NCBI GenBank assembly: GCA_004843165.1
Contig: CP039459.1
Location: 1-64,000 of the forward strand
Reading direction: 5' to 3'
Origin: Acetobacteraceae bacterium
Lineage (GTDB): Bacteria > Pseudomonadota > Alphaproteobacteria > Acetobacterales > Acetobacteraceae
Length of the DNA: 64,000 nucleotides
In this document: piece after piece, positions 1-64,000 of the stretch
Position numbering within the stretch: position 1 is the first letter of the stretch
Layout: each line of letters starts with the position of its first letter
Program-made: the position numbers and the translations under genes
Notes under the pieces: generated by a model
What the model saw: the letters and a program-made list of their open reading frames with translations, nothing else
Told to the model about the DNA's origin: nothing
Database searches by the model: none

Positions 1-63
1 AAAACCTCGTCAATGAATTAAGATTCTGTAATTTTTCTATTTTAAGTCAGTTTTGGGAGATAG

Positions 64-1515
64 GTGGGAGTGGATGAGCTTTCTTTGATTGATGGCAAAG
101 TGTCTATTCCGGAAGCTGTTCTCCATGCTTGGGAGCGTGTCAAACTTCGTCTGCAGAAACAGATGGAGAAGGGAGGCGCTGCTGGTAAGGTGCAATTTTA
201 CAGTTGGATTCATCCAATTTCTCTGTCTGCTTTAAAGGATGGTGAGGTTTTTTTAAGTCTTCCGACGCCTTTTATGTGTGCTTATGTAAGGGATCATTTC
301 GGTGATTTGTTACACGCCCTTTGGTTGGAAGAAGGGTTAGGAAGCGTCAGTGGTGTTGAGTTTTACTCGCCTTCGAGCGAGAAGGTAAATGTTCTGGAAG
401 TTACTTCACCAGAACATTTAGATGAAAAGCCTAAAGAGGCGGCAGCGATTTCTTCTGTGAAAATTGAGGAGAAGCGTTCACCTGTTAACTCCTTAAATCC
501 TCACTATTCATTTGAGAATTTTATTGTTGATAAGCCTAATGAAGTTGCACATGTTTGCGCTAAACGTGTTGCTGAACACCCAAATTCTCAGGGTTTCAAC
601 CCTTTAGTTTTGCATGGTGGTGTCGGTTTAGGTAAAACGCATTTGATGCAGGCTATTGGAAACGAAGTTTCAAAAGACAAAACAAAAACAGTCGAGTATA
701 TGACGGCAGATACTTTTATGTATCGCTATACAAACAGTTTACGTGCTCAAAGACAAAATGATTTCAAAGAAGAATTGATTTCCGTCGATCTTTTGATGAT
801 TGATGATGTTCAGTTTCTTATTGGTAAGACAAGGACGCAAGAAGAGTTCTTTAATATTTTTAATGAGTTGAAATCTGCTGGTAAGCAAATTGTCCTTACA
901 ACGGATAGAAGTCCTCATAATCAAGCGGACTTTGATGATCGTGTTCGGAGTCGTCTTGCTTCAGGTATGATCGCGGCACTCTATGACACGACCTTTGAGT
1001 TGAGATTGTCGATCCTTCAAGCGAAAGCTGAAGATGCGAATGTTGTTTTTTCAGAAAAAGTATTAGAATTTTTAGCGCATAAGATTACGACAAATGTGAG
1101 AGAGCTTGAGGGTGCATTTAACCGATTGATGGCACACGCAACTTTGATGGATCGTCCGATTACGCTGGAGGCAGCGCAAGATATTTTGAAAGATATGCTG
1201 CGTCTACATGAAAGGGTAATTGGGATTGACGAAATTAAAAGATTAGTCGGAGATGAGTGGAATGTTCGCCTAGCACAAATGAATGGTAAGCAACGCTCTA
1301 AAAAAATTGCTCGTCCACGACAGGTTGCGATGTATTTGTCAAAGGTTTTGACAAGGCACTCTCTTCCTGAAATTGGTAAAAAATTTGAGCGGGATCATAC
1401 AACTGTTATGCATGCAATCCGTCGCGTTGAGCAGGAAATGGCAGAAGATCCTGATTTTGCTGAAAAAGTAGAGCAGGTTCAACGGATGTTAAAGACAGGG
1501 CCATCTGATATTTAA
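64..1515 (+). CDS. dnaA: Chromosomal replication initiator DnaA
   Basis: DnaA binds DnaA boxes at oriC, melts the origin in its ATP form and helps load the helicase. The 483-residue protein has the usual order: N-terminal interaction domain, variable linker (about 110-150), AAA+ core with Walker A GGVGLGKTH (about 185-193) and Walker B LLMIDD (about 243-248), and the C-terminal DNA-binding signature RDHTTVMHA (about 443-451). Length and domains are typical. The start is a GTG at 64, six bases after a GGGAGA; a second in-frame GTG at 70 is an equally plausible start. It is followed after 71 bp by dnaN, the common DnaA-DnaN order. Only 63 bp lie upstream in the window and I see no DnaA-box cluster there, so the origin is probably outside. 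Confidence 0.97.
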   Translation: MGVDELSLIDGKVSIPEAVLHAWERVKLRLQKQMEKGGAAGKVQFYSWIHPISLSALKDGEVFLSLPTPFMCAYVRDHFGDLLHALWLEEGLGSVSGVEFYSPSSEKVNVLEVTSPEHLDEKPKEAAAISSVKIEEKRSPVNSLNPHYSFENFIVDKPNEVAHVCAKRVAEHPNSQGFNPLVLHGGVGLGKTHLMQAIGNEVSKDKTKTVEYMTADTFMYRYTNSLRAQRQNDFKEELISVDLLMIDDVQFLIGKTRTQEEFFNIFNELKSAGKQIVLTTDRSPHNQADFDDRVRSRLASGMIAALYDTTFELRLSILQAKAEDANVVFSEKVLEFLAHKITTNVRELEGAFNRLMAHATLMDRPITLEAAQDILKDMLRLHERVIGIDEIKRLVGDEWNVRLAQMNGKQRSKKIARPRQVAMYLSKVLTRHSLPEIGKKFERDHTTVMHAIRRVEQEMAEDPDFAEKVEQVQRMLKTGPSDI

Positions 1516-1586
1516 ATATTTCTCTCTTTAATATTGCGTCGTTATTTGTTAATTTAGGTAGTTATTATTTTGTCAGGGATTTTCTT

Positions 1587-2696
1587 ATGAAGTTTTCCGT
1601 TCAGTGTGATCCGTTACAGAAGGCCTTGTCGCATGTGCAAGGCGTTGCAGAAAAACGGAACACTATTCCTATCTTAGCGAATGTGTTGCTTGACTATAGA
1701 GAGAATAAGCTTTCTTTAGCTGCTACAGATATGGAAATTGAGATGCAGGAATCTGTTTCTGCATCTGGGAGTGGTGAAGGAAAAGTTACAGTTCCGGCTA
1801 CGACACTCTTTGAAATTATTAGAAAACTTCCTGCGGATACTGTTGAATTTATTCAAACACAAGAAGATGGTCCGCTGAAAATTGTTGCTGGAAATTATGA
1901 GGCGACATTAAATTCTCTCTCGGCTGAGGATTTTCCAACAATTCACTCAGAGAATTTCCCGCATTATTTTGAAATTTCCGGAAAAGATTTGCGACTTCTT
2001 TTGGATAGAACGCGTTTTGCAATGTCTACGGAAGAAACACGCTATTATCTAAATGGTATTTACCTCCATCCGATAGAGGGGAAGTTAAGGGCTGTTGCGA
2101 CAGATGGTCACCGTTTAGCGCTTACGGATATTCCCATGCCAAATGGCGCAGCGGGAATGCCTGGTGTGATTATTCCTCGTAAAACAGTTAATGAACTTAG
2201 AAAAATTCTTGGAAACTCTGATGAAATTGTAAAGGTTGGTGTTTCTGAAAGTCGGATTGAGTTTGTTATTGATAACGCTATTCTTGGCTCTAAACTTATT
2301 GATGGCTCTTTTCCACCGTATGAACGTGTTATTCCAAAAGGTAATACACGTTTTCTTTCTGTTGATAAGGTAAAATTAACAACGGCAGTTGGTCTTGTTT
2401 CTGCTTTAAGTCAAGAGAGATCTCGTCCTGTTAAGTTTGTCCTTTCAGAAGATGGCGTTATCTTGTCCGCCTTAAGTCCTGATCGTGGAGATTCTCGTGA
2501 GGAGCTTAAAGGAGAAGGTGTTTCTTACAGGGGTGAAGAAATGGAAATCGGTTTTCAGGCACGTTATCTAACGGATGTGGCTGAGCAAATCGAGGGCTCT
2601 TTAGAGTTTTCTTTAGCGGATAATGCTTCTCCTGCCTTGATTAGAGATCCTGATATTGAAAATTCTTTGTTTGTTTTAATGCCATTGCGAGTATAA
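1587..2696 (+). CDS. dnaN: DNA polymerase III beta sliding clamp
   Basis: The beta clamp is the ring-shaped homodimer that tethers polymerase III to DNA and recruits repair proteins. The 369-residue length equals the family norm for three repeated clamp folds. It starts MKFSVQCDPL and ends VLMPLRV, both close to the conserved DnaN termini (the C-terminal MPL/MPMR strand). The central TRFAMSTEETRYYLNGIYL and ATDGHRLA segments are diagnostic of the second clamp domain. It lies between dnaA and recF, only 9 bp before the recF start, so recF is probably cotranscribed. Nothing looks broken. Confidence 0.97.
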   Translation: MKFSVQCDPLQKALSHVQGVAEKRNTIPILANVLLDYRENKLSLAATDMEIEMQESVSASGSGEGKVTVPATTLFEIIRKLPADTVEFIQTQEDGPLKIVAGNYEATLNSLSAEDFPTIHSENFPHYFEISGKDLRLLLDRTRFAMSTEETRYYLNGIYLHPIEGKLRAVATDGHRLALTDIPMPNGAAGMPGVIIPRKTVNELRKILGNSDEIVKVGVSESRIEFVIDNAILGSKLIDGSFPPYERVIPKGNTRFLSVDKVKLTTAVGLVSALSQERSRPVKFVLSEDGVILSALSPDRGDSREELKGEGVSYRGEEMEIGFQARYLTDVAEQIEGSLEFSLADNASPALIRDPDIENSLFVLMPLRV

Positions 2697-2705
2697 ATAT
2701 TTTTA

Positions 2706-3806
2706 TTGCGCTTTCATTTTGTACGATTTGTAAATTTTAGAAACTACCTCCGTATGGAGGTAGAGATTAAGGCCTCAATTGTTGTGCTTTTTGGATCTAA
2801 TGGTTCGGGAAAAACAAACTTTTTAGAGGCTTTAAGTTTTTTATCTCCTGGCCGGGGGTTGAGATCTCTTTCCGGTTCAGGGGTAAATACCAGAAATGAT
2901 GAAGGATGGGCGGTCGTTGCCGGTCTTTCTCTTTCTGATGATACCTATATGCTCTCAACAGGTGTGAGTGGGAAAAATGCTCACCGTATGTTTTACCTTG
3001 ATGGTGAGCCAATTCACTCAAATTATAAAGCCAGTTTGTTTTTTTCTTGTATTTGGACAACGCCACATATGGAGCGGTTGTTCTCATCAGGCGGGTCAGC
3101 ACGGCGTAAATTCCTAGATTCTCTCATCTCGGCAGAATATCGTGAATATACCAAAGAGCTACTTGCTCTAGAAAGAATGGTTGCTTCTAGAAATAAAATT
3201 TTATCGGATCATCCCAACGAAGACGTTTGGTTAGATGGTGTTGAAGATTCAATTGCTCGACATAGTATTGCCATTGCCGCCATCCGTAAGGGATTTGTTG
3301 TGCGTATCCGTCATTATTTGAATATTTTTCCCGATATGCCGCATCTTCTATTACGCCTTGACTGCCCAATAGATAAAAAACTAGAGACTTCCTCTGCCTT
3401 GGAGGTTGAAGATTTTCTACGTTTAAAACTTCAGTCTTCACGAAAAGAAGATAGGTTATCAAAGAAAACTTCTTGGGGAGCGCATAAAACAGATTTTCTT
3501 GTTTTTTATGGCGCAAAGAAACAAAGGGCAGATCTTTCAAGTAGCGGTGAGCAAAAAATGATTTTATTAACATTGATCCTTGCGCAAGCTGAGAATTTAA
3601 AACAAAAATCTGGAAGGGTTCCAACGCTTTTGCTAGATGAGCCTCTCGTTCATTTGGATTTTCAAAATCGGAATATTTTCTTAAAAAATTTAGAATATTT
3701 AAATGTTCCGGCATTTTTAACGGGAACAGACGATAAGGATTTTTCTTATCTTCAGGGAAAAGCTGATTTTTTTAAAGTAATTTCAGGAGAAATCTCTCTG
3801 AATTGA
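2706..3806 (+). CDS. recF: DNA replication and repair protein RecF
   Basis: RecF is an SMC-like ABC ATPase that helps load RecA at gaps during recombinational repair. It shows Walker A GSNGSGKTN (about 30-38), a signature region SSSGEQKMILL (about 278-288) and Walker B TLLLDEPLVHLD (about 303-314). The conserved N-terminal strand FVNFRNY is reached only if translation starts at the TTG at 2706. A later Met (residue 17) would cut into that fold, so the TTG start is favoured despite a weak Shine-Dalgarno. Length 366 is typical. It sits 9 bp after dnaN and is followed by a possible weak terminator before gyrB. Confidence 0.93.
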   Translation: MRFHFVRFVNFRNYLRMEVEIKASIVVLFGSNGSGKTNFLEALSFLSPGRGLRSLSGSGVNTRNDEGWAVVAGLSLSDDTYMLSTGVSGKNAHRMFYLDGEPIHSNYKASLFFSCIWTTPHMERLFSSGGSARRKFLDSLISAEYREYTKELLALERMVASRNKILSDHPNEDVWLDGVEDSIARHSIAIAAIRKGFVVRIRHYLNIFPDMPHLLLRLDCPIDKKLETSSALEVEDFLRLKLQSSRKEDRLSKKTSWGAHKTDFLVFYGAKKQRADLSSSGEQKMILLTLILAQAENLKQKSGRVPTLLLDEPLVHLDFQNRNIFLKNLEYLNVPAFLTGTDDKDFSYLQGKADFFKVISGEISLN

Positions 3807-3839
3807 TGCTTTTTACTGGCTCACAATTAAAGCTTTCTT

Positions 3840-3845
3840 TATAAT
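3840..3845 (+). promoter_or_regulatory. Possible gyrB promoter -10 element
   Basis: A perfect TATAAT lies 64 bp upstream of the preferred gyrB ATG, in the recF-gyrB gap. No convincing -35 hexamer sits 16-18 bp upstream, so this is only a candidate. If it is real, transcription would start near 3852 and run through the small dyad at 3857-3871. Confidence 0.3.
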
Positions 3846-3856
3846 AGTCACATAAT

Positions 3857-3876
3857 ACGAATAATATTCGTTTTTT
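3857..3876 (+). terminator. Weak hairpin with T-tract after recF
   Basis: ACGAA and TTCGT form a 5-bp stem around a 5-nt TAATA loop, followed directly by a run of T. The stem is short and AT-rich, so termination would be partial at best. It might equally be a dyad element in the gyrB leader. Confidence 0.35.
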
Positions 3877-3881
3877 CTTGA

Positions 3882-6338
<2,457 letters not shown>

Positions 6339-6367
6339 CTTTTTCTCTTTCAGGGTCTGTCTTCTAT

Positions 6368-7714
6368 ATGGCTAAAATTGGTGTAATTCTTGCTGCTGGA
6401 CGCGGCTCCCGAATGAAGTCTAGACTTCCAAAAGCATTACAGCCTTTGGGTGGACAGCCAATGATTTCGCTTTTATTGCAACAGGCATCTCAAGTGTTTG
6501 ATCGCTTAGTTCTTGTTGTCGCACCAGGAATGGAAGATGTTAGTGCTCTTTGCCCAGAGGCTGATATTGCTATTCAATCGCTTCCAAAAGGAACAGGAGA
6601 TGCCGCAAAAATCTCCTCTTCCTGCTGGACAGATGAAGATGAAGTCGCCTTTTTATATGCGGATAATCCTCTCTTAACTTCAGAGACAATGACTAAGCTT
6701 ATTGAAAGGCGCCGATTAACCGGTGCCTCTCTATCGCTTTTAACGATGGATTTGGAAGAGCCAAAAGCCTACGGAAGAGTTCTTCTGAATAGTTGTAACA
6801 ATGTTGTCAAAATTGTGGAATATACGGATGCCTCAGAGGAAGAGCGCCAAATAAAATTATGCAATGCTGGGGTCATTTGTGCTTTAGGCAAAGATCTTCG
6901 GACTTGGCTAAGTATTTTACCTTTTCATGAAAAATCCCAAGAATTCTATTTGACGGATCTTATCGCTTTGGCTGCAGAGAGTGGTAAAGTCGTGCATGTG
7001 TGCGGCAATGAAGAGGAATTAATGGGGATTAATGACCGTCAAGATTTAGCACAAGCAGAGAAAAATCTTCAAAAAAAACTGAGAGTTTCTGCCTTAAAAC
7101 ATGGGGTGACTTTGCAAGATCCTGAAAGCGTTTGGCTTAGCCCTGACACTGAATTCGGGAGAGATGTTGTTATAGAACCAAATGTTTATATTGGCCCTTC
7201 TGTACGTTTAGGCGATGGTGTACGTATCCGGGCATTTAGTTATCTTGAAGACGCAGATATCGCTTGCGAGGCTTCTATTGGCCCCTTTTCCCGTCTGAGA
7301 GGCGGTGTAAAATGTGGAGAGAAGTCACATGTTGGAAATTTTGTTGAGTTAAAGAATACGGTTTTAAAGCAGGGCGTTAAGGCTGGCCATCTTTCCTATT
7401 TAGGCGATGCTGAAATTGGAAAAGAAACCAATATAGGGGCAGGAACGATCACTTGTAATTTTGATGGGAAAAATAAGTTTCAAACCTTGATTGGTGATCA
7501 GGCTTTTATTGGGTCAAATTCTGCTTTAGTTGCACCTGTCAAAATTGGCAATAAAGTGATTGTCGCCGCAGGTTCAACAATTACAGAAGATGTTCCTGAT
7601 CTAACATTAGCCTTTGGACGTTCTAGGCAGGTAAATCATAAAAAAGCTGCAGAGAGGTGGTGGCAAAAATTTATTCCGACATCTCGTAGCGATGAGAAAA
7701 TCAAAGGGGAGTGA
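6368..7714 (+). CDS. glmU: Bifunctional GlcNAc-1-P uridyltransferase / GlcN-1-P acetyltransferase
   Basis: GlmU makes UDP-N-acetylglucosamine for peptidoglycan and lipid A. The N-terminal uridyltransferase domain carries AAGRGSRMKS and LPKAL (about 8-25) and the GTGDA loop. From about residue 250 a left-handed beta-helix of hexapeptide repeats forms the acetyltransferase, with the conserved GHLSYLGDAEIG and NIGAGTITCNFDG segments. Length 448 is close to the usual 450-460. It lies 29 bp after gyrB, with no visible terminator between, and its TGA is 4 bp before the glmS start, so glmU-glmS form an operon for the hexosamine pathway. Confidence 0.96.
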   Translation: MAKIGVILAAGRGSRMKSRLPKALQPLGGQPMISLLLQQASQVFDRLVLVVAPGMEDVSALCPEADIAIQSLPKGTGDAAKISSSCWTDEDEVAFLYADNPLLTSETMTKLIERRRLTGASLSLLTMDLEEPKAYGRVLLNSCNNVVKIVEYTDASEEERQIKLCNAGVICALGKDLRTWLSILPFHEKSQEFYLTDLIALAAESGKVVHVCGNEEELMGINDRQDLAQAEKNLQKKLRVSALKHGVTLQDPESVWLSPDTEFGRDVVIEPNVYIGPSVRLGDGVRIRAFSYLEDADIACEASIGPFSRLRGGVKCGEKSHVGNFVELKNTVLKQGVKAGHLSYLGDAEIGKETNIGAGTITCNFDGKNKFQTLIGDQAFIGSNSALVAPVKIGNKVIVAAGSTITEDVPDLTLAFGRSRQVNHKKAAERWWQKFIPTSRSDEKIKGE

Positions 7715-7718
7715 GAAC

Positions 7719-9542
7719 ATGTGCGGAATATGTGCCATTATTGCAAAAAATAACGTTGTTCCAGAACTTGTCGAGGGGCTCAGGCGCTTAGAATATCGGG
7801 GATATGACTCTGCCGGTATTGCTGTAATCAATTCACAAGGCAGGATTCAAAACTGTAAGGCTGCCGGAAAACTAAAATATCTTGAAGAAAAACTGCTGGA
7901 AACAAATATTTCCGGTATGACGGGTATTGGCCATACAAGATGGGCAACACATGGTGCGCCTGTTTCTCAAAATGCACATCCTCACTGTGTTGGCGCTGTT
8001 GCTGTTGTGCATAATGGTATTATTGAGAATTATCAGCAACTTAAAGAAATGCTGGAAGCGGATGGGAGAATCTTTAATACGGAAACAGATACAGAGGTTG
8101 TTGCGCATCTCATTGATTCTTTTATTCAAAAAGATTTCCAGCCTTTTCAAGCTGTTCAAAAAGCTCTGAAACAACTTGAAGGTGCCTACGCTTTATCTAT
8201 TATTTTCGATAATTTCCCAAATATGATGATTGGTGCACGGCATGGGGCACCTTTAGCTGTTGGTTATGCAGATTCGGGTGTCGTTTCTTTGGGATCAGAT
8301 AGTCTTGCTCTTGTCGGTATTGCTGAAAAACTTTCTTACCTTGAGGATGGCGATATTGTTTTGCTAGAAACAGCAAATATCAAAATCTTTGATAAGAATA
8401 ACAAAGAGGTTCAAAGACCAATTGTTAAAAATGAGCAGAGCAGTCACCAGACAGGAAAAGCTGGCTATAAGCACTACATGGAAAAAGAAATCTATGAGCA
8501 TGCTACTTCCATAGCGCGCACAGATGAATTTTTACATAAAAATGATCTTCTTTCAGAAATACCTCTAAGGTCTGAAAAATTAAAACGTCTGGTTATTTCT
8601 GCGTGTGGTTCTGCTTATTATGCGGGACTTGTTGGAAAATACTGGTTGGAAAATTTAGTACATCTTTCTGTTGAAATTGATGTTGCCTCCGAATTGAGAT
8701 ATCGAAAAATTTGTGAAGCGCATGATGATGCCATGGCTATTTTAATTTCACAGTCCGGTGAAACGGCAGATACACTTGCCGCTTTGAGGCATTTAAAGGC
8801 ATTGAATTATCCTATCCTCGGTGTTTTAAATTCTCGTTATTCAACGATGGAAAGAGAAAGCGATACAGTTTTTTTGACGCAAGGAGGACCAGAAATCTCT
8901 GTTGCATCAACAAAAGCCTTTACAGCACAGCTGACCGTATTAGCTAATTTAGCGATTGCACTTGGTAGAGAACGAAAAACAATTACAAAATCAGATTCCT
9001 ATCGTTTACAAGAGGCTTTGTCACAAGTTCCTGCGCAAGTAACACAGATTTTATCACAATTGGCTTCGAGTGTTGATAAAATGGCTGAGATCATTTCTCG
9101 TGCGCAAGATGTGTTGTTCTTAGGCCGTAATATTTGCATGCCAATTGCAGAAGAAGGTGCACTCAAACTCAAAGAAATCACTTATATCCATGCCGAAGCC
9201 TATCCTGCTGGTGAACTCAAGCATGGGCCTATTAGTCTTATTGATCCTAAAATGCCTATTGTTGCACTTGCACCTTCTGGGATTTTATTTGAAAAAACCC
9301 TTTCAAATCTGCAGGAAGTTAAAGCTCGAGGTGGAAGATTGCTTGTTTTTACAGATGAAGTAGGTGCTAAAAAAGTTTCTGAAATCAGTGATGTCGTAGG
9401 CATTATACCTTCTTCAGATCCTTTTGTGGTTCCTTTTTTATATACTGTTCCTCTACATATGCTGAGTTATAAAACAGCTTTACTTAAAGGAACGGATGTA
9501 GATCAGCCACGAAATCTTGCTAAATCTGTGACAGTTGAATAG
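7719..9542 (+). CDS. glmS: Glutamine-fructose-6-phosphate aminotransferase (isomerizing)
   Basis: GlmS converts fructose-6-P and glutamine to glucosamine-6-P, the first step toward UDP-GlcNAc. The start is fixed by chemistry: the nucleophilic Cys must be residue 1 after Met removal, so translation begins at MCGICAI (ATG 7719), preceded by AAGGGGA. A longer reading from 7692 would bury this Cys. Residues 1-230 form the class II glutaminase; two SIS domains follow (about 285-420 and 455-590), ending in the family's KSVTVE tail. The 607 residues match the family length. The gene is coupled to glmU, which supplies the later pathway steps. Confidence 0.97.
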   Translation: MCGICAIIAKNNVVPELVEGLRRLEYRGYDSAGIAVINSQGRIQNCKAAGKLKYLEEKLLETNISGMTGIGHTRWATHGAPVSQNAHPHCVGAVAVVHNGIIENYQQLKEMLEADGRIFNTETDTEVVAHLIDSFIQKDFQPFQAVQKALKQLEGAYALSIIFDNFPNMMIGARHGAPLAVGYADSGVVSLGSDSLALVGIAEKLSYLEDGDIVLLETANIKIFDKNNKEVQRPIVKNEQSSHQTGKAGYKHYMEKEIYEHATSIARTDEFLHKNDLLSEIPLRSEKLKRLVISACGSAYYAGLVGKYWLENLVHLSVEIDVASELRYRKICEAHDDAMAILISQSGETADTLAALRHLKALNYPILGVLNSRYSTMERESDTVFLTQGGPEISVASTKAFTAQLTVLANLAIALGRERKTITKSDSYRLQEALSQVPAQVTQILSQLASSVDKMAEIISRAQDVLFLGRNICMPIAEEGALKLKEITYIHAEAYPAGELKHGPISLIDPKMPIVALAPSGILFEKTLSNLQEVKARGGRLLVFTDEVGAKKVSEISDVVGIIPSSDPFVVPFLYTVPLHMLSYKTALLKGTDVDQPRNLAKSVTVE

Positions 9543-9648
9543 AAAATATTTTTTTAGACAATTGCCTTTGGTAAAAAAGATAGATTTTATTTTATTTACT
9601 TGTTATCATCTCTTATCAGAGTGACATATTAGCAATAAAGGAGTGGTG

Positions 9649-12171
9649 ATGGGCATAGAACTGGCTCCAATTCTTTTAACGATTGCCTTGTTGCTGATAT
9701 TGATCTCTTTTATACAGCCAGTTGCCAAAAAACTGGAGATCTCAGAGACGGTTCTTTTAGCAATTGCCGGTATTACGCTAGGGACGCTTTCTTTAGCGGT
9801 AACAAACTCTCTTAGTTTTGAACTCTTTGAGGCCCCCTCAGAAGTTCTCATTAATTTTCCAATTAATAGCGAAGGCTTTCTACTCATCTTTTTGCCTGTC
9901 CTTGTTTTTCAAGGGGCAATGGCGATTGATGTGAGAAGTTTAGCGCATGAAACAGCTACTGTTTTACTTTTAGCTGTTGTTGCTGTTGCCGCTTCTACCT
10001 TAACAATCGGTTTGGCGATTTATCCCTTTGCTGGGGAAAGTTTAGTCGTTTGCTTTCTTCTTGGAAGTATCGTTGCGACAACAGATCCTTCTGCCGTTGC
10101 TGGTATTTTTAGGGAAGTTGGTGCAGCCTCTCGATTGGGACGTTTGGTCGAGGGGGAGGCGCTTTTTAATGATGCAGCAGCGATTGCAATTTTTTCTATT
10201 CTTATTGGAGCGCTTGTTGCGCATCAAGAAATTCATTTCAATGAAGCTATTTTTGATTTTCTAAAAGAATTTTTAGGCGCTACCATTGTTGGTGCGGCTC
10301 TTGGATTGGCGATTTTAGGATTTATTGGAAAATTAGGAACTTTTCCTGCCGCTGAAGCAAGTTTGACTCTCGCTCTTCCTTATATTTCATATATTGTTTG
10401 TGAAAATATGCTGGGCTTTTCAGGGGTTGTCGGCAGTGTTGCTTCAGGTTTGATTATTTCTGCTTATGGTCCTTCAACTTTTCGACCGCAGGTTTGGAAA
10501 TTTTTAGAAGGATTGTGGGAACAGCTTGCATTCTGGGCTGGCTCTCTTATCTTTCTACTCGCTTCAATGTTTGTGCCACGCCTGATGATGGGCATGACAC
10601 GTTGGGATTGGATTCTCATTGCTTTAGCAAGTATTGCGGGCTTAGTTGCTCGTGGAGCTGTGATTTTTGGTCTTTTTCCACTTTTAGCCGTTTCTCGTCT
10701 GGCACCACCTGTTCCATTTCGTTTTCAACTTACAATGGCTTGGGGAGGATTGCGTGGAGCAATTACATTAGCCTTGGCCCTTGCTGTTGCTGAAAACAGA
10801 GATCTATCGGAGCATGTTGCGCGTTTTGTTGGGATTGTTGCAACCGGTTTTGTGCTTGTAACACTTTTACTTAATGGTACAACTTTGCGATTTTTTGTTG
10901 TGAAGCTTGGATTAAATCAACTCTCTCCAATTGATGCTGCAATGCGAAAACAGGCTATTTCAATTGGATTGGGGATCGTTGTTAAACGTGTTGACCAAAC
11001 AGCTCTAGAACATGGTTTCTATGAAAATGTGCGCCGAAATATTGTGACACAGTTAGAAAGACGTCAGAAAAAAATCAGTGAAAATAATGATTTCAAAACA
11101 GCACTAGATAGCCGAGATCAAGTTACGGTTGCCTTGATGACTGTTGCGAATCAAGAAAAAACAATTTTATTAGATTTCTTTAAAATTCCAGGCCTTACGA
11201 GAGGGCCGGTTATTCAAGAGCTTCTTCGATCTGCCGAAGCAATGATTGACGGTGCCAAGTTGGAAGGACATTTAGGCTATATTATTGCAAGACGAAAAAG
11301 ACTCAAGCCAACCTTTCGTATTCGATTTGCGCAGTTTTTACATCGATATTTCCGAATTGATCGCCCCTTAATGAATTGTATGCGCGATCTTTTTGAAATG
11401 CTTTTGATCGCACATCTGGTTTCAACTTCTTTGTTGAAATTTGTTGAGGAGCGCATGAAAACGGCGCTCGGTATACATATTACAGATATTGTTATGGAGA
11501 TTCTTCTCGGCCAAGCAAAATCTATTGATGATGCTTTGGGAACTTTACGGCGGCATTATCCGGGATATGCAGAGGCTGTAGAAGGGCGAATTTTACGGCA
11601 AATTGCCTTGTATTTTGAAAGCGAAGAATATACCGCATTAGCGAATGAAAATTTGATTTCTCCGGAACTTCATCGTGAGTTAAATCGTTCTATTAATGCA
11701 AATCATCAACGTTTAGAGCAGCAATCCGTTGGCGGCTTTGACCTACGTGATGGTATTGCTGAGCGTTTGGCACAATTTCCAATTTTTGCAGGAGTGTCCG
11801 CCAAGGCATTAGCCACTTTAGGAAATGAAGCTTATGTTCAGTTTGTTTCACCAGGAACAGTTTTATTAACGAGGGATCAAAGAATAAGAAGTGTCTATCC
11901 TATTTTATCGGGCATAGCTGAATATCATCAGAATGGACAAGATCGTCAATTAGGGCCTGGAGATATTATTGGTTCTGATGCCTTTCTCAGTAAGCGTAAA
12001 TGTTCTGCGGCTGTTAGAATTATCAAATATTCTCATCTTCTTGTTATTCCTTCTGGAAAATTTAAAAAATTTCTTCTGGAAAATCCTCAAGTTAGAATTC
12101 GTATGGAACGAACTTCTCAGACATGGAAAGAAGAAGAGGAGAAAGAAGAGGGGACGCACGAGAATGAATGA
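9649..12171 (+). CDS. CPA1-family Na+/H+ antiporter with C-terminal cNMP-type domain
   Basis: A CPA1 sodium/proton exchanger of the inner membrane. About 12 hydrophobic segments fill residues 1-410 and include the TDPSA motif (about 145-149) and the ND pair at about 174-175 in LFNDAAA, the ion-site residues of the family. A long helical cytosolic region follows (about 430-690), then a cyclic-nucleotide-binding fold (about 700-825: VSPGTVLL, LGPGDIIG). In that fold the usual Gly-Glu of the phosphate-binding cassette reads Gly-Ser (about 775-776), so cNMP binding is doubtful. The start is ATG 9649, 5 bp after AAGGAG; GTGs at 9643 and 9646 overlap that site. The gene stands alone and ends at a strong terminator. 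Confidence 0.88.
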   Translation: MGIELAPILLTIALLLILISFIQPVAKKLEISETVLLAIAGITLGTLSLAVTNSLSFELFEAPSEVLINFPINSEGFLLIFLPVLVFQGAMAIDVRSLAHETATVLLLAVVAVAASTLTIGLAIYPFAGESLVVCFLLGSIVATTDPSAVAGIFREVGAASRLGRLVEGEALFNDAAAIAIFSILIGALVAHQEIHFNEAIFDFLKEFLGATIVGAALGLAILGFIGKLGTFPAAEASLTLALPYISYIVCENMLGFSGVVGSVASGLIISAYGPSTFRPQVWKFLEGLWEQLAFWAGSLIFLLASMFVPRLMMGMTRWDWILIALASIAGLVARGAVIFGLFPLLAVSRLAPPVPFRFQLTMAWGGLRGAITLALALAVAENRDLSEHVARFVGIVATGFVLVTLLLNGTTLRFFVVKLGLNQLSPIDAAMRKQAISIGLGIVVKRVDQTALEHGFYENVRRNIVTQLERRQKKISENNDFKTALDSRDQVTVALMTVANQEKTILLDFFKIPGLTRGPVIQELLRSAEAMIDGAKLEGHLGYIIARRKRLKPTFRIRFAQFLHRYFRIDRPLMNCMRDLFEMLLIAHLVSTSLLKFVEERMKTALGIHITDIVMEILLGQAKSIDDALGTLRRHYPGYAEAVEGRILRQIALYFESEEYTALANENLISPELHRELNRSINANHQRLEQQSVGGFDLRDGIAERLAQFPIFAGVSAKALATLGNEAYVQFVSPGTVLLTRDQRIRSVYPILSGIAEYHQNGQDRQLGPGDIIGSDAFLSKRKCSAAVRIIKYSHLLVIPSGKFKKFLLENPQVRIRMERTSQTWKEEEEKEEGTHENE

Positions 12172-12190
12172 CACTCTCTTAAAACAATAA

Positions 12191-12220
12191 AAAAGGCACT
12201 CATTTTTGAGTGCCTTTTTT
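12191..12220. terminator. Strong bidirectional rho-independent terminator
   Basis: A perfect 12-bp stem (12191-12202 with 12207-12218, core GGCACTCA/TGAGTGCC) encloses a TTTT loop. It has T6 on the right and an A-rich flank on the left, so it can stop the antiporter transcript on + and the convergent transporter transcript on -. It lies 20 bp past the antiporter stop and 20 bp before the end of the minus-strand gene. Confidence 0.93.
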
Positions 12221-12240
12221 ATTTCATCATATTTATAAAT

Positions 12241-13644
12241 TTATGCAGTTTTCTCTTTCGGTAGCAAGTTCTTACAGAAGATTGCAATACAAAGTAATCC
12301 AATAAATCCAATAAAAGAAAGGCCGCTGTGGAGAAGCCAGAAAGTTACGGCGCTCATTGTTTCAATCAAACTTGCAAGTTTTCCAACGATGATATTGCAC
12401 AAACAAATATGAAGCCAAAAGAAGGAAATCATAATTGTCGCAATGCTTTTTGGTGTTAATCTTGATACCAGAGAAAGGCCAATCATTGTACTCATTGCAA
12501 AACCAAAGTCATTGATTGTATGAAATAAGATTCCCCACCAAAGGCTTATTTGATGTGGCTGAGGATAGATAAAACTGACATAGGCAAGGACAAGCGGTCC
12601 TATAGAGCCAATAAAAGTTCCTATAAGAATTTTCCCCATATCTCCCATTGGTTTTTGATGTTTATCGTAGCTCTGCCAAAACCATAGAACAAGAACCGCC
12701 GTAATCGTAGAAATCATCCCATCTAAGGAATAAAGATCACTTACAGGGAAGTTATAGTTTAGAATTTGGAGGTTGTACGCTTGCTCGGCCCAGATTAAAT
12801 AGCCGTCATTAAGCTCCATATTCGGAATAGCGCTAATGGCGAAAAGCAACATTATGACACAGATGAGAGCAATATTTTTCTTTTCTAAGCGCGTAAATTT
12901 AGGGGAAGATAAAGCACCTTTCTTTTTATGTGTGATGGCAGGTGCCGCAGGAAGATATTTTAAGCCTAAAATGTAAGTAAGCCCTGCAAAGCTCATGCCA
13001 ACAGCGCATAAAAGAAAGGCGTATTTCCAGCTTGTTTCCGAGACCCAAGAGGTTAGAAGGGGTGAAAACATTACTGCAATTTGAATACTGAGAGAATAGA
13101 TTTGGTAAGCATCGGAACGGCGACGATCCGTTTCGGAATAGAGTGAACCAACTTGCGCTTTTAAACAGCCAACGAAACCGGTTCCAATCAGAAAAAGAAG
13201 AATAGAAACAACAAATAAGGAAGGCGACGCTAAGGTAATAAGTCCTGCTGTGGCCAGAAGAAAACCAAGAATGATGGCACGATTGCGACCGAGAAAATAA
13301 TCGGAGAAGAAAGCACCAAGCAAAGGCATTGCAAAAAGAGCTGCCAGATACATTCCCATAATTGCGGCGGCCATACCTGTAAAACTTGGCGGATGGTAGA
13401 GAAAATTACTTAGTTTAATGAGTGCTGTTGCGCCAAAAATATGAGGAATTGTTTCTGGATGTAGAACAATCCTTTGCATATAAAAAAGTAAAATAGCTTG
13501 CATACCGTAAGTTGCTGCCGCAACCCAAAATTCTGTTAAAGCCGCAATCCAAAGACCAATTGGTTGGCCGAAAAGAGACTTAAGATGCAAAAGATGCAAA
13601 TCTGTATCAGAAGATGGTGGTGATTCTGGTATAAGTTCGGTCAT
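12241..13644 (-). CDS. POT/PTR-family (MFS) transporter, divergent
   Basis: Predicted polytopic inner-membrane protein of 467 residues with about 12-14 hydrophobic helices. Family signals are TEFWVAAATYGMQAIL in TM1 (about 37-52), GAFFSDYFLGRNRAI (TM2-3 loop) and GTGFVGCLKAQVGSLY with a following YQIYSLSIQ, matching the PTR2 signatures. POT proteins normally couple peptide uptake to protons through an ExxER motif in TM1; here only the first Glu remains (E38), with Val41 and Ala42 in the other positions, so substrate or coupling may differ. I start at the ATG at 13644; an in-frame TTG at 13659 would add five residues. Neither has a good ribosome site. It shares its terminator with the antiporter. 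Confidence 0.75.
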   Translation of the reverse strand: MTELIPESPPSSDTDLHLLHLKSLFGQPIGLWIAALTEFWVAAATYGMQAILLFYMQRIVLHPETIPHIFGATALIKLSNFLYHPPSFTGMAAAIMGMYLAALFAMPLLGAFFSDYFLGRNRAIILGFLLATAGLITLASPSLFVVSILLFLIGTGFVGCLKAQVGSLYSETDRRRSDAYQIYSLSIQIAVMFSPLLTSWVSETSWKYAFLLCAVGMSFAGLTYILGLKYLPAAPAITHKKKGALSSPKFTRLEKKNIALICVIMLLFAISAIPNMELNDGYLIWAEQAYNLQILNYNFPVSDLYSLDGMISTITAVLVLWFWQSYDKHQKPMGDMGKILIGTFIGSIGPLVLAYVSFIYPQPHQISLWWGILFHTINDFGFAMSTMIGLSLVSRLTPKSIATIMISFFWLHICLCNIIVGKLASLIETMSAVTFWLLHSGLSFIGFIGLLCIAIFCKNLLPKEKTA

Positions 13645-13669
13645 GCACAGTTCTAACAAAATAAGAATG

Positions 13670-13675
13670 ATTATA
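13670..13675 (-). promoter_or_regulatory. Possible -10 element of the POT transporter
   Basis: Read on the minus strand this is TATAAT, 25 bp before the preferred ATG, giving a plausible short leader. No clear -35 is seen at the right spacing. A 14-bp AT palindrome (13724-13737) lies just upstream and overlaps the alr stop codon. Confidence 0.35.
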
Positions 13676-13733
13676 AGGAAGGGGGAAAGGCTAACAGAAT
13701 ATCAAGATAAGTATATAGATGTTATAATATATA

Positions 13734-14843
13734 TTATGCCAACTCGAAGGAGATATATTCCTTGTTAAGACGTTTTCCAATAGAAGTTAAAACCTCGTGG
13801 GATGTTATTTCACATTTTTGCGCTAAGGCTATAAGCGGCTGAAACTCTCCTAAGAGCTCAACAAAATCGCCAACCTTAACCTTATCGGCATGATCTGTAA
13901 TATCTATCATGAGAGAGTCCATAGATATTCTCCCAATAATCGGAAAAGCAATGCCATCTTTCCATAGAAAAATATCTTCGTTCCTTTTTCGAGACGTTAG
14001 ACAGCTATCTGCATATCCTATACCGATTGTTGCACTTACGGTTTTGCGTTTTGCTTTCCAGGTATGGCCATATCCAAAAGATTGACCCGCATTATATTCA
14101 GAGATTTGGAATATGGGGGCTTTTATTGAAACTGCATTCATAAGCGGAGATATTTTGTTTTCTCTTAATGGACTGTAAAGCCCAACCCCAGGACGAACGA
14201 CATCCAAATGAAATTCCTTCCCCAGAAAAATGCCTTCTGATGCAGAGATTGATCTTGGAATGCCAGAAAAGGATTGATTTGTTATGTGTAAGAAACTTTC
14301 AAGCTGTTCCCTATTGCTAGGATGATCTTCTTCACTGGCGCAGGCTAAATGCGTTAGGACAAGCTTAATATTTAAATCCTTCAAAAAGGACTTTTTGGCT
14401 TCCGATACAGATAAACCAAAACGACTCATTCCAGAATCAATTTGGATAGCACAAGGCTTATTCCGATGATTTCGATGCCATTCGAAAGCCTGATTTAAAG
14501 TATTAAGTACAGGGATAAGGCCCGCTTTTGCAATTTTTTCGGATTCATTTGGTAAAAAACCATGTAGAATAAAAATATCTATTTCTTTTCTGTTTTTTAT
14601 GCGCAAATCATTTAGTAGATACCCTTCAGATGGCGTTGCAACAAAACACCCCTGCATTTCATCTAAGAGATTCTCGGCAATTTCTTCCATGCCTAGGCCA
14701 TAAGCATTTGCTTTTAAAACTGGCATACAAACAGCAGGAAACGTTATTTGTTTAAGATATTTAAAATTTTCTTTGATTCTCTTAAGAGAAATAATTGTGA
14801 CAGCATTTCCTGCTTCTTTTGACTTTGTATAAATATTTTCCAT
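13734..14843 (-). CDS. alr: Alanine racemase
   Basis: A PLP enzyme interconverting L- and D-alanine for peptidoglycan. The PLP lysine sits in VLKANAYGLG (K44 with the start used). The second catalytic region shows IGYADS followed by GRISMDSLMIDIT, where the Tyr and the MD pair are family hallmarks. The TIM-barrel N-terminal half and beta-domain C-terminal half are complete at 369 residues. I start at the ATG at 14843, which has GAGG five bases upstream; a TTG at 14879 would add twelve residues that resemble nothing in the family. The downstream neighbour is the transporter in the same direction; upstream is the long control region of the sphingolipid genes. Confidence 0.93.
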   Translation of the reverse strand: MENIYTKSKEAGNAVTIISLKRIKENFKYLKQITFPAVCMPVLKANAYGLGMEEIAENLLDEMQGCFVATPSEGYLLNDLRIKNRKEIDIFILHGFLPNESEKIAKAGLIPVLNTLNQAFEWHRNHRNKPCAIQIDSGMSRFGLSVSEAKKSFLKDLNIKLVLTHLACASEEDHPSNREQLESFLHITNQSFSGIPRSISASEGIFLGKEFHLDVVRPGVGLYSPLRENKISPLMNAVSIKAPIFQISEYNAGQSFGYGHTWKAKRKTVSATIGIGYADSCLTSRKRNEDIFLWKDGIAFPIIGRISMDSLMIDITDHADKVKVGDFVELLGEFQPLIALAQKCEITSHEVLTSIGKRLNKEYISFELA

Positions 14844-14958
14844 ACCTGCCTCATCCAAAAATCTCTTATATTTATACAATATTCTTTATTCTTTAGGCAT
14901 GTTTTTTCAATAATGACTTGCAGGGTTTTTTTTTCGGGGTTAGAGAGTAGACACAAGG

Positions 14959-15038
14959 AATAATTTTGAAATTATTTTGCACGTGCACTGGAAGATAGTG
15001 TAGTAATACATTACTTGTTATTCTAACTTTTCTATCTT
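14959..15038. promoter_or_regulatory. Palindrome-rich control region before the sphingolipid genes
   Basis: The 317-bp gap between alr and the acyl-AMP ligase (14844-15160) has no gene I can support, but it holds four dyads. There is an 8-2-8 perfect palindrome AATAATTT-TG-AAATTATT (14959-14976). There is a 10-bp palindrome TGCACGTGCA (14978-14987). There is AGTAAT-AC-ATTACT (15002-15015), and this last is enclosed by AAGATAG (14992-14998) and CTATCTT (15032-15038). Such packing suggests operators for one or more dimeric regulators of the divergent alr and lipid genes. No regulator gene is adjacent and I cannot name one. Confidence 0.5.
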
Positions 15039-15088
15039 GCAGACGCATTTCAACAATTTGTCACGCTTTTGCGAATATTTTTCACCTA

Positions 15089-15114
15089 CCCCCTTTAATT
15101 ATTTTTTAAGGGGG
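15089..15114 (+). promoter_or_regulatory. Leader hairpin that would mask AAGGGGG
   Basis: CCCCCTT (15089-15095) can pair with AAGGGGG (15108-15114) around a 12-nt AT loop. AAGGGGG is a purine-rich ribosome-site-like sequence four bases before an in-frame TTG at 15119. No T-tract follows, so this is not a terminator. It could hide a ribosome site for the acyl-AMP ligase. Confidence 0.4.
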
Positions 15115-15160
15115 CTTCTTGGAGCCTCGTCAACGCTTGCCTGAAGAAAACAGCCCCCAT

Positions 15161-16897
15161 ATGAATTCTATTACATTAACACCTACTGATTCAGGTCTTC
15201 CTCCTTGTTATGGAGAGTTTTCCACCCTTCCAGAAGCTCTCGATTATGCCGCTAAGGGAAAAACGGGGTATAATTTCTATTCTGGACGTGGGGAGTTAAT
15301 TGAATCGTTATCATATAAACGACTGCGCGAAGAAGCCTTAAAAATTGCCAAGATACTCATTGCACTAGGCTTGAAACGTGAAGATCGTTTGGCGCTTGTT
15401 GCTGAGAATGATGGTGATTTTGCCCGTATCTTCTATGCTTGCCAATATGCTGGCATTGTCCCTGTTCCCCTTCCATTACCTGTAGCTTTTGGAGGACGTG
15501 AAGGATATATCACAACAATCCGTGGAATGGTTTCAAGCTGTGGTGCATCCGCTATTGTTATTCCTGATATTATCGGCAGTTGGGAAAGCGAGATTTTAGA
15601 AGGGTTGGATCTTAAATTTGGGGGATCGCCAAAAGCACTTTTTGAAAAGCCTTCTTCTGAAAATGTTGAGCTTCCAGTAGCTTCCCCCGAAGACTTATCT
15701 TATATTCAGTTCTCTTCTGGGAGCACACGTTTCCCAATGGGAGCATCCATTACGCAACGTTCTGCATTAGCAAATACATACGCTATTGGAAATTACGGTT
15801 TGGAAGGACGTCCGGGAGATCGTGGAATTTCTTGGTTGCCGCTTTACCATGATATGGGTCTTGTTGGCTTTTTCTTAACGCCGATGGTCTCCCAGATTTC
15901 AGTTGATTTTCTACCAACAAGAGAGTTTGCACGTCGGCCTTATATTTGGCTGAAATTGATTTCTCAAAATAGATCTACAATTTCCTATAGCCCATCTTTT
16001 GGTTTTGATCTCTGTGCACGCCGCGGTGTTCGCGAGGAATTAGATCTTTCCAGTTGGAGAATTGCTGGTATTGGTGGCGATATGGTTCGTCCTGAAGTTT
16101 TAAAGCTTTTTGCTGAAACTTTTGCGGAATGTGGCTATACGAAGAAGGCTTTTGTTCCTAGCTATGGTATGGCAGAAACAACACTAGCCCTTACCTTTGC
16201 TCCGCTAGAACTTGGCATGCAGACAGATGTTATTGATCTCGATGAACTTGAAAACAATAATATTGCAAAGCCTGTAAATCCTGAGGAATGTTCTCGCAGC
16301 CGTGAATTTGTTTTGTGTGGCTACCCTCTTCCTGCACATGAACTTCAAGTTCGTGATGCAAAAGGTCAAATTGTGCCAGAGCGTTCTGTCGGTCGTATCT
16401 TTGCTCGTGGCCCAAGTGTTATGCGTGGTTATTTTAAGCGGCCAGAAGAAACAAAAGCTGTTTTTGATTCCAATGGATGGCTAGATACTGGCGATTTGGG
16501 CTATTTCCTGCGTGGACAAATTGTTATCACAGGAAGGGCAAAAGATCTTATCATTACGAATGGTCGAAATGTTTGGCCTCAAGATTTAGAATGGAGTGTT
16601 GAACACGAAATTTCTGGCGTTCGTTCTCGGGATGTTGCAGTTTTCTCAATTGCGACTGATTCAGGTGAAGACATTGTTACGGCGATGGTTCACTGCAGAT
16701 TGCAAGATCGAGAGGCTCAAGAAAAGCTACGTGGCGAGATTGTTGCACTCTTCCGTCGCCTGCATGGTGTGGATGTTAAAGTTGTCCTTGTTCCACCAAG
16801 AACACTACCTCAAACATCATCAGGGAAGTTAAGTCGCGCTAAGGCAAAAGCACTTTTGGTAACAAAAGCTGTTTCTGATTTGTCTGAGGCAGAGTAA
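15161..16897 (+). CDS. Fatty acyl-AMP ligase / acyl-ACP synthetase of the sphingolipid locus
   Basis: An ANL-superfamily enzyme that adenylates a fatty acid and probably loads it on the ACP encoded next door. Visible motifs are the P-loop FSSGSTRFPMG (the usual Lys is Met), SYGMAETTLAL, DTGDLGYF, GRAKDLII and the C-terminal TSSGKLSRAKAKAL with the adenylation Lys. The overall style matches FAAL/acyl-ACP synthetase members rather than ordinary acyl-CoA ligases; partner choice is inferred from ACP and serine palmitoyltransferase downstream. 578 residues from the ATG at 15161. A TTG at 15119 is better placed behind AAGGGGG and would add 14 residues, so the start is open. Confidence 0.82.
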   Translation: MNSITLTPTDSGLPPCYGEFSTLPEALDYAAKGKTGYNFYSGRGELIESLSYKRLREEALKIAKILIALGLKREDRLALVAENDGDFARIFYACQYAGIVPVPLPLPVAFGGREGYITTIRGMVSSCGASAIVIPDIIGSWESEILEGLDLKFGGSPKALFEKPSSENVELPVASPEDLSYIQFSSGSTRFPMGASITQRSALANTYAIGNYGLEGRPGDRGISWLPLYHDMGLVGFFLTPMVSQISVDFLPTREFARRPYIWLKLISQNRSTISYSPSFGFDLCARRGVREELDLSSWRIAGIGGDMVRPEVLKLFAETFAECGYTKKAFVPSYGMAETTLALTFAPLELGMQTDVIDLDELENNNIAKPVNPEECSRSREFVLCGYPLPAHELQVRDAKGQIVPERSVGRIFARGPSVMRGYFKRPEETKAVFDSNGWLDTGDLGYFLRGQIVITGRAKDLIITNGRNVWPQDLEWSVEHEISGVRSRDVAVFSIATDSGEDIVTAMVHCRLQDREAQEKLRGEIVALFRRLHGVDVKVVLVPPRTLPQTSSGKLSRAKAKALLVTKAVSDLSEAE

Positions 16898-16966
16898 TTT
16901 TAGTTAATTTTTACAAATCACCTTTCTTCGTAAAGAGAGGTGGCAAGAATAGAGGCATTAAATATT

Positions 16967-17221
16967 ATGGCTGAAAATGTGAGTCAAATTTCAGAACTCA
17001 TTATCTCAAAGCTCCTCAAAAACCCTAAAGTTCCACGTGACATTACTGGTGACAGTCGTATTGTTGAGGATTTAGCCTTTGATAGCTTGGCTGTGATGAA
17101 TTTTGTTATGGAAGTTGAGGATGAACTGAATGTTTCTGTTCCTCTTGACTACTTGGCTGATGTGAGAACAATTAATGATTTAGCCGAGTGCCTTGTTAAA
17201 CTACAGGCAGATGAAGAATGA
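16967..17221 (+). CDS. Dedicated acyl carrier protein of the sphingolipid locus
   Basis: An 84-residue ACP whose phosphopantetheine Ser lies in AFDSLAVMNF (DSL motif). It differs from the housekeeping ACP near 25.4 kb, which has [10 protein letters not shown], so it is a second, specialised carrier. It most likely takes the acyl group from the upstream ligase and presents it to the serine palmitoyltransferase, as in Caulobacter-type sphingolipid clusters. The ATG at 16967 is used; a GTG at 16940 would add nine residues. Its stop overlaps the next start (ATGA, 17218-17221), implying translational coupling. Confidence 0.88.
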   Translation: MAENVSQISELIISKLLKNPKVPRDITGDSRIVEDLAFDSLAVMNFVMEVEDELNVSVPLDYLADVRTINDLAECLVKLQADEE

Positions 17222-18420
17222 AGGATATTTTTGCCAAATACGCCCCGCTGGTAGCAGAAGCGCGTTTGCTTTTGAGCAATAATCGGCAAAATCCTTTTAA
17301 TGTCGTTATTGAAGAAGCTATCTCCCCTACACGTGCTTTTATTAAAGGGAAAGAAACACTCCTATTTGGCACCAATAATTATCTTGGTTTAAGCCATTCA
17401 GATGCAGCTAAAAAAGCAGCAATTGAAGTTATCAAAAAGCACGGTGTTGGTACGACAGGTTCTCGTATTGCAAATGGAACATTATCAATTCACCAAGAGC
17501 TAGAAACTACCTTTGCAGAAGCTTTTGGTAAAAAACATGCAATTGTTTTTTCTGGTGGATATCTTGCGAACTTGGGTGTTATCTCAGGAATTGCGGATAA
17601 GAATGATATTATTCTTTTAGATGCAGATAGTCATGCCAGTATTTATGATGGTGCACGTCTATCTGGAGCACAAGTTTTACGTTTTCGTCATAATAAGCCG
17701 GAGGATTTGGAGCGCCGTTTAAAACTTCTTAAAGATCATCAAGGAAGTGTTCTTATTGTTGTCGAAGGTATTTATTCGATGACAGGAAATATGGCACCTC
17801 TAAAAGAGTTCGTAAGAATCAAAAAGGAATATGGTGCGGCACTTCTGGTTGATGAAGCACATTCTTTTGGTGTTTATGGCGATAATGGTCTTGGAATTGC
17901 AGAACTCCAAGGTGTTTTAGATGATGTTGATTTCGTTGTAGGGACTTTCTCTAAAGCAATTGGGACAATGGGCGGTTTCTGTATTAGCGATCGTGAAGAG
18001 CTTGAATTGGTACGTGTCACTTCTCGTCCCTATATGTTCACAGTTTCACCTTCTCCAGAGATTATTGGTGCAACACTTGCAAATTTGAAAGAAATTCAGA
18101 GCCATCCTGAATGGCGAGAGAATATTCAAAGAAATGCAAAGCAGTTAAATATTGGTTTAAGAGAAATGGGATTTTCTCCTAATAAAGATATTGCTGCAAT
18201 TATTGGTGTCCCTGTTGGAGAAACTCCAAGAGCAATGCTTTTTTGGGAAAAACTTCTCAAAAAAGGAGTTTATGTCAATCTGTCCCTTCCCCCAGCAACA
18301 CCAGATAATAATGGTTTGCTAAGGATGTCCGTAACGTCATCCCATACGTCGGAAGAGATTTCTCAAGCTCTAAAAAGTATTAAAGAGGTTAAAGAAGAGA
18401 TGGAAGCGTTTGATATATAA
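17218..18420 (+). CDS. spt: Serine palmitoyltransferase (alpha-oxoamine synthase)
   Basis: A PLP enzyme of the alpha-oxoamine synthase family, 400 residues. The PLP Lys is in GTFSKAIGTMGG (K246), preceded by VDEAHSFGVYGDNG, with GTTGSRIANGT near residue 80. KBL, ALAS and SPT share these motifs. The neighbouring acyl-AMP ligase and ACP, and the absence of bio or haem genes here, argue for serine palmitoyltransferase, condensing serine with an acyl thioester to 3-ketosphinganine, the first committed step of sphingolipid synthesis. It overlaps the ACP stop by 4 bp. Its last codons form the left arm of a long hairpin shared with the convergent gene. Confidence 0.85.
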   Translation: MKDIFAKYAPLVAEARLLLSNNRQNPFNVVIEEAISPTRAFIKGKETLLFGTNNYLGLSHSDAAKKAAIEVIKKHGVGTTGSRIANGTLSIHQELETTFAEAFGKKHAIVFSGGYLANLGVISGIADKNDIILLDADSHASIYDGARLSGAQVLRFRHNKPEDLERRLKLLKDHQGSVLIVVEGIYSMTGNMAPLKEFVRIKKEYGAALLVDEAHSFGVYGDNGLGIAELQGVLDDVDFVVGTFSKAIGTMGGFCISDREELELVRVTSRPYMFTVSPSPEIIGATLANLKEIQSHPEWRENIQRNAKQLNIGLREMGFSPNKDIAAIIGVPVGETPRAMLFWEKLLKKGVYVNLSLPPATPDNNGLLRMSVTSSHTSEEISQALKSIKEVKEEMEAFDI

Positions 18421-18440
18421 CTTATATCAAACGCTTCCTT
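18402..18440. terminator. Shared hairpin built from two coding ends
   Basis: A perfect 16-bp stem (18402-18417 with 18423-18438) has a 5-nt loop containing the serine palmitoyltransferase stop codon. The right arm encodes, on the other strand, the last residues and stop of the convergent gene. T-rich sequence (TTTTCCTTTT) follows on +; on - the flank TCTCTTCTTT is moderately T-rich. It probably ends both transcripts. Confidence 0.85.
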
Positions 18441-19356
18441 TTCCTTTTAATATGAAAGAAAATATTATTTTCAATGCTGTCATTGGAAGCTCAATGCGTG
18501 GATATTTTCTTTCATAGAGAGAGACTTTGACGATAATTCCGGTGTGCCTTCTTACTTTCCAACGTAGATAATCAGCACCGCCATTAAATGTTATTCCAGC
18601 TTTTAATAAGCGTAAAATATTTTGAATCTTTCCCCAAACTCTTATAATTCTCCATCTTTGTTGAAAAGATTGGCGTAAATTTTCTTCTATATTTAGACTG
18701 AAATTCTCTTCTTTTGAAAAAGATATCCCCATCTCTTTCCAAGAAAGCGGGAAATATTTTGTGTAGCGTTCAAGATTTCGCTCTATAAGCATCGTAATAC
18801 GCTCAGGTTTTTCAACTCTGATTTCAGTTTTGAAAGTATTAAAATAAATCGTCTTTAAATATGTTTTTGTACTGCCTCTACTGGGCCCCAAAAGCGCACT
18901 CCAAAGACTCGCTGTACAAACTGATCTGTAGATTTCTTGATTTAAAAGAAAGCGCGCTTGTTCATCCCTTGCCCACGCAAGATAAACAGGCTGAGAAAAG
19001 CGTGCCCAAATAGTTGTATCTAGACTTTTTAGATTGGTTCTTTGTTTTAGCTGAGATAAGGAGATAATGGCGACTTTTGCACGTTTATCCTTATATTTTA
19101 GGAAATAGATATTAGGTGGGAGTATCTTATTGCCTAAACTTGCAAAGATTTTTTGTGAAAAATCTTCCAGTCTATCAAGGACCAGATAAAAATCAATTAA
19201 TCCGTCTTTATCTAAATTTTTTGTTTGAGATCCGTAAAAAATGAGTCCTAATGGCGGGTTTTTACACTGTTTTTTAATATATTCTGCAAAGTTAAGAATA
19301 TCAGGATGAGAAATTTTCTGCGTTTCTTCTGCAATTAAGCGAAATAATAGAGACAT
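18427..19356 (-). CDS. TAM41-like nucleotidyltransferase-fold protein
   Basis: A 309-residue soluble-looking protein. The start of a nucleotidyltransferase fold is visible as FYGSQTKN followed by LIDFYLVLD (about 40-62), then a conserved-looking KVAIISLSQL, a WARFSQPV segment, and IYFNTFKTEIRVE with PERI. This pattern resembles the mitochondrial-type CDP-diacylglycerol synthase TAM41 (YGS...IDF...RL-PV). Compared with classic GS-DxD proteins, one Asp position is Leu. It lies 7 bp after the lipid kinase in the same direction, so the two are probably one operon. A cytidylyltransferase acting on a phosphorylated lipid is a reasonable inference, not a demonstrated function. An adenylyl or other nucleotidyl transfer cannot be excluded. 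Confidence 0.55.
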   Translation of the reverse strand: MSLLFRLIAEETQKISHPDILNFAEYIKKQCKNPPLGLIFYGSQTKNLDKDGLIDFYLVLDRLEDFSQKIFASLGNKILPPNIYFLKYKDKRAKVAIISLSQLKQRTNLKSLDTTIWARFSQPVYLAWARDEQARFLLNQEIYRSVCTASLWSALLGPSRGSTKTYLKTIYFNTFKTEIRVEKPERITMLIERNLERYTKYFPLSWKEMGISFSKEENFSLNIEENLRQSFQQRWRIIRVWGKIQNILRLLKAGITFNGGADYLRWKVRRHTGIIVKVSLYERKYPRIELPMTALKIIFSFILKGKGSV

Positions 19357-19363
19357 ATTTTCC

Positions 19364-20329
19364 TTAGACTAAAAATTCTATTTCAGGGCCTAACTCTATT
19401 TTTATTTTTCCGTTTCTTGAAGGCGCAATAAATTCACCATCTAGAATAAAGTTTGCCTTTAATTCTGCGGAAATATAAGAAGTTTTACTGCTCTGATAAT
19501 CTTTATTTTTCTTGATCCAGAATGGGATTTTACCCCGCATGAGAGGCAAAATAGCTTTTGGAAAACGATTGGGAAAGGAAGAAACACGTAAATAATTGAA
19601 TCCCTCCAGCCTGCTTTCACCTTCACACCAAAAAGGCCACATTCCATAAGGAAGTGATTTAAGTGGGGTAAAAACTGTAAAGAAAATATCTTTCGAAAAA
19701 TGCTGAAATTCTATATTTTTCCATGGCATTTCAACACCTTGATAATGTTTATTACGTTCTTTTTTTGAAGTAATAATTTCTATCGTTTTTTTTAAAATTG
19801 TTCCTAAGATAGCGCTGCGATGTGGGGCTAAATTTTCAATTTCATTTCGACTACAATTAACGGCTGTTTCAAAAAATCCAGCCCCCCCGAACATACCTAG
19901 TTGCGCTGAACGCTCATCATCTGGAAATGAAATTTTGAGGGTACGTCGAAAAACCGAGGATAATTTTATTTTTTGATGTGCAATATCAAGTAGATATTTT
20001 ACATCTCGGCGCATAGCATGGATATCATAAGCAATAAGATTTGTATTTCCAGAAGGTAAAATCGTTAGTTTTGGAAAGTTGTTTTGGGTATATATATTGT
20101 CTATCGCCGTCATTACTCTGGAGATCGTTCCATCCCCGGAGCTAATAATGATATGGTTTATCTTTTTTTGCTTAAAAGTTTGAATAACCTGATTTAAATC
20201 TATGCCTTGTTTTGAAGCGATACAGAATTCTTTTGAAAAAAGAATTTCAGCAAGCAACACCAAACAACCCATATCTTTTTTATTTTTCAAAGCATCAGGC
20301 GTATAAATAAAAGCGATTTTCTTCATCAA
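19364..20329 (-). CDS. Diacylglycerol/ceramide kinase-family lipid kinase
   Basis: A 321-residue member of the DAGK/sphingosine-kinase (LCB5/YegS) family. The ATP-binding loop is SSGDGTISRVMTA (about 82-94), equivalent to GGDGT, followed by LPSGNTNLIAYD and GMFGGAGFFE. The C-terminus has the expected LDGEF, the family's LDGE motif. Together with serine palmitoyltransferase genes nearby, the natural guess is phosphorylation of a ceramide or long-chain base, as for the Caulobacter ceramide kinase CpgB/CerK; diacylglycerol remains possible. A Met at residue 2 is an alternative start. The gene is divergent from the hydroxylase, separated by a dyad-rich gap. Confidence 0.78.
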   Translation of the reverse strand: MMKKIAFIYTPDALKNKKDMGCLVLLAEILFSKEFCIASKQGIDLNQVIQTFKQKKINHIIISSGDGTISRVMTAIDNIYTQNNFPKLTILPSGNTNLIAYDIHAMRRDVKYLLDIAHQKIKLSSVFRRTLKISFPDDERSAQLGMFGGAGFFETAVNCSRNEIENLAPHRSAILGTILKKTIEIITSKKERNKHYQGVEMPWKNIEFQHFSKDIFFTVFTPLKSLPYGMWPFWCEGESRLEGFNYLRVSSFPNRFPKAILPLMRGKIPFWIKKNKDYQSSKTSYISAELKANFILDGEFIAPSRNGKIKIELGPEIEFLV

Positions 20330-20358
20330 TAAGATATCCCACAGTCATTCATTTTATA

Positions 20359-20392
20359 ACAGAAAATATTCCTAAATTTAGAAAATTTCTGT
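20359..20392. promoter_or_regulatory. Nested dyads between lipid kinase and hydroxylase
   Basis: The inverted repeat ACAGAAA (20359-20365) / TTTCTGT (20386-20392) encloses a perfect 10-bp palindrome CTAAATTTAG (20372-20381) almost exactly at its centre. It lies 30 bp above the kinase start and 125 bp above the hydroxylase start, where an operator for both divergent transcripts would be expected. The regulator is unknown. Confidence 0.45.
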
Positions 20393-20516
20393 AGGCAAAA
20401 TTCCTTTCTAGTTGTAGGGTATTAGGGCATTAACAGGCAATAGCATTATTTTATTCTGAATGTTTTGTAATGTCTTTTCTTCCAAAGCTAAGAAGCAAGA
20501 GGAGCTCTCATATCTT

Positions 20517-21320
20517 ATGACATCACACTTTCAAAATTTTAAGTTAAAGATTCAAGAAAGAACTTTTAAGCGTAAAGGAAGAAGTTTTGACTTGGGTAAA
20601 ATGAATGTAAAGCAACTTTGGGCAGGTTACCTCACTTATCCTACGATTTTGCTTTATTTCTCATTAATTGCAGCATCTGCAATTCTGATGATTCATTTTT
20701 ATACGAATTTAATTTCTGTTCTTGCGCCCATTGCGTTAGTTTCTTTTCTTTTTCCTACTATATGGTATGTCATTCATCGTTGGATTATGCATGGAAAATG
20801 GTTTTATCAGCACCATTTTACAGCAAAAATGTGGAAAAGAATTCATTGGGATCATCATCAAGATCCCCACTTGATGGAAGTTTTATTTGGTTCCCCTATC
20901 CACACCCTACCGTCAATTTTTTTGATCTGTACGCCGGTTGGTGCTTTGATTGGCGGCCTTTCTGGGGCTTTTGCTGCTATTGCAACAGGCTTATATTTAA
21001 CCTGTTTTTATGAATTTTTTCATTGTATTCAGCATCTTGGCTATAAGCCAAAAACAAAATGGGTTAATTATATTAAAAAATTACATGTTCTCCATCATTT
21101 TCATGATGAGGATGGTAATTATGGCATTACGAATTATCTCTGGGATCGTTTTTTCTCTACTTATTATGAATCTGCGACAGATCGTCCCCGAAGTCCAAAA
21201 GTCTTTAATTTGGGATATACATTAGAGGAAGCTAAGAAATATCCTTGGGTAATGGATTTGACCGGATCTCCTCCGCGCGATCGCCCTGATCCTGCACATC
21301 CTCGTCCTGCAACCGCTTGA
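20517..21320 (+). CDS. Sterol desaturase/fatty acid hydroxylase superfamily protein
   Basis: A membrane di-iron oxygenase family member of 267 residues with several hydrophobic segments. The histidine clusters HRWIMH, HWDHHQ, HCIQH and HVLHHFH provide the eight-His di-iron site. The location beside serine palmitoyltransferase genes suggests hydroxylation of a sphingolipid acyl chain or long-chain base; acetic acid bacteria are known for 2-hydroxy-acyl ceramides, but that link is inference. I start at the ATG at 20517, with AAGAGGAG 12 bp upstream; an ATG at 20460 would add 19 residues and lacks a ribosome site. Its stop is 8 bp before the next ATG. Confidence 0.8.
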   Translation: MTSHFQNFKLKIQERTFKRKGRSFDLGKMNVKQLWAGYLTYPTILLYFSLIAASAILMIHFYTNLISVLAPIALVSFLFPTIWYVIHRWIMHGKWFYQHHFTAKMWKRIHWDHHQDPHLMEVLFGSPIHTLPSIFLICTPVGALIGGLSGAFAAIATGLYLTCFYEFFHCIQHLGYKPKTKWVNYIKKLHVLHHFHDEDGNYGITNYLWDRFFSTYYESATDRPRSPKVFNLGYTLEEAKKYPWVMDLTGSPPRDRPDPAHPRPATA

Positions 21321-21328
21321 AGAAAAAA

Positions 21329-22096
21329 ATGGAAAGAATCCCTGTTTTAATTCTTTCTGGGTCTCGTTTGGGAGAGGAAGATATTCTTGCAAAAGCAGGA
21401 GGGGTGCCACATAAGGCTTTACTTCCTGTTGGGAATATCCCTATGGTTGAGCGTGTTTATCGTGCAATAAAGAATGCCGAAATCGACTCTAAGATTTTTG
21501 TTGCGTCTGAAGATGAGGAATGGATAAAAAAGTCTAACTTAAAAGATGTTACTTTTATTCCTTCTCGACCCAATCTTCCCGAGACCATTTTTACTTCCTT
21601 AGAAATTACGGGGTATCCTTGCCTAGTCGTTACCGCAGATCATGCTCTTTTAGAAGCTAAATGGTTGCATGAGTTTCTCTTCAAATCTAAAAATTTCTCA
21701 GCAGACCTTACCTGTGCGATTGTTTTAAAGGAAAGTGTAGAAAATATTCCTTTTAAAAGTGTTAGGACCTATATTTCACTATCAGACATACAGTTTTCAG
21801 GATGTAATCTTTTCCTTTTAAAGAACCCATCCTCAAAGAAAATTGTTACCTTATGGAAAGAAATTTACCATCTTCGAAAGTCACCATTGCGCATGGTACG
21901 TATTTTAGGTTTTACTTTTTTGTTGAGAGCTTTATTTAGAAGACTCAGTAGCAGTGCCCTTTTAGGACGAATTAAAGCATTAACGAATGCCTCTTTAGAA
22001 TTTGTTATTTTAGAGGATGGGCATGCAGCAATTGACGTGGATAAAATTGCAGACTGGGAACTTGTGGAGGCTTTAATTAAACTTAAAGAAAATTAA
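21329..22096 (+). CDS. MobA-like NTP transferase family protein
   Basis: A nucleotidyltransferase of the GT-A/MobA-like type, 255 residues. The N-terminus has LILSGSRLGEED and PHKALLPVGN, the nucleotide-binding loop plus conserved Lys, and a later VVTADHALL holds the metal Asp. The C-terminal half is alpha-helical and ends DVDKIADWELVEAL. Molybdopterin work is unlikely because no mo genes are near; the setting suggests activating or attaching a polar group during lipid modification. The substrate is unknown. The start is ATG 21329 by default; a TTG at 21317 overlapping the hydroxylase stop is possible. Confidence 0.7.
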   Translation: MERIPVLILSGSRLGEEDILAKAGGVPHKALLPVGNIPMVERVYRAIKNAEIDSKIFVASEDEEWIKKSNLKDVTFIPSRPNLPETIFTSLEITGYPCLVVTADHALLEAKWLHEFLFKSKNFSADLTCAIVLKESVENIPFKSVRTYISLSDIQFSGCNLFLLKNPSSKKIVTLWKEIYHLRKSPLRMVRILGFTFLLRALFRRLSSSALLGRIKALTNASLEFVILEDGHAAIDVDKIADWELVEALIKLKEN

Positions 22097-22103
22097 AATT
22101 TTT

Positions 22104-22781
22104 ATGTTTTCGTTAAAGAAAATTTTAGCTTTTTTCATATGTGTATTTTTCTTTTCTTCTGCACATGCCTCAGCCAGAAATGCAGAGCAAAAAGTTGTTG
22201 ATGATTCAACACAAGAAATTGATGTTCTCCTTTTCAATTTAAATAATCAATTCCCTTCCTTTATCAAAGAATTATCTCCTCTTAGGGGAATTATTTTTTG
22301 TCCCAAAACATCCGAATCCTCTACTCTGTTTAATAAATTTTCAAAAGGAAAATGTGTTTTGCTCAGTCGAGATTCTCAAGGGGGATGGTCTGCACCGGCT
22401 TTTTATAATTTATCGCAGGAAGACGGTTGGGAATTTTCGAAAGAAGAAGAAAATGAGTTTGTTTTCTTTATCATGACGCAGAAAGCATTGGAGGCATTTG
22501 TGGATAAGGATATTACCCTAAAGAAAAATAAAACACTTTCTATTATATCTCTCAAAGAAAATATTTTTACCCCAAGAGTACCAGACCTTTATGCTGCGAA
22601 ATTTTCTCGCCAATCATTTCAAAATATGTCTTTAAATATTAAATTTTCTTCTGACGATTTGGCAAATAAACAATATTATCATGCATCTGTAGAGCCCATA
22701 GATATTTTAATTTCAATGAAAGTAAATAATCTAAAGGCGGATAATTTACGTAGAAAACTTATGTATTCTTTTTCGGCATAA
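22104..22781 (+). CDS. Exported, divergent SYLF/Ysc84-like protein
   Basis: 225 residues beginning with a clear signal peptide (KKILAFFICVFFFSSAHASA, cleavage around 24). The mature part contains LRGIIFCPK, KGKCVLLSRD and WSAPAFYNL, which recall the SYLF (Ysc84) lipid-binding domain (a/g-V-L-I-F-P, G-V-L-L, W-S-A-P-A-F-Y). The usual glycine-rich middle is poorly kept, so the assignment is tentative. It follows the MobA-like gene by 7 bp in the same direction, suggesting a periplasmic lipid-binding part of the sphingolipid locus. Its last 23 bp overlap the 3' end of the convergent mltG. Confidence 0.5.
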   Translation: MFSLKKILAFFICVFFFSSAHASARNAEQKVVDDSTQEIDVLLFNLNNQFPSFIKELSPLRGIIFCPKTSESSTLFNKFSKGKCVLLSRDSQGGWSAPAFYNLSQEDGWEFSKEEENEFVFFIMTQKALEAFVDKDITLKKNKTLSIISLKENIFTPRVPDLYAAKFSRQSFQNMSLNIKFSSDDLANKQYYHASVEPIDILISMKVNNLKADNLRRKLMYSFSA

Positions 22782-23931
22782 TTTTCGTTTTATATCTAGG
22801 CTTTTGCTGTGATCGATGCCATTGCTGAATACGTTTTCTATGTTGCGCAAATGTCATTGAAAAGACATGCCCACCTTTTCCATTTGCAACAAAATATAAT
22901 GCCTCACCGCTATCTGGATGTGCTGCCGCTTGCAAAGAGGCTAAACCAGGAGAACAAATAGGTCCTGGCGGTAATCCTTTATTGCGGTAAGTATTGTAAG
23001 GACTTTCTATTTTTAAATGTTCGAAAGTAAGGCGCCGGTTAGGAACCTCTTCTCCCTTTAGGGTAAGAGCATAAAAGATTGTGGGATCTGTTTGAAGAGG
23101 CATGTTTTTTCTTAGGCGATTCAAAAAGACCCTTGCAATTTTGGATCTTTCTGAATCAAGAGAAGTTTCCTTTTCAATCAGAGATGCAAGGATTAAAAGG
23201 CTAAATGGATTATCAATTAACCCATTGAGTGATTTTGTATCACGTCCTTGCCATGCATTACTTAGGGCTCTTTCCTTGATTGTATGCATTCGGGATAAAA
23301 TATCATTTCTATCTGAATTCAAACTATAGGCATACGTATCTGGAAAAATATACCCTTCTTCAAAATTAACTTCTTTTCCTTCTAACCCGGGAGCATGGTT
23401 TAAGGTATCTCTTACTTGAAGGGCTGTTAATCCTTCTGGAATAGATAAAAAATGAACAACAGGCGGAGAAAATCTCAAAATATGTAGAATATCTTTGAAA
23501 GAGCTAGAAGGAGGAAAATAATATTCACCACTTCTTATCGGGCCCTGCCAATAAGTAATTTTTGAAAAAAGATTAAAAAAAGCCCTCCATTCAGGTGACT
23601 GTGGAAGAATTTTTCCCTTCTGTAAAATAGACCCTAATCGTGGACGACTAGAAATAGGAATATTTTGATTTCCACCAATACAAGGTAAAGGTTCCGAGTA
23701 AAAATGAATTAAATTCTTGACCGTCTTAGTGGTTAAAAAACTCCAAGAAGTTGCCGCAATAAAGAAAATAAGAGAAAGGCGATGATAATTTTTTATCTTT
23801 TGATAAAAACATGTCTTTTGAAGATATTTATATATGAAAATAACTCCTCTAAAGATCTTATCAAAAAGAAAATAAAAAATTTTCTTAAAAATTCCGCCAA
23901 GATAACGAAAAAAGGCAACGAATAATTCCAT
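22759..23931 (-). CDS. mltG: Endolytic murein transglycosylase MltG
   Basis: MltG cleaves nascent glycan strands at the inner membrane and so ends peptidoglycan chains. One hydrophobic segment (about 52-70) is followed by a LysM-like region, including IPEGLTALQVRDTL, and the YceG core with EEGYIFPDTYAY and the catalytic Glu in SLIEKETS. The conserved LQTDPTIFYAL, NTYRNKGLPPGPI and LYFVANGKGGHVFS segments are present. Length 390 includes about 50 basic, hydrophobic residues ahead of the membrane span, longer than usual, so the true start could be internal. It sits 39 bp after fabF, continuing the fatty-acid operon, a common alphaproteobacterial order. Confidence 0.92.
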   Translation of the reverse strand: MELFVAFFRYLGGIFKKIFYFLFDKIFRGVIFIYKYLQKTCFYQKIKNYHRLSLIFFIAATSWSFLTTKTVKNLIHFYSEPLPCIGGNQNIPISSRPRLGSILQKGKILPQSPEWRAFFNLFSKITYWQGPIRSGEYYFPPSSSFKDILHILRFSPPVVHFLSIPEGLTALQVRDTLNHAPGLEGKEVNFEEGYIFPDTYAYSLNSDRNDILSRMHTIKERALSNAWQGRDTKSLNGLIDNPFSLLILASLIEKETSLDSERSKIARVFLNRLRKNMPLQTDPTIFYALTLKGEEVPNRRLTFEHLKIESPYNTYRNKGLPPGPICSPGLASLQAAAHPDSGEALYFVANGKGGHVFSMTFAQHRKRIQQWHRSQQKPRYKTKIMPKKNT

Positions 23932-23970
23932 GCCTTTTTCCCCTATTTCCTATTCAAATAAGCCCAATGT

Positions 23971-25251
23971 TTAAACTTTCTTTAGGAGAAGAGAGGCATT
24001 TGTCCCCCCAAACCCAAAGCTATTCGACAAGGCAACATTAATTTTTCTATCTTGTGCAGTATGTGCAACACGATCAATGAGTGTTTCAGAACTTGGATTA
24101 TCAAGATTCAATGTTGGCGGTGCAACATTATTGTTCATTGCTTGTAAACAGAAAATGGTTTCCACAGCCCCAGCAGCACCTAAAAGGTGGCCAATCGCTG
24201 ATTTTGTTGAAGACATTGCAAGATTGCGTCCGTGATCACCAAAAATTCTTTCAACAGCACTAAGTTCTAAGTCATCAGCCATTGTTGAAGTTCCGTGAGC
24301 ATTGACGTAATCAACTTCATCAGCGTTCATACGCGCATCTTTTAAAGTCGCTTTCATGGCTCTAAATGCCCCGTCGTGCCCTTCAGAAGGCGCTGTAATA
24401 TGATAGGCATCTCCGGATAAACCATATCCGACAAGCTCACCGTAAATTTTTGCACCACGGCGTTTGGCATGTTCATATTCTTCAAGAACAACCATACCTG
24501 CGCCCTCACCCATGACAAAACCATCACGGTCTTTGTCCCACGGACGAGAAGCTTTTGTTGGTGTATCATTAAAATGCGTCGAAAGCGCTCTCGATGCATT
24601 AAATCCAGCGACACCAATGGAGCAAACAGCCGCCTCAGCACCACCTGCAACCATAACATCTGCATCACCGTGCTGAATAAGACGAGAAGCGTCTCCAATA
24701 GCATGCAAACCTGTCGCACATGCGGTGACAACAGCATGATTAGGGCCCTTAAATCCATATCTAATAGAAAGATGGCCTGCAATCAGGTTAATTAAAGCTG
24801 ATGGGATAAAGAAAGGAGAGACACGCTTTTTGCCGGAATTAATCAGGAGAGAAGCATTGTAAATGTTTTGAAGTCCTCCGATACCAGAACCAATCAAAAC
24901 ACCGGTAGAACAGAGATCCTCTTCATCCGTAGGCTTCCATCCTGAATCTTCCACAGCCTGCACTGCGGCAACAAGACCTAGATGAATAAAACGATCCATC
25001 TTTTTTTGATCTTTTGGAGGAATCCAATCATCTAGGTTCAGCTTACCTTCGGATGTTGCACCTTCCGGAACTTCTCCTGCCACCTGTGCTGGGTAAAGCG
25101 TTCGGTCAAAGTGAGTAATAGGACCAATCCCGGATTTTCCTGAAACAAGATAATCCCAAGTTTTCTGGGCGCCTACCGCAAGAGGACTCACCATGCCAAT
25201 ACCGGTGATCACAACGCGTTTTCTATGTGGATTTGAAGAGCTCATGTCCAT
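23971..25251 (-). CDS. fabF: 3-oxoacyl-ACP synthase II
   Basis: FabF elongates acyl-ACP by condensing it with malonyl-ACP. The Cys-His-His triad is visible: TACATGLHA, NAHGTSTMADD and SAIGHLLGAAG. The C-terminus has SNSFGFGGTNAS. At 426 residues it is slightly longer than E. coli FabF (413) by an N-terminal stretch. ATG 25251 and a second Met two codons later are both possible starts. A hairpin with a T-tract separates it from acpP, consistent with reduced read-through from the abundant acpP message. Confidence 0.96.
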   Translation of the reverse strand: MDMSSSNPHRKRVVITGIGMVSPLAVGAQKTWDYLVSGKSGIGPITHFDRTLYPAQVAGEVPEGATSEGKLNLDDWIPPKDQKKMDRFIHLGLVAAVQAVEDSGWKPTDEEDLCSTGVLIGSGIGGLQNIYNASLLINSGKKRVSPFFIPSALINLIAGHLSIRYGFKGPNHAVVTACATGLHAIGDASRLIQHGDADVMVAGGAEAAVCSIGVAGFNASRALSTHFNDTPTKASRPWDKDRDGFVMGEGAGMVVLEEYEHAKRRGAKIYGELVGYGLSGDAYHITAPSEGHDGAFRAMKATLKDARMNADEVDYVNAHGTSTMADDLELSAVERIFGDHGRNLAMSSTKSAIGHLLGAAGAVETIFCLQAMNNNVAPPTLNLDNPSSETLIDRVAHTAQDRKINVALSNSFGFGGTNASLLLKKV

Positions 25252-25261
25252 CCATTTTAAG

Positions 25262-25297
25262 TAAAAAATGCGGCGCCTTTTTTATTGATAGCGCCGC
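25262..25297 (-). terminator. Hairpin/attenuator between acpP and fabF
   Basis: On the minus strand GCGGCGC (25291-25297) pairs with GCGCCGC (25270-25276) around a 14-nt loop and is followed by ATTTTTTAC. It lies just past the acpP stop. As fabF and mltG continue in the same direction, this is probably a leaky terminator that lets acpP be made in excess. Confidence 0.75.
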
Positions 25298-25311
25298 TAG
25301 AATTAAACTGT

Positions 25312-25554
25312 TCAGTCTTCTTTCTGATTTTCGATATAATGAATAGCATCAGAAACCGTTGAAATTTTTTCAGCAGCATCTTCAGGAATCTCAACAGAGA
25401 AAGCTTCTTCGAAAGCCATAACCAATTCAACTGTATCCAAGCTATCTGCACCTAGATCATCGATAAAAGAAGCGTCTGGTGTTACTTTGCTTTCATCAAC
25501 ACCCAAATGCTCAACAACGATTTTTTTCACTTTATCAGCGATTGCATCACTCAT
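25312..25554 (-). CDS. acpP: Acyl carrier protein (housekeeping)
   Basis: An 80-residue acidic ACP carrying growing fatty acyl chains on phosphopantetheine attached to the Ser in [13 protein letters not shown]. It begins [12 protein letters not shown]; the preceding in-frame codons are ignored because AAGGA sits eight bases before this ATG. Its place between fabG and fabF is the standard order. It clearly differs from the specialised ACP at 17 kb. Confidence 0.97.
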
Positions 25555-25687
25555 CTTTTTTTCCTTCTTTATCCTAATATCAAAAAATTCCAATTAAAGA
25601 GATCTTCTAGACGAAGAAAATCTGATTAATTCAACAGTTAGGACATAATAGAATGCTCTAACACGAATTTCTTACTTACTCAAAATA

Positions 25688-26437
25688 TTATATCATGGCC
25701 ATCCCACCGTTAACATGAAATGTTACACCGGTGATCCAACTTGCTTCCTCTGACGCTAAAAAGACAACAGAAGACGCAACATCCTTAGGGGTTCCTAAAC
25801 GTTTAAGCGGAATTGAATCTATTAAACGTTTTTTAACGGCTTCTGGAAGGTTTTCCGTCATGGAAGTATCAATAAAGCCGGGAGCAACCACATTCACTGT
25901 AATGCCGCGAGAAGCGACCTCAAGCGCAAGTGCTTTACTCATACCAATCATCCCAGCCTTAGCGGCAGCATAATTAGCTTGGCCCGGATTTCCCGTAGCA
26001 CCAACAATAGATGATATAGAAATAATTCTTCCACTACGGCGCTTTACCATCCCCTTCAGAACAGTACGAGATAGACGGAAAGGACTTTCTAAGTCAACCT
26101 TTAGAACATCATCCCACTCTTGATCCTTCATCCGAATCGCAAGATTATCTCTTGTTAGACCGGCATTGTTAACCAAAATATCAATACCGCCCCCCATGAG
26201 TTCTTCGGACTTAGCAACTAATTTTTCAATTTCATCTGAATTTGAAAGGTCAGCTGGGGCAACAAAAACCCTGTCATTCCCCAACGAAGCTGCTAATTCC
26301 TCTAAGGCATCTTTTTTACGGCCACTCACCGTAACCCATGCACCTTGTTGATGAAGTGCACGAGCAATTTCAGCCCCAATGCCACCAGAGGCACCTGTAA
26401 CAAGGGCTTTTTTTCCTGAAAGAGAACAAAAATCCAT
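25688..26437 (-). CDS. fabG: 3-oxoacyl-ACP reductase
   Basis: An NADPH-dependent short-chain dehydrogenase reducing 3-oxoacyl-ACP. The cofactor loop TGASGGIGAEIA is near residue 15, NNAG near 90, the catalytic Ser in ISISSIVG and the Tyr-Lys pair in YAAAKAGMIG. The ending VTFHVNGGMAMI is typical FabG. 249 residues. It is 5 bp after fabD and 133 bp ahead of acpP; the operon context makes FabG much more likely than other dehydrogenases. Confidence 0.95.
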   Translation of the reverse strand: MDFCSLSGKKALVTGASGGIGAEIARALHQQGAWVTVSGRKKDALEELAASLGNDRVFVAPADLSNSDEIEKLVAKSEELMGGGIDILVNNAGLTRDNLAIRMKDQEWDDVLKVDLESPFRLSRTVLKGMVKRRSGRIISISSIVGATGNPGQANYAAAKAGMIGMSKALALEVASRGITVNVVAPGFIDTSMTENLPEAVKKRLIDSIPLKRLGTPKDVASSVVFLASEEASWITGVTFHVNGGMAMI

Positions 26438-26442
26438 ATTTT

Positions 26443-27411
26443 TTAAACTTTTTCTGTTGGGTTGAAAATACGTTCCAGCATTGCTTCAATTTCCTGCATA
26501 GTGCAGGCTTTATCATTTTGCAGACTGGAATCAATTCTTTTTGCAAGGCCTGTTAACGTTTTTCCTGCCCCTAGTTCATGATGATGTGTAATGCCATCTT
26601 TCACAAAAGATTCAATGGTTTCACGCCATCTAACAGAGCCTGTAATTTGACGCGTCAATAAATCAGGAACTTTTGCGATATCATGTTCAGGCTGAGCCGT
26701 AATATTGGCCCACACGGGTGACATATGCCCTTCCCAAGTAAGCTGAGAGAAGGCTTCTGACATTTTCTCAGCAGCAGGGTGCATTAAAGAAGAATGAAAA
26801 GGTGCAGAGACAGCCAATAAAACTGTTTTTTTGGCTCCTTTTTCTTTCCCCAAAATTAAGGATTTCTCAATTGGAAGAAGATCACCAGACAAGACAATCT
26901 GCCCACCGCCATTATCATTCGCAATTTCAATCCTGCCGAATGTCTTTAGCGTATCACACATTTCTAATGCCTGCTCATGAGAAATGCCTAATATCGCAGC
27001 CATCCCCCCTTTTCCCGAAGGAACAGCAGACTGCATAGCCTCTCCGCGCAAGCGTAAAAGATGCGCTCCCTCTGAAATGCTTAAAGCACCTGCAGCGGCT
27101 AATGCGGCGTATTCTCCTAAAGAATGACCCGCAAGCGCACTTGCTTTTTCAGAGATGGAAAATCCCCCTTCCTTCTCCAAAACGCGTAAAACAGCCATAG
27201 AAACAGCAAAAAGTGCCGGTTGCGTATTGCTTGTTTTTGTTAAATCTTCCTGACTGCCTTCAAAAATAAGATCACTTAATCTTTCTTTGAGCGCATCATT
27301 CACTTCTTCAAAAACTTCACGAGCTACTGAACTTTCTTCAAATAGCTCTTTCCCCATCCCTGTGAACTGACTCCCCTGTCCAGGAAAAACAAAAGCATGC
27401 TTAAATTCCAT
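26443..27411 (-). CDS. fabD: Malonyl-CoA:ACP transacylase
   Basis: FabD moves malonyl from CoA to ACP, supplying the elongation cycle. Motifs are FPGQGSQFTGMG at the N-terminus, the nucleophilic Ser in GHSLGEYAAL (about 93), QSAVPSGKGGMAAILG, the His in VSAPFHSSLM and a C-terminal ELGAGKTLTGL. 322 residues, slightly longer than E. coli (309). It is the first gene of the fabD-fabG-acpP-fabF-mltG run; AAGGATCC lies just upstream of the ATG. Confidence 0.95.
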   Translation of the reverse strand: MEFKHAFVFPGQGSQFTGMGKELFEESSVAREVFEEVNDALKERLSDLIFEGSQEDLTKTSNTQPALFAVSMAVLRVLEKEGGFSISEKASALAGHSLGEYAALAAAGALSISEGAHLLRLRGEAMQSAVPSGKGGMAAILGISHEQALEMCDTLKTFGRIEIANDNGGGQIVLSGDLLPIEKSLILGKEKGAKKTVLLAVSAPFHSSLMHPAAEKMSEAFSQLTWEGHMSPVWANITAQPEHDIAKVPDLLTRQITGSVRWRETIESFVKDGITHHHELGAGKTLTGLAKRIDSSLQNDKACTMQEIEAMLERIFNPTEKV

Positions 27412-27569
27412 TGAGGATCCTTTTTAAAAAATAAATCAAACAAAAATCACAAATATTATGATTGTTTGTCTTCCCCTTAAATAAAACACTATTTCATAAA
27501 ATCTTATAGCATTGATAAGAGCAAATGCCGTGTAAAAAAAGGGGACATTTCGTATATATTACTTTAGCC

Positions 27570-27611
27570 CCTATCCCACAAAATAAAATTTATATTATTT
27601 TGCATGATAGG
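27570..27611. repeat. Inverted repeat in the fabD upstream gap
   Basis: The 252-bp gap 27412-27663 has no gene. It contains a two-part dyad: CAAAATAA (27579-27586) with TTATTTTG (27595-27602), enclosed by CCTATC (27570-27575) and GATAGG (27606-27611). It could be the end of the M13 peptidase transcript or an element in the fabD promoter region. No T-tract follows on either strand. Confidence 0.4.
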
Positions 27612-27663
27612 ATGAAAATCTTCAAGATTCCTAAAAATTTCTAACCTCTTATTTTCCCCAACC

Positions 27664-29748
27664 TTACCAGATCACAACACGATCTTTTTCTGGAATGAAA
27701 AGTTCTTGTTCTGGTGTCACATGAAAATCTGAGTACCATTGTGAAATATTGTGACATGGAACATTAACTCTCGCCAATGGCGCGGAATGTTCATTACTAA
27801 GCGTTAATGCCCGCAGAGCATCAGGACGTATTTTTTCACGCCAAACCTGCGACCAACCAAGGAAAACACGCTGTGTCCCAGACCAGCCATCTAACCTTTT
27901 ATCTAATGAAATTCCCTTAAGTTGAGCATCCTTTTTATAGGCTTCTAATGCTAAGGTTAAGCCACCTAAATCCGCAATATTTTCGCCTAATGTCATTTTT
28001 CCATTAATATGCAATCCAGGTAAGACCTCTATCTGTGAATATTGAGAGGCTAATCTATCTGCTTGTTTTTGGAAGGCTGAGGCAGATTTTTCTGTCCACC
28101 AGTCAGAAAGCCTTCCAGAAAAGTCGTAATGACGTCCCTGATCGTCAAAACCGTGCGTCATTTCATGCCCGATCACGCCGCCTATAGCGCCATAATTAAT
28201 AGCTATATCTGCTTTGGCATTGAAAAAAGGTGGTTGCAGGATTGCCGCAGGAAAAACAATCTCATTCATTGTGGGATTGTTATAAGCATTCACCATCTGG
28301 GGAAACATATCCCATTCATCACGATCAACATTTTTATCAAGTTTCGCAAGCTGGTATGCCCATTCGAAAGCGATAGCACGCTCAGCATTTCCGTAGAGGT
28401 CACCTTTCTGAATTTGTAAATGGTCATAAGCTCGCCATTTATTCGGATAACCAACCTGAACTTCAAAATGTTCTAATTTTTTAAGTGCAGCTTCTTTTGT
28501 TGTCTTATCCATCCAAAGATTCTGCTCTAAACGTGTCTGAAATGTTTTTTTCAATGCTTGAATAATATCTGTAATTTTTTCTTTAGAATCCGCAGGAAAA
28601 TATGCTTTGACATAGAGACGCCCCAAAACCCATCCCATAGCGTCATTTGAAGCATGAATACCTAATTTCCAGCGATCTGGTCTTTTTTTGACGCCTGCCA
28701 AAACCTGTTGATTAAATTTAAATTCAGCATTTGCATATGCACTGGATAAATAAGGACTTGCCCTATCAAAACTTCTGAAAGCTACCCAAGCCTGTAAAAG
28801 ATCTGCCGGTGTTTTGGCTAAAATTTTAGCCATAGAGGCAATTGCAGCAGGCTCGCGTACGTTAATAAGTGCTTTATTTCCTTCAGGGTCGTCGATATTT
28901 GCAGCTTTAAAATAAGCTTTCCAGTCAAAAGAAGGTGCAATTTCCTCTAACTGATGCATCGTCATAGGATTAAAAGTTTTTACAGCATCTCTGGTCTGCT
29001 CCCTCGGAAGCTGTACCTGTGCAATTTCTGTTTCTAACGCAACAATTTTTTTTGCGTAATCTTGTGGATTTTTCCATTGCAAAAAAGAAAGCATCTGTGT
29101 CGCATATTGCTGATAAGCTCTTTTTTTTGCTTCTAATGCGGGGTCTGTATAATAACTCGCATCGGGAAGTCCTAATCCGCCAGAAATACCGACTGACATC
29201 CCTTGATCTAAAACAAGCATATATTTGCTTGGATCTTCTTGATTTTGCTCAATCCCTAAAACAAAAGGTGCATAATTAAATCCTTCATTTCCCTTTCCGA
29301 AAAAAGTTGCAAATTCGTGAGGTTGAGAAAGTTTTTGAATTTCCTTTTTTTTCAAAAGAAAAGGTTTTACGCCTAGTTTTTCAATCGCTGCCTCATCCAA
29401 AAAGGATTCGTAGAAGATACGAAGTTTCTGCGCATCAGAATCATTCTTTAATGATTTGTGAGACAAGTTTTCTAATATTTTTTTCTGACGACTCAGCGTA
29501 AGTTCTTGTAAAATATTAAAAGGCCCGTAGGCACTTCTATCCGAAGGAATCATTAAAGATTTTAGATAGGCTCCATTCGTATATTCAAAAAAATTATCTC
29601 CAGGAAAAACAGAATCATTCATCCCTTGCGCATCCCACCCCCACTCTGCTGTGGATGCCATACATGCCGTTGAAACCGTAAAAGTTCCTAAAAGTGTAAC
29701 GAGCAAGCGACAACGAAAAAAAGAAGAGAAGTAGGAAGAATGGGACAT
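27664..29748 (-). CDS. M13-family zinc metallopeptidase (neprilysin/PepO type), exported
   Basis: A 694-residue peptidase of the gluzincin M13 family, which cuts short peptides. The zinc site HEMTH lies in [15 protein letters not shown] and the third ligand in [24 protein letters not shown] is the substrate-binding NAYY-like segment. The N-terminus carries basic residues, a hydrophobic stretch and an AxA-like site, so it is probably periplasmic; a Cys in STACMAS might instead make it a lipoprotein. It is complete and monocistronic. It is divergent from bioB with 112 bp between the starts. Confidence 0.93.
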
Positions 29749-29860
29749 TGTGCTATTACGCCTTATAAGTTCATGCTGGGAAAATATTTTTTCGGCTTTT
29801 CTGCTTACGCAAGTATTTTGTAAGATACATCCTTATTTATTTAGGAGTTTTTGTCTAGTT

Positions 29861-30844
29861 ATGCCTAACGCCCTCTCCACGCTTTCTAAATGTCGTCACG
29901 ATTGGAAGAAAGAAGAAGTTAAAGCCTTATTCGATTTACCGTTTGCAGATCTTTTATTCAAAGCACAGCAAGTTCATCGGGAAAATCATGACCCTAACCA
30001 TGTCCAGATTTCCTCCCTTTTATCTGTTAAAAGTGGCGGATGCCCTGAAGATTGCGCTTATTGTCCACAGAGCTCTAAATATAATACGCCTGTCAAAGCA
30101 GACAAATTAATGCCTTTAGAGAAGATTGTTGCACGCGCAAAAGCTGCAAAAGATCAGGGCGCTGATCGCTTTTGTATGGGGGCTGCATGGCGTTCTCCAA
30201 AAGAAAGAGATATGGATGCTATTTGTGAAATGGTTTCTGCTGTCAAAGCTTTAGACATCGAAACATGTCTTACAATGGGGATGCTAACCTCAGAGCAGGC
30301 AAAGCAACTTAAAGAAGCAGGATTAGATTATTATAACCATAATCTTGATACTTCGGAAGAGTTCTACGGAACAGTCATTACAACAAGAACCTATCAAGAC
30401 CGCCTTGAAACGCTTGGACACGTAAGAGACAATGATATTCATGTTTGCTGTGGCGGCATTATCGGTATGGGAGAAACCATTCTAGATCGTGTGGAACTCA
30501 TCCGTACACTCGCCAACCTACCTGTTCATCCAGAAAGTGTTCCTTTAAACCTTTTGATACGAATTGAAGGAACGCCTTTAGAAAAACTTCCTGATTTGGA
30601 TATTTTAGATTTTATCCGAACAGTTGCCGTAACACGTATTTTAATGCCTAAAAGCCACGTGCGTTTAGCAGCTGGCCGTAAAGATATGTCAGATGAAGCA
30701 CATGCTTTGTGCTTTTTTGCCGGTGCCAATTCTATTTTTCTCGGAGAGCAGCTTTTAACGGCAGAAAATCCAACAGCTTCACGTGATGAAGATCTCTTGA
30801 AACGTCTAGGGATCAAAGCGTTTCAAAAATCTGCATGCTGTTAA
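29861..30844 (+). CDS. bioB: Biotin synthase
   Basis: A radical SAM enzyme that inserts sulfur into dethiobiotin. The 4Fe-4S ligands lie in CPEDCAYC, preceded by VKSGG; the 2Fe-2S ligands are further along, including the conserved Cys in ETCLTMGML and [13 protein letters not shown], and the Arg in HVRLAAGR. The start is set at MPNALSTL (29861, 327 residues) with AGGAG upstream. Codons before it, back to 29750, overlap the divergent peptidase promoter and do not look like BioB. No other biotin genes are adjacent, so this is a lone bioB. It ends at a strong terminator. Confidence 0.95.
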
Positions 30845-30851
30845 ATAGAAT

Positions 30852-30878
30852 GGAGGGGGGCTGCCCCCTCCCTTTTTT
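30852..30878 (+). terminator. Rho-independent terminator of bioB
   Basis: GGAGGGGG (30852-30859) pairs with CCCCCTCC (30864-30871) around a 4-nt GCTG loop, then a T-rich tail. The stem is very GC-rich for this AT-rich sequence. It starts 8 bp after the bioB stop. Confidence 0.93.
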
Positions 30879-30891
30879 CCCTATAAGCTTC

Positions 30892-31689
30892 TTACAGAAC
30901 AGAAGCCTTTTTACTTTCAATCACTTGCAATCGAAAATTCTGAGCCTTTTTGCTGTTCCCGGCACGTTCCAACGCCTCTGCCTCTAAAGACAACGCATCT
31001 CTCATAGGCGCATATTCATGATGAAGGCGACGTTTGGAAACTAATATTTCAGCCGCTTTTTCAGCGTTATTATAATTTCCCTGAAGAATTTGCTCTCTTA
31101 TTTTAAGCTCATCTTCATTCTCATTTTCGACATTATTTTTCTCGGAAATCACAGAAATATCATGAATATCCTTTTGAAGCGCTTCAGAGTTTTTCAGAGA
31201 AAAATCATTTAAACCTTTAATATAAAAAGCATGTGTTTTTATTTCGATATTTTTTGCTAAGAAACATGGCTCAAGCGCTTTTTGTGATTCTTCCCATTTA
31301 TTTTGTGCATTTAAGATAACCCCTTTTATCAACGCCAAATGCACTGAAATCTTTTCGATACCATGTTGCTGAAGGGATAATTGTGCCTTTTTAACTGTTT
31401 TTAAAGCAGAAGGAGCATCACCATTCCTAAGTTGTGAAAGCGCTAAATTATAAGAAGAAATTGTGATTGATTCCGTATCCCCTGCTTGAAATGCACGTGT
31501 AAGGGACTGCTGATAAAAGGGGATCGCAGCTTGAATACGATTTTCATCGACCATATCAGAGCCAGTTTCCATCAGACTAATATATGTATCGTCTGTCCAG
31601 TTTTGACTCGGCGTTGTTGCATGAGAGCACGCTCCCAATACCAGTAAGCCTATCAATACGGCTTTTTTATAATATTTTTTCTCAATCAT
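30892..31689 (-). CDS. TPR-containing lipoprotein in an Mla-like operon
   Basis: 265 residues with a lipoprotein signal: hydrophobic stretch then LVLGAC, so Cys about residue 21 is probably lipidated. The mature part is all-helical with TPR-like repeats, for example IPFYQQSLTRAFQAGD, SYNLALSQLRNGDAPSAL and LEAEALERAGNSKKA. The ATG at 31689 overlaps the MCE stop as ATGA, so it is translationally coupled as the last gene of the operon. A role holding or scaffolding the transport complex is inference; it takes the place where other systems have a periplasmic lipid carrier (MlaC) or an auxiliary lipoprotein. Confidence 0.72.
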   Translation of the reverse strand: MIEKKYYKKAVLIGLLVLGACSHATTPSQNWTDDTYISLMETGSDMVDENRIQAAIPFYQQSLTRAFQAGDTESITISSYNLALSQLRNGDAPSALKTVKKAQLSLQQHGIEKISVHLALIKGVILNAQNKWEESQKALEPCFLAKNIEIKTHAFYIKGLNDFSLKNSEALQKDIHDISVISEKNNVENENEDELKIREQILQGNYNNAEKAAEILVSKRRLHHEYAPMRDALSLEAEALERAGNSKKAQNFRLQVIESKKASVL

Positions 31690-32627
31690 GGTGTTGCCTT
31701 TGATGGCGGAAGAGCAAGCTGATGCGCTGTTGTTTGTTTTCCATCGCCGCCAAGAATCCACATAGTTCTCAACTGATTTGAAAGCTTTCTTAAGCTTGCA
31801 GCTGTCATCTCTGCTTCAGCCAAAACGGCAGGAAGCTGAGATGTTGTCGCATCTGTATTCTTTAGAACATTATCCACATGCGGCATCGTATGATTCACAT
31901 TAATCGTAAGATCATTAAGCTGCTTTTCCAAAGGACGGAGCTGCGCAATTGATTTTTCAACACTATCAAGAAGTGTATTTACTTTCTTAATTGTCTCATC
32001 CCTTGCTAAGAGCGCCCCAACAGTCCCCTTACCTTTTTCAATCCCTGTAATGATAAGACGTGTTTCTTTTGTGATAACCTCAACGTTTCTTGTAATCGCC
32101 TCTACGTTATCCATTGCAGGAACAGCACGTGCGTGAATATCTTTTAGCGTATCCATAATGAGATTTTGTGGATTTGGTGCGACGGAGGCATTCAATACGG
32201 CAAATCCCCAATCTAAAGGTTGCCCTCTTCCACGTCCAACATCCATATAACTCGCCCCTGCCACAATAAAACGGCGACTAATCATAACAGGACTATCTGT
32301 TCGGATAAAAGGTTCAAATTGTGGCTCAATGCTTCCAACAGCGTACATCCGTCCTGATTCATTTAAGCGAAGCTGACGAATTTCACCTGCATGTGCTCCC
32401 ATCACTTCAATGTCGCTTCCGACGCCAATACCCGCAATCCCATTCGGTGGCAAAATAAAATAAAGCGTTCCTGAGGGGGATAGCCATTGCCGGACAAAAC
32501 CAGCCTCAACAAGAGAAGCAATAAAGACAACAATGCCAATAAGGACAAGTAAACCTGTCCATTCGTTTGCATATTGACTACGAAATAATGTATTTTTGGC
32601 AGTATTTAAGCGCCTAAAGCGAGCCAC
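31686..32627 (-). CDS. MCE-domain lipid-transport protein (MlaD-like)
   Basis: 313 residues with one N-terminal transmembrane helix (about 22-43) and a single MCE domain (about 53-130: LPPNGIAGIGVGSDIEVMGAHAGEI). A long helical coiled tail follows, with a repeated Asn/Thr/Glu pattern around NVEAITRNVEVITKETR. MCE proteins form hexameric channels that ferry lipids between membranes. GTG start; the stop codon of the preceding ATPase-like gene overlaps it by one base (TAGTG). The long tail is larger than E. coli MlaD (183 aa) and resembles the tails of alphaproteobacterial MCE proteins. Confidence 0.85.
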   Translation of the reverse strand: MARFRRLNTAKNTLFRSQYANEWTGLLVLIGIVVFIASLVEAGFVRQWLSPSGTLYFILPPNGIAGIGVGSDIEVMGAHAGEIRQLRLNESGRMYAVGSIEPQFEPFIRTDSPVMISRRFIVAGASYMDVGRGRGQPLDWGFAVLNASVAPNPQNLIMDTLKDIHARAVPAMDNVEAITRNVEVITKETRLIITGIEKGKGTVGALLARDETIKKVNTLLDSVEKSIAQLRPLEKQLNDLTINVNHTMPHVDNVLKNTDATTSQLPAVLAEAEMTAASLRKLSNQLRTMWILGGDGKQTTAHQLALPPSKATP

Positions 32628-33364
32628 TAAAACATCTCCTTTTTGGGAAATAAACCATCGTCATCTAAACGAAATCTTTGACAAAATTCTAATCCTGTAT
32701 TTTCCCAAATTGAGGGATTATTAGAGGCCCATAAGATTGCGGCCCCTCTTTCCCTCGCTTGACCTAAAATATTCATAAAAGCATTATAAAAATCTGGGTG
32801 TTCCAAGGAAACAGGATTTTCGAAAAAAAGTACTTCTGGATATCCCAAAAACGCACGAATACATTGAGAACGTTTAGAATCTAAGGGAGATAATTGTTTG
32901 GGTGGCAGAAGCGGTAATCCCGGCATTCCGAATTTTACAGCCAAATCTGTTGCCGTTTCAATTAAAAGCTTTTCAGGCAAAGAAGTATGATGAAGATTCG
33001 GCCAGAGAATATTTGTTTCTGTCTCTAAAAGATCCAGCCATCCTCCGACCTGAAAAGTTCTTCCAAGTTTTCCACGTAGCGCATTTGCCTGAATAGAGCT
33101 TAATTGAGACCACTCCAATCCAAGGCAACGAATATTCCCTTGGGATACGGGAATAAGCCCCATACAAAAATCGAAAAAAGCTGAAATAAGGGGGGCGCTC
33201 TGGCACTCTATTAAAGCGCATTCACCTGGACTAAGTGTCATATTATAACGACTAAATCCGAGTTCAAAAGATGCAGGTGTCGGCACCGCATCCACGATCT
33301 CTAAGGCAAATTCCCCTAAAATAACACGTGCTTCTTTATTTATTTGGTTTCCAGTACGACTCAT
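32627..33364 (-). CDS. ABC ATPase-like subunit with degenerate active site
   Basis: 245 residues with an ABC-ATPase outline, placed where MlaF should be, between permease and MCE genes. The catalytic motifs are lost. Walker A reads ECQSAPLI (about 53-60) with no GKS/T. The signature reads LSPLDSKRS (158-166). The Walker B end reads LFFENP (179-184), with Glu in place of Asp and Asn in place of the catalytic Glu. The switch His position is Asn (about 216, ASNN). The Q-loop TFQVGGWL and the ANALRGKLGR helix are retained, so the fold is probably intact. It cannot hydrolyse ATP in the normal way; it may be structural or pair with another ATPase. ATG overlaps the permease stop (ATGA). Confidence 0.75.
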   Translation of the reverse strand: MSRTGNQINKEARVILGEFALEIVDAVPTPASFELGFSRYNMTLSPGECALIECQSAPLISAFFDFCMGLIPVSQGNIRCLGLEWSQLSSIQANALRGKLGRTFQVGGWLDLLETETNILWPNLHHTSLPEKLLIETATDLAVKFGMPGLPLLPPKQLSPLDSKRSQCIRAFLGYPEVLFFENPVSLEHPDFYNAFMNILGQARERGAAILWASNNPSIWENTGLEFCQRFRLDDDGLFPKKEMF

Positions 33365-34173
33365 TTCACGAGAACATCCACAGCAACATTTAAAATAAGA
33401 ATAGCAACAATTCCTCTTGTGAATCCCTTTGGAACAACACGTGTCATATTTTCTGCCAGTGAAACATCTAAGCCTGTTAACGTGGAGCTGATACCAACAG
33501 CAAAACCTGTTAATAAGAATTTAAGAGGAATAGCAATATAATTTGCGGGGTCAATACTCGACGTCACCCCGTATAGAAAAGACCAAATCGGCATACTGGC
33601 CATTCCCTCTGCCCAACATGCAATATATCCTGTAACAAGTGAGATAATGCTAAAAAGCATACCTAGGGTAAAAGACCCGGCAGTAAGTGCAATCGTTCTC
33701 GGCATGATAAATTGCAAAAAGGAATCTATCCCCATTGCCTCTAAGGCTCTAATTTGTCCAGACAGACTTAACGAACTTAAATCAGCAACAATTAAAGAAC
33801 CAGATCGACCAAGAAGAATGATACCGACGAAAAGCGGACCGATCTCTTTAACAAGAATACCTGAAAGCACAGAACCTGTAATTTGAGACATTCCGGCAAA
33901 ACCCAGCCAGTAAACAGCCTGCGTAACAATGCCGATACCGCTCAAAATAGCCGTTACCAAAGTACTGGGGATACCGCCCAACGTTGCCTGATTAATCGTT
34001 CGCCAAAAATCAATTTTGACACTTCTGCGCCATGAAGTCCGCACACAGGAAACCAGCAGCACCCCCCAACTGACCCCGATAAATTTCAAAAGAAAGCGAG
34101 GCTGGAAAAGGACAAACCTTCCCAATGCGGCCAATGATTCTTGAATCCAATAAAAGTGAACAGGAACTTTCAC
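33361..34173 (-). CDS. MlaE-type lipid ABC transporter permease
   Basis: 270 residues with about five hydrophobic helices. It matches MlaE permeases: LGGIPSTLVTAILSGIGIVTQ early, VKEIGPLFVGIILLGRSGSLIVADL in the core, and QIRALEAMGIDSFLQFIMPRTIAL, the coupling-helix region that contacts the ATPase. The GTG start overlaps the stop of the sensor gene by four bases (GTGA). It is probably an inner-membrane partner of the MCE protein downstream. Length is typical (about 260). Confidence 0.88.
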   Translation of the reverse strand: MKVPVHFYWIQESLAALGRFVLFQPRFLLKFIGVSWGVLLVSCVRTSWRRSVKIDFWRTINQATLGGIPSTLVTAILSGIGIVTQAVYWLGFAGMSQITGSVLSGILVKEIGPLFVGIILLGRSGSLIVADLSSLSLSGQIRALEAMGIDSFLQFIMPRTIALTAGSFTLGMLFSIISLVTGYIACWAEGMASMPIWSFLYGVTSSIDPANYIAIPLKFLLTGFAVGISSTLTGLDVSLAENMTRVVPKGFTRGIVAILILNVAVDVLVK

Positions 34174-36524
34174 CAGTGACCTGCCAAAATATAAGAGGTT
34201 GAGACACCGGTATCCGGAAGATAAAAATTGCCTCTTGGACGGAATAAATATCTGTCTTTTAATTTTTGATGTGCTGCCTCAGAAACTTGAATAACACCCT
34301 CAGCAGGCGCACTTTCTGCAAGTAGCTCGGCCGTTGAAAGAGATTTCCCCCAGAGATTAAAGACTTTGGGATCATCTCCAAGATGAGAAACCAAAGCAAC
34401 ACCTGTATCAATTCCAATACTAAAAGAAATACGTGTGTTCTTTTGCGCTAAAATAGAGAGGCATTTTTCTCTGATTTGTAAAGCCGCTTCAGCAAGCTTC
34501 ATAAGTGCACTGGGATCTGCTTCCAAAGAACAATTTCCAAGAAAAACAACACGATTTCCTAAAACTTGCAGGGCAAAAATAGAAAGTCCTTTGCAAATCG
34601 TCTGGATTGTTTCCGCCAACAGCTCAACCAACGCAATATTATTTTCATTGGCATCATGTTGATTGGAATAGGAGCGATTTAGCTTTAAGACCATTACAGG
34701 AACATCTGGATAGAGTCCTGAGCTGGGAGCGTCACTTGCATTTTCTTTAGGATCAATAAGAAAGCCTGGTAAATGCTTAAAATGCCCTTCAGTCGCAGGG
34801 AAAGTTATGCTCCCATTAATCTTATCGTCTTTTTTCGGATAATTACTTGTCGAAAAACGTAATCCCATGATGGCCGAAACAAGAGAAATTACCAGATCAC
34901 CTTGCTCTAAATATTTAGGTGTTGCCAGTGTTAAAGCGCCTATAGCTTGATGCATATTTAAAATAGGGTAAAAAGTAACATTTCCCTCTAGACCTGCTTG
35001 AGAAACCAAACGTGAGAGCCCCTCTACCCCCTGATAATTGCTCGTTGTCGCAGAACCAATTTCAATAGATAAAGAATGCCCATCTGCCAATGCTTGAAAA
35101 AGATTTTGATTGACACCACGCTCAAGCTCCATGCCGACAGCATGAACGCTTCTTTTAACATCATATAAATCTTCACAGACCAAAGAATTTCCATCAGGCA
35201 ATAAACGCCAAATCGCCACTCTTGAAGAGCCTGTCATACTGGCAAGCGTTTCTGTTAAGATAGGAATATCACGATCCGGACTTAAAATACCGGGAGTAGT
35301 CGCAATTTTAAGAAGTGTTGCACGTTCTCTTTCTTCTTTTTGATTACTTTCAATTTCTTCTTTTTTATAGCGACGTATCCGGCTCCCCTGATACATGAGT
35401 GCCACAGATAAAAATAAGGCCAGTAAAATAATAACAGACGAAGAGAAGAAGCTCTGCTTTTTTGTCATTTGAATGAAATTAGCGAACTCTTTTTCTGGGG
35501 CATTTAAAATAAGCACCCAATTTCGTTGCGTCTCCGGAAGGTCAGCTGTAATCGCAATATAATTCTGCTTTCGCGCAACAATCATATGCGCACCAGGACC
35601 ATTCACACGAAAAATATTTAAAGCTCTCGTAAAAACAGGCTGCGTTACAGGATTAAGAAAAACATCTGTAGCATCAAAATCAGGACTATTCAGTCCGATC
35701 ATATTATGCCCAGCAATCACCTTCCCGTTACGATCAACAATGACGGCCTGTCCTGTTTTTCCGATCGTTAAACTATTAATAAAATCACTTAACTCATTCA
35801 GAGAAATATTAATCGCAAAAACTTTTCTGTTTCCATGCGCATCGGAATAGGCTGTTGAGGCTGTAATTAAAAAATGATGCGTATAAGAATCCCAATATGG
35901 CGATGTCCAGTGGACGGGATTAGCCGCATCTCCTTCAGACGCCTCTTTTAAAAGACCACTGACAGCATTGCTGTACCAATTATCTTTTCTAGGATCTGTA
36001 TATGGAATATTTTTATTCGAGGTTTCAGAAACTTTCTCGCCGTCAGGTGTGACAATATGCTGTGTATAGTCTGCGGCGGCTTCATCGGAGTGTGGTGAAA
36101 TGGAAATTTCTTTAAAATTCTTGCCATCTTTGGCGACAATCCAGAGCTCCCCATCCTGATTTGCAAGATAAAAACTATCAACTTGATGGGAAAGCCTTAG
36201 AATAGAACGTGTAAATAGCTTAAAATAAGTGACATTGTCCTCTTTGGAGGTGCTGTCCAGCATATCATGCGCAAGGCGGCCACTTGCATGTGCAGGTGCT
36301 AAATAGTCTGTTACTTTCTGAGCAACATAACGCTGTTGGCTCTCCATGAGTTTTTTAGAAAGCGCAACCGTCCCTGTATGTGCCACCTCATAGTTTTTCC
36401 ATGAGGCCCAAACAATGGTCCCAATAACGATAGCAACGCTAACGATTGGAAGACATATCGCAAGAATTTGCCGTCTATGGGCTTGCAAGTCAGAATAAGG
36501 ATCAATAATTTCAGGTGTCGGCAC
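34170..36524 (-). CDS. Membrane sensor: dCache, GAF and degenerate class III cyclase
   Basis: 784 residues. TM1 (about 19-40), a periplasmic sensor of the double-Cache type (about 42-345, with YTDPRKDNWYSNAV, SPYWDSYTHHFLITAST and ISLNELSDFI), TM2 (about 355-375), a GAF-like domain (about 400-560) and a C-terminal class III cyclase fold (about 605-775, with GIDTGVALVSHLG and VFNLWGKSLSTAELL). The catalytic residues are missing: the first metal-Asp segment reads VMVLKLN, the second LGNRV (Asn for Asp), and the Asn/Arg pair of the last motif is Ser/Leu. It is likely a pseudo-cyclase that senses a periplasmic ligand and signals by contact. It is the first gene of the Mla-like operon, with a GTG start. 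Confidence 0.72.
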   Translation of the reverse strand: MPTPEIIDPYSDLQAHRRQILAICLPIVSVAIVIGTIVWASWKNYEVAHTGTVALSKKLMESQQRYVAQKVTDYLAPAHASGRLAHDMLDSTSKEDNVTYFKLFTRSILRLSHQVDSFYLANQDGELWIVAKDGKNFKEISISPHSDEAAADYTQHIVTPDGEKVSETSNKNIPYTDPRKDNWYSNAVSGLLKEASEGDAANPVHWTSPYWDSYTHHFLITASTAYSDAHGNRKVFAINISLNELSDFINSLTIGKTGQAVIVDRNGKVIAGHNMIGLNSPDFDATDVFLNPVTQPVFTRALNIFRVNGPGAHMIVARKQNYIAITADLPETQRNWVLILNAPEKEFANFIQMTKKQSFFSSSVIILLALFLSVALMYQGSRIRRYKKEEIESNQKEERERATLLKIATTPGILSPDRDIPILTETLASMTGSSRVAIWRLLPDGNSLVCEDLYDVKRSVHAVGMELERGVNQNLFQALADGHSLSIEIGSATTSNYQGVEGLSRLVSQAGLEGNVTFYPILNMHQAIGALTLATPKYLEQGDLVISLVSAIMGLRFSTSNYPKKDDKINGSITFPATEGHFKHLPGFLIDPKENASDAPSSGLYPDVPVMVLKLNRSYSNQHDANENNIALVELLAETIQTICKGLSIFALQVLGNRVVFLGNCSLEADPSALMKLAEAALQIREKCLSILAQKNTRISFSIGIDTGVALVSHLGDDPKVFNLWGKSLSTAELLAESAPAEGVIQVSEAAHQKLKDRYLFRPRGNFYLPDTGVSTSYILAGHW

Positions 36525-36623
36525 GTTGTTTCTCGACCTCGTTAACAGATAATAACAGACATAACGATATTTTTATCGGGAAAAAAGTTTTTTATCATTA
36601 ATCTTGATGGAAAAAATACTAAA

Positions 36624-37460
36624 ATGGACTTCTCCCCCCTTCTTTCTCGAAAAATACTGCAAATTTCAGGCGCTGACCGTAAGAATTTTCTCCAGGGACT
36701 TGTGACCTGTGATATAAATCAGCTTTCAGAAGATTCTTGCTTATATGGACTTTTTCTAACCCCAAAGGGCCGTATTAAGACACCTTTTTTTCTTTTTGAA
36801 AAAGATAATTATTTTCTTATGGATTTGCCTTCCACAAAAATCGAAGAAATTCAAAAATATCTTTTACGTATGAAATTACGAAATCAAATAGACCTAGCCT
36901 TCAGCCCTTTAAAAGCTTTTGCCTGTTCGTCTAGAGAGAATCTAAACAAAACCGTTCAAAAAATAGCTTTAGATCCTCGATTCCCAGCTTTAGGTTGGCG
37001 TGGCTTATACAAAACTTCTGAGCAAGATAATATCATCAACGGCAAGAGTGATGCGATTTATAAACAATATTTATCAAAGAATGGCATTTTAGAAGATGAT
37101 CTCATTCTTTCACGTGAAGAAGAAAACTACCCTTCCGAATTAAATTTAGATTTTTTAAATGCCATTTCATGGACAAAAGGCTGCTATACAGGACAAGAAG
37201 TAACCGCACGCTTTTATCATCGTTCCCTAACAAAACGCCGCCTCATGCCTTTAGAAAACACTTCTTCTATAAAAATAGATTCCCTTGAAAGATCTTATTT
37301 AAATGATAAAGATGGCGCAAAAGCAGGGGAAATTATTTATGCAGACCCATCCGGCACGCTCTTGGCGCTTATTGAAAAAAAATATTGGGATGAACCTGTT
37401 ATTTTCTTAAAAGAGACTTCTCTTAAAATTCAAAAGCCAAATTTTTTTCATTGCGCGTAA
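36624..37460 (+). CDS. ygfZ: YgfZ/GcvT-domain folate-binding protein
   Basis: YgfZ supports iron-sulfur cluster assembly and repair through a folate-dependent fold. The signature KGCYTGQEV is present (about 188-196), preceded by the NAISWT segment, and the N-terminus has NFLQGLVTCDI and LTPKGRI as in the family. 278 residues, near the usual size. It lies opposite the sensor gene with 99 bp between starts. No partner gene is adjacent, although the bestrophin gene follows in the same direction. Confidence 0.9.
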   Translation: MDFSPLLSRKILQISGADRKNFLQGLVTCDINQLSEDSCLYGLFLTPKGRIKTPFFLFEKDNYFLMDLPSTKIEEIQKYLLRMKLRNQIDLAFSPLKAFACSSRENLNKTVQKIALDPRFPALGWRGLYKTSEQDNIINGKSDAIYKQYLSKNGILEDDLILSREEENYPSELNLDFLNAISWTKGCYTGQEVTARFYHRSLTKRRLMPLENTSSIKIDSLERSYLNDKDGAKAGEIIYADPSGTLLALIEKKYWDEPVIFLKETSLKIQKPNFFHCA

Positions 37461-37547
37461 AGATTTTTTGATAAAAAGACAGACAGTCTTTATGAGTAAA
37501 TCTTTAAAATCTCTCTTACAAAGCTCTATTTAAGGAAATATTCCACT

Positions 37548-38432
37548 TTGATCGTTCGTCCCTTTTCTGGTGCTGCAATCCTTTTTAAAGAAGCTCTTCC
37601 CATTTTGCTTCTCTTAACAGTCTGGGATCTTTTAGTGGTTATTGGATTCCTTGTTTTTAATTTCGACTGGCTTAATCAATCAGATATTCCTATTGCCCTT
37701 TTAGGGTCTGTTTTGGCCATTATTGTTGGGATTCGCAATAATGCAGCCTATGACCGCTGGTGGGAGGCTCGAAGCTTATGGGGAAGCGTGACAAATAACT
37801 GTCGGAATTTTGGCCGAGATGTCATGTCTTTGCTTGATGGCGACATCCGATTGATGAAAATGATTGCGCTCTATCCTGAATTTCTTAAATGTGGATTGCA
37901 AGAATCTTTGATTTCAGAACCCATTCAATCTGAGTTGAAAGAACTTATTCCGTTAGAAAGTGATTCTGTTCTTAGTGCCGCCAATCCAACAGATATGCTC
38001 CTTTGCAAAATTGGTATCCTCTCTTCGGAGCTAGCGTCAACAAAACAAAATGTAATTGGTATTTTACCAACATTGGATCGTTCACTTTTTGCTTTGGCAA
38101 ATGCGCAAGGCGGACTGGAGAGAATTAGTAAGACCCCTCTTCCTGTTCAGTACACGTTTTTACCAGCTGTCATTACACGTGTTTTTTGTATTATCTTACC
38201 CCTCACTGGTGTGCAGGCGCTTGGATGGTGGACCCCATTAGGATCAAGCTTTATCGGTGTATTCTTTGAAATGCTCAATCAGAGTGGAATTTCCTTACAG
38301 AACCCTTTTAGCAAAGGGCCTCATGCCCTTCCTCTACAAACAATCTGCAATACGATTAAAACAAATATTTATGAGATGACAGGTTGGAAACCCCCTGAAC
38401 CTACCCCTATTATTGGAGGAATACGCTCTTAA
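37548..38432 (+). CDS. Bestrophin-family ion channel protein
   Basis: 294 residues of the bestrophin/UPF0187 (YneE) family, anion or cation channels of the inner membrane. The hallmark region is IVGIRNNAAYDRWWEARSLW with NCRNFGRD, and the later FLPAVITRVFCIILPLTG segment plus NPFSKGPHALPL closely follow bacterial bestrophins. The start is a TTG at 37548 with AAGGAA ten bases upstream; no in-frame ATG precedes the conserved N-terminus. It probably stands alone. Confidence 0.9.
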   Translation: MIVRPFSGAAILFKEALPILLLLTVWDLLVVIGFLVFNFDWLNQSDIPIALLGSVLAIIVGIRNNAAYDRWWEARSLWGSVTNNCRNFGRDVMSLLDGDIRLMKMIALYPEFLKCGLQESLISEPIQSELKELIPLESDSVLSAANPTDMLLCKIGILSSELASTKQNVIGILPTLDRSLFALANAQGGLERISKTPLPVQYTFLPAVITRVFCIILPLTGVQALGWWTPLGSSFIGVFFEMLNQSGISLQNPFSKGPHALPLQTICNTIKTNIYEMTGWKPPEPTPIIGGIRS

Positions 38433-38504
38433 AATTTGAAATTCTTTTTGCGTTTCATTTAAAAAGAAGGCTATTCTTCTGCGTTCTGATCATCTCTTTT
38501 TTAG

Positions 38505-39134
38505 ATGCTGATCATGGAAAAATATGATAAGAAAGACCTTATGAATACCAATTTTAAAATACCTTCCAAAGGCATAGAAACAGAATCCCTCGCCCGTACG
38601 GCAGCGGAAAATACCCTAAAACAATCCGAAACAAAGGGGAAAGGGAAAGAACTCTTTCGTGTCGGAGAGGCGATTGTTCATTCTGTTCATGGTGTTGGTC
38701 ATGTTGATAATATTGGCGATGAAGACGTTGCAGGCATCACAATCAAAATGATTCAGATTTCTTTTCCTGGAAATCATATGATTTTAAGAATTCCATTTTC
38801 GAAAGCTGTCGGTGGTGATCTACGCAAAATTGCTTCTCGTGAAATTGTTGACCAAGCTATTGAAGCCATTTCTGGGAAACCACAGGTTAGCCGTGGTATG
38901 TGGGCACGCCGTGCAATCGCTTATCAAGATAAAATTAATTCAGGTGACTTGATTCAAATTGCTGAAGTTTTACGTGATCTTCGTCGAAATGTGGATAGTT
39001 TAGATGGAAGCTTCTCTGAAAGAAAACTTTTCGAAGCAGCTCAAGAACGTTTTGTTGCAGAAGTTGCTATTCTTGAAAAAAAGAAACCGGAGAAAGTGCG
39101 AAAAGAGCTTATCGAAAAGATGAAAAACCTATAG
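38505..39134 (+). CDS. CarD-family transcriptional regulator
   Basis: 209 residues with a CarD/CdnL fold. The N-terminal RNA-polymerase-interaction domain (about 50-110) begins FRVGEAIVHSVHGVGHV; the C-terminal helical DNA-contact domain includes WARRAIAYQDKINSGD and EVLRDLRR. Such proteins stabilise open promoter complexes, especially at rRNA promoters. About 48 poorly conserved residues precede the domain, so the start may be at 38505 or at a later Met (38514, 38541); ribosome sites are weak for all. Confidence 0.9.
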   Translation: MLIMEKYDKKDLMNTNFKIPSKGIETESLARTAAENTLKQSETKGKGKELFRVGEAIVHSVHGVGHVDNIGDEDVAGITIKMIQISFPGNHMILRIPFSKAVGGDLRKIASREIVDQAIEAISGKPQVSRGMWARRAIAYQDKINSGDLIQIAEVLRDLRRNVDSLDGSFSERKLFEAAQERFVAEVAILEKKKPEKVRKELIEKMKNL

Positions 39135-39175
39135 TCTATCCCACAGGTTTCTTTATAATATGAAAGATAGATTCT

Positions 39176-39976
39176 ATGACGTCTTCTTTAAAAAGATTTG
39201 AAGGAAAGAAGGTTCTTGTTACAGGAGCTTCTCAAGGTATCGGCGAGGCAACAGCACTCTATTTCGCAGAGCACGGTGCCCGTGTGGCGCTCAATGGCCG
39301 TAAAGCTGAAAAGCTTCAGGCTGTTCTTGAAAAAATGCCAAAAGTTTCAGGTGGTGCGCATGTCATCGCTGAGGGGGATTTATCTGATGAATCTCACGTC
39401 CTTAAAGTTGTAAAAGAAAGCATTGAGGGGCTCGGTGGCCTAGATATCCTCATCTGCAATGCTGGATTTAACGGCGCTTCACATCCGTCTGAAGAATATC
39501 CTCTCAGCGATTTTGAAGCTGTTATGAAGTTAAACGTCTATGGCGTAATGGTTGCCTGCCGTGAAACAATTAAATATTGGCTTGGTAAAGATCAGAAAGG
39601 CGTTATCGTTGTAAACTCTTCTGTTCACCAGCATATCGCAAAACCTTCTTTTGTTGCCTACTCTGCTTCAAAAGGTGCCGTTGGTAATATGATCAAGACA
39701 TTGGGTCTGGAATATGCATCACGTGGCATTCGTATTAATGCGGTTGCACCGGGGGCAATTGTTACACCTATTAATGATGCGTGGATTCACGACGAGAAGA
39801 AAGTTGCAGAAATTTCTGCACATATTCCTCTTGGGCGTCCAGGTGTCAGCAAAGAAATTGCAGACGCTATTGGATTTCTTTCTGGTGAAGAAAGCACCTA
39901 TATCACAGGTCAAACCCTTTATGTCGATGGCGGTCTGACATTATATAATGATTTTGCTCAAAACTGGTCATCGTAA
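39176..39976 (+). CDS. Classical short-chain dehydrogenase/reductase
   Basis: A 266-residue SDR. Cofactor loop TGASQGIGEATA (about 16-27), ALNGRKAEK suggesting NADP(H) preference, CNAGF, the catalytic Ser in VVNSSVHQH and the Tyr-Lys pair in YSASKGAVGN. The ending GQTLYVDGGLTLYNDF resembles the glucose/gluconate dehydrogenase subgroup, but the substrate cannot be read from sequence. A TATAAT lies 16 bp upstream of the ATG (39154-39159) but that is too close for a normal -10 unless the message is nearly leaderless. Confidence 0.8.
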   Translation: MTSSLKRFEGKKVLVTGASQGIGEATALYFAEHGARVALNGRKAEKLQAVLEKMPKVSGGAHVIAEGDLSDESHVLKVVKESIEGLGGLDILICNAGFNGASHPSEEYPLSDFEAVMKLNVYGVMVACRETIKYWLGKDQKGVIVVNSSVHQHIAKPSFVAYSASKGAVGNMIKTLGLEYASRGIRINAVAPGAIVTPINDAWIHDEKKVAEISAHIPLGRPGVSKEIADAIGFLSGEESTYITGQTLYVDGGLTLYNDFAQNWSS

Positions 39977-40039
39977 GTTGTAAAAATTTCCCTTCTTTAT
40001 TAAAAAATGAGGAGGGGAAATATCTAATTTCGGGGAAAT

Positions 40040-41083
40040 ATGGGTATTCTAAAGAAAATCTTAAAATCCGAGAAAAATAGTGGTAATGATAATTCTACTA
40101 TTCACTCTCGAAGCGGTGGGAAATTTGTCCGCCCTGTTGTAGATCCTGAGCAATTTTTTCGCTCTTCCCCGGGATTTAGAGTGAAATCTCCTTTAAATCC
40201 TATTCGTGCTGTTTTTAGACTTTTGTGCATCCTCGTTTGGGGAACAGTCGCCTGTCTTTTTCAAGCACTTTTATGGCGCTTACCAGGCTCTGTCTGCATG
40301 CGTTTCCCTCGTGTTTTCTGGGGAGGTGTTTGCAAAATCATGGGGGTTGAAATCCGCCAAATTGGCCGCCCGATTGGAAAAGCTAATGTTGGACGCTTTA
40401 GAGACGCTTCAAAATCCCCTGTCCTTTTCGTTGCCAATCATACTTCTTGGTTAGACATTGCGGTAATGGGGCAAGCCATTAACACGATTTTTGTTGCAAA
40501 AAAAGAAGTTAGACGCTGGCCGCTTGTTGGTATTCTAACCTATCTTGGCGGAACAATTTATATCAGTCGTGATAAGCAAGGAACGCAGCAAGAAGTTAAA
40601 GAAATGCTCGGGAAGCTAAAAGACGGTTATAATATTACCCTTTTCCCAGAAGGGACGACCTCTTCGGGAACTTTCTTGCGGCCTTTTCTTTCAACACTTT
40701 TTTCTTTAGCAAAACCTAAACTCTACGGAAAAGAATTTGCAAAAGAAATGCCTACACCTCTTATCCAACCGGTTTCTGTTGTTTACGATCAGTTAGAAGG
40801 CTTGCCTATTGGCCGCAGTCGAAGAGCTGGTGTTTTTTCTTGGTTTGGCGATATGGATTTTGTACCGCATCTTTGGAAAATTGCACAATGGCGGTCTCTT
40901 AGAGCAACGGTTCTTTTCCATCCCCCATTAGATCCTAATGAGTTTCCAAGCCGTAAAGCAATGTCAGCAACTGCGCATGAAATTATTCGTCATGGTGCTG
41001 AGGCTCTGAGACAAAATCGTCCTTTCTTAGAAGAGGATGTCAATAACAATAGAAACATTAACGCTAATAGCTCTGAGAAATAA
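40040..41083 (+). CDS. plsC: 1-acyl-sn-glycerol-3-phosphate acyltransferase
   Basis: 347 residues. The PlsC acyltransferase motifs are NHTSWLDI (catalytic His-Asp) and FPEGTTSSG, with a membrane-associated helix before them (about 55-75). About 50 N-terminal residues rich in Ser and Lys precede the helix, longer than E. coli PlsC (245), so function may include other lysophospholipids. It acylates lysophosphatidic acid in phospholipid synthesis. miaB follows 50 bp later in the same direction. Confidence 0.88.
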   Translation: MGILKKILKSEKNSGNDNSTIHSRSGGKFVRPVVDPEQFFRSSPGFRVKSPLNPIRAVFRLLCILVWGTVACLFQALLWRLPGSVCMRFPRVFWGGVCKIMGVEIRQIGRPIGKANVGRFRDASKSPVLFVANHTSWLDIAVMGQAINTIFVAKKEVRRWPLVGILTYLGGTIYISRDKQGTQQEVKEMLGKLKDGYNITLFPEGTTSSGTFLRPFLSTLFSLAKPKLYGKEFAKEMPTPLIQPVSVVYDQLEGLPIGRSRRAGVFSWFGDMDFVPHLWKIAQWRSLRATVLFHPPLDPNEFPSRKAMSATAHEIIRHGAEALRQNRPFLEEDVNNNRNINANSSEK

Positions 41084-41133
41084 ATTTGCACGGCTTCAAG
41101 CGCTGTAAAGAATGTGTAAGATAAAAATAGATT

Positions 41134-42534
41134 ATGTCATCCCTATCTGAAAAAAAATCCTCTTCTCTTCTGAAACTTCATGTCATCACTTGGGGTTGTC
41201 AGATGAATGTCTATGATAGCACACGTATGAAGAGGGCTTTGCATCCCTTGGGATATACAGATACGGATGATATTGAGGAGGCAGATATGATTCTCTTGAA
41301 TACCTGCCATATCCGTGAAAAGGCGACAGAGAAACTATTTTCTAAATTGGGCCGTTTAAAGCAGTTAAAGGATAGACGTGCCCTTGATGGAAAAAGCACA
41401 TTACTAGCTGTTGCGGGCTGTGTCGCACAAGCTGAAGGAAAGCATATTTTAGAACGTGCTCCCTATGTTGATATTGTTATGGGACCTCAAGCCTACCATC
41501 GCTTACCAGAATCTGTGGCAAAGATCAGCCGTGCTGGCGGAAAGTCTCTTAATATTGATTTTCCATCCGAAAGTAAATTTGATCATTTGCCAGAAAATCT
41601 GCCGCAAGATAAAAGTGAAGTTACAGCTTTTTTAACGATTCAAGAAGGATGTGATAAATTTTGCACCTATTGCGTTGTTCCTTATACAAGAGGTCTAGAG
41701 CAGAGCCGTCCTGTTTCACAAGTAATCGAAGAGGCGAAAGGTCTCGTTGAAAATGGCGTGAAAGAGATCACACTCCTTGGACAGAATGTGAATAATTATC
41801 TTGGGGATTTTCAGAATGGTACGCAGGCTGATCTTGCTGAACTGTTAAATGAATTAGCACAAATACCGGGTTTAAAGCGTTTACGATACGCCACTTCTCA
41901 TCCTAAAGATTTTGCGCCAAGTCTTATTCAAGCTCATCGTGACATTGAAAAAGTCATGCCTTTTTTACATCTTCCTGTTCAGAGTGGTTCAGATCGTATT
42001 TTGCAAGCTATGAACAGAGGACACACAGCCGAAGAATATAGAGAAATCATTGCACAGCTTAGAGCTGCGCAGCCTAAAATGGCTTTTTCTTCGGACTTTA
42101 TCGTTAGCTTCCCCGGCGAAACGGAAAAAGATTTCCAAAAAACGCTAGAGCTTGTTGAAGCTGTTAATTTTGCTGGAGCCTTTAGTTTTAATTACTCTCC
42201 AAGGCCGGGAACACCTGCCGCTGAAATGGCACATTCTCTCCCAAAGCTTACGCCGGCTCAAGAAACAGAAAAAGCAGAAAGACTTATGATTCTGCAAAAA
42301 TTGTTAAGAGAACAGCAGGATGCTTTCAATGCTTCCCTTTTAAATACACATCAGAAAGTTCTTGTAACGGGGATTGGAAGAAAGGATGGGCAGTTACAGG
42401 GACGCTCTCAATATCTTCAACCTGTTCATTTTTTAGGAAAAAAAGAACTCATTGGACAAGAAGTCTCTGTACAAATTATTCACCAAGGTACAAACTCTTT
42501 AGGCGCTACTTTAATTTCCGAGGATGTCGCATGA
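41134..42534 (+). CDS. miaB: tRNA-2-methylthio-N6-dimethylallyladenosine synthase
   Basis: A radical SAM methylthiotransferase that modifies A37 of tRNAs. The N-terminal cluster-binding domain has TWGCQMNVYDS, LLNTCHIREKA and AGCVAQAEG; the radical SAM triad is CDKFCTYCVVPYTRG; a TRAM domain ends the protein. 466 residues, typical. Its stop overlaps the phoH-family start (ATGA), the conserved miaB-phoH-ybeY-corC gene order. Confidence 0.96.
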   Translation: MSSLSEKKSSSLLKLHVITWGCQMNVYDSTRMKRALHPLGYTDTDDIEEADMILLNTCHIREKATEKLFSKLGRLKQLKDRRALDGKSTLLAVAGCVAQAEGKHILERAPYVDIVMGPQAYHRLPESVAKISRAGGKSLNIDFPSESKFDHLPENLPQDKSEVTAFLTIQEGCDKFCTYCVVPYTRGLEQSRPVSQVIEEAKGLVENGVKEITLLGQNVNNYLGDFQNGTQADLAELLNELAQIPGLKRLRYATSHPKDFAPSLIQAHRDIEKVMPFLHLPVQSGSDRILQAMNRGHTAEEYREIIAQLRAAQPKMAFSSDFIVSFPGETEKDFQKTLELVEAVNFAGAFSFNYSPRPGTPAAEMAHSLPKLTPAQETEKAERLMILQKLLREQQDAFNASLLNTHQKVLVTGIGRKDGQLQGRSQYLQPVHFLGKKELIGQEVSVQIIHQGTNSLGATLISEDVA

Positions 42535-43538
42535 AATCTCATCTGAAAACTCATAAAATTCTTGAATTTTCAGAAAATGGTCAATTGGTCAAAATGTTTG
42601 GAGAAATGGGACGTAATATTCCTGAGTTTGAAAAACTTTCTAATGCTCAAATATCTTGGAAAGGCCGTCAAATTGCAATATCTGGCAGTTTAAAAGATAT
42701 TGAAAAAAGTGAAAAAGCATTCAAAAAGATTTATGCGCATCTTCCACAAACAGGCTATCTCAAACAAGAGGATATTCAAAGCTACTTTCTTATGACGGAT
42801 TTGACTGAAACAGCCTTTTTGAACGAAGCTTCCTCACCTCCTAAAAAAGAAACGCTAAAAGACAATCAAAAATTGAAAAGAGATTTTTTAGAAATCAATG
42901 GAAAGAAACTCTTTTTTAAAACATCTCGACAAAAAAAATATTTAAATGAGATTTATGATAAAAATCTTGTTTTTGGCATTGGTCCTGCGGGAACAGGTAA
43001 AACATATCTTGCAGTCGCAGGCGCCGTCCATGCCCTCTTAACAGGTGAGGTTGAGCGTATTATTCTCTCTCGTCCTGCTGTTGAGGCTGGTGAAAAACTT
43101 GGTTTTTTACCAGGTGATTTACAAGAAAAAATAGCCCCTTACCTCCGTCCCTTATATGATTCTCTACAAGATCTTTTGCCGGCGGCAGAACTTCAACGAC
43201 GTATCGAGTTTGGAGAAATTGAAATTGCCCCCCTCGCTTATATGAGAGGTCGAACACTCGCAAAATCTTTTGTTATTCTGGATGAAGCACAAAACACGAC
43301 ATCTTCACAAATGAAAATGTTTTTGACACGAATGGGAGAAGGGACAAAAATGGTTGTTACAGGAGATCTTAGTCAGGTTGACTTACCATCCAATCAAGTT
43401 TGTGGTCTCCGTGAAGCTGTGTCCATTTTAGACACTGTTCCAGAAATTGGTCTCTGCCGCTTCTTAGAGGAAGATGTTGTCCGTCATCCGTTAGTTAGAA
43501 AAATTATAAATGCTTACGAGACATATGAAAGACACTAA
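42531..43538 (+). CDS. PhoH-family ATPase (PhoL/YbeZ)
   Basis: 335 residues. The PhoH nucleoside-triphosphatase core has Walker A GPAGTGKTYLA (about 152-162) and Walker B FVILDEAQN (about 246-254), with ALTGEVERIILSRPAVEAGEKLGFLPGD-type sequence between. The N-terminal part is an RNA-binding-like extension. PhoL works with YbeY in RNA and ribosome quality control. It overlaps miaB by 4 bp and ybeY by 14 bp, implying coupled translation. Confidence 0.93.
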   Translation: MKSHLKTHKILEFSENGQLVKMFGEMGRNIPEFEKLSNAQISWKGRQIAISGSLKDIEKSEKAFKKIYAHLPQTGYLKQEDIQSYFLMTDLTETAFLNEASSPPKKETLKDNQKLKRDFLEINGKKLFFKTSRQKKYLNEIYDKNLVFGIGPAGTGKTYLAVAGAVHALLTGEVERIILSRPAVEAGEKLGFLPGDLQEKIAPYLRPLYDSLQDLLPAAELQRRIEFGEIEIAPLAYMRGRTLAKSFVILDEAQNTTSSQMKMFLTRMGEGTKMVVTGDLSQVDLPSNQVCGLREAVSILDTVPEIGLCRFLEEDVVRHPLVRKIINAYETYERH

Positions 43539-44013
43539 AATATCATTTATATTCGATGTCGAAGACAAAAGATGGCATCGCTATATTCCAGACTTATTAC
43601 CATTCGCTGCTCGGATCTGTCGTCATCTTCAGGCTGTTTTACCTTCCTCTAAAGCTCTGGGAGAAATTAATGTCCTTTTTTCGAACGCACGAAACGTGAA
43701 AAAGCTTAATTATCAGTTTCGGCACAAAAACAAATCCACCAATGTGCTTAGTTTCCCGGCACCGATAGGTTCTGGTGGAGATATTATTCTTTCTTTTGAA
43801 GATGTTTTAAAAGAAACTCAGATGCAACAGAAAAAAATAAATGCGCACACAGCACATTTACTGGTACATGGTTCTCTGCATTTACTTGATTACACACATG
43901 ACCACCCTGCTGCGGCACGTGAGATGGAAAATTTAGAAACTTTCATTTTAAGTTTCTCTAATATTCCTGATCCATGGCGAAAAGCTAACACAAAATCATC
44001 TCACGGAGTTTAA
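43525..44013 (+). CDS. ybeY: Endoribonuclease/rRNA maturation factor YbeY
   Basis: 162 residues from the ATG at 43525 (an ATG at 43510 would add five). The zinc site is in HLLVHGSLHLLDYTHDH, the HGxLHLxGYDH motif of the family, with Gly replaced by Asp. NVLSFPAP also matches. YbeY processes the 16S rRNA 3' end and aids ribosome quality control. Its first 14 bp lie inside phoH, and corC starts directly after its stop. Confidence 0.93.
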   Translation: MKDTKISFIFDVEDKRWHRYIPDLLPFAARICRHLQAVLPSSKALGEINVLFSNARNVKKLNYQFRHKNKSTNVLSFPAPIGSGGDIILSFEDVLKETQMQQKKINAHTAHLLVHGSLHLLDYTHDHPAAAREMENLETFILSFSNIPDPWRKANTKSSHGV

Positions 44014-44937
44014 ATGGAAAGTTTTGCCTCAAAAATAAAAGCTTTTTTCCATTTAAATTCTAAGAATTTCAATGTTCGCCAAACGATTTCAAACCTCATA
44101 CAAGATGAAAATATACCTTCTTCTGAAGGAAATTTAGATCGTCATGAGCGCGCTTTGATTAAGAATGTTCTAGGTCAAAAAGAACGTATTGCAGATGATG
44201 TTATGGTACCAAGGGCTGATATCTGTGCCCTTCCAGATACGCTCTCTCTTTCGGAAGCATTGGCTATTATTGGGGAGGAGCATCATTCTCGCATGCCTGT
44301 TTATCACAATGATTTGGATAATATTGTCGGTATGGTGCATGTTAAAGATTTCATCCAATATGTTAACAGTGAAAAAAAATTTAAAATTAAAGATATTTTA
44401 CGGCAGCCGCTTTTTATCTCTCCAACAATCCCTGTTCTCGACTTATTGTTATTAATGCGTCAAAAACAAACACATATGGCACTTGTTATTGAAGAATATG
44501 GCGGAATTGACGGTTTAGTTACTATTGAGGATTTGTTAGAAACGATCGTTGGAGATATTGCTGATGAACATGATGAGAAGGCACCGCCCATGTGGATAGA
44601 AAGTGCTGAGAATCAAATTGATCTAGATGCAAGACTCCCTATTCTCTATCTTGAAAGCCGCTTAGGAGAAATCTTAACCAATGAAGAAAGAGAAGCTGAA
44701 ATTGAAACTGTTGGTGGCCTCGTCTTCCGTTTAGCCGAACATGTCCCCCATAAAAATGAAATTATTATTCATCCAAGCGGTTTAAAATTTCAGGTATTGA
44801 ATGCAGACACGCATCATATTCGTAATCTGCGAATGTTTGTCCCAACAGAATGGGAAAACCGCCAAATCATTTCTGAGGAATCTGGCTTAGACTTAGAGCA
44901 TGAATCCCTCTCTTCCCTCATTTCTACGAAGGATTAA
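44014..44937 (+). CDS. corC: CBS-domain protein of the CorC/HlyC family
   Basis: 307 residues without a membrane domain: two CBS domains (about 70-190, DVMVPRADICALP and MALVIEEYGGIDGLVTIEDLLE) then a CorC_HlyC transporter-associated domain (about 210-300). In E. coli CorC acts in magnesium/cobalt resistance; the gene is part of the miaB-phoL-ybeY-corC array. The ATG follows the ybeY TAA with no gap and has GGAG six bases upstream. Confidence 0.92.
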   Translation: MESFASKIKAFFHLNSKNFNVRQTISNLIQDENIPSSEGNLDRHERALIKNVLGQKERIADDVMVPRADICALPDTLSLSEALAIIGEEHHSRMPVYHNDLDNIVGMVHVKDFIQYVNSEKKFKIKDILRQPLFISPTIPVLDLLLLMRQKQTHMALVIEEYGGIDGLVTIEDLLETIVGDIADEHDEKAPPMWIESAENQIDLDARLPILYLESRLGEILTNEEREAEIETVGGLVFRLAEHVPHKNEIIIHPSGLKFQVLNADTHHIRNLRMFVPTEWENRQIISEESGLDLEHESLSSLISTKD

Positions 44938-44943
44938 TTATAA

Positions 44944-45609
44944 ATGCGTCGACTTTATCGTAAATTTTTATCATTTACAGTTTTTTCTGCGGCTTTTTTG
45001 TGCTTGCCAACTCTTTCACAGGCAAAACCTGTGGAAATTCATTATTCCCTAGAACCTTTTTCTCTTGGTAATCCAAAAGCACCTGTTGTTGTTCAGGAAT
45101 GGTTTTCCTTAACCTGCACGCACTGCGCGCATTTCGCACTTAATGAATTCCCTGAGATTGAAAAAAAGCTCATTGATTCTGGAAAAGTACGTTATGAATT
45201 CCATGATTTTCCAATGGACAAACTTGGCTTAACAGCCGCAATGATTTCGCATGCCTTGCCTAAAAATCGCTATCTTCCTTTTATCAATGCTATTTTTTCA
45301 CGGCAGATGACATTATTCTTTGGCTATGCCCCATCGGGTGATCAAAATGGCGAGAAAATTGTAGATCATTCAAAAACCCCAATGGAACGCTTGCAACAAG
45401 AAGCTGCTTTTGCAGGGATCAGCAAAGAAGAATTCAATGCGATTGCCAATGATGAAAAAACGCAGAAATTCTTTTTAGAGCAGGCTGAAAAAGACACCGC
45501 AAAATATAATATTGGTGGTACACCTTTCTTCCGCTTTAATAATACTTCTTTTAAAGAAGATCCAAAAACCTATACAAAATTTGAAGAACTTGTAAAAAAC
45601 GCTAAATAA
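44944..45609 (+). CDS. DsbA-family thiol oxidoreductase, periplasmic
   Basis: 221 residues with a signal peptide (cleavage after SQA, about 28). The thioredoxin fold has the active site CTHC in SLTCTHCAHF (about 56-65) and a cis-Pro in GGTPFFRF (about 193-200). Like alphaproteobacterial DsbA-type proteins it has an inserted helical domain. It oxidises or isomerises disulfides of exported proteins. It is 6 bp after corC, so probably cotranscribed; a functional link to CorC is not evident. Confidence 0.88.
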   Translation: MRRLYRKFLSFTVFSAAFLCLPTLSQAKPVEIHYSLEPFSLGNPKAPVVVQEWFSLTCTHCAHFALNEFPEIEKKLIDSGKVRYEFHDFPMDKLGLTAAMISHALPKNRYLPFINAIFSRQMTLFFGYAPSGDQNGEKIVDHSKTPMERLQQEAAFAGISKEEFNAIANDEKTQKFFLEQAEKDTAKYNIGGTPFFRFNNTSFKEDPKTYTKFEELVKNAK

Positions 45610-45628
45610 TACAAAAAGGATTTAAAAA

Positions 45629-46339
45629 ATGGCATCAGATATGATCTCCTCCCTTGATAAAGAAGCGGCGCTAACGGCTGCTCGTATTTTGCTTGAAATT
45701 AAAGCCGTTAATTTTAGAGCAAGTGAACCATACACCCTGACATCGGGATGGAAATCACCTGTTTACATTGATTGTCGGAAAATCATTTTTTATCCACGTG
45801 CCCGTGCTGAATTGATGAAGTTAGCTGTTGAAAAAATTTGCCGTCATATTGGATATGAAAGCCTTGACCTGATTGTCGGCGGTGAAACAGCCGGCATTCC
45901 TTTTGCCGCTTGGATTGCTGATTATTTAAACCTTCCAATGGCTTATGTTCGAAAAAAACCTAAAGGCTTTGGACGCAATGCTCAAATCGAAGGCGATCTA
46001 AAAGAAAATATGAAAACCTTGCTGGTTGAAGATCTAACCACAGATGGTGCTTCTAAAATTCATTTTGCCAATGCGCTTCGAAAAGCCGGTGCAGAACTTG
46101 CACACACTTTTGTCATTTTTTATTATGGTGTCTTCCCTGGTGCTTTAGAAACTTTAAAGGATGCTGGCTTAAATCTTATTTCTTTGACGACTTGGCATGA
46201 GATTTTAGAAATTTGTAAGCAAGATTCTTATTTTTCAGAAGAAGATCGGAATGAAGTTCAAAAATTCTTAGATAATCCATGTGAATGGTCTGAAAAGCAT
46301 GGCGGTATTACAAAGTCTTCAGGCCCTACTGTTTCGTAA
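45629..46339 (+). CDS. pyrE: Orotate phosphoribosyltransferase
   Basis: PyrE adds orotate to PRPP in pyrimidine synthesis. The PRPP-binding motif is [18 protein letters not shown] (about 131-148); the earlier [13 protein letters not shown] and [12 protein letters not shown] segments fit the family. 236 residues, slightly long; the tail after about 215 is extra. It has AAAAAGGA upstream of the ATG. No other pyr genes are adjacent. Confidence 0.93.
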
Positions 46340-46353
46340 AAAGAAGCCCTGTT

Positions 46354-47211
46354 GTGCTCCATAATTTTTCTTCATCTCTTACAGCGCTTGCCTCCTTTCC
46401 CAGAATTCTTATTTTTGATTCTGGGATTGGTGGGATTGGTACTTTTTCAGCTCTAAAAGAAATGGAGAAAAATTATGACATTCATTATCTTGCTGATACA
46501 GGATTTTTCCCTTACGGCGAAAAAACAGACGAAGAATTAAAAGAACGTATTTTATCGATCATTTCCAAAGCTGTTAAAGCTTTGTCACCGGATATGGTAA
46601 TTATTGCCTGCAATACAGCAAGTACACTTGCCTTACCGATCTTAAGAGAAAATTTCCAGAATCTTTTTATTTTAGGTTGTGTTCCGCCAATTCGTTGGGC
46701 GGCTAGTCTTTCAAAAACACGTTGCCTCGGATTACTTTCTACCTCTGCCACGGCCCGCCGTTCTTATGTAGATTATCTACAAAAAGAATTTGCACCAGAT
46801 TGTAGAATATACCGTCATGGCAGTTCTACGCTTGCAAAAGAAGCCGAAAAAATCTTTCGAGATGAACTGCCTTCAATAGAAATTATTTTAAAAGAAATAG
46901 AATCACTCTTCCTCTCCTCTTCTAAAAATGAAAGAAAGATTGATTGTGTTGCCTTGGGCTGTACGCATTATACATTTCTACTGCCTTGGCTAGAAAAATA
47001 TAGCCCACAAAATGTAAAATGGCTTGATCCACAGCCTGCGGTGGCTAAACATGCAGATAATCTTTTGAAAAATTATTTTTCTACGAAAGAAATGCCTCTC
47101 TTAAACCAACAATCTTCCTTTTTCTATACAGGAGAGGAAATTATAAAATCTTCCTCTCTTTTTAGAAGATTGCATGATTTAGGATTTAAAAATATTCAGC
47201 AGCTTTCTTAA
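46354..47211 (+). CDS. murI: Glutamate racemase
   Basis: 285 residues. The two catalytic Cys are in ACNTAST (about 86-92) and GCTHYTF (about 206-212); IFDSGIGGIGTF is the N-terminal family signature. MurI provides D-glutamate for peptidoglycan, complementing alr at 14 kb. The start is a GTG at 46354 with AAGAAG upstream; a downstream Met is far inside the fold. Its 3' end is only 4 bp from the convergent polyprenyl synthase gene. Confidence 0.93.
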   Translation: MLHNFSSSLTALASFPRILIFDSGIGGIGTFSALKEMEKNYDIHYLADTGFFPYGEKTDEELKERILSIISKAVKALSPDMVIIACNTASTLALPILRENFQNLFILGCVPPIRWAASLSKTRCLGLLSTSATARRSYVDYLQKEFAPDCRIYRHGSSTLAKEAEKIFRDELPSIEIILKEIESLFLSSSKNERKIDCVALGCTHYTFLLPWLEKYSPQNVKWLDPQPAVAKHADNLLKNYFSTKEMPLLNQQSSFFYTGEEIIKSSSLFRRLHDLGFKNIQQLS

Positions 47212-47215
47212 AGAC

Positions 47216-48265
47216 TTAATGGTTCCGTTTTCCAGCATAATATGCAACATTTTCTAATAAAGTTCTTAATTTACTTTCAGGGAAAATAGAAAGAGCCATA
47301 TTTGCTTTTACGGCATATTCTTGTGCTTTTTTAAAAGTTTCTTCAATCCCATGTCTTTCTGCAATAATTTTTACAGCTTTCTGTAAATCATCTTCTTTAA
47401 TATCTTTTTCTTCAATAACTCTTTCCCAGAATCTTTTCTCTTCTGCATTTCCTGCGTGAAACGCATATAATAAAGGAAGTGTAATTTTACCTTCTCTTAA
47501 ATCATCCCCAACCGTTTTTCCAAGCTTCATCTGATCTGCTGAATAATCAAGGGCGTCATCTGCTAGTTGGAAAGCCATGCCTAAATGCGCACCATAAGAA
47601 TGTAAAGCTTTTTCCTGTACCTCAGAAGCATCTGCAACAACCGCACCAACCTGGCAAGATGCAGAAAATAAAGCAGCCGTTTTGGCATGAATAATTTCTA
47701 AATAAACATCTACCGGTGTAGAAAGTTCATTCTGAACACTCATTTGTAAAACTTCACCCTCTGCAAGTGTTGCTGAAGCACTTGATAAGATAGATAAAAC
47801 TTTATTAGAGCCATCCAAAGTCATTAACTGAAAAGAACGTGCAAAAAGGAAATCACCAACCAAAACAGAAGCCTGATTCCCAAAAAGCGCATTTGCCGAG
47901 GCCGCACCACGTCTTAACTTACTGTCATCGACAACATCATCATGCAACAAGGTTGCTGTATGAATAAATTCAACACAGGTTGCCAAACGAACATCTCTGC
48001 GCACGGTCTCATTTTGAGGAATATAACCACAAAGACGTGCAGCGGCTAAAAGTAACAAAGGACGAAAACGTTTACCACCGGCCGCAATGAGGTAAAGTCC
48101 CAACTGATCTACAAGATCTACGCTACTTTTTAATTTCGTTTGAATTTCGAGGTTACAAGCCTCCATTTCTTCAGAAAAGAAATGGAGCAACTCCTTTAAA
48201 GGATGATCTTCAGATTCATGGTTCGATAAAGAAAGCCCGTTTGGGTCAATAGAAGAATGTGTCAC
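47216..48265 (-). CDS. ispB: Polyprenyl diphosphate synthase (octa-/decaprenyl)
   Basis: A trans-isoprenyl diphosphate synthase of 349 residues with the first Asp-rich motif LLHDDVVDDS (about 113-122) and the second FQLADDALDY (about 231-240). Such enzymes make the ubiquinone side chain; ubiA at 62 kb uses the product. Chain length, for example C50 in many acetic acid bacteria, cannot be read directly. N-terminal residues 1-30 are poorly conserved. Confidence 0.9.
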   Translation of the reverse strand: MTHSSIDPNGLSLSNHESEDHPLKELLHFFSEEMEACNLEIQTKLKSSVDLVDQLGLYLIAAGGKRFRPLLLLAAARLCGYIPQNETVRRDVRLATCVEFIHTATLLHDDVVDDSKLRRGAASANALFGNQASVLVGDFLFARSFQLMTLDGSNKVLSILSSASATLAEGEVLQMSVQNELSTPVDVYLEIIHAKTAALFSASCQVGAVVADASEVQEKALHSYGAHLGMAFQLADDALDYSADQMKLGKTVGDDLREGKITLPLLYAFHAGNAEEKRFWERVIEEKDIKEDDLQKAVKIIAERHGIEETFKKAQEYAVKANMALSIFPESKLRTLLENVAYYAGKRNH

Positions 48266-48341
48266 TGAAGATCGTCTTTATTAAAAGTTATTATATAGTC
48301 GTAAGCGTATTGATAGGTTTAAAACGTTGTTTCAAACCTTA

Positions 48342-49370
48342 TTAAGAAAAAATATCAAGTTCAAATGCCTCTTCCCAACTTCCCTGCGTAGAAGCTCTTG
48401 AATATTCAGTTGCTCTATTTTCAAAGAAATTGGCATGTTCCACCGCATTTAGCATATCATCAATCCACGGTAGTGGATTTTCTTCAATACCAAAATGAGG
48501 ATCCAAACCTAACTGCGTTAAACGCCTATCCGCAATAAAACGAATATAAGTTTTAACCTGCTCGGCATCAAGACCTTCAACAGCTCCCATTTCAAAAGCC
48601 AAATCAATAAAGGCATCTTCGTGAGAAACTGTTGTGCGACAAATATCAAGAATACCCTCTTGAAGCTCTTCTGTCCAAAGCGCTGGATTTTCTCGAATGA
48701 ATGTCCGGAACAAACGAATCATAGAAAGACAATGTAAGGTTTCGTCTCGAACAGACCAGGTAATAATCTGCCCCATGCCCTTCATTTTATTAAATCGAGG
48801 AAAATTCAACAAAATAGCAAAAGAGGCAAAAAGCTGTAACCCCTCCATAAAGGCACCAAAAGCGACCATTGTCTTAGCAACGTCTTCTTTGGTTTTGATA
48901 TTGAAAGACTGCATGTAGTCATACTTGTCTTTCATCTGCTTATACTTCAAAAAGGCGGCATATTCTGCTTCAGGGATACCGATTGTATCTAAGAGATGTG
49001 AATATGCTGCGATATGAATCGTCTCAATATTTGAAAAAGCAGACAGCATCATAAGAACTTCTGTCGGTTTAAAAACTTGAGGATAATATTTCATATAAGC
49101 AGAGTTCACCTCTACGTCACTTTGCGTAAAGAAACGTAGAATCTGCGTTAAAAGATTGCGTTCTTGGTCTGTTAAAGTTCGGTGCCAATCTTTGACATCT
49201 TCTGCCAAAGAAACCTCTTCGGGCAACCAATGAACCCGCTGCTGCGTTAGCCAAGCCTCATAGGCCCAAGGATAACGAAAAGGTTTATAAATTGGATTTC
49301 CAACCATAAGACCAGAAAGCTTACCTTCAGCGGCATCTGCCTCTGAATTTTGCAGAATATGCTCTACCAT
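48342..49370 (-). CDS. nrdB: Ribonucleotide reductase beta subunit (class I)
   Basis: 342 residues. The radical-generating di-metal site is seen in the Glu/His helices: EVNSAYMKYY, EN-like IETIHIAAYSH, and a DETLHCLSM segment, all typical NrdB. No ATP-cone is added. The gene is 16 bp after nrdA in the same direction and ends with ELDIFS, a typical short tail for binding the large subunit. It supplies the tyrosyl radical for deoxynucleotide synthesis. Confidence 0.95.
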   Translation of the reverse strand: MVEHILQNSEADAAEGKLSGLMVGNPIYKPFRYPWAYEAWLTQQRVHWLPEEVSLAEDVKDWHRTLTDQERNLLTQILRFFTQSDVEVNSAYMKYYPQVFKPTEVLMMLSAFSNIETIHIAAYSHLLDTIGIPEAEYAAFLKYKQMKDKYDYMQSFNIKTKEDVAKTMVAFGAFMEGLQLFASFAILLNFPRFNKMKGMGQIITWSVRDETLHCLSMIRLFRTFIRENPALWTEELQEGILDICRTTVSHEDAFIDLAFEMGAVEGLDAEQVKTYIRFIADRRLTQLGLDPHFGIEENPLPWIDDMLNAVEHANFFENRATEYSRASTQGSWEEAFELDIFS

Positions 49371-49386
49371 TATTTATCCCTTTTCC

Positions 49387-51297
49387 TTACTGACACGACA
49401 AACATTCTTCATAACGTGGTGTCTCTGAAGTTGATCCAGTTTTTGCTGCATCAAGCTCTTCGCCCTCATCTTTCATAATGTCATACTTTGTTGCTGCATT
49501 GGACACCGCATCAGCACGTTGTATGGAAAGAGATCGACAATAATATAAGGACTTAACCCCTTTATTCCATGCCTCATAATGAAGTCGATTTAAGTCACGT
49601 TTGTGAATATCTGCGGGAAGGAACAGGTTCACAGATTGGGCTTGACAGACAAAGGGCGCTCTATCTGCTGCATGCTCAATAATCCAACGCTGATCTAATT
49701 CGAAAGCTGTTTTAAAAACATCCTTCTCTTCTTCTGTTAGAAAATCCAGATTCTGAACGGAGCCACGATTCAAGGTAATAGATGACCAGATGGCATCAGT
49801 ATCCATTCCCTTCTCTTGCAACAATTTCCGCAAATGACGATTTTTAACCGTAAAAGATCCCGAAAGTGTTTTTTGCAAAAAGACATTCGCACTGATCGGA
49901 TCAATTCCCGGACTTGCGCCACCTGTAATAATAGAAATAGAGGCTGTAGGTGCAATCGCCATTTTATGTGAAAAACGCTCTTCAACACCATAATCTGCCG
50001 CATCCGGACAGGCACCTTTTTCCCTTGCCAATTTTTTAGAGGTAAGGTCTGCCTGCTCTTTAATGTAGGAAAAAATTTTCTTATTCCATACTTTGGCCAT
50101 AACGCTCCCAAAAGGAACATTTTTAGCCTGTAAAAAAGAGTGAAATCCCATTGTTCCCATACCAACGGATCTCTCACGTGCAGCAGCATAGGCGGCATTT
50201 TTCATCTCAGGCGGTGCATTGTCGATAAAATCTTGCAAAACATTATCAAGGAAACGGAAAATATCTTCAATAAAGAGCTTATTATCTTTCCACTGATCCC
50301 AATATTCGAGATTTAACGAAGAAAGACAACAAACTGCTGTCCGTTTATTACCGTGATGATCGATTCCTGTCGGCAACGTAATCTCTGCGCAAAGATTAGA
50401 TGTTTTCACCTCTAATCCGGCTAAACGATGATGTTCTGGCTGGGCTCGACTAACAGTATCAGAAAAAATAATATAAGGCTCACCCTGTTCCATACGTGCA
50501 CTTAAAAGACGTATCCAGAGCGCTCTAGCTGAAATTTTCCGAACAACCGTTTTGTCTTTTGGAGACAATAACGGCCATTGTTCATCTGCCTGAACTGCCC
50601 GCATAAAATCATCTGTTACAAGAACACCATGATGTAAATTCAAGGCTTTCCGATGTGGATCTCCCCCTGTCGGACGGCGGATTTCCATAAATTCTTCAAT
50701 TTCAGGATGCCAAACAGGAAGATACACAGCGGCAGATCCCCGGCGCAAACTTCCCTGACTGATCGCAAGTGTTAGGCTCTCCATGACGCGTATAAAAGGG
50801 ATAACCCCTGACGTCTTACCGTTTCGTCCAATGGCCTCCCCAATAGAGCGCACATTTCCCCAATAAGATCCGATACCGCCGCCCTTAGCTGCTAACCAGA
50901 CATTTTCATTCCATAAATCGACAATACCATGAAGACTATCTTCTGTTTCATTTAAGAAACAGGAGATAGGCAACCCTCTTTTCGTACCCCCATTGGATAA
51001 GATAGGCGTTGCCGGCATAAACCAATGCGATGACATATAATCATATAAACGTTGCGCATGTGCCGCATCGTCGCCGTATCTTGATGCAACTCTCGCAAAA
51101 AGCCCTTGATATGTTTCGCCAGCTAAAAGATAGCGATCATCTAAGGTTGCTTTACCAAAAGTCGTTAAAAGCGCATCTTTAGAGGGATCAATCTTTACAG
51201 CAGGTCGTCCAGGTAACTGAACGGTTACATCAAATAAATCAGCATCTTCCCCCATAGCAGATGAGTGAAAGGATTCACTTTTGTCTACTGGGTTCAT
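49387..51297 (-). CDS. nrdA: Ribonucleotide reductase alpha subunit, short form without ATP-cone
   Basis: 636 residues against about 760 in E. coli. It starts with the catalytic barrel (LAGETYQGLFAR, ATPILSNGG, PISCFLNE with the active Cys) and continues through NLCAEITLPT and APTASISIITGGASPGIDP. The C-terminus ends EECLSCQ, with the redox Cys pair that passes electrons to the active site. The N-terminal ATP-cone that gives overall activity control is absent; NrdB does not carry it either. It is followed by nrdB; a 119-bp gap with repeats separates it from fabI. Confidence 0.94.
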   Translation of the reverse strand: MNPVDKSESFHSSAMGEDADLFDVTVQLPGRPAVKIDPSKDALLTTFGKATLDDRYLLAGETYQGLFARVASRYGDDAAHAQRLYDYMSSHWFMPATPILSNGGTKRGLPISCFLNETEDSLHGIVDLWNENVWLAAKGGGIGSYWGNVRSIGEAIGRNGKTSGVIPFIRVMESLTLAISQGSLRRGSAAVYLPVWHPEIEEFMEIRRPTGGDPHRKALNLHHGVLVTDDFMRAVQADEQWPLLSPKDKTVVRKISARALWIRLLSARMEQGEPYIIFSDTVSRAQPEHHRLAGLEVKTSNLCAEITLPTGIDHHGNKRTAVCCLSSLNLEYWDQWKDNKLFIEDIFRFLDNVLQDFIDNAPPEMKNAAYAAARERSVGMGTMGFHSFLQAKNVPFGSVMAKVWNKKIFSYIKEQADLTSKKLAREKGACPDAADYGVEERFSHKMAIAPTASISIITGGASPGIDPISANVFLQKTLSGSFTVKNRHLRKLLQEKGMDTDAIWSSITLNRGSVQNLDFLTEEEKDVFKTAFELDQRWIIEHAADRAPFVCQAQSVNLFLPADIHKRDLNRLHYEAWNKGVKSLYYCRSLSIQRADAVSNAATKYDIMKDEGEELDAAKTGSTSETPRYEECLSCQ

Positions 51298-51347
51298 TAC
51301 TGCCTGACCCCACTTTTAAGAAAATATACCAGAAACGCCCCCAATTC

Positions 51348-51370
51348 TAAGGCCTTAATAGGCCTTAATT
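51348..51370. repeat. Short tandem/palindromic repeat upstream of nrdA
   Basis: The 10-bp units GGCCTTAATA (51351-51360) and GGCCTTAATT (51361-51370) stand in tandem, and the first is part of the palindrome TAAGGCCTTA (51348-51357). A second related pair, AAAAAACGATC and AAAAAAGCGATC, lies at 51388-51398 and 51407-51418. The gap could hold an nrdA regulatory site, but I do not see a typical NrdR box. Confidence 0.5.
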
Positions 51371-51416
51371 TACCAAACTCTACCTCAAAAAAACGATCCT
51401 AAACCTAAAAAAGCGA

Positions 51417-52265
51417 TCAATTTCCGCTATCTAGGCTAATATCCTTAGCATTGGGATTTTTCATACCAACAATATGGTAGCCACAATCAACGTGATGCGT
51501 TTCTCCAGTAACACCAGAAGAAAGATCTGAAAGGAAATACAGACCAGCTCCGCCGACATCCTTCAAAGTCACATTTCTTTCCATTGGCGCATTTGTCTGG
51601 TTCCACCGTAGGATATATCTAAAATCGCCAATACCACTTGCTGCCAATGTCTTAATCGGCCCTGCAGAAAGACCATTAACACGAATATTTTTACCACCGA
51701 CATCTGCGGCTAAGTAGCGCACAGAGGCTTCTAAGGCCGCTTTTGCAACACCCATCACATTATAATGCGGCATAACGCGTTCAGAGCCGAGATAGGTCAA
51801 GGTAAGAAGGGAGCCGCCATCTTTCATAAGAGGCTCTGCCTCACGTGCCACAGCAACGAAAGAATAACAGGAAATATCTAAAGCCTGAGAAAATGCATCT
51901 CTTGGCGTATCTAAATACTTACCACGCAAATATTTTTTATCTGCCCAGCCAATGGCATGAACAACAAAGTCAATTTTTTCCCATTTTTCTGCAACTGTTT
52001 CGAAAGCTTTTTTAATATCTTCGTCGCTACTGACGTCACAAGGAATAACCAATTCCGAACCGACACTTGCTGCAAGTGGACGCACCCGTTTTTCAAGAGC
52101 TTCCCCTTGATATGTGAAAGCTAATTCAGCCCCTTGCTCGGCACAAGATTTGGCGATCGCCCAAGCGATGGAGTGGTTGTTAGCAACCCCCATAATCACC
52201 CCCCGTTTACCTGCCATTAGCGGGCCTGCAGGGAAGAAATTGTTTTTACTATCCGTTTCGGACAT
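51417..52265 (-). CDS. fabI: Enoyl-ACP reductase (NADH)
   Basis: 282 residues, last reduction of each fatty acid elongation cycle. Features are GKRGVIMGVANNHSIAWAIA at the N-terminus, the FabI-type loop VHAIGWADKK, and the Tyr-x6-Lys catalytic pair in YNVMGVAKAALEAS. NAD-linked FabI is the target of triclosan. Its gene is away from the fab operon at 24-27 kb, next to nrdA, and in the same direction. Confidence 0.94.
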   Translation of the reverse strand: MSETDSKNNFFPAGPLMAGKRGVIMGVANNHSIAWAIAKSCAEQGAELAFTYQGEALEKRVRPLAASVGSELVIPCDVSSDEDIKKAFETVAEKWEKIDFVVHAIGWADKKYLRGKYLDTPRDAFSQALDISCYSFVAVAREAEPLMKDGGSLLTLTYLGSERVMPHYNVMGVAKAALEASVRYLAADVGGKNIRVNGLSAGPIKTLAASGIGDFRYILRWNQTNAPMERNVTLKDVGGAGLYFLSDLSSGVTGETHHVDCGYHIVGMKNPNAKDISLDSGN

Positions 52266-52422
52266 GGAGTTTTTCCTTATTTCCTTTTTAATCGCTCTCG
52301 ATCAATAAATACCGAAAAGTGAGATGAGACAATTTAGAGTTTTCTAAACAGGCTCATAATATATTTTTGCAAATCAGAGAAACAAAAAAATTTGATTTCG
52401 TTAAAATGACTATACCTGAAAT

Positions 52423-52447
52423 TATATTTTTTCTAGCAAAAAATATA
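52423..52447. repeat. AT-only hairpin in the fabI-pdxH gap
   Basis: TATATTTTTT (52423-52432) and AAAAAATATA (52438-52447) form a perfect 10-bp stem with a CTAGC loop. It lies in the 267-bp divergent gap 52266-52532, which otherwise holds no gene; a further T-run lies at about 52473-52492. Weak base pairing makes a DNA or promoter role more likely than a terminator. Confidence 0.4.
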
Positions 52448-52532
52448 GGATAATTTTTAGACTTTTCTTTTAATTTTTTTTTTATTACGCCAAAGTGACA
52501 ATCTATTTTACCTTTTTAGAGTGAAAAATCTT

Positions 52533-53153
52533 ATGCCCTCTAACCCTATAGACCCAAATGCAAATAAAAATCCTTTTGCTATCTTTGAAAATTGGCTTAA
52601 TACAGCAGCATTAGCGGGTGAAAAAGCGCCTGAGGCGATGACCGTTGCAACGGCTAATAAAAAAGGCTTCCCCTCCGCTAGAATTCTTCTTTTGAAGCAT
52701 TTTGATGAAAAGGGATTTGTTTTCTATACAAATTCAAATAGCCGGAAAGGGATTGAACTTAACGAAAATCCACTCGCAACTTTGTTGTTTTTTTGGAAAA
52801 CATTGGACCGTCAAGTACGCATCGAGGGATCTGTTTCACTTATTTCACCTGATGAAGCCGATGCATATTTCAAAACACGCCCACATCTTTCAAAGGTAGG
52901 TGCGCATATTTCCAGCCAATCAAGCCCCCTTAAATCATGGGAAACACTTGAAGCACAGCTTGAAGCGCAAAAAAAATTGTATAAAGTTTCAGAAAATGTG
53001 CCGCGTCCAAATTATTGGAATGGCTATCGGGTCAACCCAAGTGTTTTTGAATTTTGGGAAGCGAAACCTTTTCGTCTTCATCATCGTGTTCAATTTCATC
53101 GCAAAATGGATATTGTCGCCTCTTTATGGGAAAAAGAACTTCTATACCCTTAA
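52533..53153 (+). CDS. pdxH: Pyridoxamine 5'-phosphate oxidase
   Basis: An FMN enzyme making pyridoxal 5'-phosphate. Motifs are FPSARILLLKHFDEKGFVFYTN (about 49-70), NPLATLLFFW, and a C-terminal NPSVFEFWEA with RLHHR. 206 residues from the ATG at 52533, behind an AGAGTGA; a GTG at 52521 would add four. The last 28 bp overlap the waaA start in another frame, so expression may be coupled. Confidence 0.94.
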   Translation: MPSNPIDPNANKNPFAIFENWLNTAALAGEKAPEAMTVATANKKGFPSARILLLKHFDEKGFVFYTNSNSRKGIELNENPLATLLFFWKTLDRQVRIEGSVSLISPDEADAYFKTRPHLSKVGAHISSQSSPLKSWETLEAQLEAQKKLYKVSENVPRPNYWNGYRVNPSVFEFWEAKPFRLHHRVQFHRKMDIVASLWEKELLYP

Positions 53154-54430
53154 TTCAAAAATATTTTCGACTTGAAAAATTTATTTTTCAAAGTTGGTTC
53201 CTTTTGCAAACATTACTTAAAGAACCTTTAAAACTTTGGTTATTTTACCGTATTCTAAAGCAAAAAGAGGAAAAAAATAGACTTTCTGAACGATGGGGAA
53301 AATCTCAAAACACACGGAAAGTTTTTCAATACCCCCATCGTCCTCTTTTATGGTTTCATACAGCAAGCGTGGGTGAAACGGCCTCAATTCTAGCTCTGGC
53401 AACATATCTTTCCCAACAAAAAAACTATAATATTCTCCTAACAACGGCAACTTTATCCGCAAAAGAACTGATTTCTAAACATCTTTTAAGAAATCCCAAT
53501 ATTGCCTTATTTCATCAGTACGCTCCTTTAGATATTCCATCATGGATTCAGAATTTTCTAAATAATTGGCGTCCCTGCGGGGCTATTTTTGTAGAAAGTG
53601 AGCTTTGGCCTGTACGGTTGAAAATATGTCAAAACAAGACCATCCCAGTCATGCTGATTGGTGCACGTTTATCTCCTTCCAGCCTAAAATATTGGAAATA
53701 TTTTCCATTTCTTTTTGAAATAATCCTTAATTGCTTTTCTTGGATATCTCCTAAAGATCAAGCAAATGCTCAAAAATTTCAGCTTTTTAATCAAAAGATT
53801 CGATATGTATTTCCATTAGATTTAAAGTTTTTTACCCCCCCTCTCGCGGTTGATAGAGAAAAAGAAACTTTTTTTAAAAAAACATTTCGAAATAAAAAAA
53901 TCTTTTTTGCAGTCTCCACGCATCAAGGAGAAGAGGCTTTTTTTGCAGACGCAAAAGTACATATCAAAAACCATCAGGAGTGGCTTTTTATTTTTGCACC
54001 ACGACATCCAGAAAGAGCTAAAACACTTTCAAACGTCTTAGGAAAAGCACCACTTTTCAGCTATGGAGAATATCCAACAGATTCTGATGATTTTTGGATC
54101 ATTGATACGATTGGGGATTTGGGACTTTTTTTTTCGATTGCCGATTGTAGTTTTATTGGCGGCTCTCTATTTCCTCATGGAAGGGGTCACAACCCCTATG
54201 AGGCTCTACACTTCAACTTAAAAACATCTACAGGTCTGTATCACGCAAATTGGATAGAAACTTATTCTTCTTTAAAAGATAAAGTGACAAATATTTCGAC
54301 AATAAAGGATTTCATTCGTTGGATTGAAAGCGATACCCCCCAATCAAAAACAATAGAAAAAGATTCTAATAAAAGTGAAATTGCTCAAATGGCAGAACTC
54401 ATTCATCAAACTGTTCTTAAACCCAGATGA
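53126..54430 (+). CDS. waaA: 3-deoxy-D-manno-octulosonic acid transferase
   Basis: A GT30 glycosyltransferase adding Kdo to lipid IVA. The conserved TASVGE (about 92-97), VESELWP, GARLSPSS, FAPRHPER and HGRGHNPYEAL segments are present, the last being the nucleotide-sugar site. The most likely start is the ATG at 53126 (434 residues), which lies inside pdxH; earlier codons in the frame are not family-like. It continues into lpxK with a 4-bp overlap, so waaA-lpxK-lpxL make one lipid A operon. Confidence 0.9.
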   Translation: MGKRTSIPLIQKYFRLEKFIFQSWFLLQTLLKEPLKLWLFYRILKQKEEKNRLSERWGKSQNTRKVFQYPHRPLLWFHTASVGETASILALATYLSQQKNYNILLTTATLSAKELISKHLLRNPNIALFHQYAPLDIPSWIQNFLNNWRPCGAIFVESELWPVRLKICQNKTIPVMLIGARLSPSSLKYWKYFPFLFEIILNCFSWISPKDQANAQKFQLFNQKIRYVFPLDLKFFTPPLAVDREKETFFKKTFRNKKIFFAVSTHQGEEAFFADAKVHIKNHQEWLFIFAPRHPERAKTLSNVLGKAPLFSYGEYPTDSDDFWIIDTIGDLGLFFSIADCSFIGGSLFPHGRGHNPYEALHFNLKTSTGLYHANWIETYSSLKDKVTNISTIKDFIRWIESDTPQSKTIEKDSNKSEIAQMAELIHQTVLKPR

Positions 54431-55446
54431 AAACACCTCGTTTTTGGTATCAGTCGGCATCACATCCTTTTGCCAAATATTTAAATCCTTTTTCTAAGAT
54501 TGTTATTCTGGCCAATCGCTTTCGTCAGAAAATATCTCAACCGAAATATTTTCCTATTCCAATTATTTGCTGTGGAAATATTACCGTTGGTGGATCTGGA
54601 AAAACACCGATTGCTTTGGAAATCGCCCAGATTTTAAAGCGAAATCATTTCTCACCACATTTTTTAACCCGTGGATATGGGCGCAAAAAAAAACAATCTC
54701 ATTTTAAAAATCTCTATATTTCACCTACTAATCCACCATCTATAGATTTAAAATTCTTTGGAGACGAGGCACTTTTATTGGGAAGAGTGGCTCCCTGTTG
54801 GATTGATTCTGACCGAAGAAAGACAGCCTTACTTGCCTCTCAAATGGGTGCTGACTGCCTTATACTTGATGATGGCTTCCAATCTCCCCTCTTATATAAA
54901 GACCTTAATTTATTACTCTTTAACGGGCAGCATGCCATTGGCAATACGCATATTTTACCAGCAGGACCTTTAAGAGAGCCGCTTTTAGACGCAATTAAGC
55001 GGGCAGATTATGCTATCATTGTTGGGGAGGATCGTTTTAAACTTTCCGATAGACTCAAAAAAAGCGGTCTTCCTACAACACATGTTTCTCTTGCCCCTTC
55101 GAGTACATTTTTAAACCAATTTCTATCAGAACCCGTCTGTGCTTTTGCAGGAATCGCTTTTCCTGAAGATTTTTTTAAAATGCTTTCTCAATATGGGCTT
55201 AAACTCGTAAAAACTTATGTTTTTTCAGATCATCATATTTATACAAAAAGTGAAGTAGAAAAATTATTAAAGATTGCCAAAAGATTTCCACTTCTCACAA
55301 CTGAAAAAGACGCTATGAGATTCCCTGAAGAAATTAGAAAATATTTTATGATTGTGAAGGTTAAAGTTATTTGGCATTCGGCGCAAAAAAGAGATGAAAT
55401 TTTTCAAATTCTATTGAAAAAATATAAGGCGCGCATGTCTCAATGA
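54427..55446 (+). CDS. lpxK: Tetraacyldisaccharide 4'-kinase
   Basis: 339 residues. LpxK phosphorylates the lipid A disaccharide at 4'. The Walker A loop GNITVGGSGKTPI (about 55-67) and the DDGFQSP segment are present, with an N-terminal membrane-associating region as in the family. It overlaps waaA and the next gene by 4 bp each. Confidence 0.93.
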   Translation: MKTPRFWYQSASHPFAKYLNPFSKIVILANRFRQKISQPKYFPIPIICCGNITVGGSGKTPIALEIAQILKRNHFSPHFLTRGYGRKKKQSHFKNLYISPTNPPSIDLKFFGDEALLLGRVAPCWIDSDRRKTALLASQMGADCLILDDGFQSPLLYKDLNLLLFNGQHAIGNTHILPAGPLREPLLDAIKRADYAIIVGEDRFKLSDRLKKSGLPTTHVSLAPSSTFLNQFLSEPVCAFAGIAFPEDFFKMLSQYGLKLVKTYVFSDHHIYTKSEVEKLLKIAKRFPLLTTEKDAMRFPEEIRKYFMIVKVKVIWHSAQKRDEIFQILLKKYKARMSQ

Positions 55447-56348
55447 AAAAAAAAATTCTCTATAAAATCCAAAATGATCTTCTTCAAATTTTATTTTATA
55501 TTCTTTCCTATCTAGAGCCTAAGCAGTCTTCTTTTCTCATAGGAAAAATTTTTTCTTTTATAGGGCCTTTTCTGCCTTTAAACAAAATTGTCCGGAGAAA
55601 TTTGGAAATTGCATTTCCAGAATGCCAAAAAATAAATACCTTCTCCTTGGAAAAAAGGATTTGGGAAAATTTAGGTAGGAATTTCGGAGAGTTACCGCAT
55701 TTAAAAGCCATAAAACCTAAAATAAAAATTATTGGTAGCTCTCACCTACAAGCCGCCAAAGCCACTCACAGACCTGTGATTTTTGTTTCTGCACATTTTG
55801 GGAACTGGGAGATTATGCCCTCTTTATTAGCACGTGAAGGCTTATCTTTTGCACCTGTTTTTCGTGCACCAAATAATCCCTATCTCAATCAATTTTTAAT
55901 AAAAATACGTCAAAACCTTCTACAAAAAAATACACCTATTTTTACAAAGGGCGCAAAAGATGTTCGAAAAATTTTAGCCCATTTAAAATCAGGAAAACAT
56001 TTAGGCATGCTCATTGATCAAAAGATGAACGACGGCATTGCATTGCAATTTTTTCAGCGAAAAGCCATGAGTTCCAATGCCACAATAAGCCTTGCGATGA
56101 GAGCAAAAGCGCTTATTGTCAGCGGACATATGGAAAGAAACTCAAAAGGAGATCTAACTTTAATCGTAGATCCGCCAATTGATCTGCCCCAATCTATCCA
56201 TACAGAAAAACAGCATGAAGAAATCCAAAAATATAGTCAGTTTCTAAATAACCGCATAGAAGAATGGATTAAAAACACACCTTCCATTTGGTTATGGATG
56301 CATCGAAGATGGGACAAATCTTTGTATCAAAGCCCTCAGCATCAATAA
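55443..56348 (+). CDS. Lipid A late acyltransferase (LpxL/HtrB family)
   Basis: 301 residues. The HxxxxE-like acyltransferase signature is HFGNWEIMP (about 119-127); a hydrophobic N-terminal helix is predicted. It probably adds a secondary acyl chain to lipid A, given its position after waaA and lpxK. Whether it equals LpxL or LpxM is not decidable. Its end is 10 bp from the convergent lipoprotein gene. Confidence 0.88.
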   Translation: MKKKILYKIQNDLLQILFYILSYLEPKQSSFLIGKIFSFIGPFLPLNKIVRRNLEIAFPECQKINTFSLEKRIWENLGRNFGELPHLKAIKPKIKIIGSSHLQAAKATHRPVIFVSAHFGNWEIMPSLLAREGLSFAPVFRAPNNPYLNQFLIKIRQNLLQKNTPIFTKGAKDVRKILAHLKSGKHLGMLIDQKMNDGIALQFFQRKAMSSNATISLAMRAKALIVSGHMERNSKGDLTLIVDPPIDLPQSIHTEKQHEEIQKYSQFLNNRIEEWIKNTPSIWLWMHRRWDKSLYQSPQHQ

Positions 56349-56358
56349 TGAAGAGAGA

Positions 56359-57669
56359 TCAATGCGCCTCTTGCGGCGTTTCGATTTTTGCAGGTGTTTC
56401 TGAGGGGGCTAAAGAATTTTGTACTTCTGAAACAGCTGTCTTCACTGTTTCTACGGCCGGCGATACTGGCGTAGCCGGTATTAAATCTTTTTGAGTCATA
56501 ATCTTCGCACCGCCACTTGGAAGAATTTGGTACAGCGCTAAATCCCGCTCCATTCTACCATTTTCTTTAAAAGAAAAACTTCCATCAATGCCTTTAAACG
56601 CATCTGCTTTGACCATTTTTTTTGCAGAAAGCTTATGTGTGTTTTGCAATTCTTTTGTTACCGTTGCCAAATCATAGGCAATATCCGTAATCATTAGGGG
56701 CTTTTGGTGATATTTCTGCTCATATTTTTGAACATATGCTTCACGATTTTCATCACTTGGTGCGGCATACCATGCACCGGAAATCGCAGATAATTTTGCA
56801 TCAAAAGCACGCCATAATGCCGGCCCCATAATTTGAACCTCTGAAGGGCGAATGTCACTATCTGGAAGATAATTAATAATGTTTCGGAGATTTATACCGG
56901 TATCTACGAGTAAAAGTGCTTGGAAAGGCGGCGCTTCTAAAGTTGCTGTCGATGAAGCCGCTTTTGCCACTTCAAAAGCTTTTTGTCTGTCTTCTGTTTT
57001 TGCTAAAAATTGTAAATTTTGCGCGATCTGTTCTGCACTCTCATCATGATAAACAATTTGAGGGGTTGGAAAATTATTTTCTTGGCAGGAGATTAGCAAA
57101 GCCTCACCAAAAGATTTCCCAAAATCATTTGAAGGTAGAAAAGCCGCTACTTTAAATTTATTCTCCGCTTTTAAAGCCTCTAAAAGACGTGAAACTTGTT
57201 GCCTTGCCGTAAGACCCGCAACCCAAAGCCCTTCTTTAGATTGCCGTGAATCGCTTGTAAAACTGACTTCAGGAATACCAGAAGCTAAAAGTTTTGAGGA
57301 AGCCTCTTGCGTTTCATCTGCCGTAATCGGTCCAAGAACGATCGAGGCTTTATCAGCGATTGCCTGTTCTGCCGCTTTTTGAGGTGAGATTAATCCTGTA
57401 TCAAAAATTTTTACATTTCTGATATTTTTTCCATTTTCATCTTCAAAAGCAAGCATTGCCGCATTTCTTAATTGAGATGCGACTGGAGACCTACTACCAG
57501 AAAGTGGTAAGAATAAAGCAATTTCTCCATTCTCAGATGTTGCTTCATGGAAAGAGGAGTGAGATTTTGGAGAAAAACAACCGCTGAGCAACAGGCAGCT
57601 TCCTGCAATAAATAAATTTTTATTTAGCTGTGAAACTGAATATTTTTTAAAAGGCTTATTTTTATTCAT
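56359..57669 (-). CDS. Lipoprotein, periplasmic-binding fold (LpoA/LivJ type)
   Basis: 436 residues with a lipobox LLLSGC (Cys about 31). The mature protein is a type I periplasmic-binding fold: IALFLPLSGSRSPVASQLRNAA, VLGPITADETQ, VAAFLPSNDFGKSFGE. In gammaproteobacteria such lipoproteins (LpoA) activate penicillin-binding protein 1A; in alphaproteobacteria the single-domain form is often labelled penicillin-binding protein activator. The start is ATG 57669 with GGAG six bases upstream. The tail after about 390 is a Pro/Glu/Thr-rich disordered stretch. It faces rsmI head to head. Confidence 0.8.
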   Translation of the reverse strand: MNKNKPFKKYSVSQLNKNLFIAGSCLLLSGCFSPKSHSSFHEATSENGEIALFLPLSGSRSPVASQLRNAAMLAFEDENGKNIRNVKIFDTGLISPQKAAEQAIADKASIVLGPITADETQEASSKLLASGIPEVSFTSDSRQSKEGLWVAGLTARQQVSRLLEALKAENKFKVAAFLPSNDFGKSFGEALLISCQENNFPTPQIVYHDESAEQIAQNLQFLAKTEDRQKAFEVAKAASSTATLEAPPFQALLLVDTGINLRNIINYLPDSDIRPSEVQIMGPALWRAFDAKLSAISGAWYAAPSDENREAYVQKYEQKYHQKPLMITDIAYDLATVTKELQNTHKLSAKKMVKADAFKGIDGSFSFKENGRMERDLALYQILPSGGAKIMTQKDLIPATPVSPAVETVKTAVSEVQNSLAPSETPAKIETPQEAH

Positions 57670-58573
57670 GGATTCTCCAAACATGGTGCACTCTAAATCC
57701 CAATCAGATCTTGGTGGCGGTCTTTTCCTTGTCGCAACGCCTATCGGAAATTTAGAGGATATTACCTTTCGGGCACTAAATCAGCTAAAAAATTCTGATG
57801 CAATATTATGCGAGGATACGCGCATAACAAAACGTCTTTTATCAAGATATAATCTTCATACCCATTTAATTGCGTTTCATGATCATAATGAAAAGCAATT
57901 AGTAGCTTCTTTAATTCATCAAATGCAAGAAGGGAAAAAATTCTCTCTTGTTTCTGATGCAGGAACACCTGTTTTTTCTGATCCAGGATATGTTCTTGTT
58001 CGCGCAGCCCGTGAAGCTGGTATTCCAATAACAGCACTTCCAGGATGCAATGCCGCAATAACTGCCCTTGTTTTGTCTGGATTGCCCCCTGCCCCCTTTA
58101 CATTTATGGGATTTACACCTCGGAAGCAGGGGGAAAGACAACATTCCTTCAGCACGATTGTTGCCGCAGAGCAAAATGGGCTAGCCGCAACAATTGCGTG
58201 GTATGAATCCCCTAACCGTCTTTTAGCAACCTTAGACGATCTTATTCATGTTTTTGGTGCCGACCGTCAGGGCGCAGCAACGAGAGAACTGACAAAATAT
58301 TTCGAAGAAGTTCAAACAGGCTCTTTAGCAGAAATTAAACAGCATTTTGAAGAACATACACCCCGGGGCGAATTTGTTCTTTTAATAGCACCCAGTGAAC
58401 AGCAAACGCCTCCAAAAGAAGATCTCGAAAAATTGATTAAGGAAAATCTTGAGAAGGCTCTAGAGAATCATTCTTTTAAAGATGCCGTCATGCTTGTTTC
58501 CGGTACCTTAAACCTGCCAAAAAAGATAATTTATACCAAAGCTCTTGATATAAAGAATAAACATTCTGAATAA
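57668..58573 (+). CDS. rsmI: 16S rRNA (cytidine1402-2'-O)-methyltransferase
   Basis: 301 residues of the tetrapyrrole-methylase-like SAM family. Signatures are LFLVATPIGNLEDITFRAL at the N-terminus, CEDTRITKRLL, SDAGTPVFSDPG and ALPGCNAAITALVLSGLPP. RsmI modifies the ribosome decoding site. The start could be ATG 57668 or ATG 57683; neither has a good ribosome site. The gene begins within 2 bp of the divergent lipoprotein start, so both promoters lie inside the neighbour. In many bacteria rsmI is divergent from exactly this type of lipoprotein gene. Confidence 0.93.
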   Translation: MDSPNMVHSKSQSDLGGGLFLVATPIGNLEDITFRALNQLKNSDAILCEDTRITKRLLSRYNLHTHLIAFHDHNEKQLVASLIHQMQEGKKFSLVSDAGTPVFSDPGYVLVRAAREAGIPITALPGCNAAITALVLSGLPPAPFTFMGFTPRKQGERQHSFSTIVAAEQNGLAATIAWYESPNRLLATLDDLIHVFGADRQGAATRELTKYFEEVQTGSLAEIKQHFEEHTPRGEFVLLIAPSEQQTPPKEDLEKLIKENLEKALENHSFKDAVMLVSGTLNLPKKIIYTKALDIKNKHSE

Positions 58574-58578
58574 GCGCC

Positions 58579-59223
58579 TTATGATTCTTTCGGAAGTTTA
58601 AAATAATGCGAAGAAAATCCCTTAACTTCCTTTATCTGATCTAGAACAATCTCTGTGATATTCCCTTGCATATCTTCAATTCTCCATCCGGAAAGATGCA
58701 AGGGATCTTTCATAAATTTAAGGGTGATATTTCCTTGGGAGGGATTATTTTTTTGTGTCAATGTTGCTGAAAGAAATTGAGAATCTTCATTGAATTTTTG
58801 CAGACAAATACTTTCCCAGCCATAGCTTTTTCCGAAAAGAAGTCCAAGAGGCGTTTTGTCCATCGGCAGAAAGGTGACTTGCCCAACAGAAGGGTCTGTA
58901 TAAGCAATTTTTCCCTCACTCCCAATAATATGAATGCCGTTTTTCCCATCATAATCAAAACGCATGTCATTAGGACGCTGCAACGCAAATTTTCCGGTTG
59001 CGCTTTTTCCTTTCTGATCAATTTGAGAAAAATTTCCTTTTTCAGCTTCCAAATGGTCTAACCAAAGTTGCATTTTTGAAAATTTTAAACTTTGTGATGA
59101 GTCTAATTTTATATCCGCACAAACATTCTGTGCTTTAACCTCTATCCCTCTAGAAAAAAATCCTACAACAGCACAAGAAATCAATAATCTTAGACAATTT
59201 TTTGTAGATAAATAAAAATACAT
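58579..59223 (-). CDS. lolA: LolA-like outer-membrane lipoprotein carrier
   Basis: 214 residues with a signal peptide (about 1-31, ending VKA). The LolA-type fold shows ATGKFALQRPNDMRFDYDG and GKIAYTDPSVGQVTFLPMDKTPLGLL, then the strand LSGWRIEDMQGN. LolA accepts lipoproteins from LolCDE and delivers them to the outer membrane. GGAGAGG lies just upstream of the ATG. The ending is close to the rsmI 3' end (5 bp gap), convergent. Confidence 0.87.
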   Translation of the reverse strand: MYFYLSTKNCLRLLISCAVVGFFSRGIEVKAQNVCADIKLDSSQSLKFSKMQLWLDHLEAEKGNFSQIDQKGKSATGKFALQRPNDMRFDYDGKNGIHIIGSEGKIAYTDPSVGQVTFLPMDKTPLGLLFGKSYGWESICLQKFNEDSQFLSATLTQKNNPSQGNITLKFMKDPLHLSGWRIEDMQGNITEIVLDQIKEVKGFSSHYFKLPKES

Positions 59224-59249
59224 GCATCCTCTCCAGAAAAAATATGTGC

Positions 59250-60632
59250 TTAGATACGGGATTCAAGAAAAAGATTTTTTACATCACCAGCCCACTCGCC
59301 ATTGAAACGTGAAATCCAATGATCTGCTTGAGATATATTTGTTTCAACAATGTTGATAACAGGCTGCAAAAGCTTTTCCTCACCGAGATTTCTTAATTTT
59401 AATCCTTTTTCAGAAAGACGGCATAAAGTCTTTAAAAAAGGCTGAAACCCTCCCTGAAAAGGAGAATGAATACCCTTTTCTGGAACAATTTTATGCAATT
59501 TTTTAAATGTTTCTATCGGGTAGGAACGGACCAACTCATCCACTTCATCCAAAACATCTTGATGATAAAGCAACCCAACCCAGAAAGCAGAAAGACCCAA
59601 TGTCATTTCCGGCGACCCTGCATCAGCACCACGCATTTCTAAAAAAGTTTTAAGACGAACATCTGGAAATAAAGTCGTTAAATGATCCTCAAAATCTCCA
59701 ATTGTTGGGGTATAATCTGCAAGAACACCTGTTGCCTTGCCTTCCATCCAACTCAGAAAAGAGGCCCCTGTGACGTCCAAGGATTTACCATCTCGCCGAA
59801 TAAAATACATCGGGGTTTTTAAAGCCCAATCGATATAACTTTCAAACGAGAAAGATTCATGGAAAAAACTCTCAGGCTGGCCAGAGCGTGCCCTATCCGT
59901 ATCAAGCCAAATTTTTCCACGCATTGTTTGACAATCTGCTAATTTTCCTTCTTTAAAAGGAGAGTTAGCAAAAATCGCCGTAGCTACAGGTTGCAATGCC
60001 AGCGCAACACGCATTTTTTTACACATATCCTGTTCTGACGAAAAATCTAAATTCACTTGTACTGTACAGGTACGCGTCATCATGTCGAGACCAAGTGAAC
60101 CAACTTTCGGCATATATTGGCGCATGATTTTATAACGCGCTTTTGGCATCCATGGCATCTCTTCTCGTTTCCACAAAGGCTGAAAACCGATTGGCGAAAA
60201 TCCATAACCAATTTCCTCACCGAATTTATGTACATTTTGAAAATGGGTTGTAAGTTCTTTTTCCGTTTCAAGAAGATCTTTAAGCGGTGCTCCAGAAAGC
60301 TCAAATTGCCCAGCAGGTTCTAAAGAAATGGCTTTCCCTTTTTCTTTTCCTAAACCTGACAAACCTATGATCGTAGGTTTATCCCCTTCTTCATCATAAA
60401 TGGGACTCCCCCATTGTGCGGATTCAAATTTTTCTAACAGACTGCCAATGCCATTTTGATAAGGTGGTGGGGAAAAAGGTGTCTCATCTGTACCTGGCAA
60501 AGCGAAACCAAACATTTCCAGTTCCGTACCAATCCGCCATTCAGAAGTGGGTTTAGAACCTTTTTCTAAGATTTCAACAAGCTGATAACGATTTTCCAAA
60601 GGGACGGAATTGACGGGAGATGGATTAGACAT
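59250..60632 (-). CDS. gshA: Glutamate-cysteine ligase, plant-type (GCS2)
   Basis: 460 residues, first step of glutathione synthesis. It belongs to the plant/alphaproteobacterial GCS2 class: EWRIGTELEMFGF near the N-terminus, SLEPAGQFELSGAPL, DMMTRTCTVQVNLDF, and EMRGADAGSPEM. The start is ATG 60632; a TTG at 60650 would add six residues. The gene lies 26 bp upstream of lolA in the same direction. A hairpin lies between it and rsmE. Confidence 0.94.
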   Translation of the reverse strand: MSNPSPVNSVPLENRYQLVEILEKGSKPTSEWRIGTELEMFGFALPGTDETPFSPPPYQNGIGSLLEKFESAQWGSPIYDEEGDKPTIIGLSGLGKEKGKAISLEPAGQFELSGAPLKDLLETEKELTTHFQNVHKFGEEIGYGFSPIGFQPLWKREEMPWMPKARYKIMRQYMPKVGSLGLDMMTRTCTVQVNLDFSSEQDMCKKMRVALALQPVATAIFANSPFKEGKLADCQTMRGKIWLDTDRARSGQPESFFHESFSFESYIDWALKTPMYFIRRDGKSLDVTGASFLSWMEGKATGVLADYTPTIGDFEDHLTTLFPDVRLKTFLEMRGADAGSPEMTLGLSAFWVGLLYHQDVLDEVDELVRSYPIETFKKLHKIVPEKGIHSPFQGGFQPFLKTLCRLSEKGLKLRNLGEEKLLQPVINIVETNISQADHWISRFNGEWAGDVKNLFLESRI

Positions 60633-60668
60633 ACAATTTTTTTTCGACAAAAGAGCAAGAAAGGAAAA

Positions 60669-60709
60669 GATTAACGCCTTTCTAAAAGATGCGCTGAAAG
60701 ACGTTAATC
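60669..60709 (-). terminator. Long hairpin between rsmE and gshA
   Basis: GATTAACG (60669-60676) pairs with CGTTAATC (60702-60709), extended inward by CTTTC/GAAAG after one mismatch, with a 13-nt loop. On the minus strand it is followed by an interrupted T-rich run (TTTTCCTTTCTT). It may end rsmE transcription or act as an attenuator in the gshA leader. Confidence 0.55.
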
Positions 60710-60782
60710 ATTTGATAAACTTATAGCAGGAATTTAAACCAACTACCTAGATGGCAGATTTCATAAAAAGATATGCTCGAAA

Positions 60783-61526
60783 TTAAAAATTTATCTCAAG
60801 AGAGGTTAATGCCGCAACAATCGCTGTGTCTGCACGTAAAATTTGCTCTCCTAGAGAAAAAGGATGGCAAAAATGGCATTTTAGGATCTGTTCTTTTTCT
60901 TCTTCTGAAAAACCGCCCTCCGGCCCAACCAAAACCGTATCTATCTTTTTTTCCAGCTTTCTCGGAAGAGCACTCTCTCTTTCCATCGCCACAGCAATCG
61001 GCATATTTTCATGCCACTGTGCAAGTGTCGTACACATCGGCGTAATTGGTAAAATTTCTGGAATATCCAGTCTTTCAGACTGTTCAGAGGCCTCAATCGC
61101 AATCATTTTTAAGCGTTTTTCATTTAATTGCCTGAGATTAGTTCTTGCCATAACCAATGGGCGAAAACGAGAAACCCCTAATTCTGTTCCCATACGAATA
61201 ACAAGTTCTGTTGCATCTCTTTTTAAAGGTGAAAATAAAAGCTGTTTTTGTTTTTTTAAAGGCTGTTGCGATCTCAAACATTTTACAACCTCAACACTTG
61301 TTTCCCGACGTGTCAACGAAGATATTTTGGCAAGCCATTCGCCATCTTTCCCATTAAAAAGACGAATATAATCGCCAATACGCCGTCTAAGAACATTTCC
61401 AAGATAATGTGTATGTTCCTTAGATAAAAGAAGAGAAATTCCTGCTTTTAAAGAAGGAAAAGAGCCGTTTTCTTCAGAATCTAAGAATAAACGCTGTAAA
61501 AGATGGGGAGAAGAGATTTCTTTCAA
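60783..61526 (-). CDS. rsmE: 16S rRNA (uracil1498-N3)-methyltransferase
   Basis: 247 residues of the SPOUT family. The SAM-binding knot is shown by VLVGPEGGFSEEE and SLGEQILRADTAIVAAL; the N-terminal PUA-like part has HYLGNVLRRRIGD. RsmE methylates U1498 of 16S rRNA. It is divergent from ubiA with 72 bp between the starts and runs toward gshA. Confidence 0.93.
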   Translation of the reverse strand: MKEISSPHLLQRLFLDSEENGSFPSLKAGISLLLSKEHTHYLGNVLRRRIGDYIRLFNGKDGEWLAKISSLTRRETSVEVVKCLRSQQPLKKQKQLLFSPLKRDATELVIRMGTELGVSRFRPLVMARTNLRQLNEKRLKMIAIEASEQSERLDIPEILPITPMCTTLAQWHENMPIAVAMERESALPRKLEKKIDTVLVGPEGGFSEEEKEQILKCHFCHPFSLGEQILRADTAIVAALTSLEINF

Positions 61527-61598
61527 CTTTTTTTCCTAAAATGCGTATTTATAAGCTATGAACGAATAATCATATTTTCTGATAAAAGCGAATATAAC

Positions 61599-62519
61599 AT
61601 GCCTTCACCATCTGCACATTCTGACATTTTTCTCAAAGGATATATAGGTCGTCTTCCCTATCCTTGGCGTTCTTACGCTTTATTAATGCGCCTTGATCGC
61701 CCTGTCGCCATATGGCTTTTATTCCAGCCTTGTGCTTTTGGTGTTTTTTTAGCCCCTCAATCTCGTTCACCTTGGCAGTGTCTCACATGGCTACTCTTTT
61801 TTCTCTTGGGATCTTTTACAATGCGCTCCGCCGGCTGCATCATCAATGATTTATGGGATCGTAAATTTGATGCCCTCGTTGAACGCACAAAAACACGTCC
61901 ATTGGCTTCTGGTGCTGTTTCTGTTTCCCAAGCTGTTTTTCTTTTAGGGATTTTACTCCTCATTTCCTTTGGGTTACTTTTAGTATTGCCCTCTTTTTGC
62001 TGGATATTAGGTGTTTTTGCGCTTCTTTTGACCAGTCTTTACCCAACGGCAAAACGTTTCTTTGCCTGCCCGCAACTTATTTTGGGGCTAACCTTTGGGT
62101 TTGGAACACTTATTGCCTATGCGGCGATGACAGAAACACTCTCTCCTGCTGTGATTTCTCTCTATCTCGGTGTTGTCTTTTGGCAAATGGGCTATGATAC
62201 AATCTATGGCTTCCAAGATATGAAAGATGATCAAAAAATTGGTGTAAAATCTGCCTCTCTCTTAATGCGCCATCACGCAAAAATATTTATCTCAGCTTGT
62301 TATTTTGGAACATTTTTAGGATTTAGTTTGGCTATTTGGCTCGGAGACTTTCTTCCTTTAGGGGCTATTGCACTGCTTCCAGGAATGTTTTTGCTTTTTT
62401 CTCAGATTGTTTTTTTAAATCCGAATGCCCCAGCTACTTGCCTGTCTCAATTCAAACAAAATGTTCTGATTGGCTGGCTTTTTGTTGTAGGCTGGGGGAT
62501 CGAAAGACTTCTTTCCTAG
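61599..62519 (+). CDS. ubiA: 4-hydroxybenzoate polyprenyltransferase
   Basis: 306 residues, integral membrane prenyltransferase of ubiquinone synthesis. The first Asp-rich motif is NDLWDRKFD, followed by ERTKTRPLASG; the second is YDTIYGFQDMKDD. About eight to nine hydrophobic helices. The start is taken at MPSPSAHS (61599); codons back to 61503 overlap the divergent rsmE start region and look spurious. It uses the side chain made by IspB. Its end is 4 bp from the convergent der. Confidence 0.93.
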   Translation: MPSPSAHSDIFLKGYIGRLPYPWRSYALLMRLDRPVAIWLLFQPCAFGVFLAPQSRSPWQCLTWLLFFLLGSFTMRSAGCIINDLWDRKFDALVERTKTRPLASGAVSVSQAVFLLGILLLISFGLLLVLPSFCWILGVFALLLTSLYPTAKRFFACPQLILGLTFGFGTLIAYAAMTETLSPAVISLYLGVVFWQMGYDTIYGFQDMKDDQKIGVKSASLLMRHHAKIFISACYFGTFLGFSLAIWLGDFLPLGAIALLPGMFLLFSQIVFLNPNAPATCLSQFKQNVLIGWLFVVGWGIERLLS

Positions 62520-62523
62520 AAAC

Positions 62524-63936
62524 TTAGCGCTTCTCTTCCTCATATGGGTTCTTGCTCGATCGTAATTGCAAGCGGACAGGAACCCCTGAAAGTCCAAAAG
62601 TTTCTCTTAAACCATTAACAAGATAGCGTTTATAGCTTTCAGGAATGCTTTCCACCCTTGTTCCAAAGATAACAAAGGTTGGCGGAGAAGCTTTTACCTG
62701 CGTGATATAGCGTAATTTTAAACGGCGTCCGTTTACCATTGAAGGTGGATGCCTCTCGAGCATTTCAGCAAACCAGCGATTTAAGGCGCCTGTACCGACA
62801 CGTTGTCGCCATATGGCAATATTCTTTAAAACGGCCTCTAAGAGCTGATCTAAACCACGTCCTTTGAGAGCGGAAGAAGTAATCGTTGGTATCCCCTTAA
62901 GCTGAGCTAAAGAAATTTCCAATCGATCCATTATTTTTTTACGGGTTTCTTTATGATCTTTAACAAGATCCCATTTATTCATCACTAAGATACAGGCACG
63001 CCCCTCCTCTTCGATCAAACGTGCTAGCTGTAAATCTTGCTCATCAAGACCTCGCTCGGCATCAATCACGAGCATGACGGCCTCTGAAGATTTAATTGCG
63101 GCAATAGACGCTTGAACGGAACTTTTCTCCAAAGAGGCTTTTTCTATTCTAGCACGTTTACGCATACCCGCCGTATCCGTAATCTCAATCTGACGGCCTT
63201 TATAATAGAAAGAACAAAGAACAGAATCACGTGTCAGGCCTGCCTCAGGCCCTGTGATCATTCTCTCTTCTCCTAAAAAAGCATTAATTAGCGTCGATTT
63301 CCCCGCATTTGGACGTCCGACGATGGCGACTCTTACAGGTCGTGTATCGACCTCTTCCTGCCCTTCCTCTGAATTCTCTTCTTCAATTTCAGGGACTTCA
63401 ATTTCCGATTCATCTTCTGACGGAAGATTTTCAGCGACTTCACCAATTAAGTAACTGATACCCTCGGCATGCTCAGCGGAAACAGCGATACAATCTCCCA
63501 AACCAAGCTCGTATGCATCTAAAACGCCGGCATCTCCGGCCTTTCCTTCTGCTTTGTTCGCAATCAACATCACCGGACGGCCTTGCTGACGAAGCCAGCG
63601 CGCAAAGAAAATATCTGCGGCCGTAATGCCGGCACGGGAATCAATGCAGAACAGAACTAAATCCGCCTCTGAAACAGCCTGTTTCGTCGAATCTGTCATT
63701 CTCGCGCCAAGGCTTCCGGAATCATTTTCTTCGAGACCCGCTGTATCCATAAGGAAAATATCACGTCCTCTGAATGTTGTTTCACAGGCCTGACGGTCTC
63801 TTGTGACACCGGGCTGATCGGAAACAATCGCTTTCCTTTTTCCTGTCAAACGGTTGAATAAGGTTGATTTGCCAACATTTGGACGTCCAACAAGGACGAC
63901 GAGCGGTAATTTTTTATTTTGAGATAAATCTGACAC
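62524..63936 (-). CDS. der: Ribosome-associated GTPase Der
   Basis: 470 residues with two tandem G domains. G1 loops are GRPNVGKSTLFN (about 17-28) and GRPNAGKSTLINA (about 206-218); DTAGLEEND and DTAGMRKRAR are the G3 motifs; NKAEG-like and NKWDL are the G4 motifs. The C-terminal KH-like domain ends near residue 455. An acidic linker (about 170-200) joins the domains. Der aids 50S subunit assembly. The last 64 bp of the window, upstream of its start, hold no gene. Confidence 0.96.
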   Translation of the reverse strand: MSDLSQNKKLPLVVLVGRPNVGKSTLFNRLTGKRKAIVSDQPGVTRDRQACETTFRGRDIFLMDTAGLEENDSGSLGARMTDSTKQAVSEADLVLFCIDSRAGITAADIFFARWLRQQGRPVMLIANKAEGKAGDAGVLDAYELGLGDCIAVSAEHAEGISYLIGEVAENLPSEDESEIEVPEIEEENSEEGQEEVDTRPVRVAIVGRPNAGKSTLINAFLGEERMITGPEAGLTRDSVLCSFYYKGRQIEITDTAGMRKRARIEKASLEKSSVQASIAAIKSSEAVMLVIDAERGLDEQDLQLARLIEEEGRACILVMNKWDLVKDHKETRKKIMDRLEISLAQLKGIPTITSSALKGRGLDQLLEAVLKNIAIWRQRVGTGALNRWFAEMLERHPPSMVNGRRLKLRYITQVKASPPTFVIFGTRVESIPESYKRYLVNGLRETFGLSGVPVRLQLRSSKNPYEEEKR

Positions 63937-64000
63937 AGCGTTACTTTCTAGGGGGTCATCATAAGAAGAATTATTTAAAAACTAATTTTAAGGTAATATT

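Follow-up and report, generated by a model that had tools for sequence, protein, structure and literature searches.

An MlaE/MCE operon of Acetobacteraceae with a pseudo-cyclase and a conserved ABC ATPase homologue that lacks catalytic residues

How might a lipid transporter of the Mla type work when its ATPase subunit has lost its catalytic residues? Which way Mla-type systems move lipid, and what energy they use, is under debate, and the question of a disabled ATPase is raised directly by an operon at positions 30892-36524 of the window, the whole 64,000-nucleotide stretch of contig CP039459.1 analyzed here. Five genes lie in one unit on the minus strand, with adjacent open reading frames overlapping by 1 to 4 bp, in the order dCache-TM-GAF-cyclase-like protein, MlaE permease, ABC NBD homologue, MCE protein and TPR lipoprotein.

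The operon and its products

The preliminary description had listed permease, ATPase-like, MCE and TPR genes with overlaps of 1-4 bp. These four are all present as described, on the minus strand, but a fifth gene inside the same span, which encodes the conserved pseudo-cyclase partner of 784 aa (34170-36524), had been overlooked. The features are as follows.

34170..36524, minus strand: dCache-TM-coiled coil-GAF-cyclase-homology protein, 784 aa, TM segments 16-43 and 356-383 (Pfam, AF2)
34170-34173, minus strand: overlap of the cyclase-like and MlaE genes, 4 bp
33361..34173, minus strand: divergent MlaE-family permease, 270 aa, five hydrophobic segments (Pfam MlaE 5e-36; hydrophobicity)
33718..33759, minus strand: coupling-helix region of the permease, GQIRALEAMGIDSF (column counts)
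33361-33364, minus strand: overlap of the MlaE and NBD genes, 4 bp
32627..33364, minus strand: pseudo-NBD, an ABC ATPase homologue without catalytic residues, 245 aa (profiles, alignment, model)
33182..33205, minus strand: Walker A equivalent CQSAPLIS, residues 54-61, Ile60 at the Lys position (alignment with canonical MlaF)
32984..32995, minus strand: LHHT, residues 124-127, near-invariant family-specific motif past the Q-loop
32867..32893, minus strand: signature equivalent LSPLDSKRS, residues 158-166, Asp162 near-invariant
32813..32833, minus strand: Walker B equivalent VLFFENP, residues 178-184, with near-invariant Glu182 for Asp and Asn for the catalytic Glu
32717..32731, minus strand: H-switch equivalent WASNN, residues 212-216, Asn215 for His (alignment with canonical MlaF)
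32627, minus strand: overlap of the NBD and MCE genes, 1 bp
31686..32627, minus strand: MCE-domain protein, 313 aa, one N-terminal TM (19-47) and a long C-terminal helical tail (Pfam MlaD)
31689, minus strand: ATG start of the TPR gene; if this start is used, the TPR and MCE genes overlap by 4 bp
30892..31689, minus strand: TPR lipoprotein, lipobox LGAC, ATG start 31689 (TPR models; lipobox)

A GTG start would give a longer TPR reading frame and is less likely than the ATG at 31689. The permease scores well above the gathering score of PF02405 (124.6 bits, cut-off 22.5), and the MCE protein matches PF02470 (MlaD) at 4e-5 and 24.1 bits, just below the cut-off of 25.1, with 26.3 bits in the genome search. 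At this locus, none of the five genes encodes a STAS protein of the MlaB type, and the operon MlaE carries no STAS fusion. The promoter of the operon was not located, as a promoter scan returned sites no more numerous than in shuffled sequences, and a plasmid search gave no match.

The 784-aa protein matches dCache_1 (1e-13), Guanylate_cyc (1e-12) and GAF (0.011) in Pfam, and its cyclase-homology domain exceeds the cut-off of PF00211 (48.2 bits against 21.9). In the AF2 model (mean pLDDT 75) the domains match the Rv1625c cyclase and the dCache domains of Tlp3/PctA. When 17 cyclase-like homologues were checked, the catalytic metal Asp1 was absent from all of them, the purine Asp was replaced by Asn in 17/17 and the transition-state Arg was present in one; in the window protein, the catalytic positions are occupied by K614, N657, N723, S730 and L734. 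Judged from these residues, the cyclase-like domain is catalytically dead in all 17 members.

Loss of the ATPase site under purifying selection

The motifs reported earlier for the ATPase-like protein (CQSAPLIS, LSPLDSKRS, LFFENP and Asn for the switch His) are exact. The motifs were also counted in 63 aligned homologues, including the lowest-scoring unbroken members from the Acetobacteraceae scan. Neither the Lys nor the glycine loop of the canonical GxxGxGK[ST] Walker A survives in any of the 63, and no orthologue with an intact P-loop was found among them. The Walker B Asp is replaced by Glu in 61/63, the H-switch His is present in two, and the two-Gly core of the LSGGQ/LSGGM signature, LSPLD in the window, is lost across the family. 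Near-invariant motifs stand in place of the catalytic ones, namely RGRIGR, LHHT, GLPGLP and the Glu at the Walker B Asp position. Conserved residues specific to the family lie on the side of the NBD that is turned to the membrane domain in ABC transporters. Mutation of a single catalytic residue in a canonical system, mlaF K47R, abolishes the ATPase activity of MlaFEB and prevents complementation (PMC5016091), which supports the earlier remark that MlaF needs its catalytic residues.

The fold is retained. Pfam returns no family at E<=1 for the pseudo-NBD, while NCBIfam recognizes FtsE/DevA/MlaF-type models (FtsE 8e-9, MlaF 7e-7) and a profile search of the PDB finds ABC ATPases at 6e-18. The AlphaFold (AF2) model has an ABC fold (pLDDT 87), with E. 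coli MlaF as the best Foldseek match (E 8e-15; Z 22.7) and Z of 21-24 against active ABC NBDs, MlaF included. The Q-loop, which the preliminary description had also noted as kept, has its Gln in the window protein but in just 17/63 homologues.

The NBD occurs in 90 of 299 Acetobacteraceae genomes and in 35 of 102 genera, and the five-gene order is shared by Gluconobacter, Asaia, other Alphaproteobacteria and Desulfobacterales. The carriers are acetic acid bacteria plus some sulfate reducers. In the tree, the pseudo-NBD clade is monophyletic (100/99) on a long stem, which does not separate an ancestry in MlaF from one in other ABC ATPases. Gluconobacter and Asaia pairs give NBD dN/dS values of 0.006-0.05; one MAG pair of very low divergence gives 0.33.

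Could the NBD simply be decaying? Two relatives carry broken operon copies (L123 and L124), as recent gene decay would predict. However, close relatives with an intact Walker A, named earlier as the finding that would point to decay, were sought and did not appear (0/63), dN/dS is mostly <0.05, and the clade holds together across phyla. We therefore reject recent decay, whose probability we consider negligible, in line with the earlier judgment. The sequence comparisons strongly support the view that the pseudo-NBD is not a decay product and that purifying selection keeps it.

The permease has changed as well. The MlaE coupling helix sits between TM2 and TM3 (PMC7790496), and column counts in 43 divergent and 14 canonical or STAS-fused MlaE proteins show that the canonical [DE][QE]ID has become G-Q-x-R/K in the divergent group. 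This loss of acidic residues and gain of R/K fits a co-evolution of the permease with the pseudo-NBD.

Possible modes of action

Since the ATPase parts are lost in 63/63 homologues and selection nonetheless preserves the NBD, the encoded system probably relies on no ATP engine of its own for the transport or gating of lipids. Our best explanation, in which our confidence is evenly balanced, is that the operon encodes a distinct and ancient MCE/MlaE trans-envelope lipid system with an obligate pseudo-ATPase as structural or signalling adaptor, probably independent of ATP hydrolysis and gated by the sensor. A pseudo-NBD dimer under the MlaE dimer would act as a structural coupling element rather than a motor, and lipid leaving MlaE would travel along the tailed MCE hexamer until it reaches the TPR lipoprotein at the outer membrane, driven by a gradient or another energy source, with no ATP hydrolyzed by the complex. 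The dCache-GAF-pseudo-cyclase, whose dCache fold is of the amino-acid type, may sense a periplasmic ligand and pass the signal to the pseudo-NBD, so that the gate opens or closes. More tentatively, and with clearly lower confidence, we propose a receptor-operated lipid gate, in which the cyclase and the ABC ATPase, both dead as enzymes, have been turned into relays that carry the signal of a periplasmic ligand sensor and open the MlaE/MCE bridge to lipids without ATP hydrolysis. The sensor may be dispensable, because in two genomes (L117 and L118) the transporter genes have no adjoining sensor gene.

The preliminary description had offered three options, of which working without ATP or as a regulatory adaptor fits best, and a borrowed ATPase is possible but disfavoured. 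Borrowing is possible because the search for a second, intact mlaF that it proposed was successful: an intact canonical MlaE-MlaF pair lies ~1.07 Mb from the operon, with MlaF at about 1.10 Mb of the same genome (motifs GGSGTGKS, LLLDEP and ITHD). A canonical-scoring MlaE is found in every pseudo-NBD carrier of a 60-genome sample, MlaF was read as intact in the carriers checked, and in many carrier genomes a STAS-fused MlaE with intact MlaF forms a separate locus. The source genome also encodes a separate three-MCE protein at about 1.26 Mb. A PF00005 match at 300 kb (G000) was rejected as a second mlaF, being an amino-acid-type ATPase that adjoins its own permease. The canonical MlaF could thus replace the pseudo-NBD or heterodimerize with it and leave it as the regulatory half, much as the mycobacterial Mce loci share one common ATPase, MceG. 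We regard this as unlikely, because divergence of the NBD is matched by that of the permease coupling helix, where the canonical acidic residues are gone and R/K gained. In addition, where one half of a heterodimeric ABC exporter is degenerate, it retains Walker A in the cases known to us, whereas here the motif is lost in all homologues.

Of similarly low probability is a complex of MlaE-like protein, pseudo-NBD and pseudo-cyclase that transports nothing and senses the state of lipids or the envelope to control, for example, the canonical Mla. An operon that combines a dCache sensor with two catalytically dead domains does resemble signalling more than pumping, but the long-tailed MCE protein and the TPR lipoprotein are strictly retained in the unit, as in transport bridges, and none of the five genes encodes an output domain (kinase, GGDEF). 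It is far less probable still that the protein hydrolyzes ATP at a non-canonical nucleotide site made of RGRIGR, Asp162 and Glu182. The strong conservation of charged residues and the Asp to Glu change at Walker B (61/63) would be in keeping with such a site, whereas Walker A Lys and glycine loop are missing throughout (0/63), and K47R by itself suffices to abolish MlaFEB activity (PMC5016091).

Relation to known systems and implications

Like the Mla system (MlaFEDB) of E. coli, A. baumannii and P. aeruginosa, the operon joins an MlaE permease, an ABC-fold subunit and an MCE protein. It differs in that its NBD is dead, MlaB and MlaC genes are absent from the operon, the MCE protein is longer and carries a helical tail, and two further proteins are encoded, a TPR lipoprotein and a dCache pseudo-cyclase. 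The chimeric Mla-Pqi system Mpc of Brucella (MpcEFDA) likewise encodes, within a single operon, a permease with its ABC subunit, an MCE protein with a long tail and a lipoprotein of the outer membrane, but its permease is STAS-fused, MpcF is homologous to MlaF and the lipoprotein is PqiC-like (PMC12436622). PqiA and LetA, the inner-membrane proteins of their MCE systems, have no ATPase domain (PMC12436622), a precedent that by analogy supports our best explanation. PqiABC and LetAB differ from the operon since PqiA and LetA are not MlaE-type permeases and no ABC-fold subunit is present; instead of their PqiA/LetA-type membrane protein and multi-MCE subunit, the operon encodes a permease of the MlaE type and one MCE domain. 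The C-terminal domain of the 784-aa protein is homologous to class III cyclases of the Rv1625c type by profile and model, and differs in its lost catalytic residues: the homologues checked have neither the metal Asp1 nor the purine Asp, and just one retains the transition-state Arg.

Among the open-access papers searched, none was found to describe an MCE/MlaE system in which the ATPase is degenerate or a pseudo-cyclase is a partner. We know of no description of two pseudo-enzymes, an ATPase and a cyclase, paired in one operon, and this pairing is part of what makes the locus of interest. If the receptor-operated gate is true, we know of no earlier MlaE-type transporter with an NBD that is by design a pseudo-enzyme. 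As the operon occurs in Gluconobacter and Asaia, which are easy to handle in the laboratory, the system is open to testing. A widely conserved ATPase that has been disarmed but kept offers a natural experiment on the roles of NBDs besides hydrolysis, and on whether passive or ligand-controlled operation is possible for an MlaE/MCE bridge.

Layout and distribution of the operon

The five genes lie on the minus strand between 36524 and 30892 and overlap by 4, 4, 1 and 4 bp in succession; the preliminary description gave overlaps of 1-4 bp for the last four of them. In transcriptional order, and followed by the hairpin beyond them, they are:

Minus strand: sensor (pseudo-cyclase), a 784-aa membrane protein with periplasmic dCache, GAF and cyclase-homology domains
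Minus strand: MlaE permease, 270 aa
32627-33364, minus strand: ABC-ATPase-like protein, 245 aa (pseudo-NBD)
Minus strand: MCE protein, 313 aa, with one TM
Minus strand: TPR lipoprotein, with a lipobox
30852-30871: G+C-rich hairpin between the operon end and the convergent biotin synthase gene

By its score the hairpin is a terminator, and the T-run falls on the (+) strand, that of biotin synthase. At 37548-38432 lies a gene whose translation, judged by eye, is a bestrophin-like membrane protein; in some relatives (L031, L033) it stays near the operon together with YgfZ-like and biotin-synthase-like genes.

The pseudo-NBD was found in 90 of 299 sampled Acetobacteraceae genomes (35 of 102 genera) and is rare in the rest of the class, where it occurs in only two sampled genomes plus named MAGs. 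Leaving aside contigs that end within the operon, the order sensor-MlaE-NBD-MCE-TPR is common to Gluconobacter, Asaia and other alphaproteobacteria, and it recurs in five Desulfobacterales/Deltaproteobacteria MAGs. Two genomes (L117, L118) have MlaE-NBD-MCE-TPR and no pseudo-cyclase gene directly upstream.

Conservation of a non-catalytic ATPase fold

The 245-aa protein has no Pfam match at E<=1, and NCBIfam and profile searches group it with ABC ATPases. Its AlphaFold model is a confident NBD (pLDDT 87, pTM 0.85), with E. coli MlaF as the best Foldseek match (E 8e-15) and VIA-align Z of 21-24 against LolD, FtsE, MacB and MlaF. Alignment with canonical MlaF from Acetobacteraceae bore out the loss of catalytic motifs first read from the sequence: Walker A is CQSAPLIS, the signature LSPLDSKR and Walker B VLFFENP, and the H-switch His is Asn.

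We aligned 63 homologues (41 at 80% non-redundancy) drawn from genomes of the family, named genomes and wider scans. An intact Walker A, which would have pointed to recent decay, was looked for among them, and the Lys is present in 0/63. The Walker B Asp is replaced by Glu in 61 and the switch His retained in two, and W85, R97-G98, G101-R102, W109, H126, G149, D162, R170-A171 and E182 are near-invariant. Pairwise dN/dS of the NBD is 0.006-0.05 in pairs from Gluconobacter and Asaia, a level similar to that of the adjoining permease and MCE genes, and 0.33 in one MAG pair at very low divergence. The clade is monophyletic (support 100/99) on a long stem, and the tree leaves its position among ABC proteins unfixed. 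The missing Lys, the low Gluconobacter and Asaia ratios and the monophyly together speak strongly against decay, as the preliminary description had argued, and we are highly confident that the operon is a conserved pseudo-NBD system. In two relatives (L123, L124) the operon is in fragments, with multiple genes broken at once, an apparent independent loss of the system.

The cyclase-homology domain of the sensor is clear by fold and profile despite its lost catalytic residues: metal Asp1 and the purine Asp are missing in 17/17 sequences and the transition-state Arg in 16/17. In the model, the dCache part is similar to amino-acid chemoreceptors, among them Tlp3, Mlp24 and PctA. The amino-acid dCache motif includes a carboxylate-binding Arg (PMC10104139); judging from the R-x-W-Y pattern, its putative counterpart is present in 14/17 sensors and is Asp in this organism.

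Relation to the ordinary Mla system

The suggested search for a second, intact mlaF succeeded. The genome (one contig, 1.92 Mb) has a canonical MlaE-MlaF pair at about 1,098,600-1,100,300, whose MlaF keeps GGSGTGKS, LLLDEP and ITHD, and every pseudo-NBD carrier in a 60-genome sample has a canonical-scoring MlaE. The pseudo-NBD is therefore an addition to an ordinary Mla ATPase. This MlaF (L050:5431-6306; about 1,099,430-1,100,305) has an unusual signature (SASGGMQRR versus ELSGGMQKR) and an insertion relative to MlaF of relatives, and its MlaE has DQIS versus DQID in the coupling helix. Two short single-MCE proteins (1678911-1679144 and 79642-79866) are encoded away from the pair, and a three-MCE Pqi/Let-like protein at 1261586-1262674.

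The MlaE coupling-helix region touches the ATPase (PMC7790496). It reads [DE][QE]ID in canonical and STAS-fused permeases; in 43 divergent permeases, the type encoded in this operon, Gly stands first in 36 and Arg or Lys replaces the Asp in 34. Such a change is expected of a permease fitted to the pseudo-NBD, and we infer that the divergent MlaE is adapted to this protein and not to canonical MlaF.

Mechanism and classification

In E. coli, the Walker A change K47R abolishes MlaFEB ATPase activity and function (PMC5016091), so a complex based on the pseudo-NBD alone should not work via the hydrolysis cycle of Mla. Pqi and Let are known examples of MCE systems that have no ATPase domain (PMC12436622). 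Taken together, these points favour a bridge of MlaE and MCE, in which the NBD would serve as a structural and signal-transmitting base and the dCache pseudo-cyclase would act as the gate; we consider the chances of this mechanism about even. The rival most in need of exclusion is an ATPase supplied in trans. No comparable system was found described in the searched open-access literature. Since the operon lacks all the tested catalytic features of Mla, we keep it out of that system and file it as a variant of MCE/MlaE transport.
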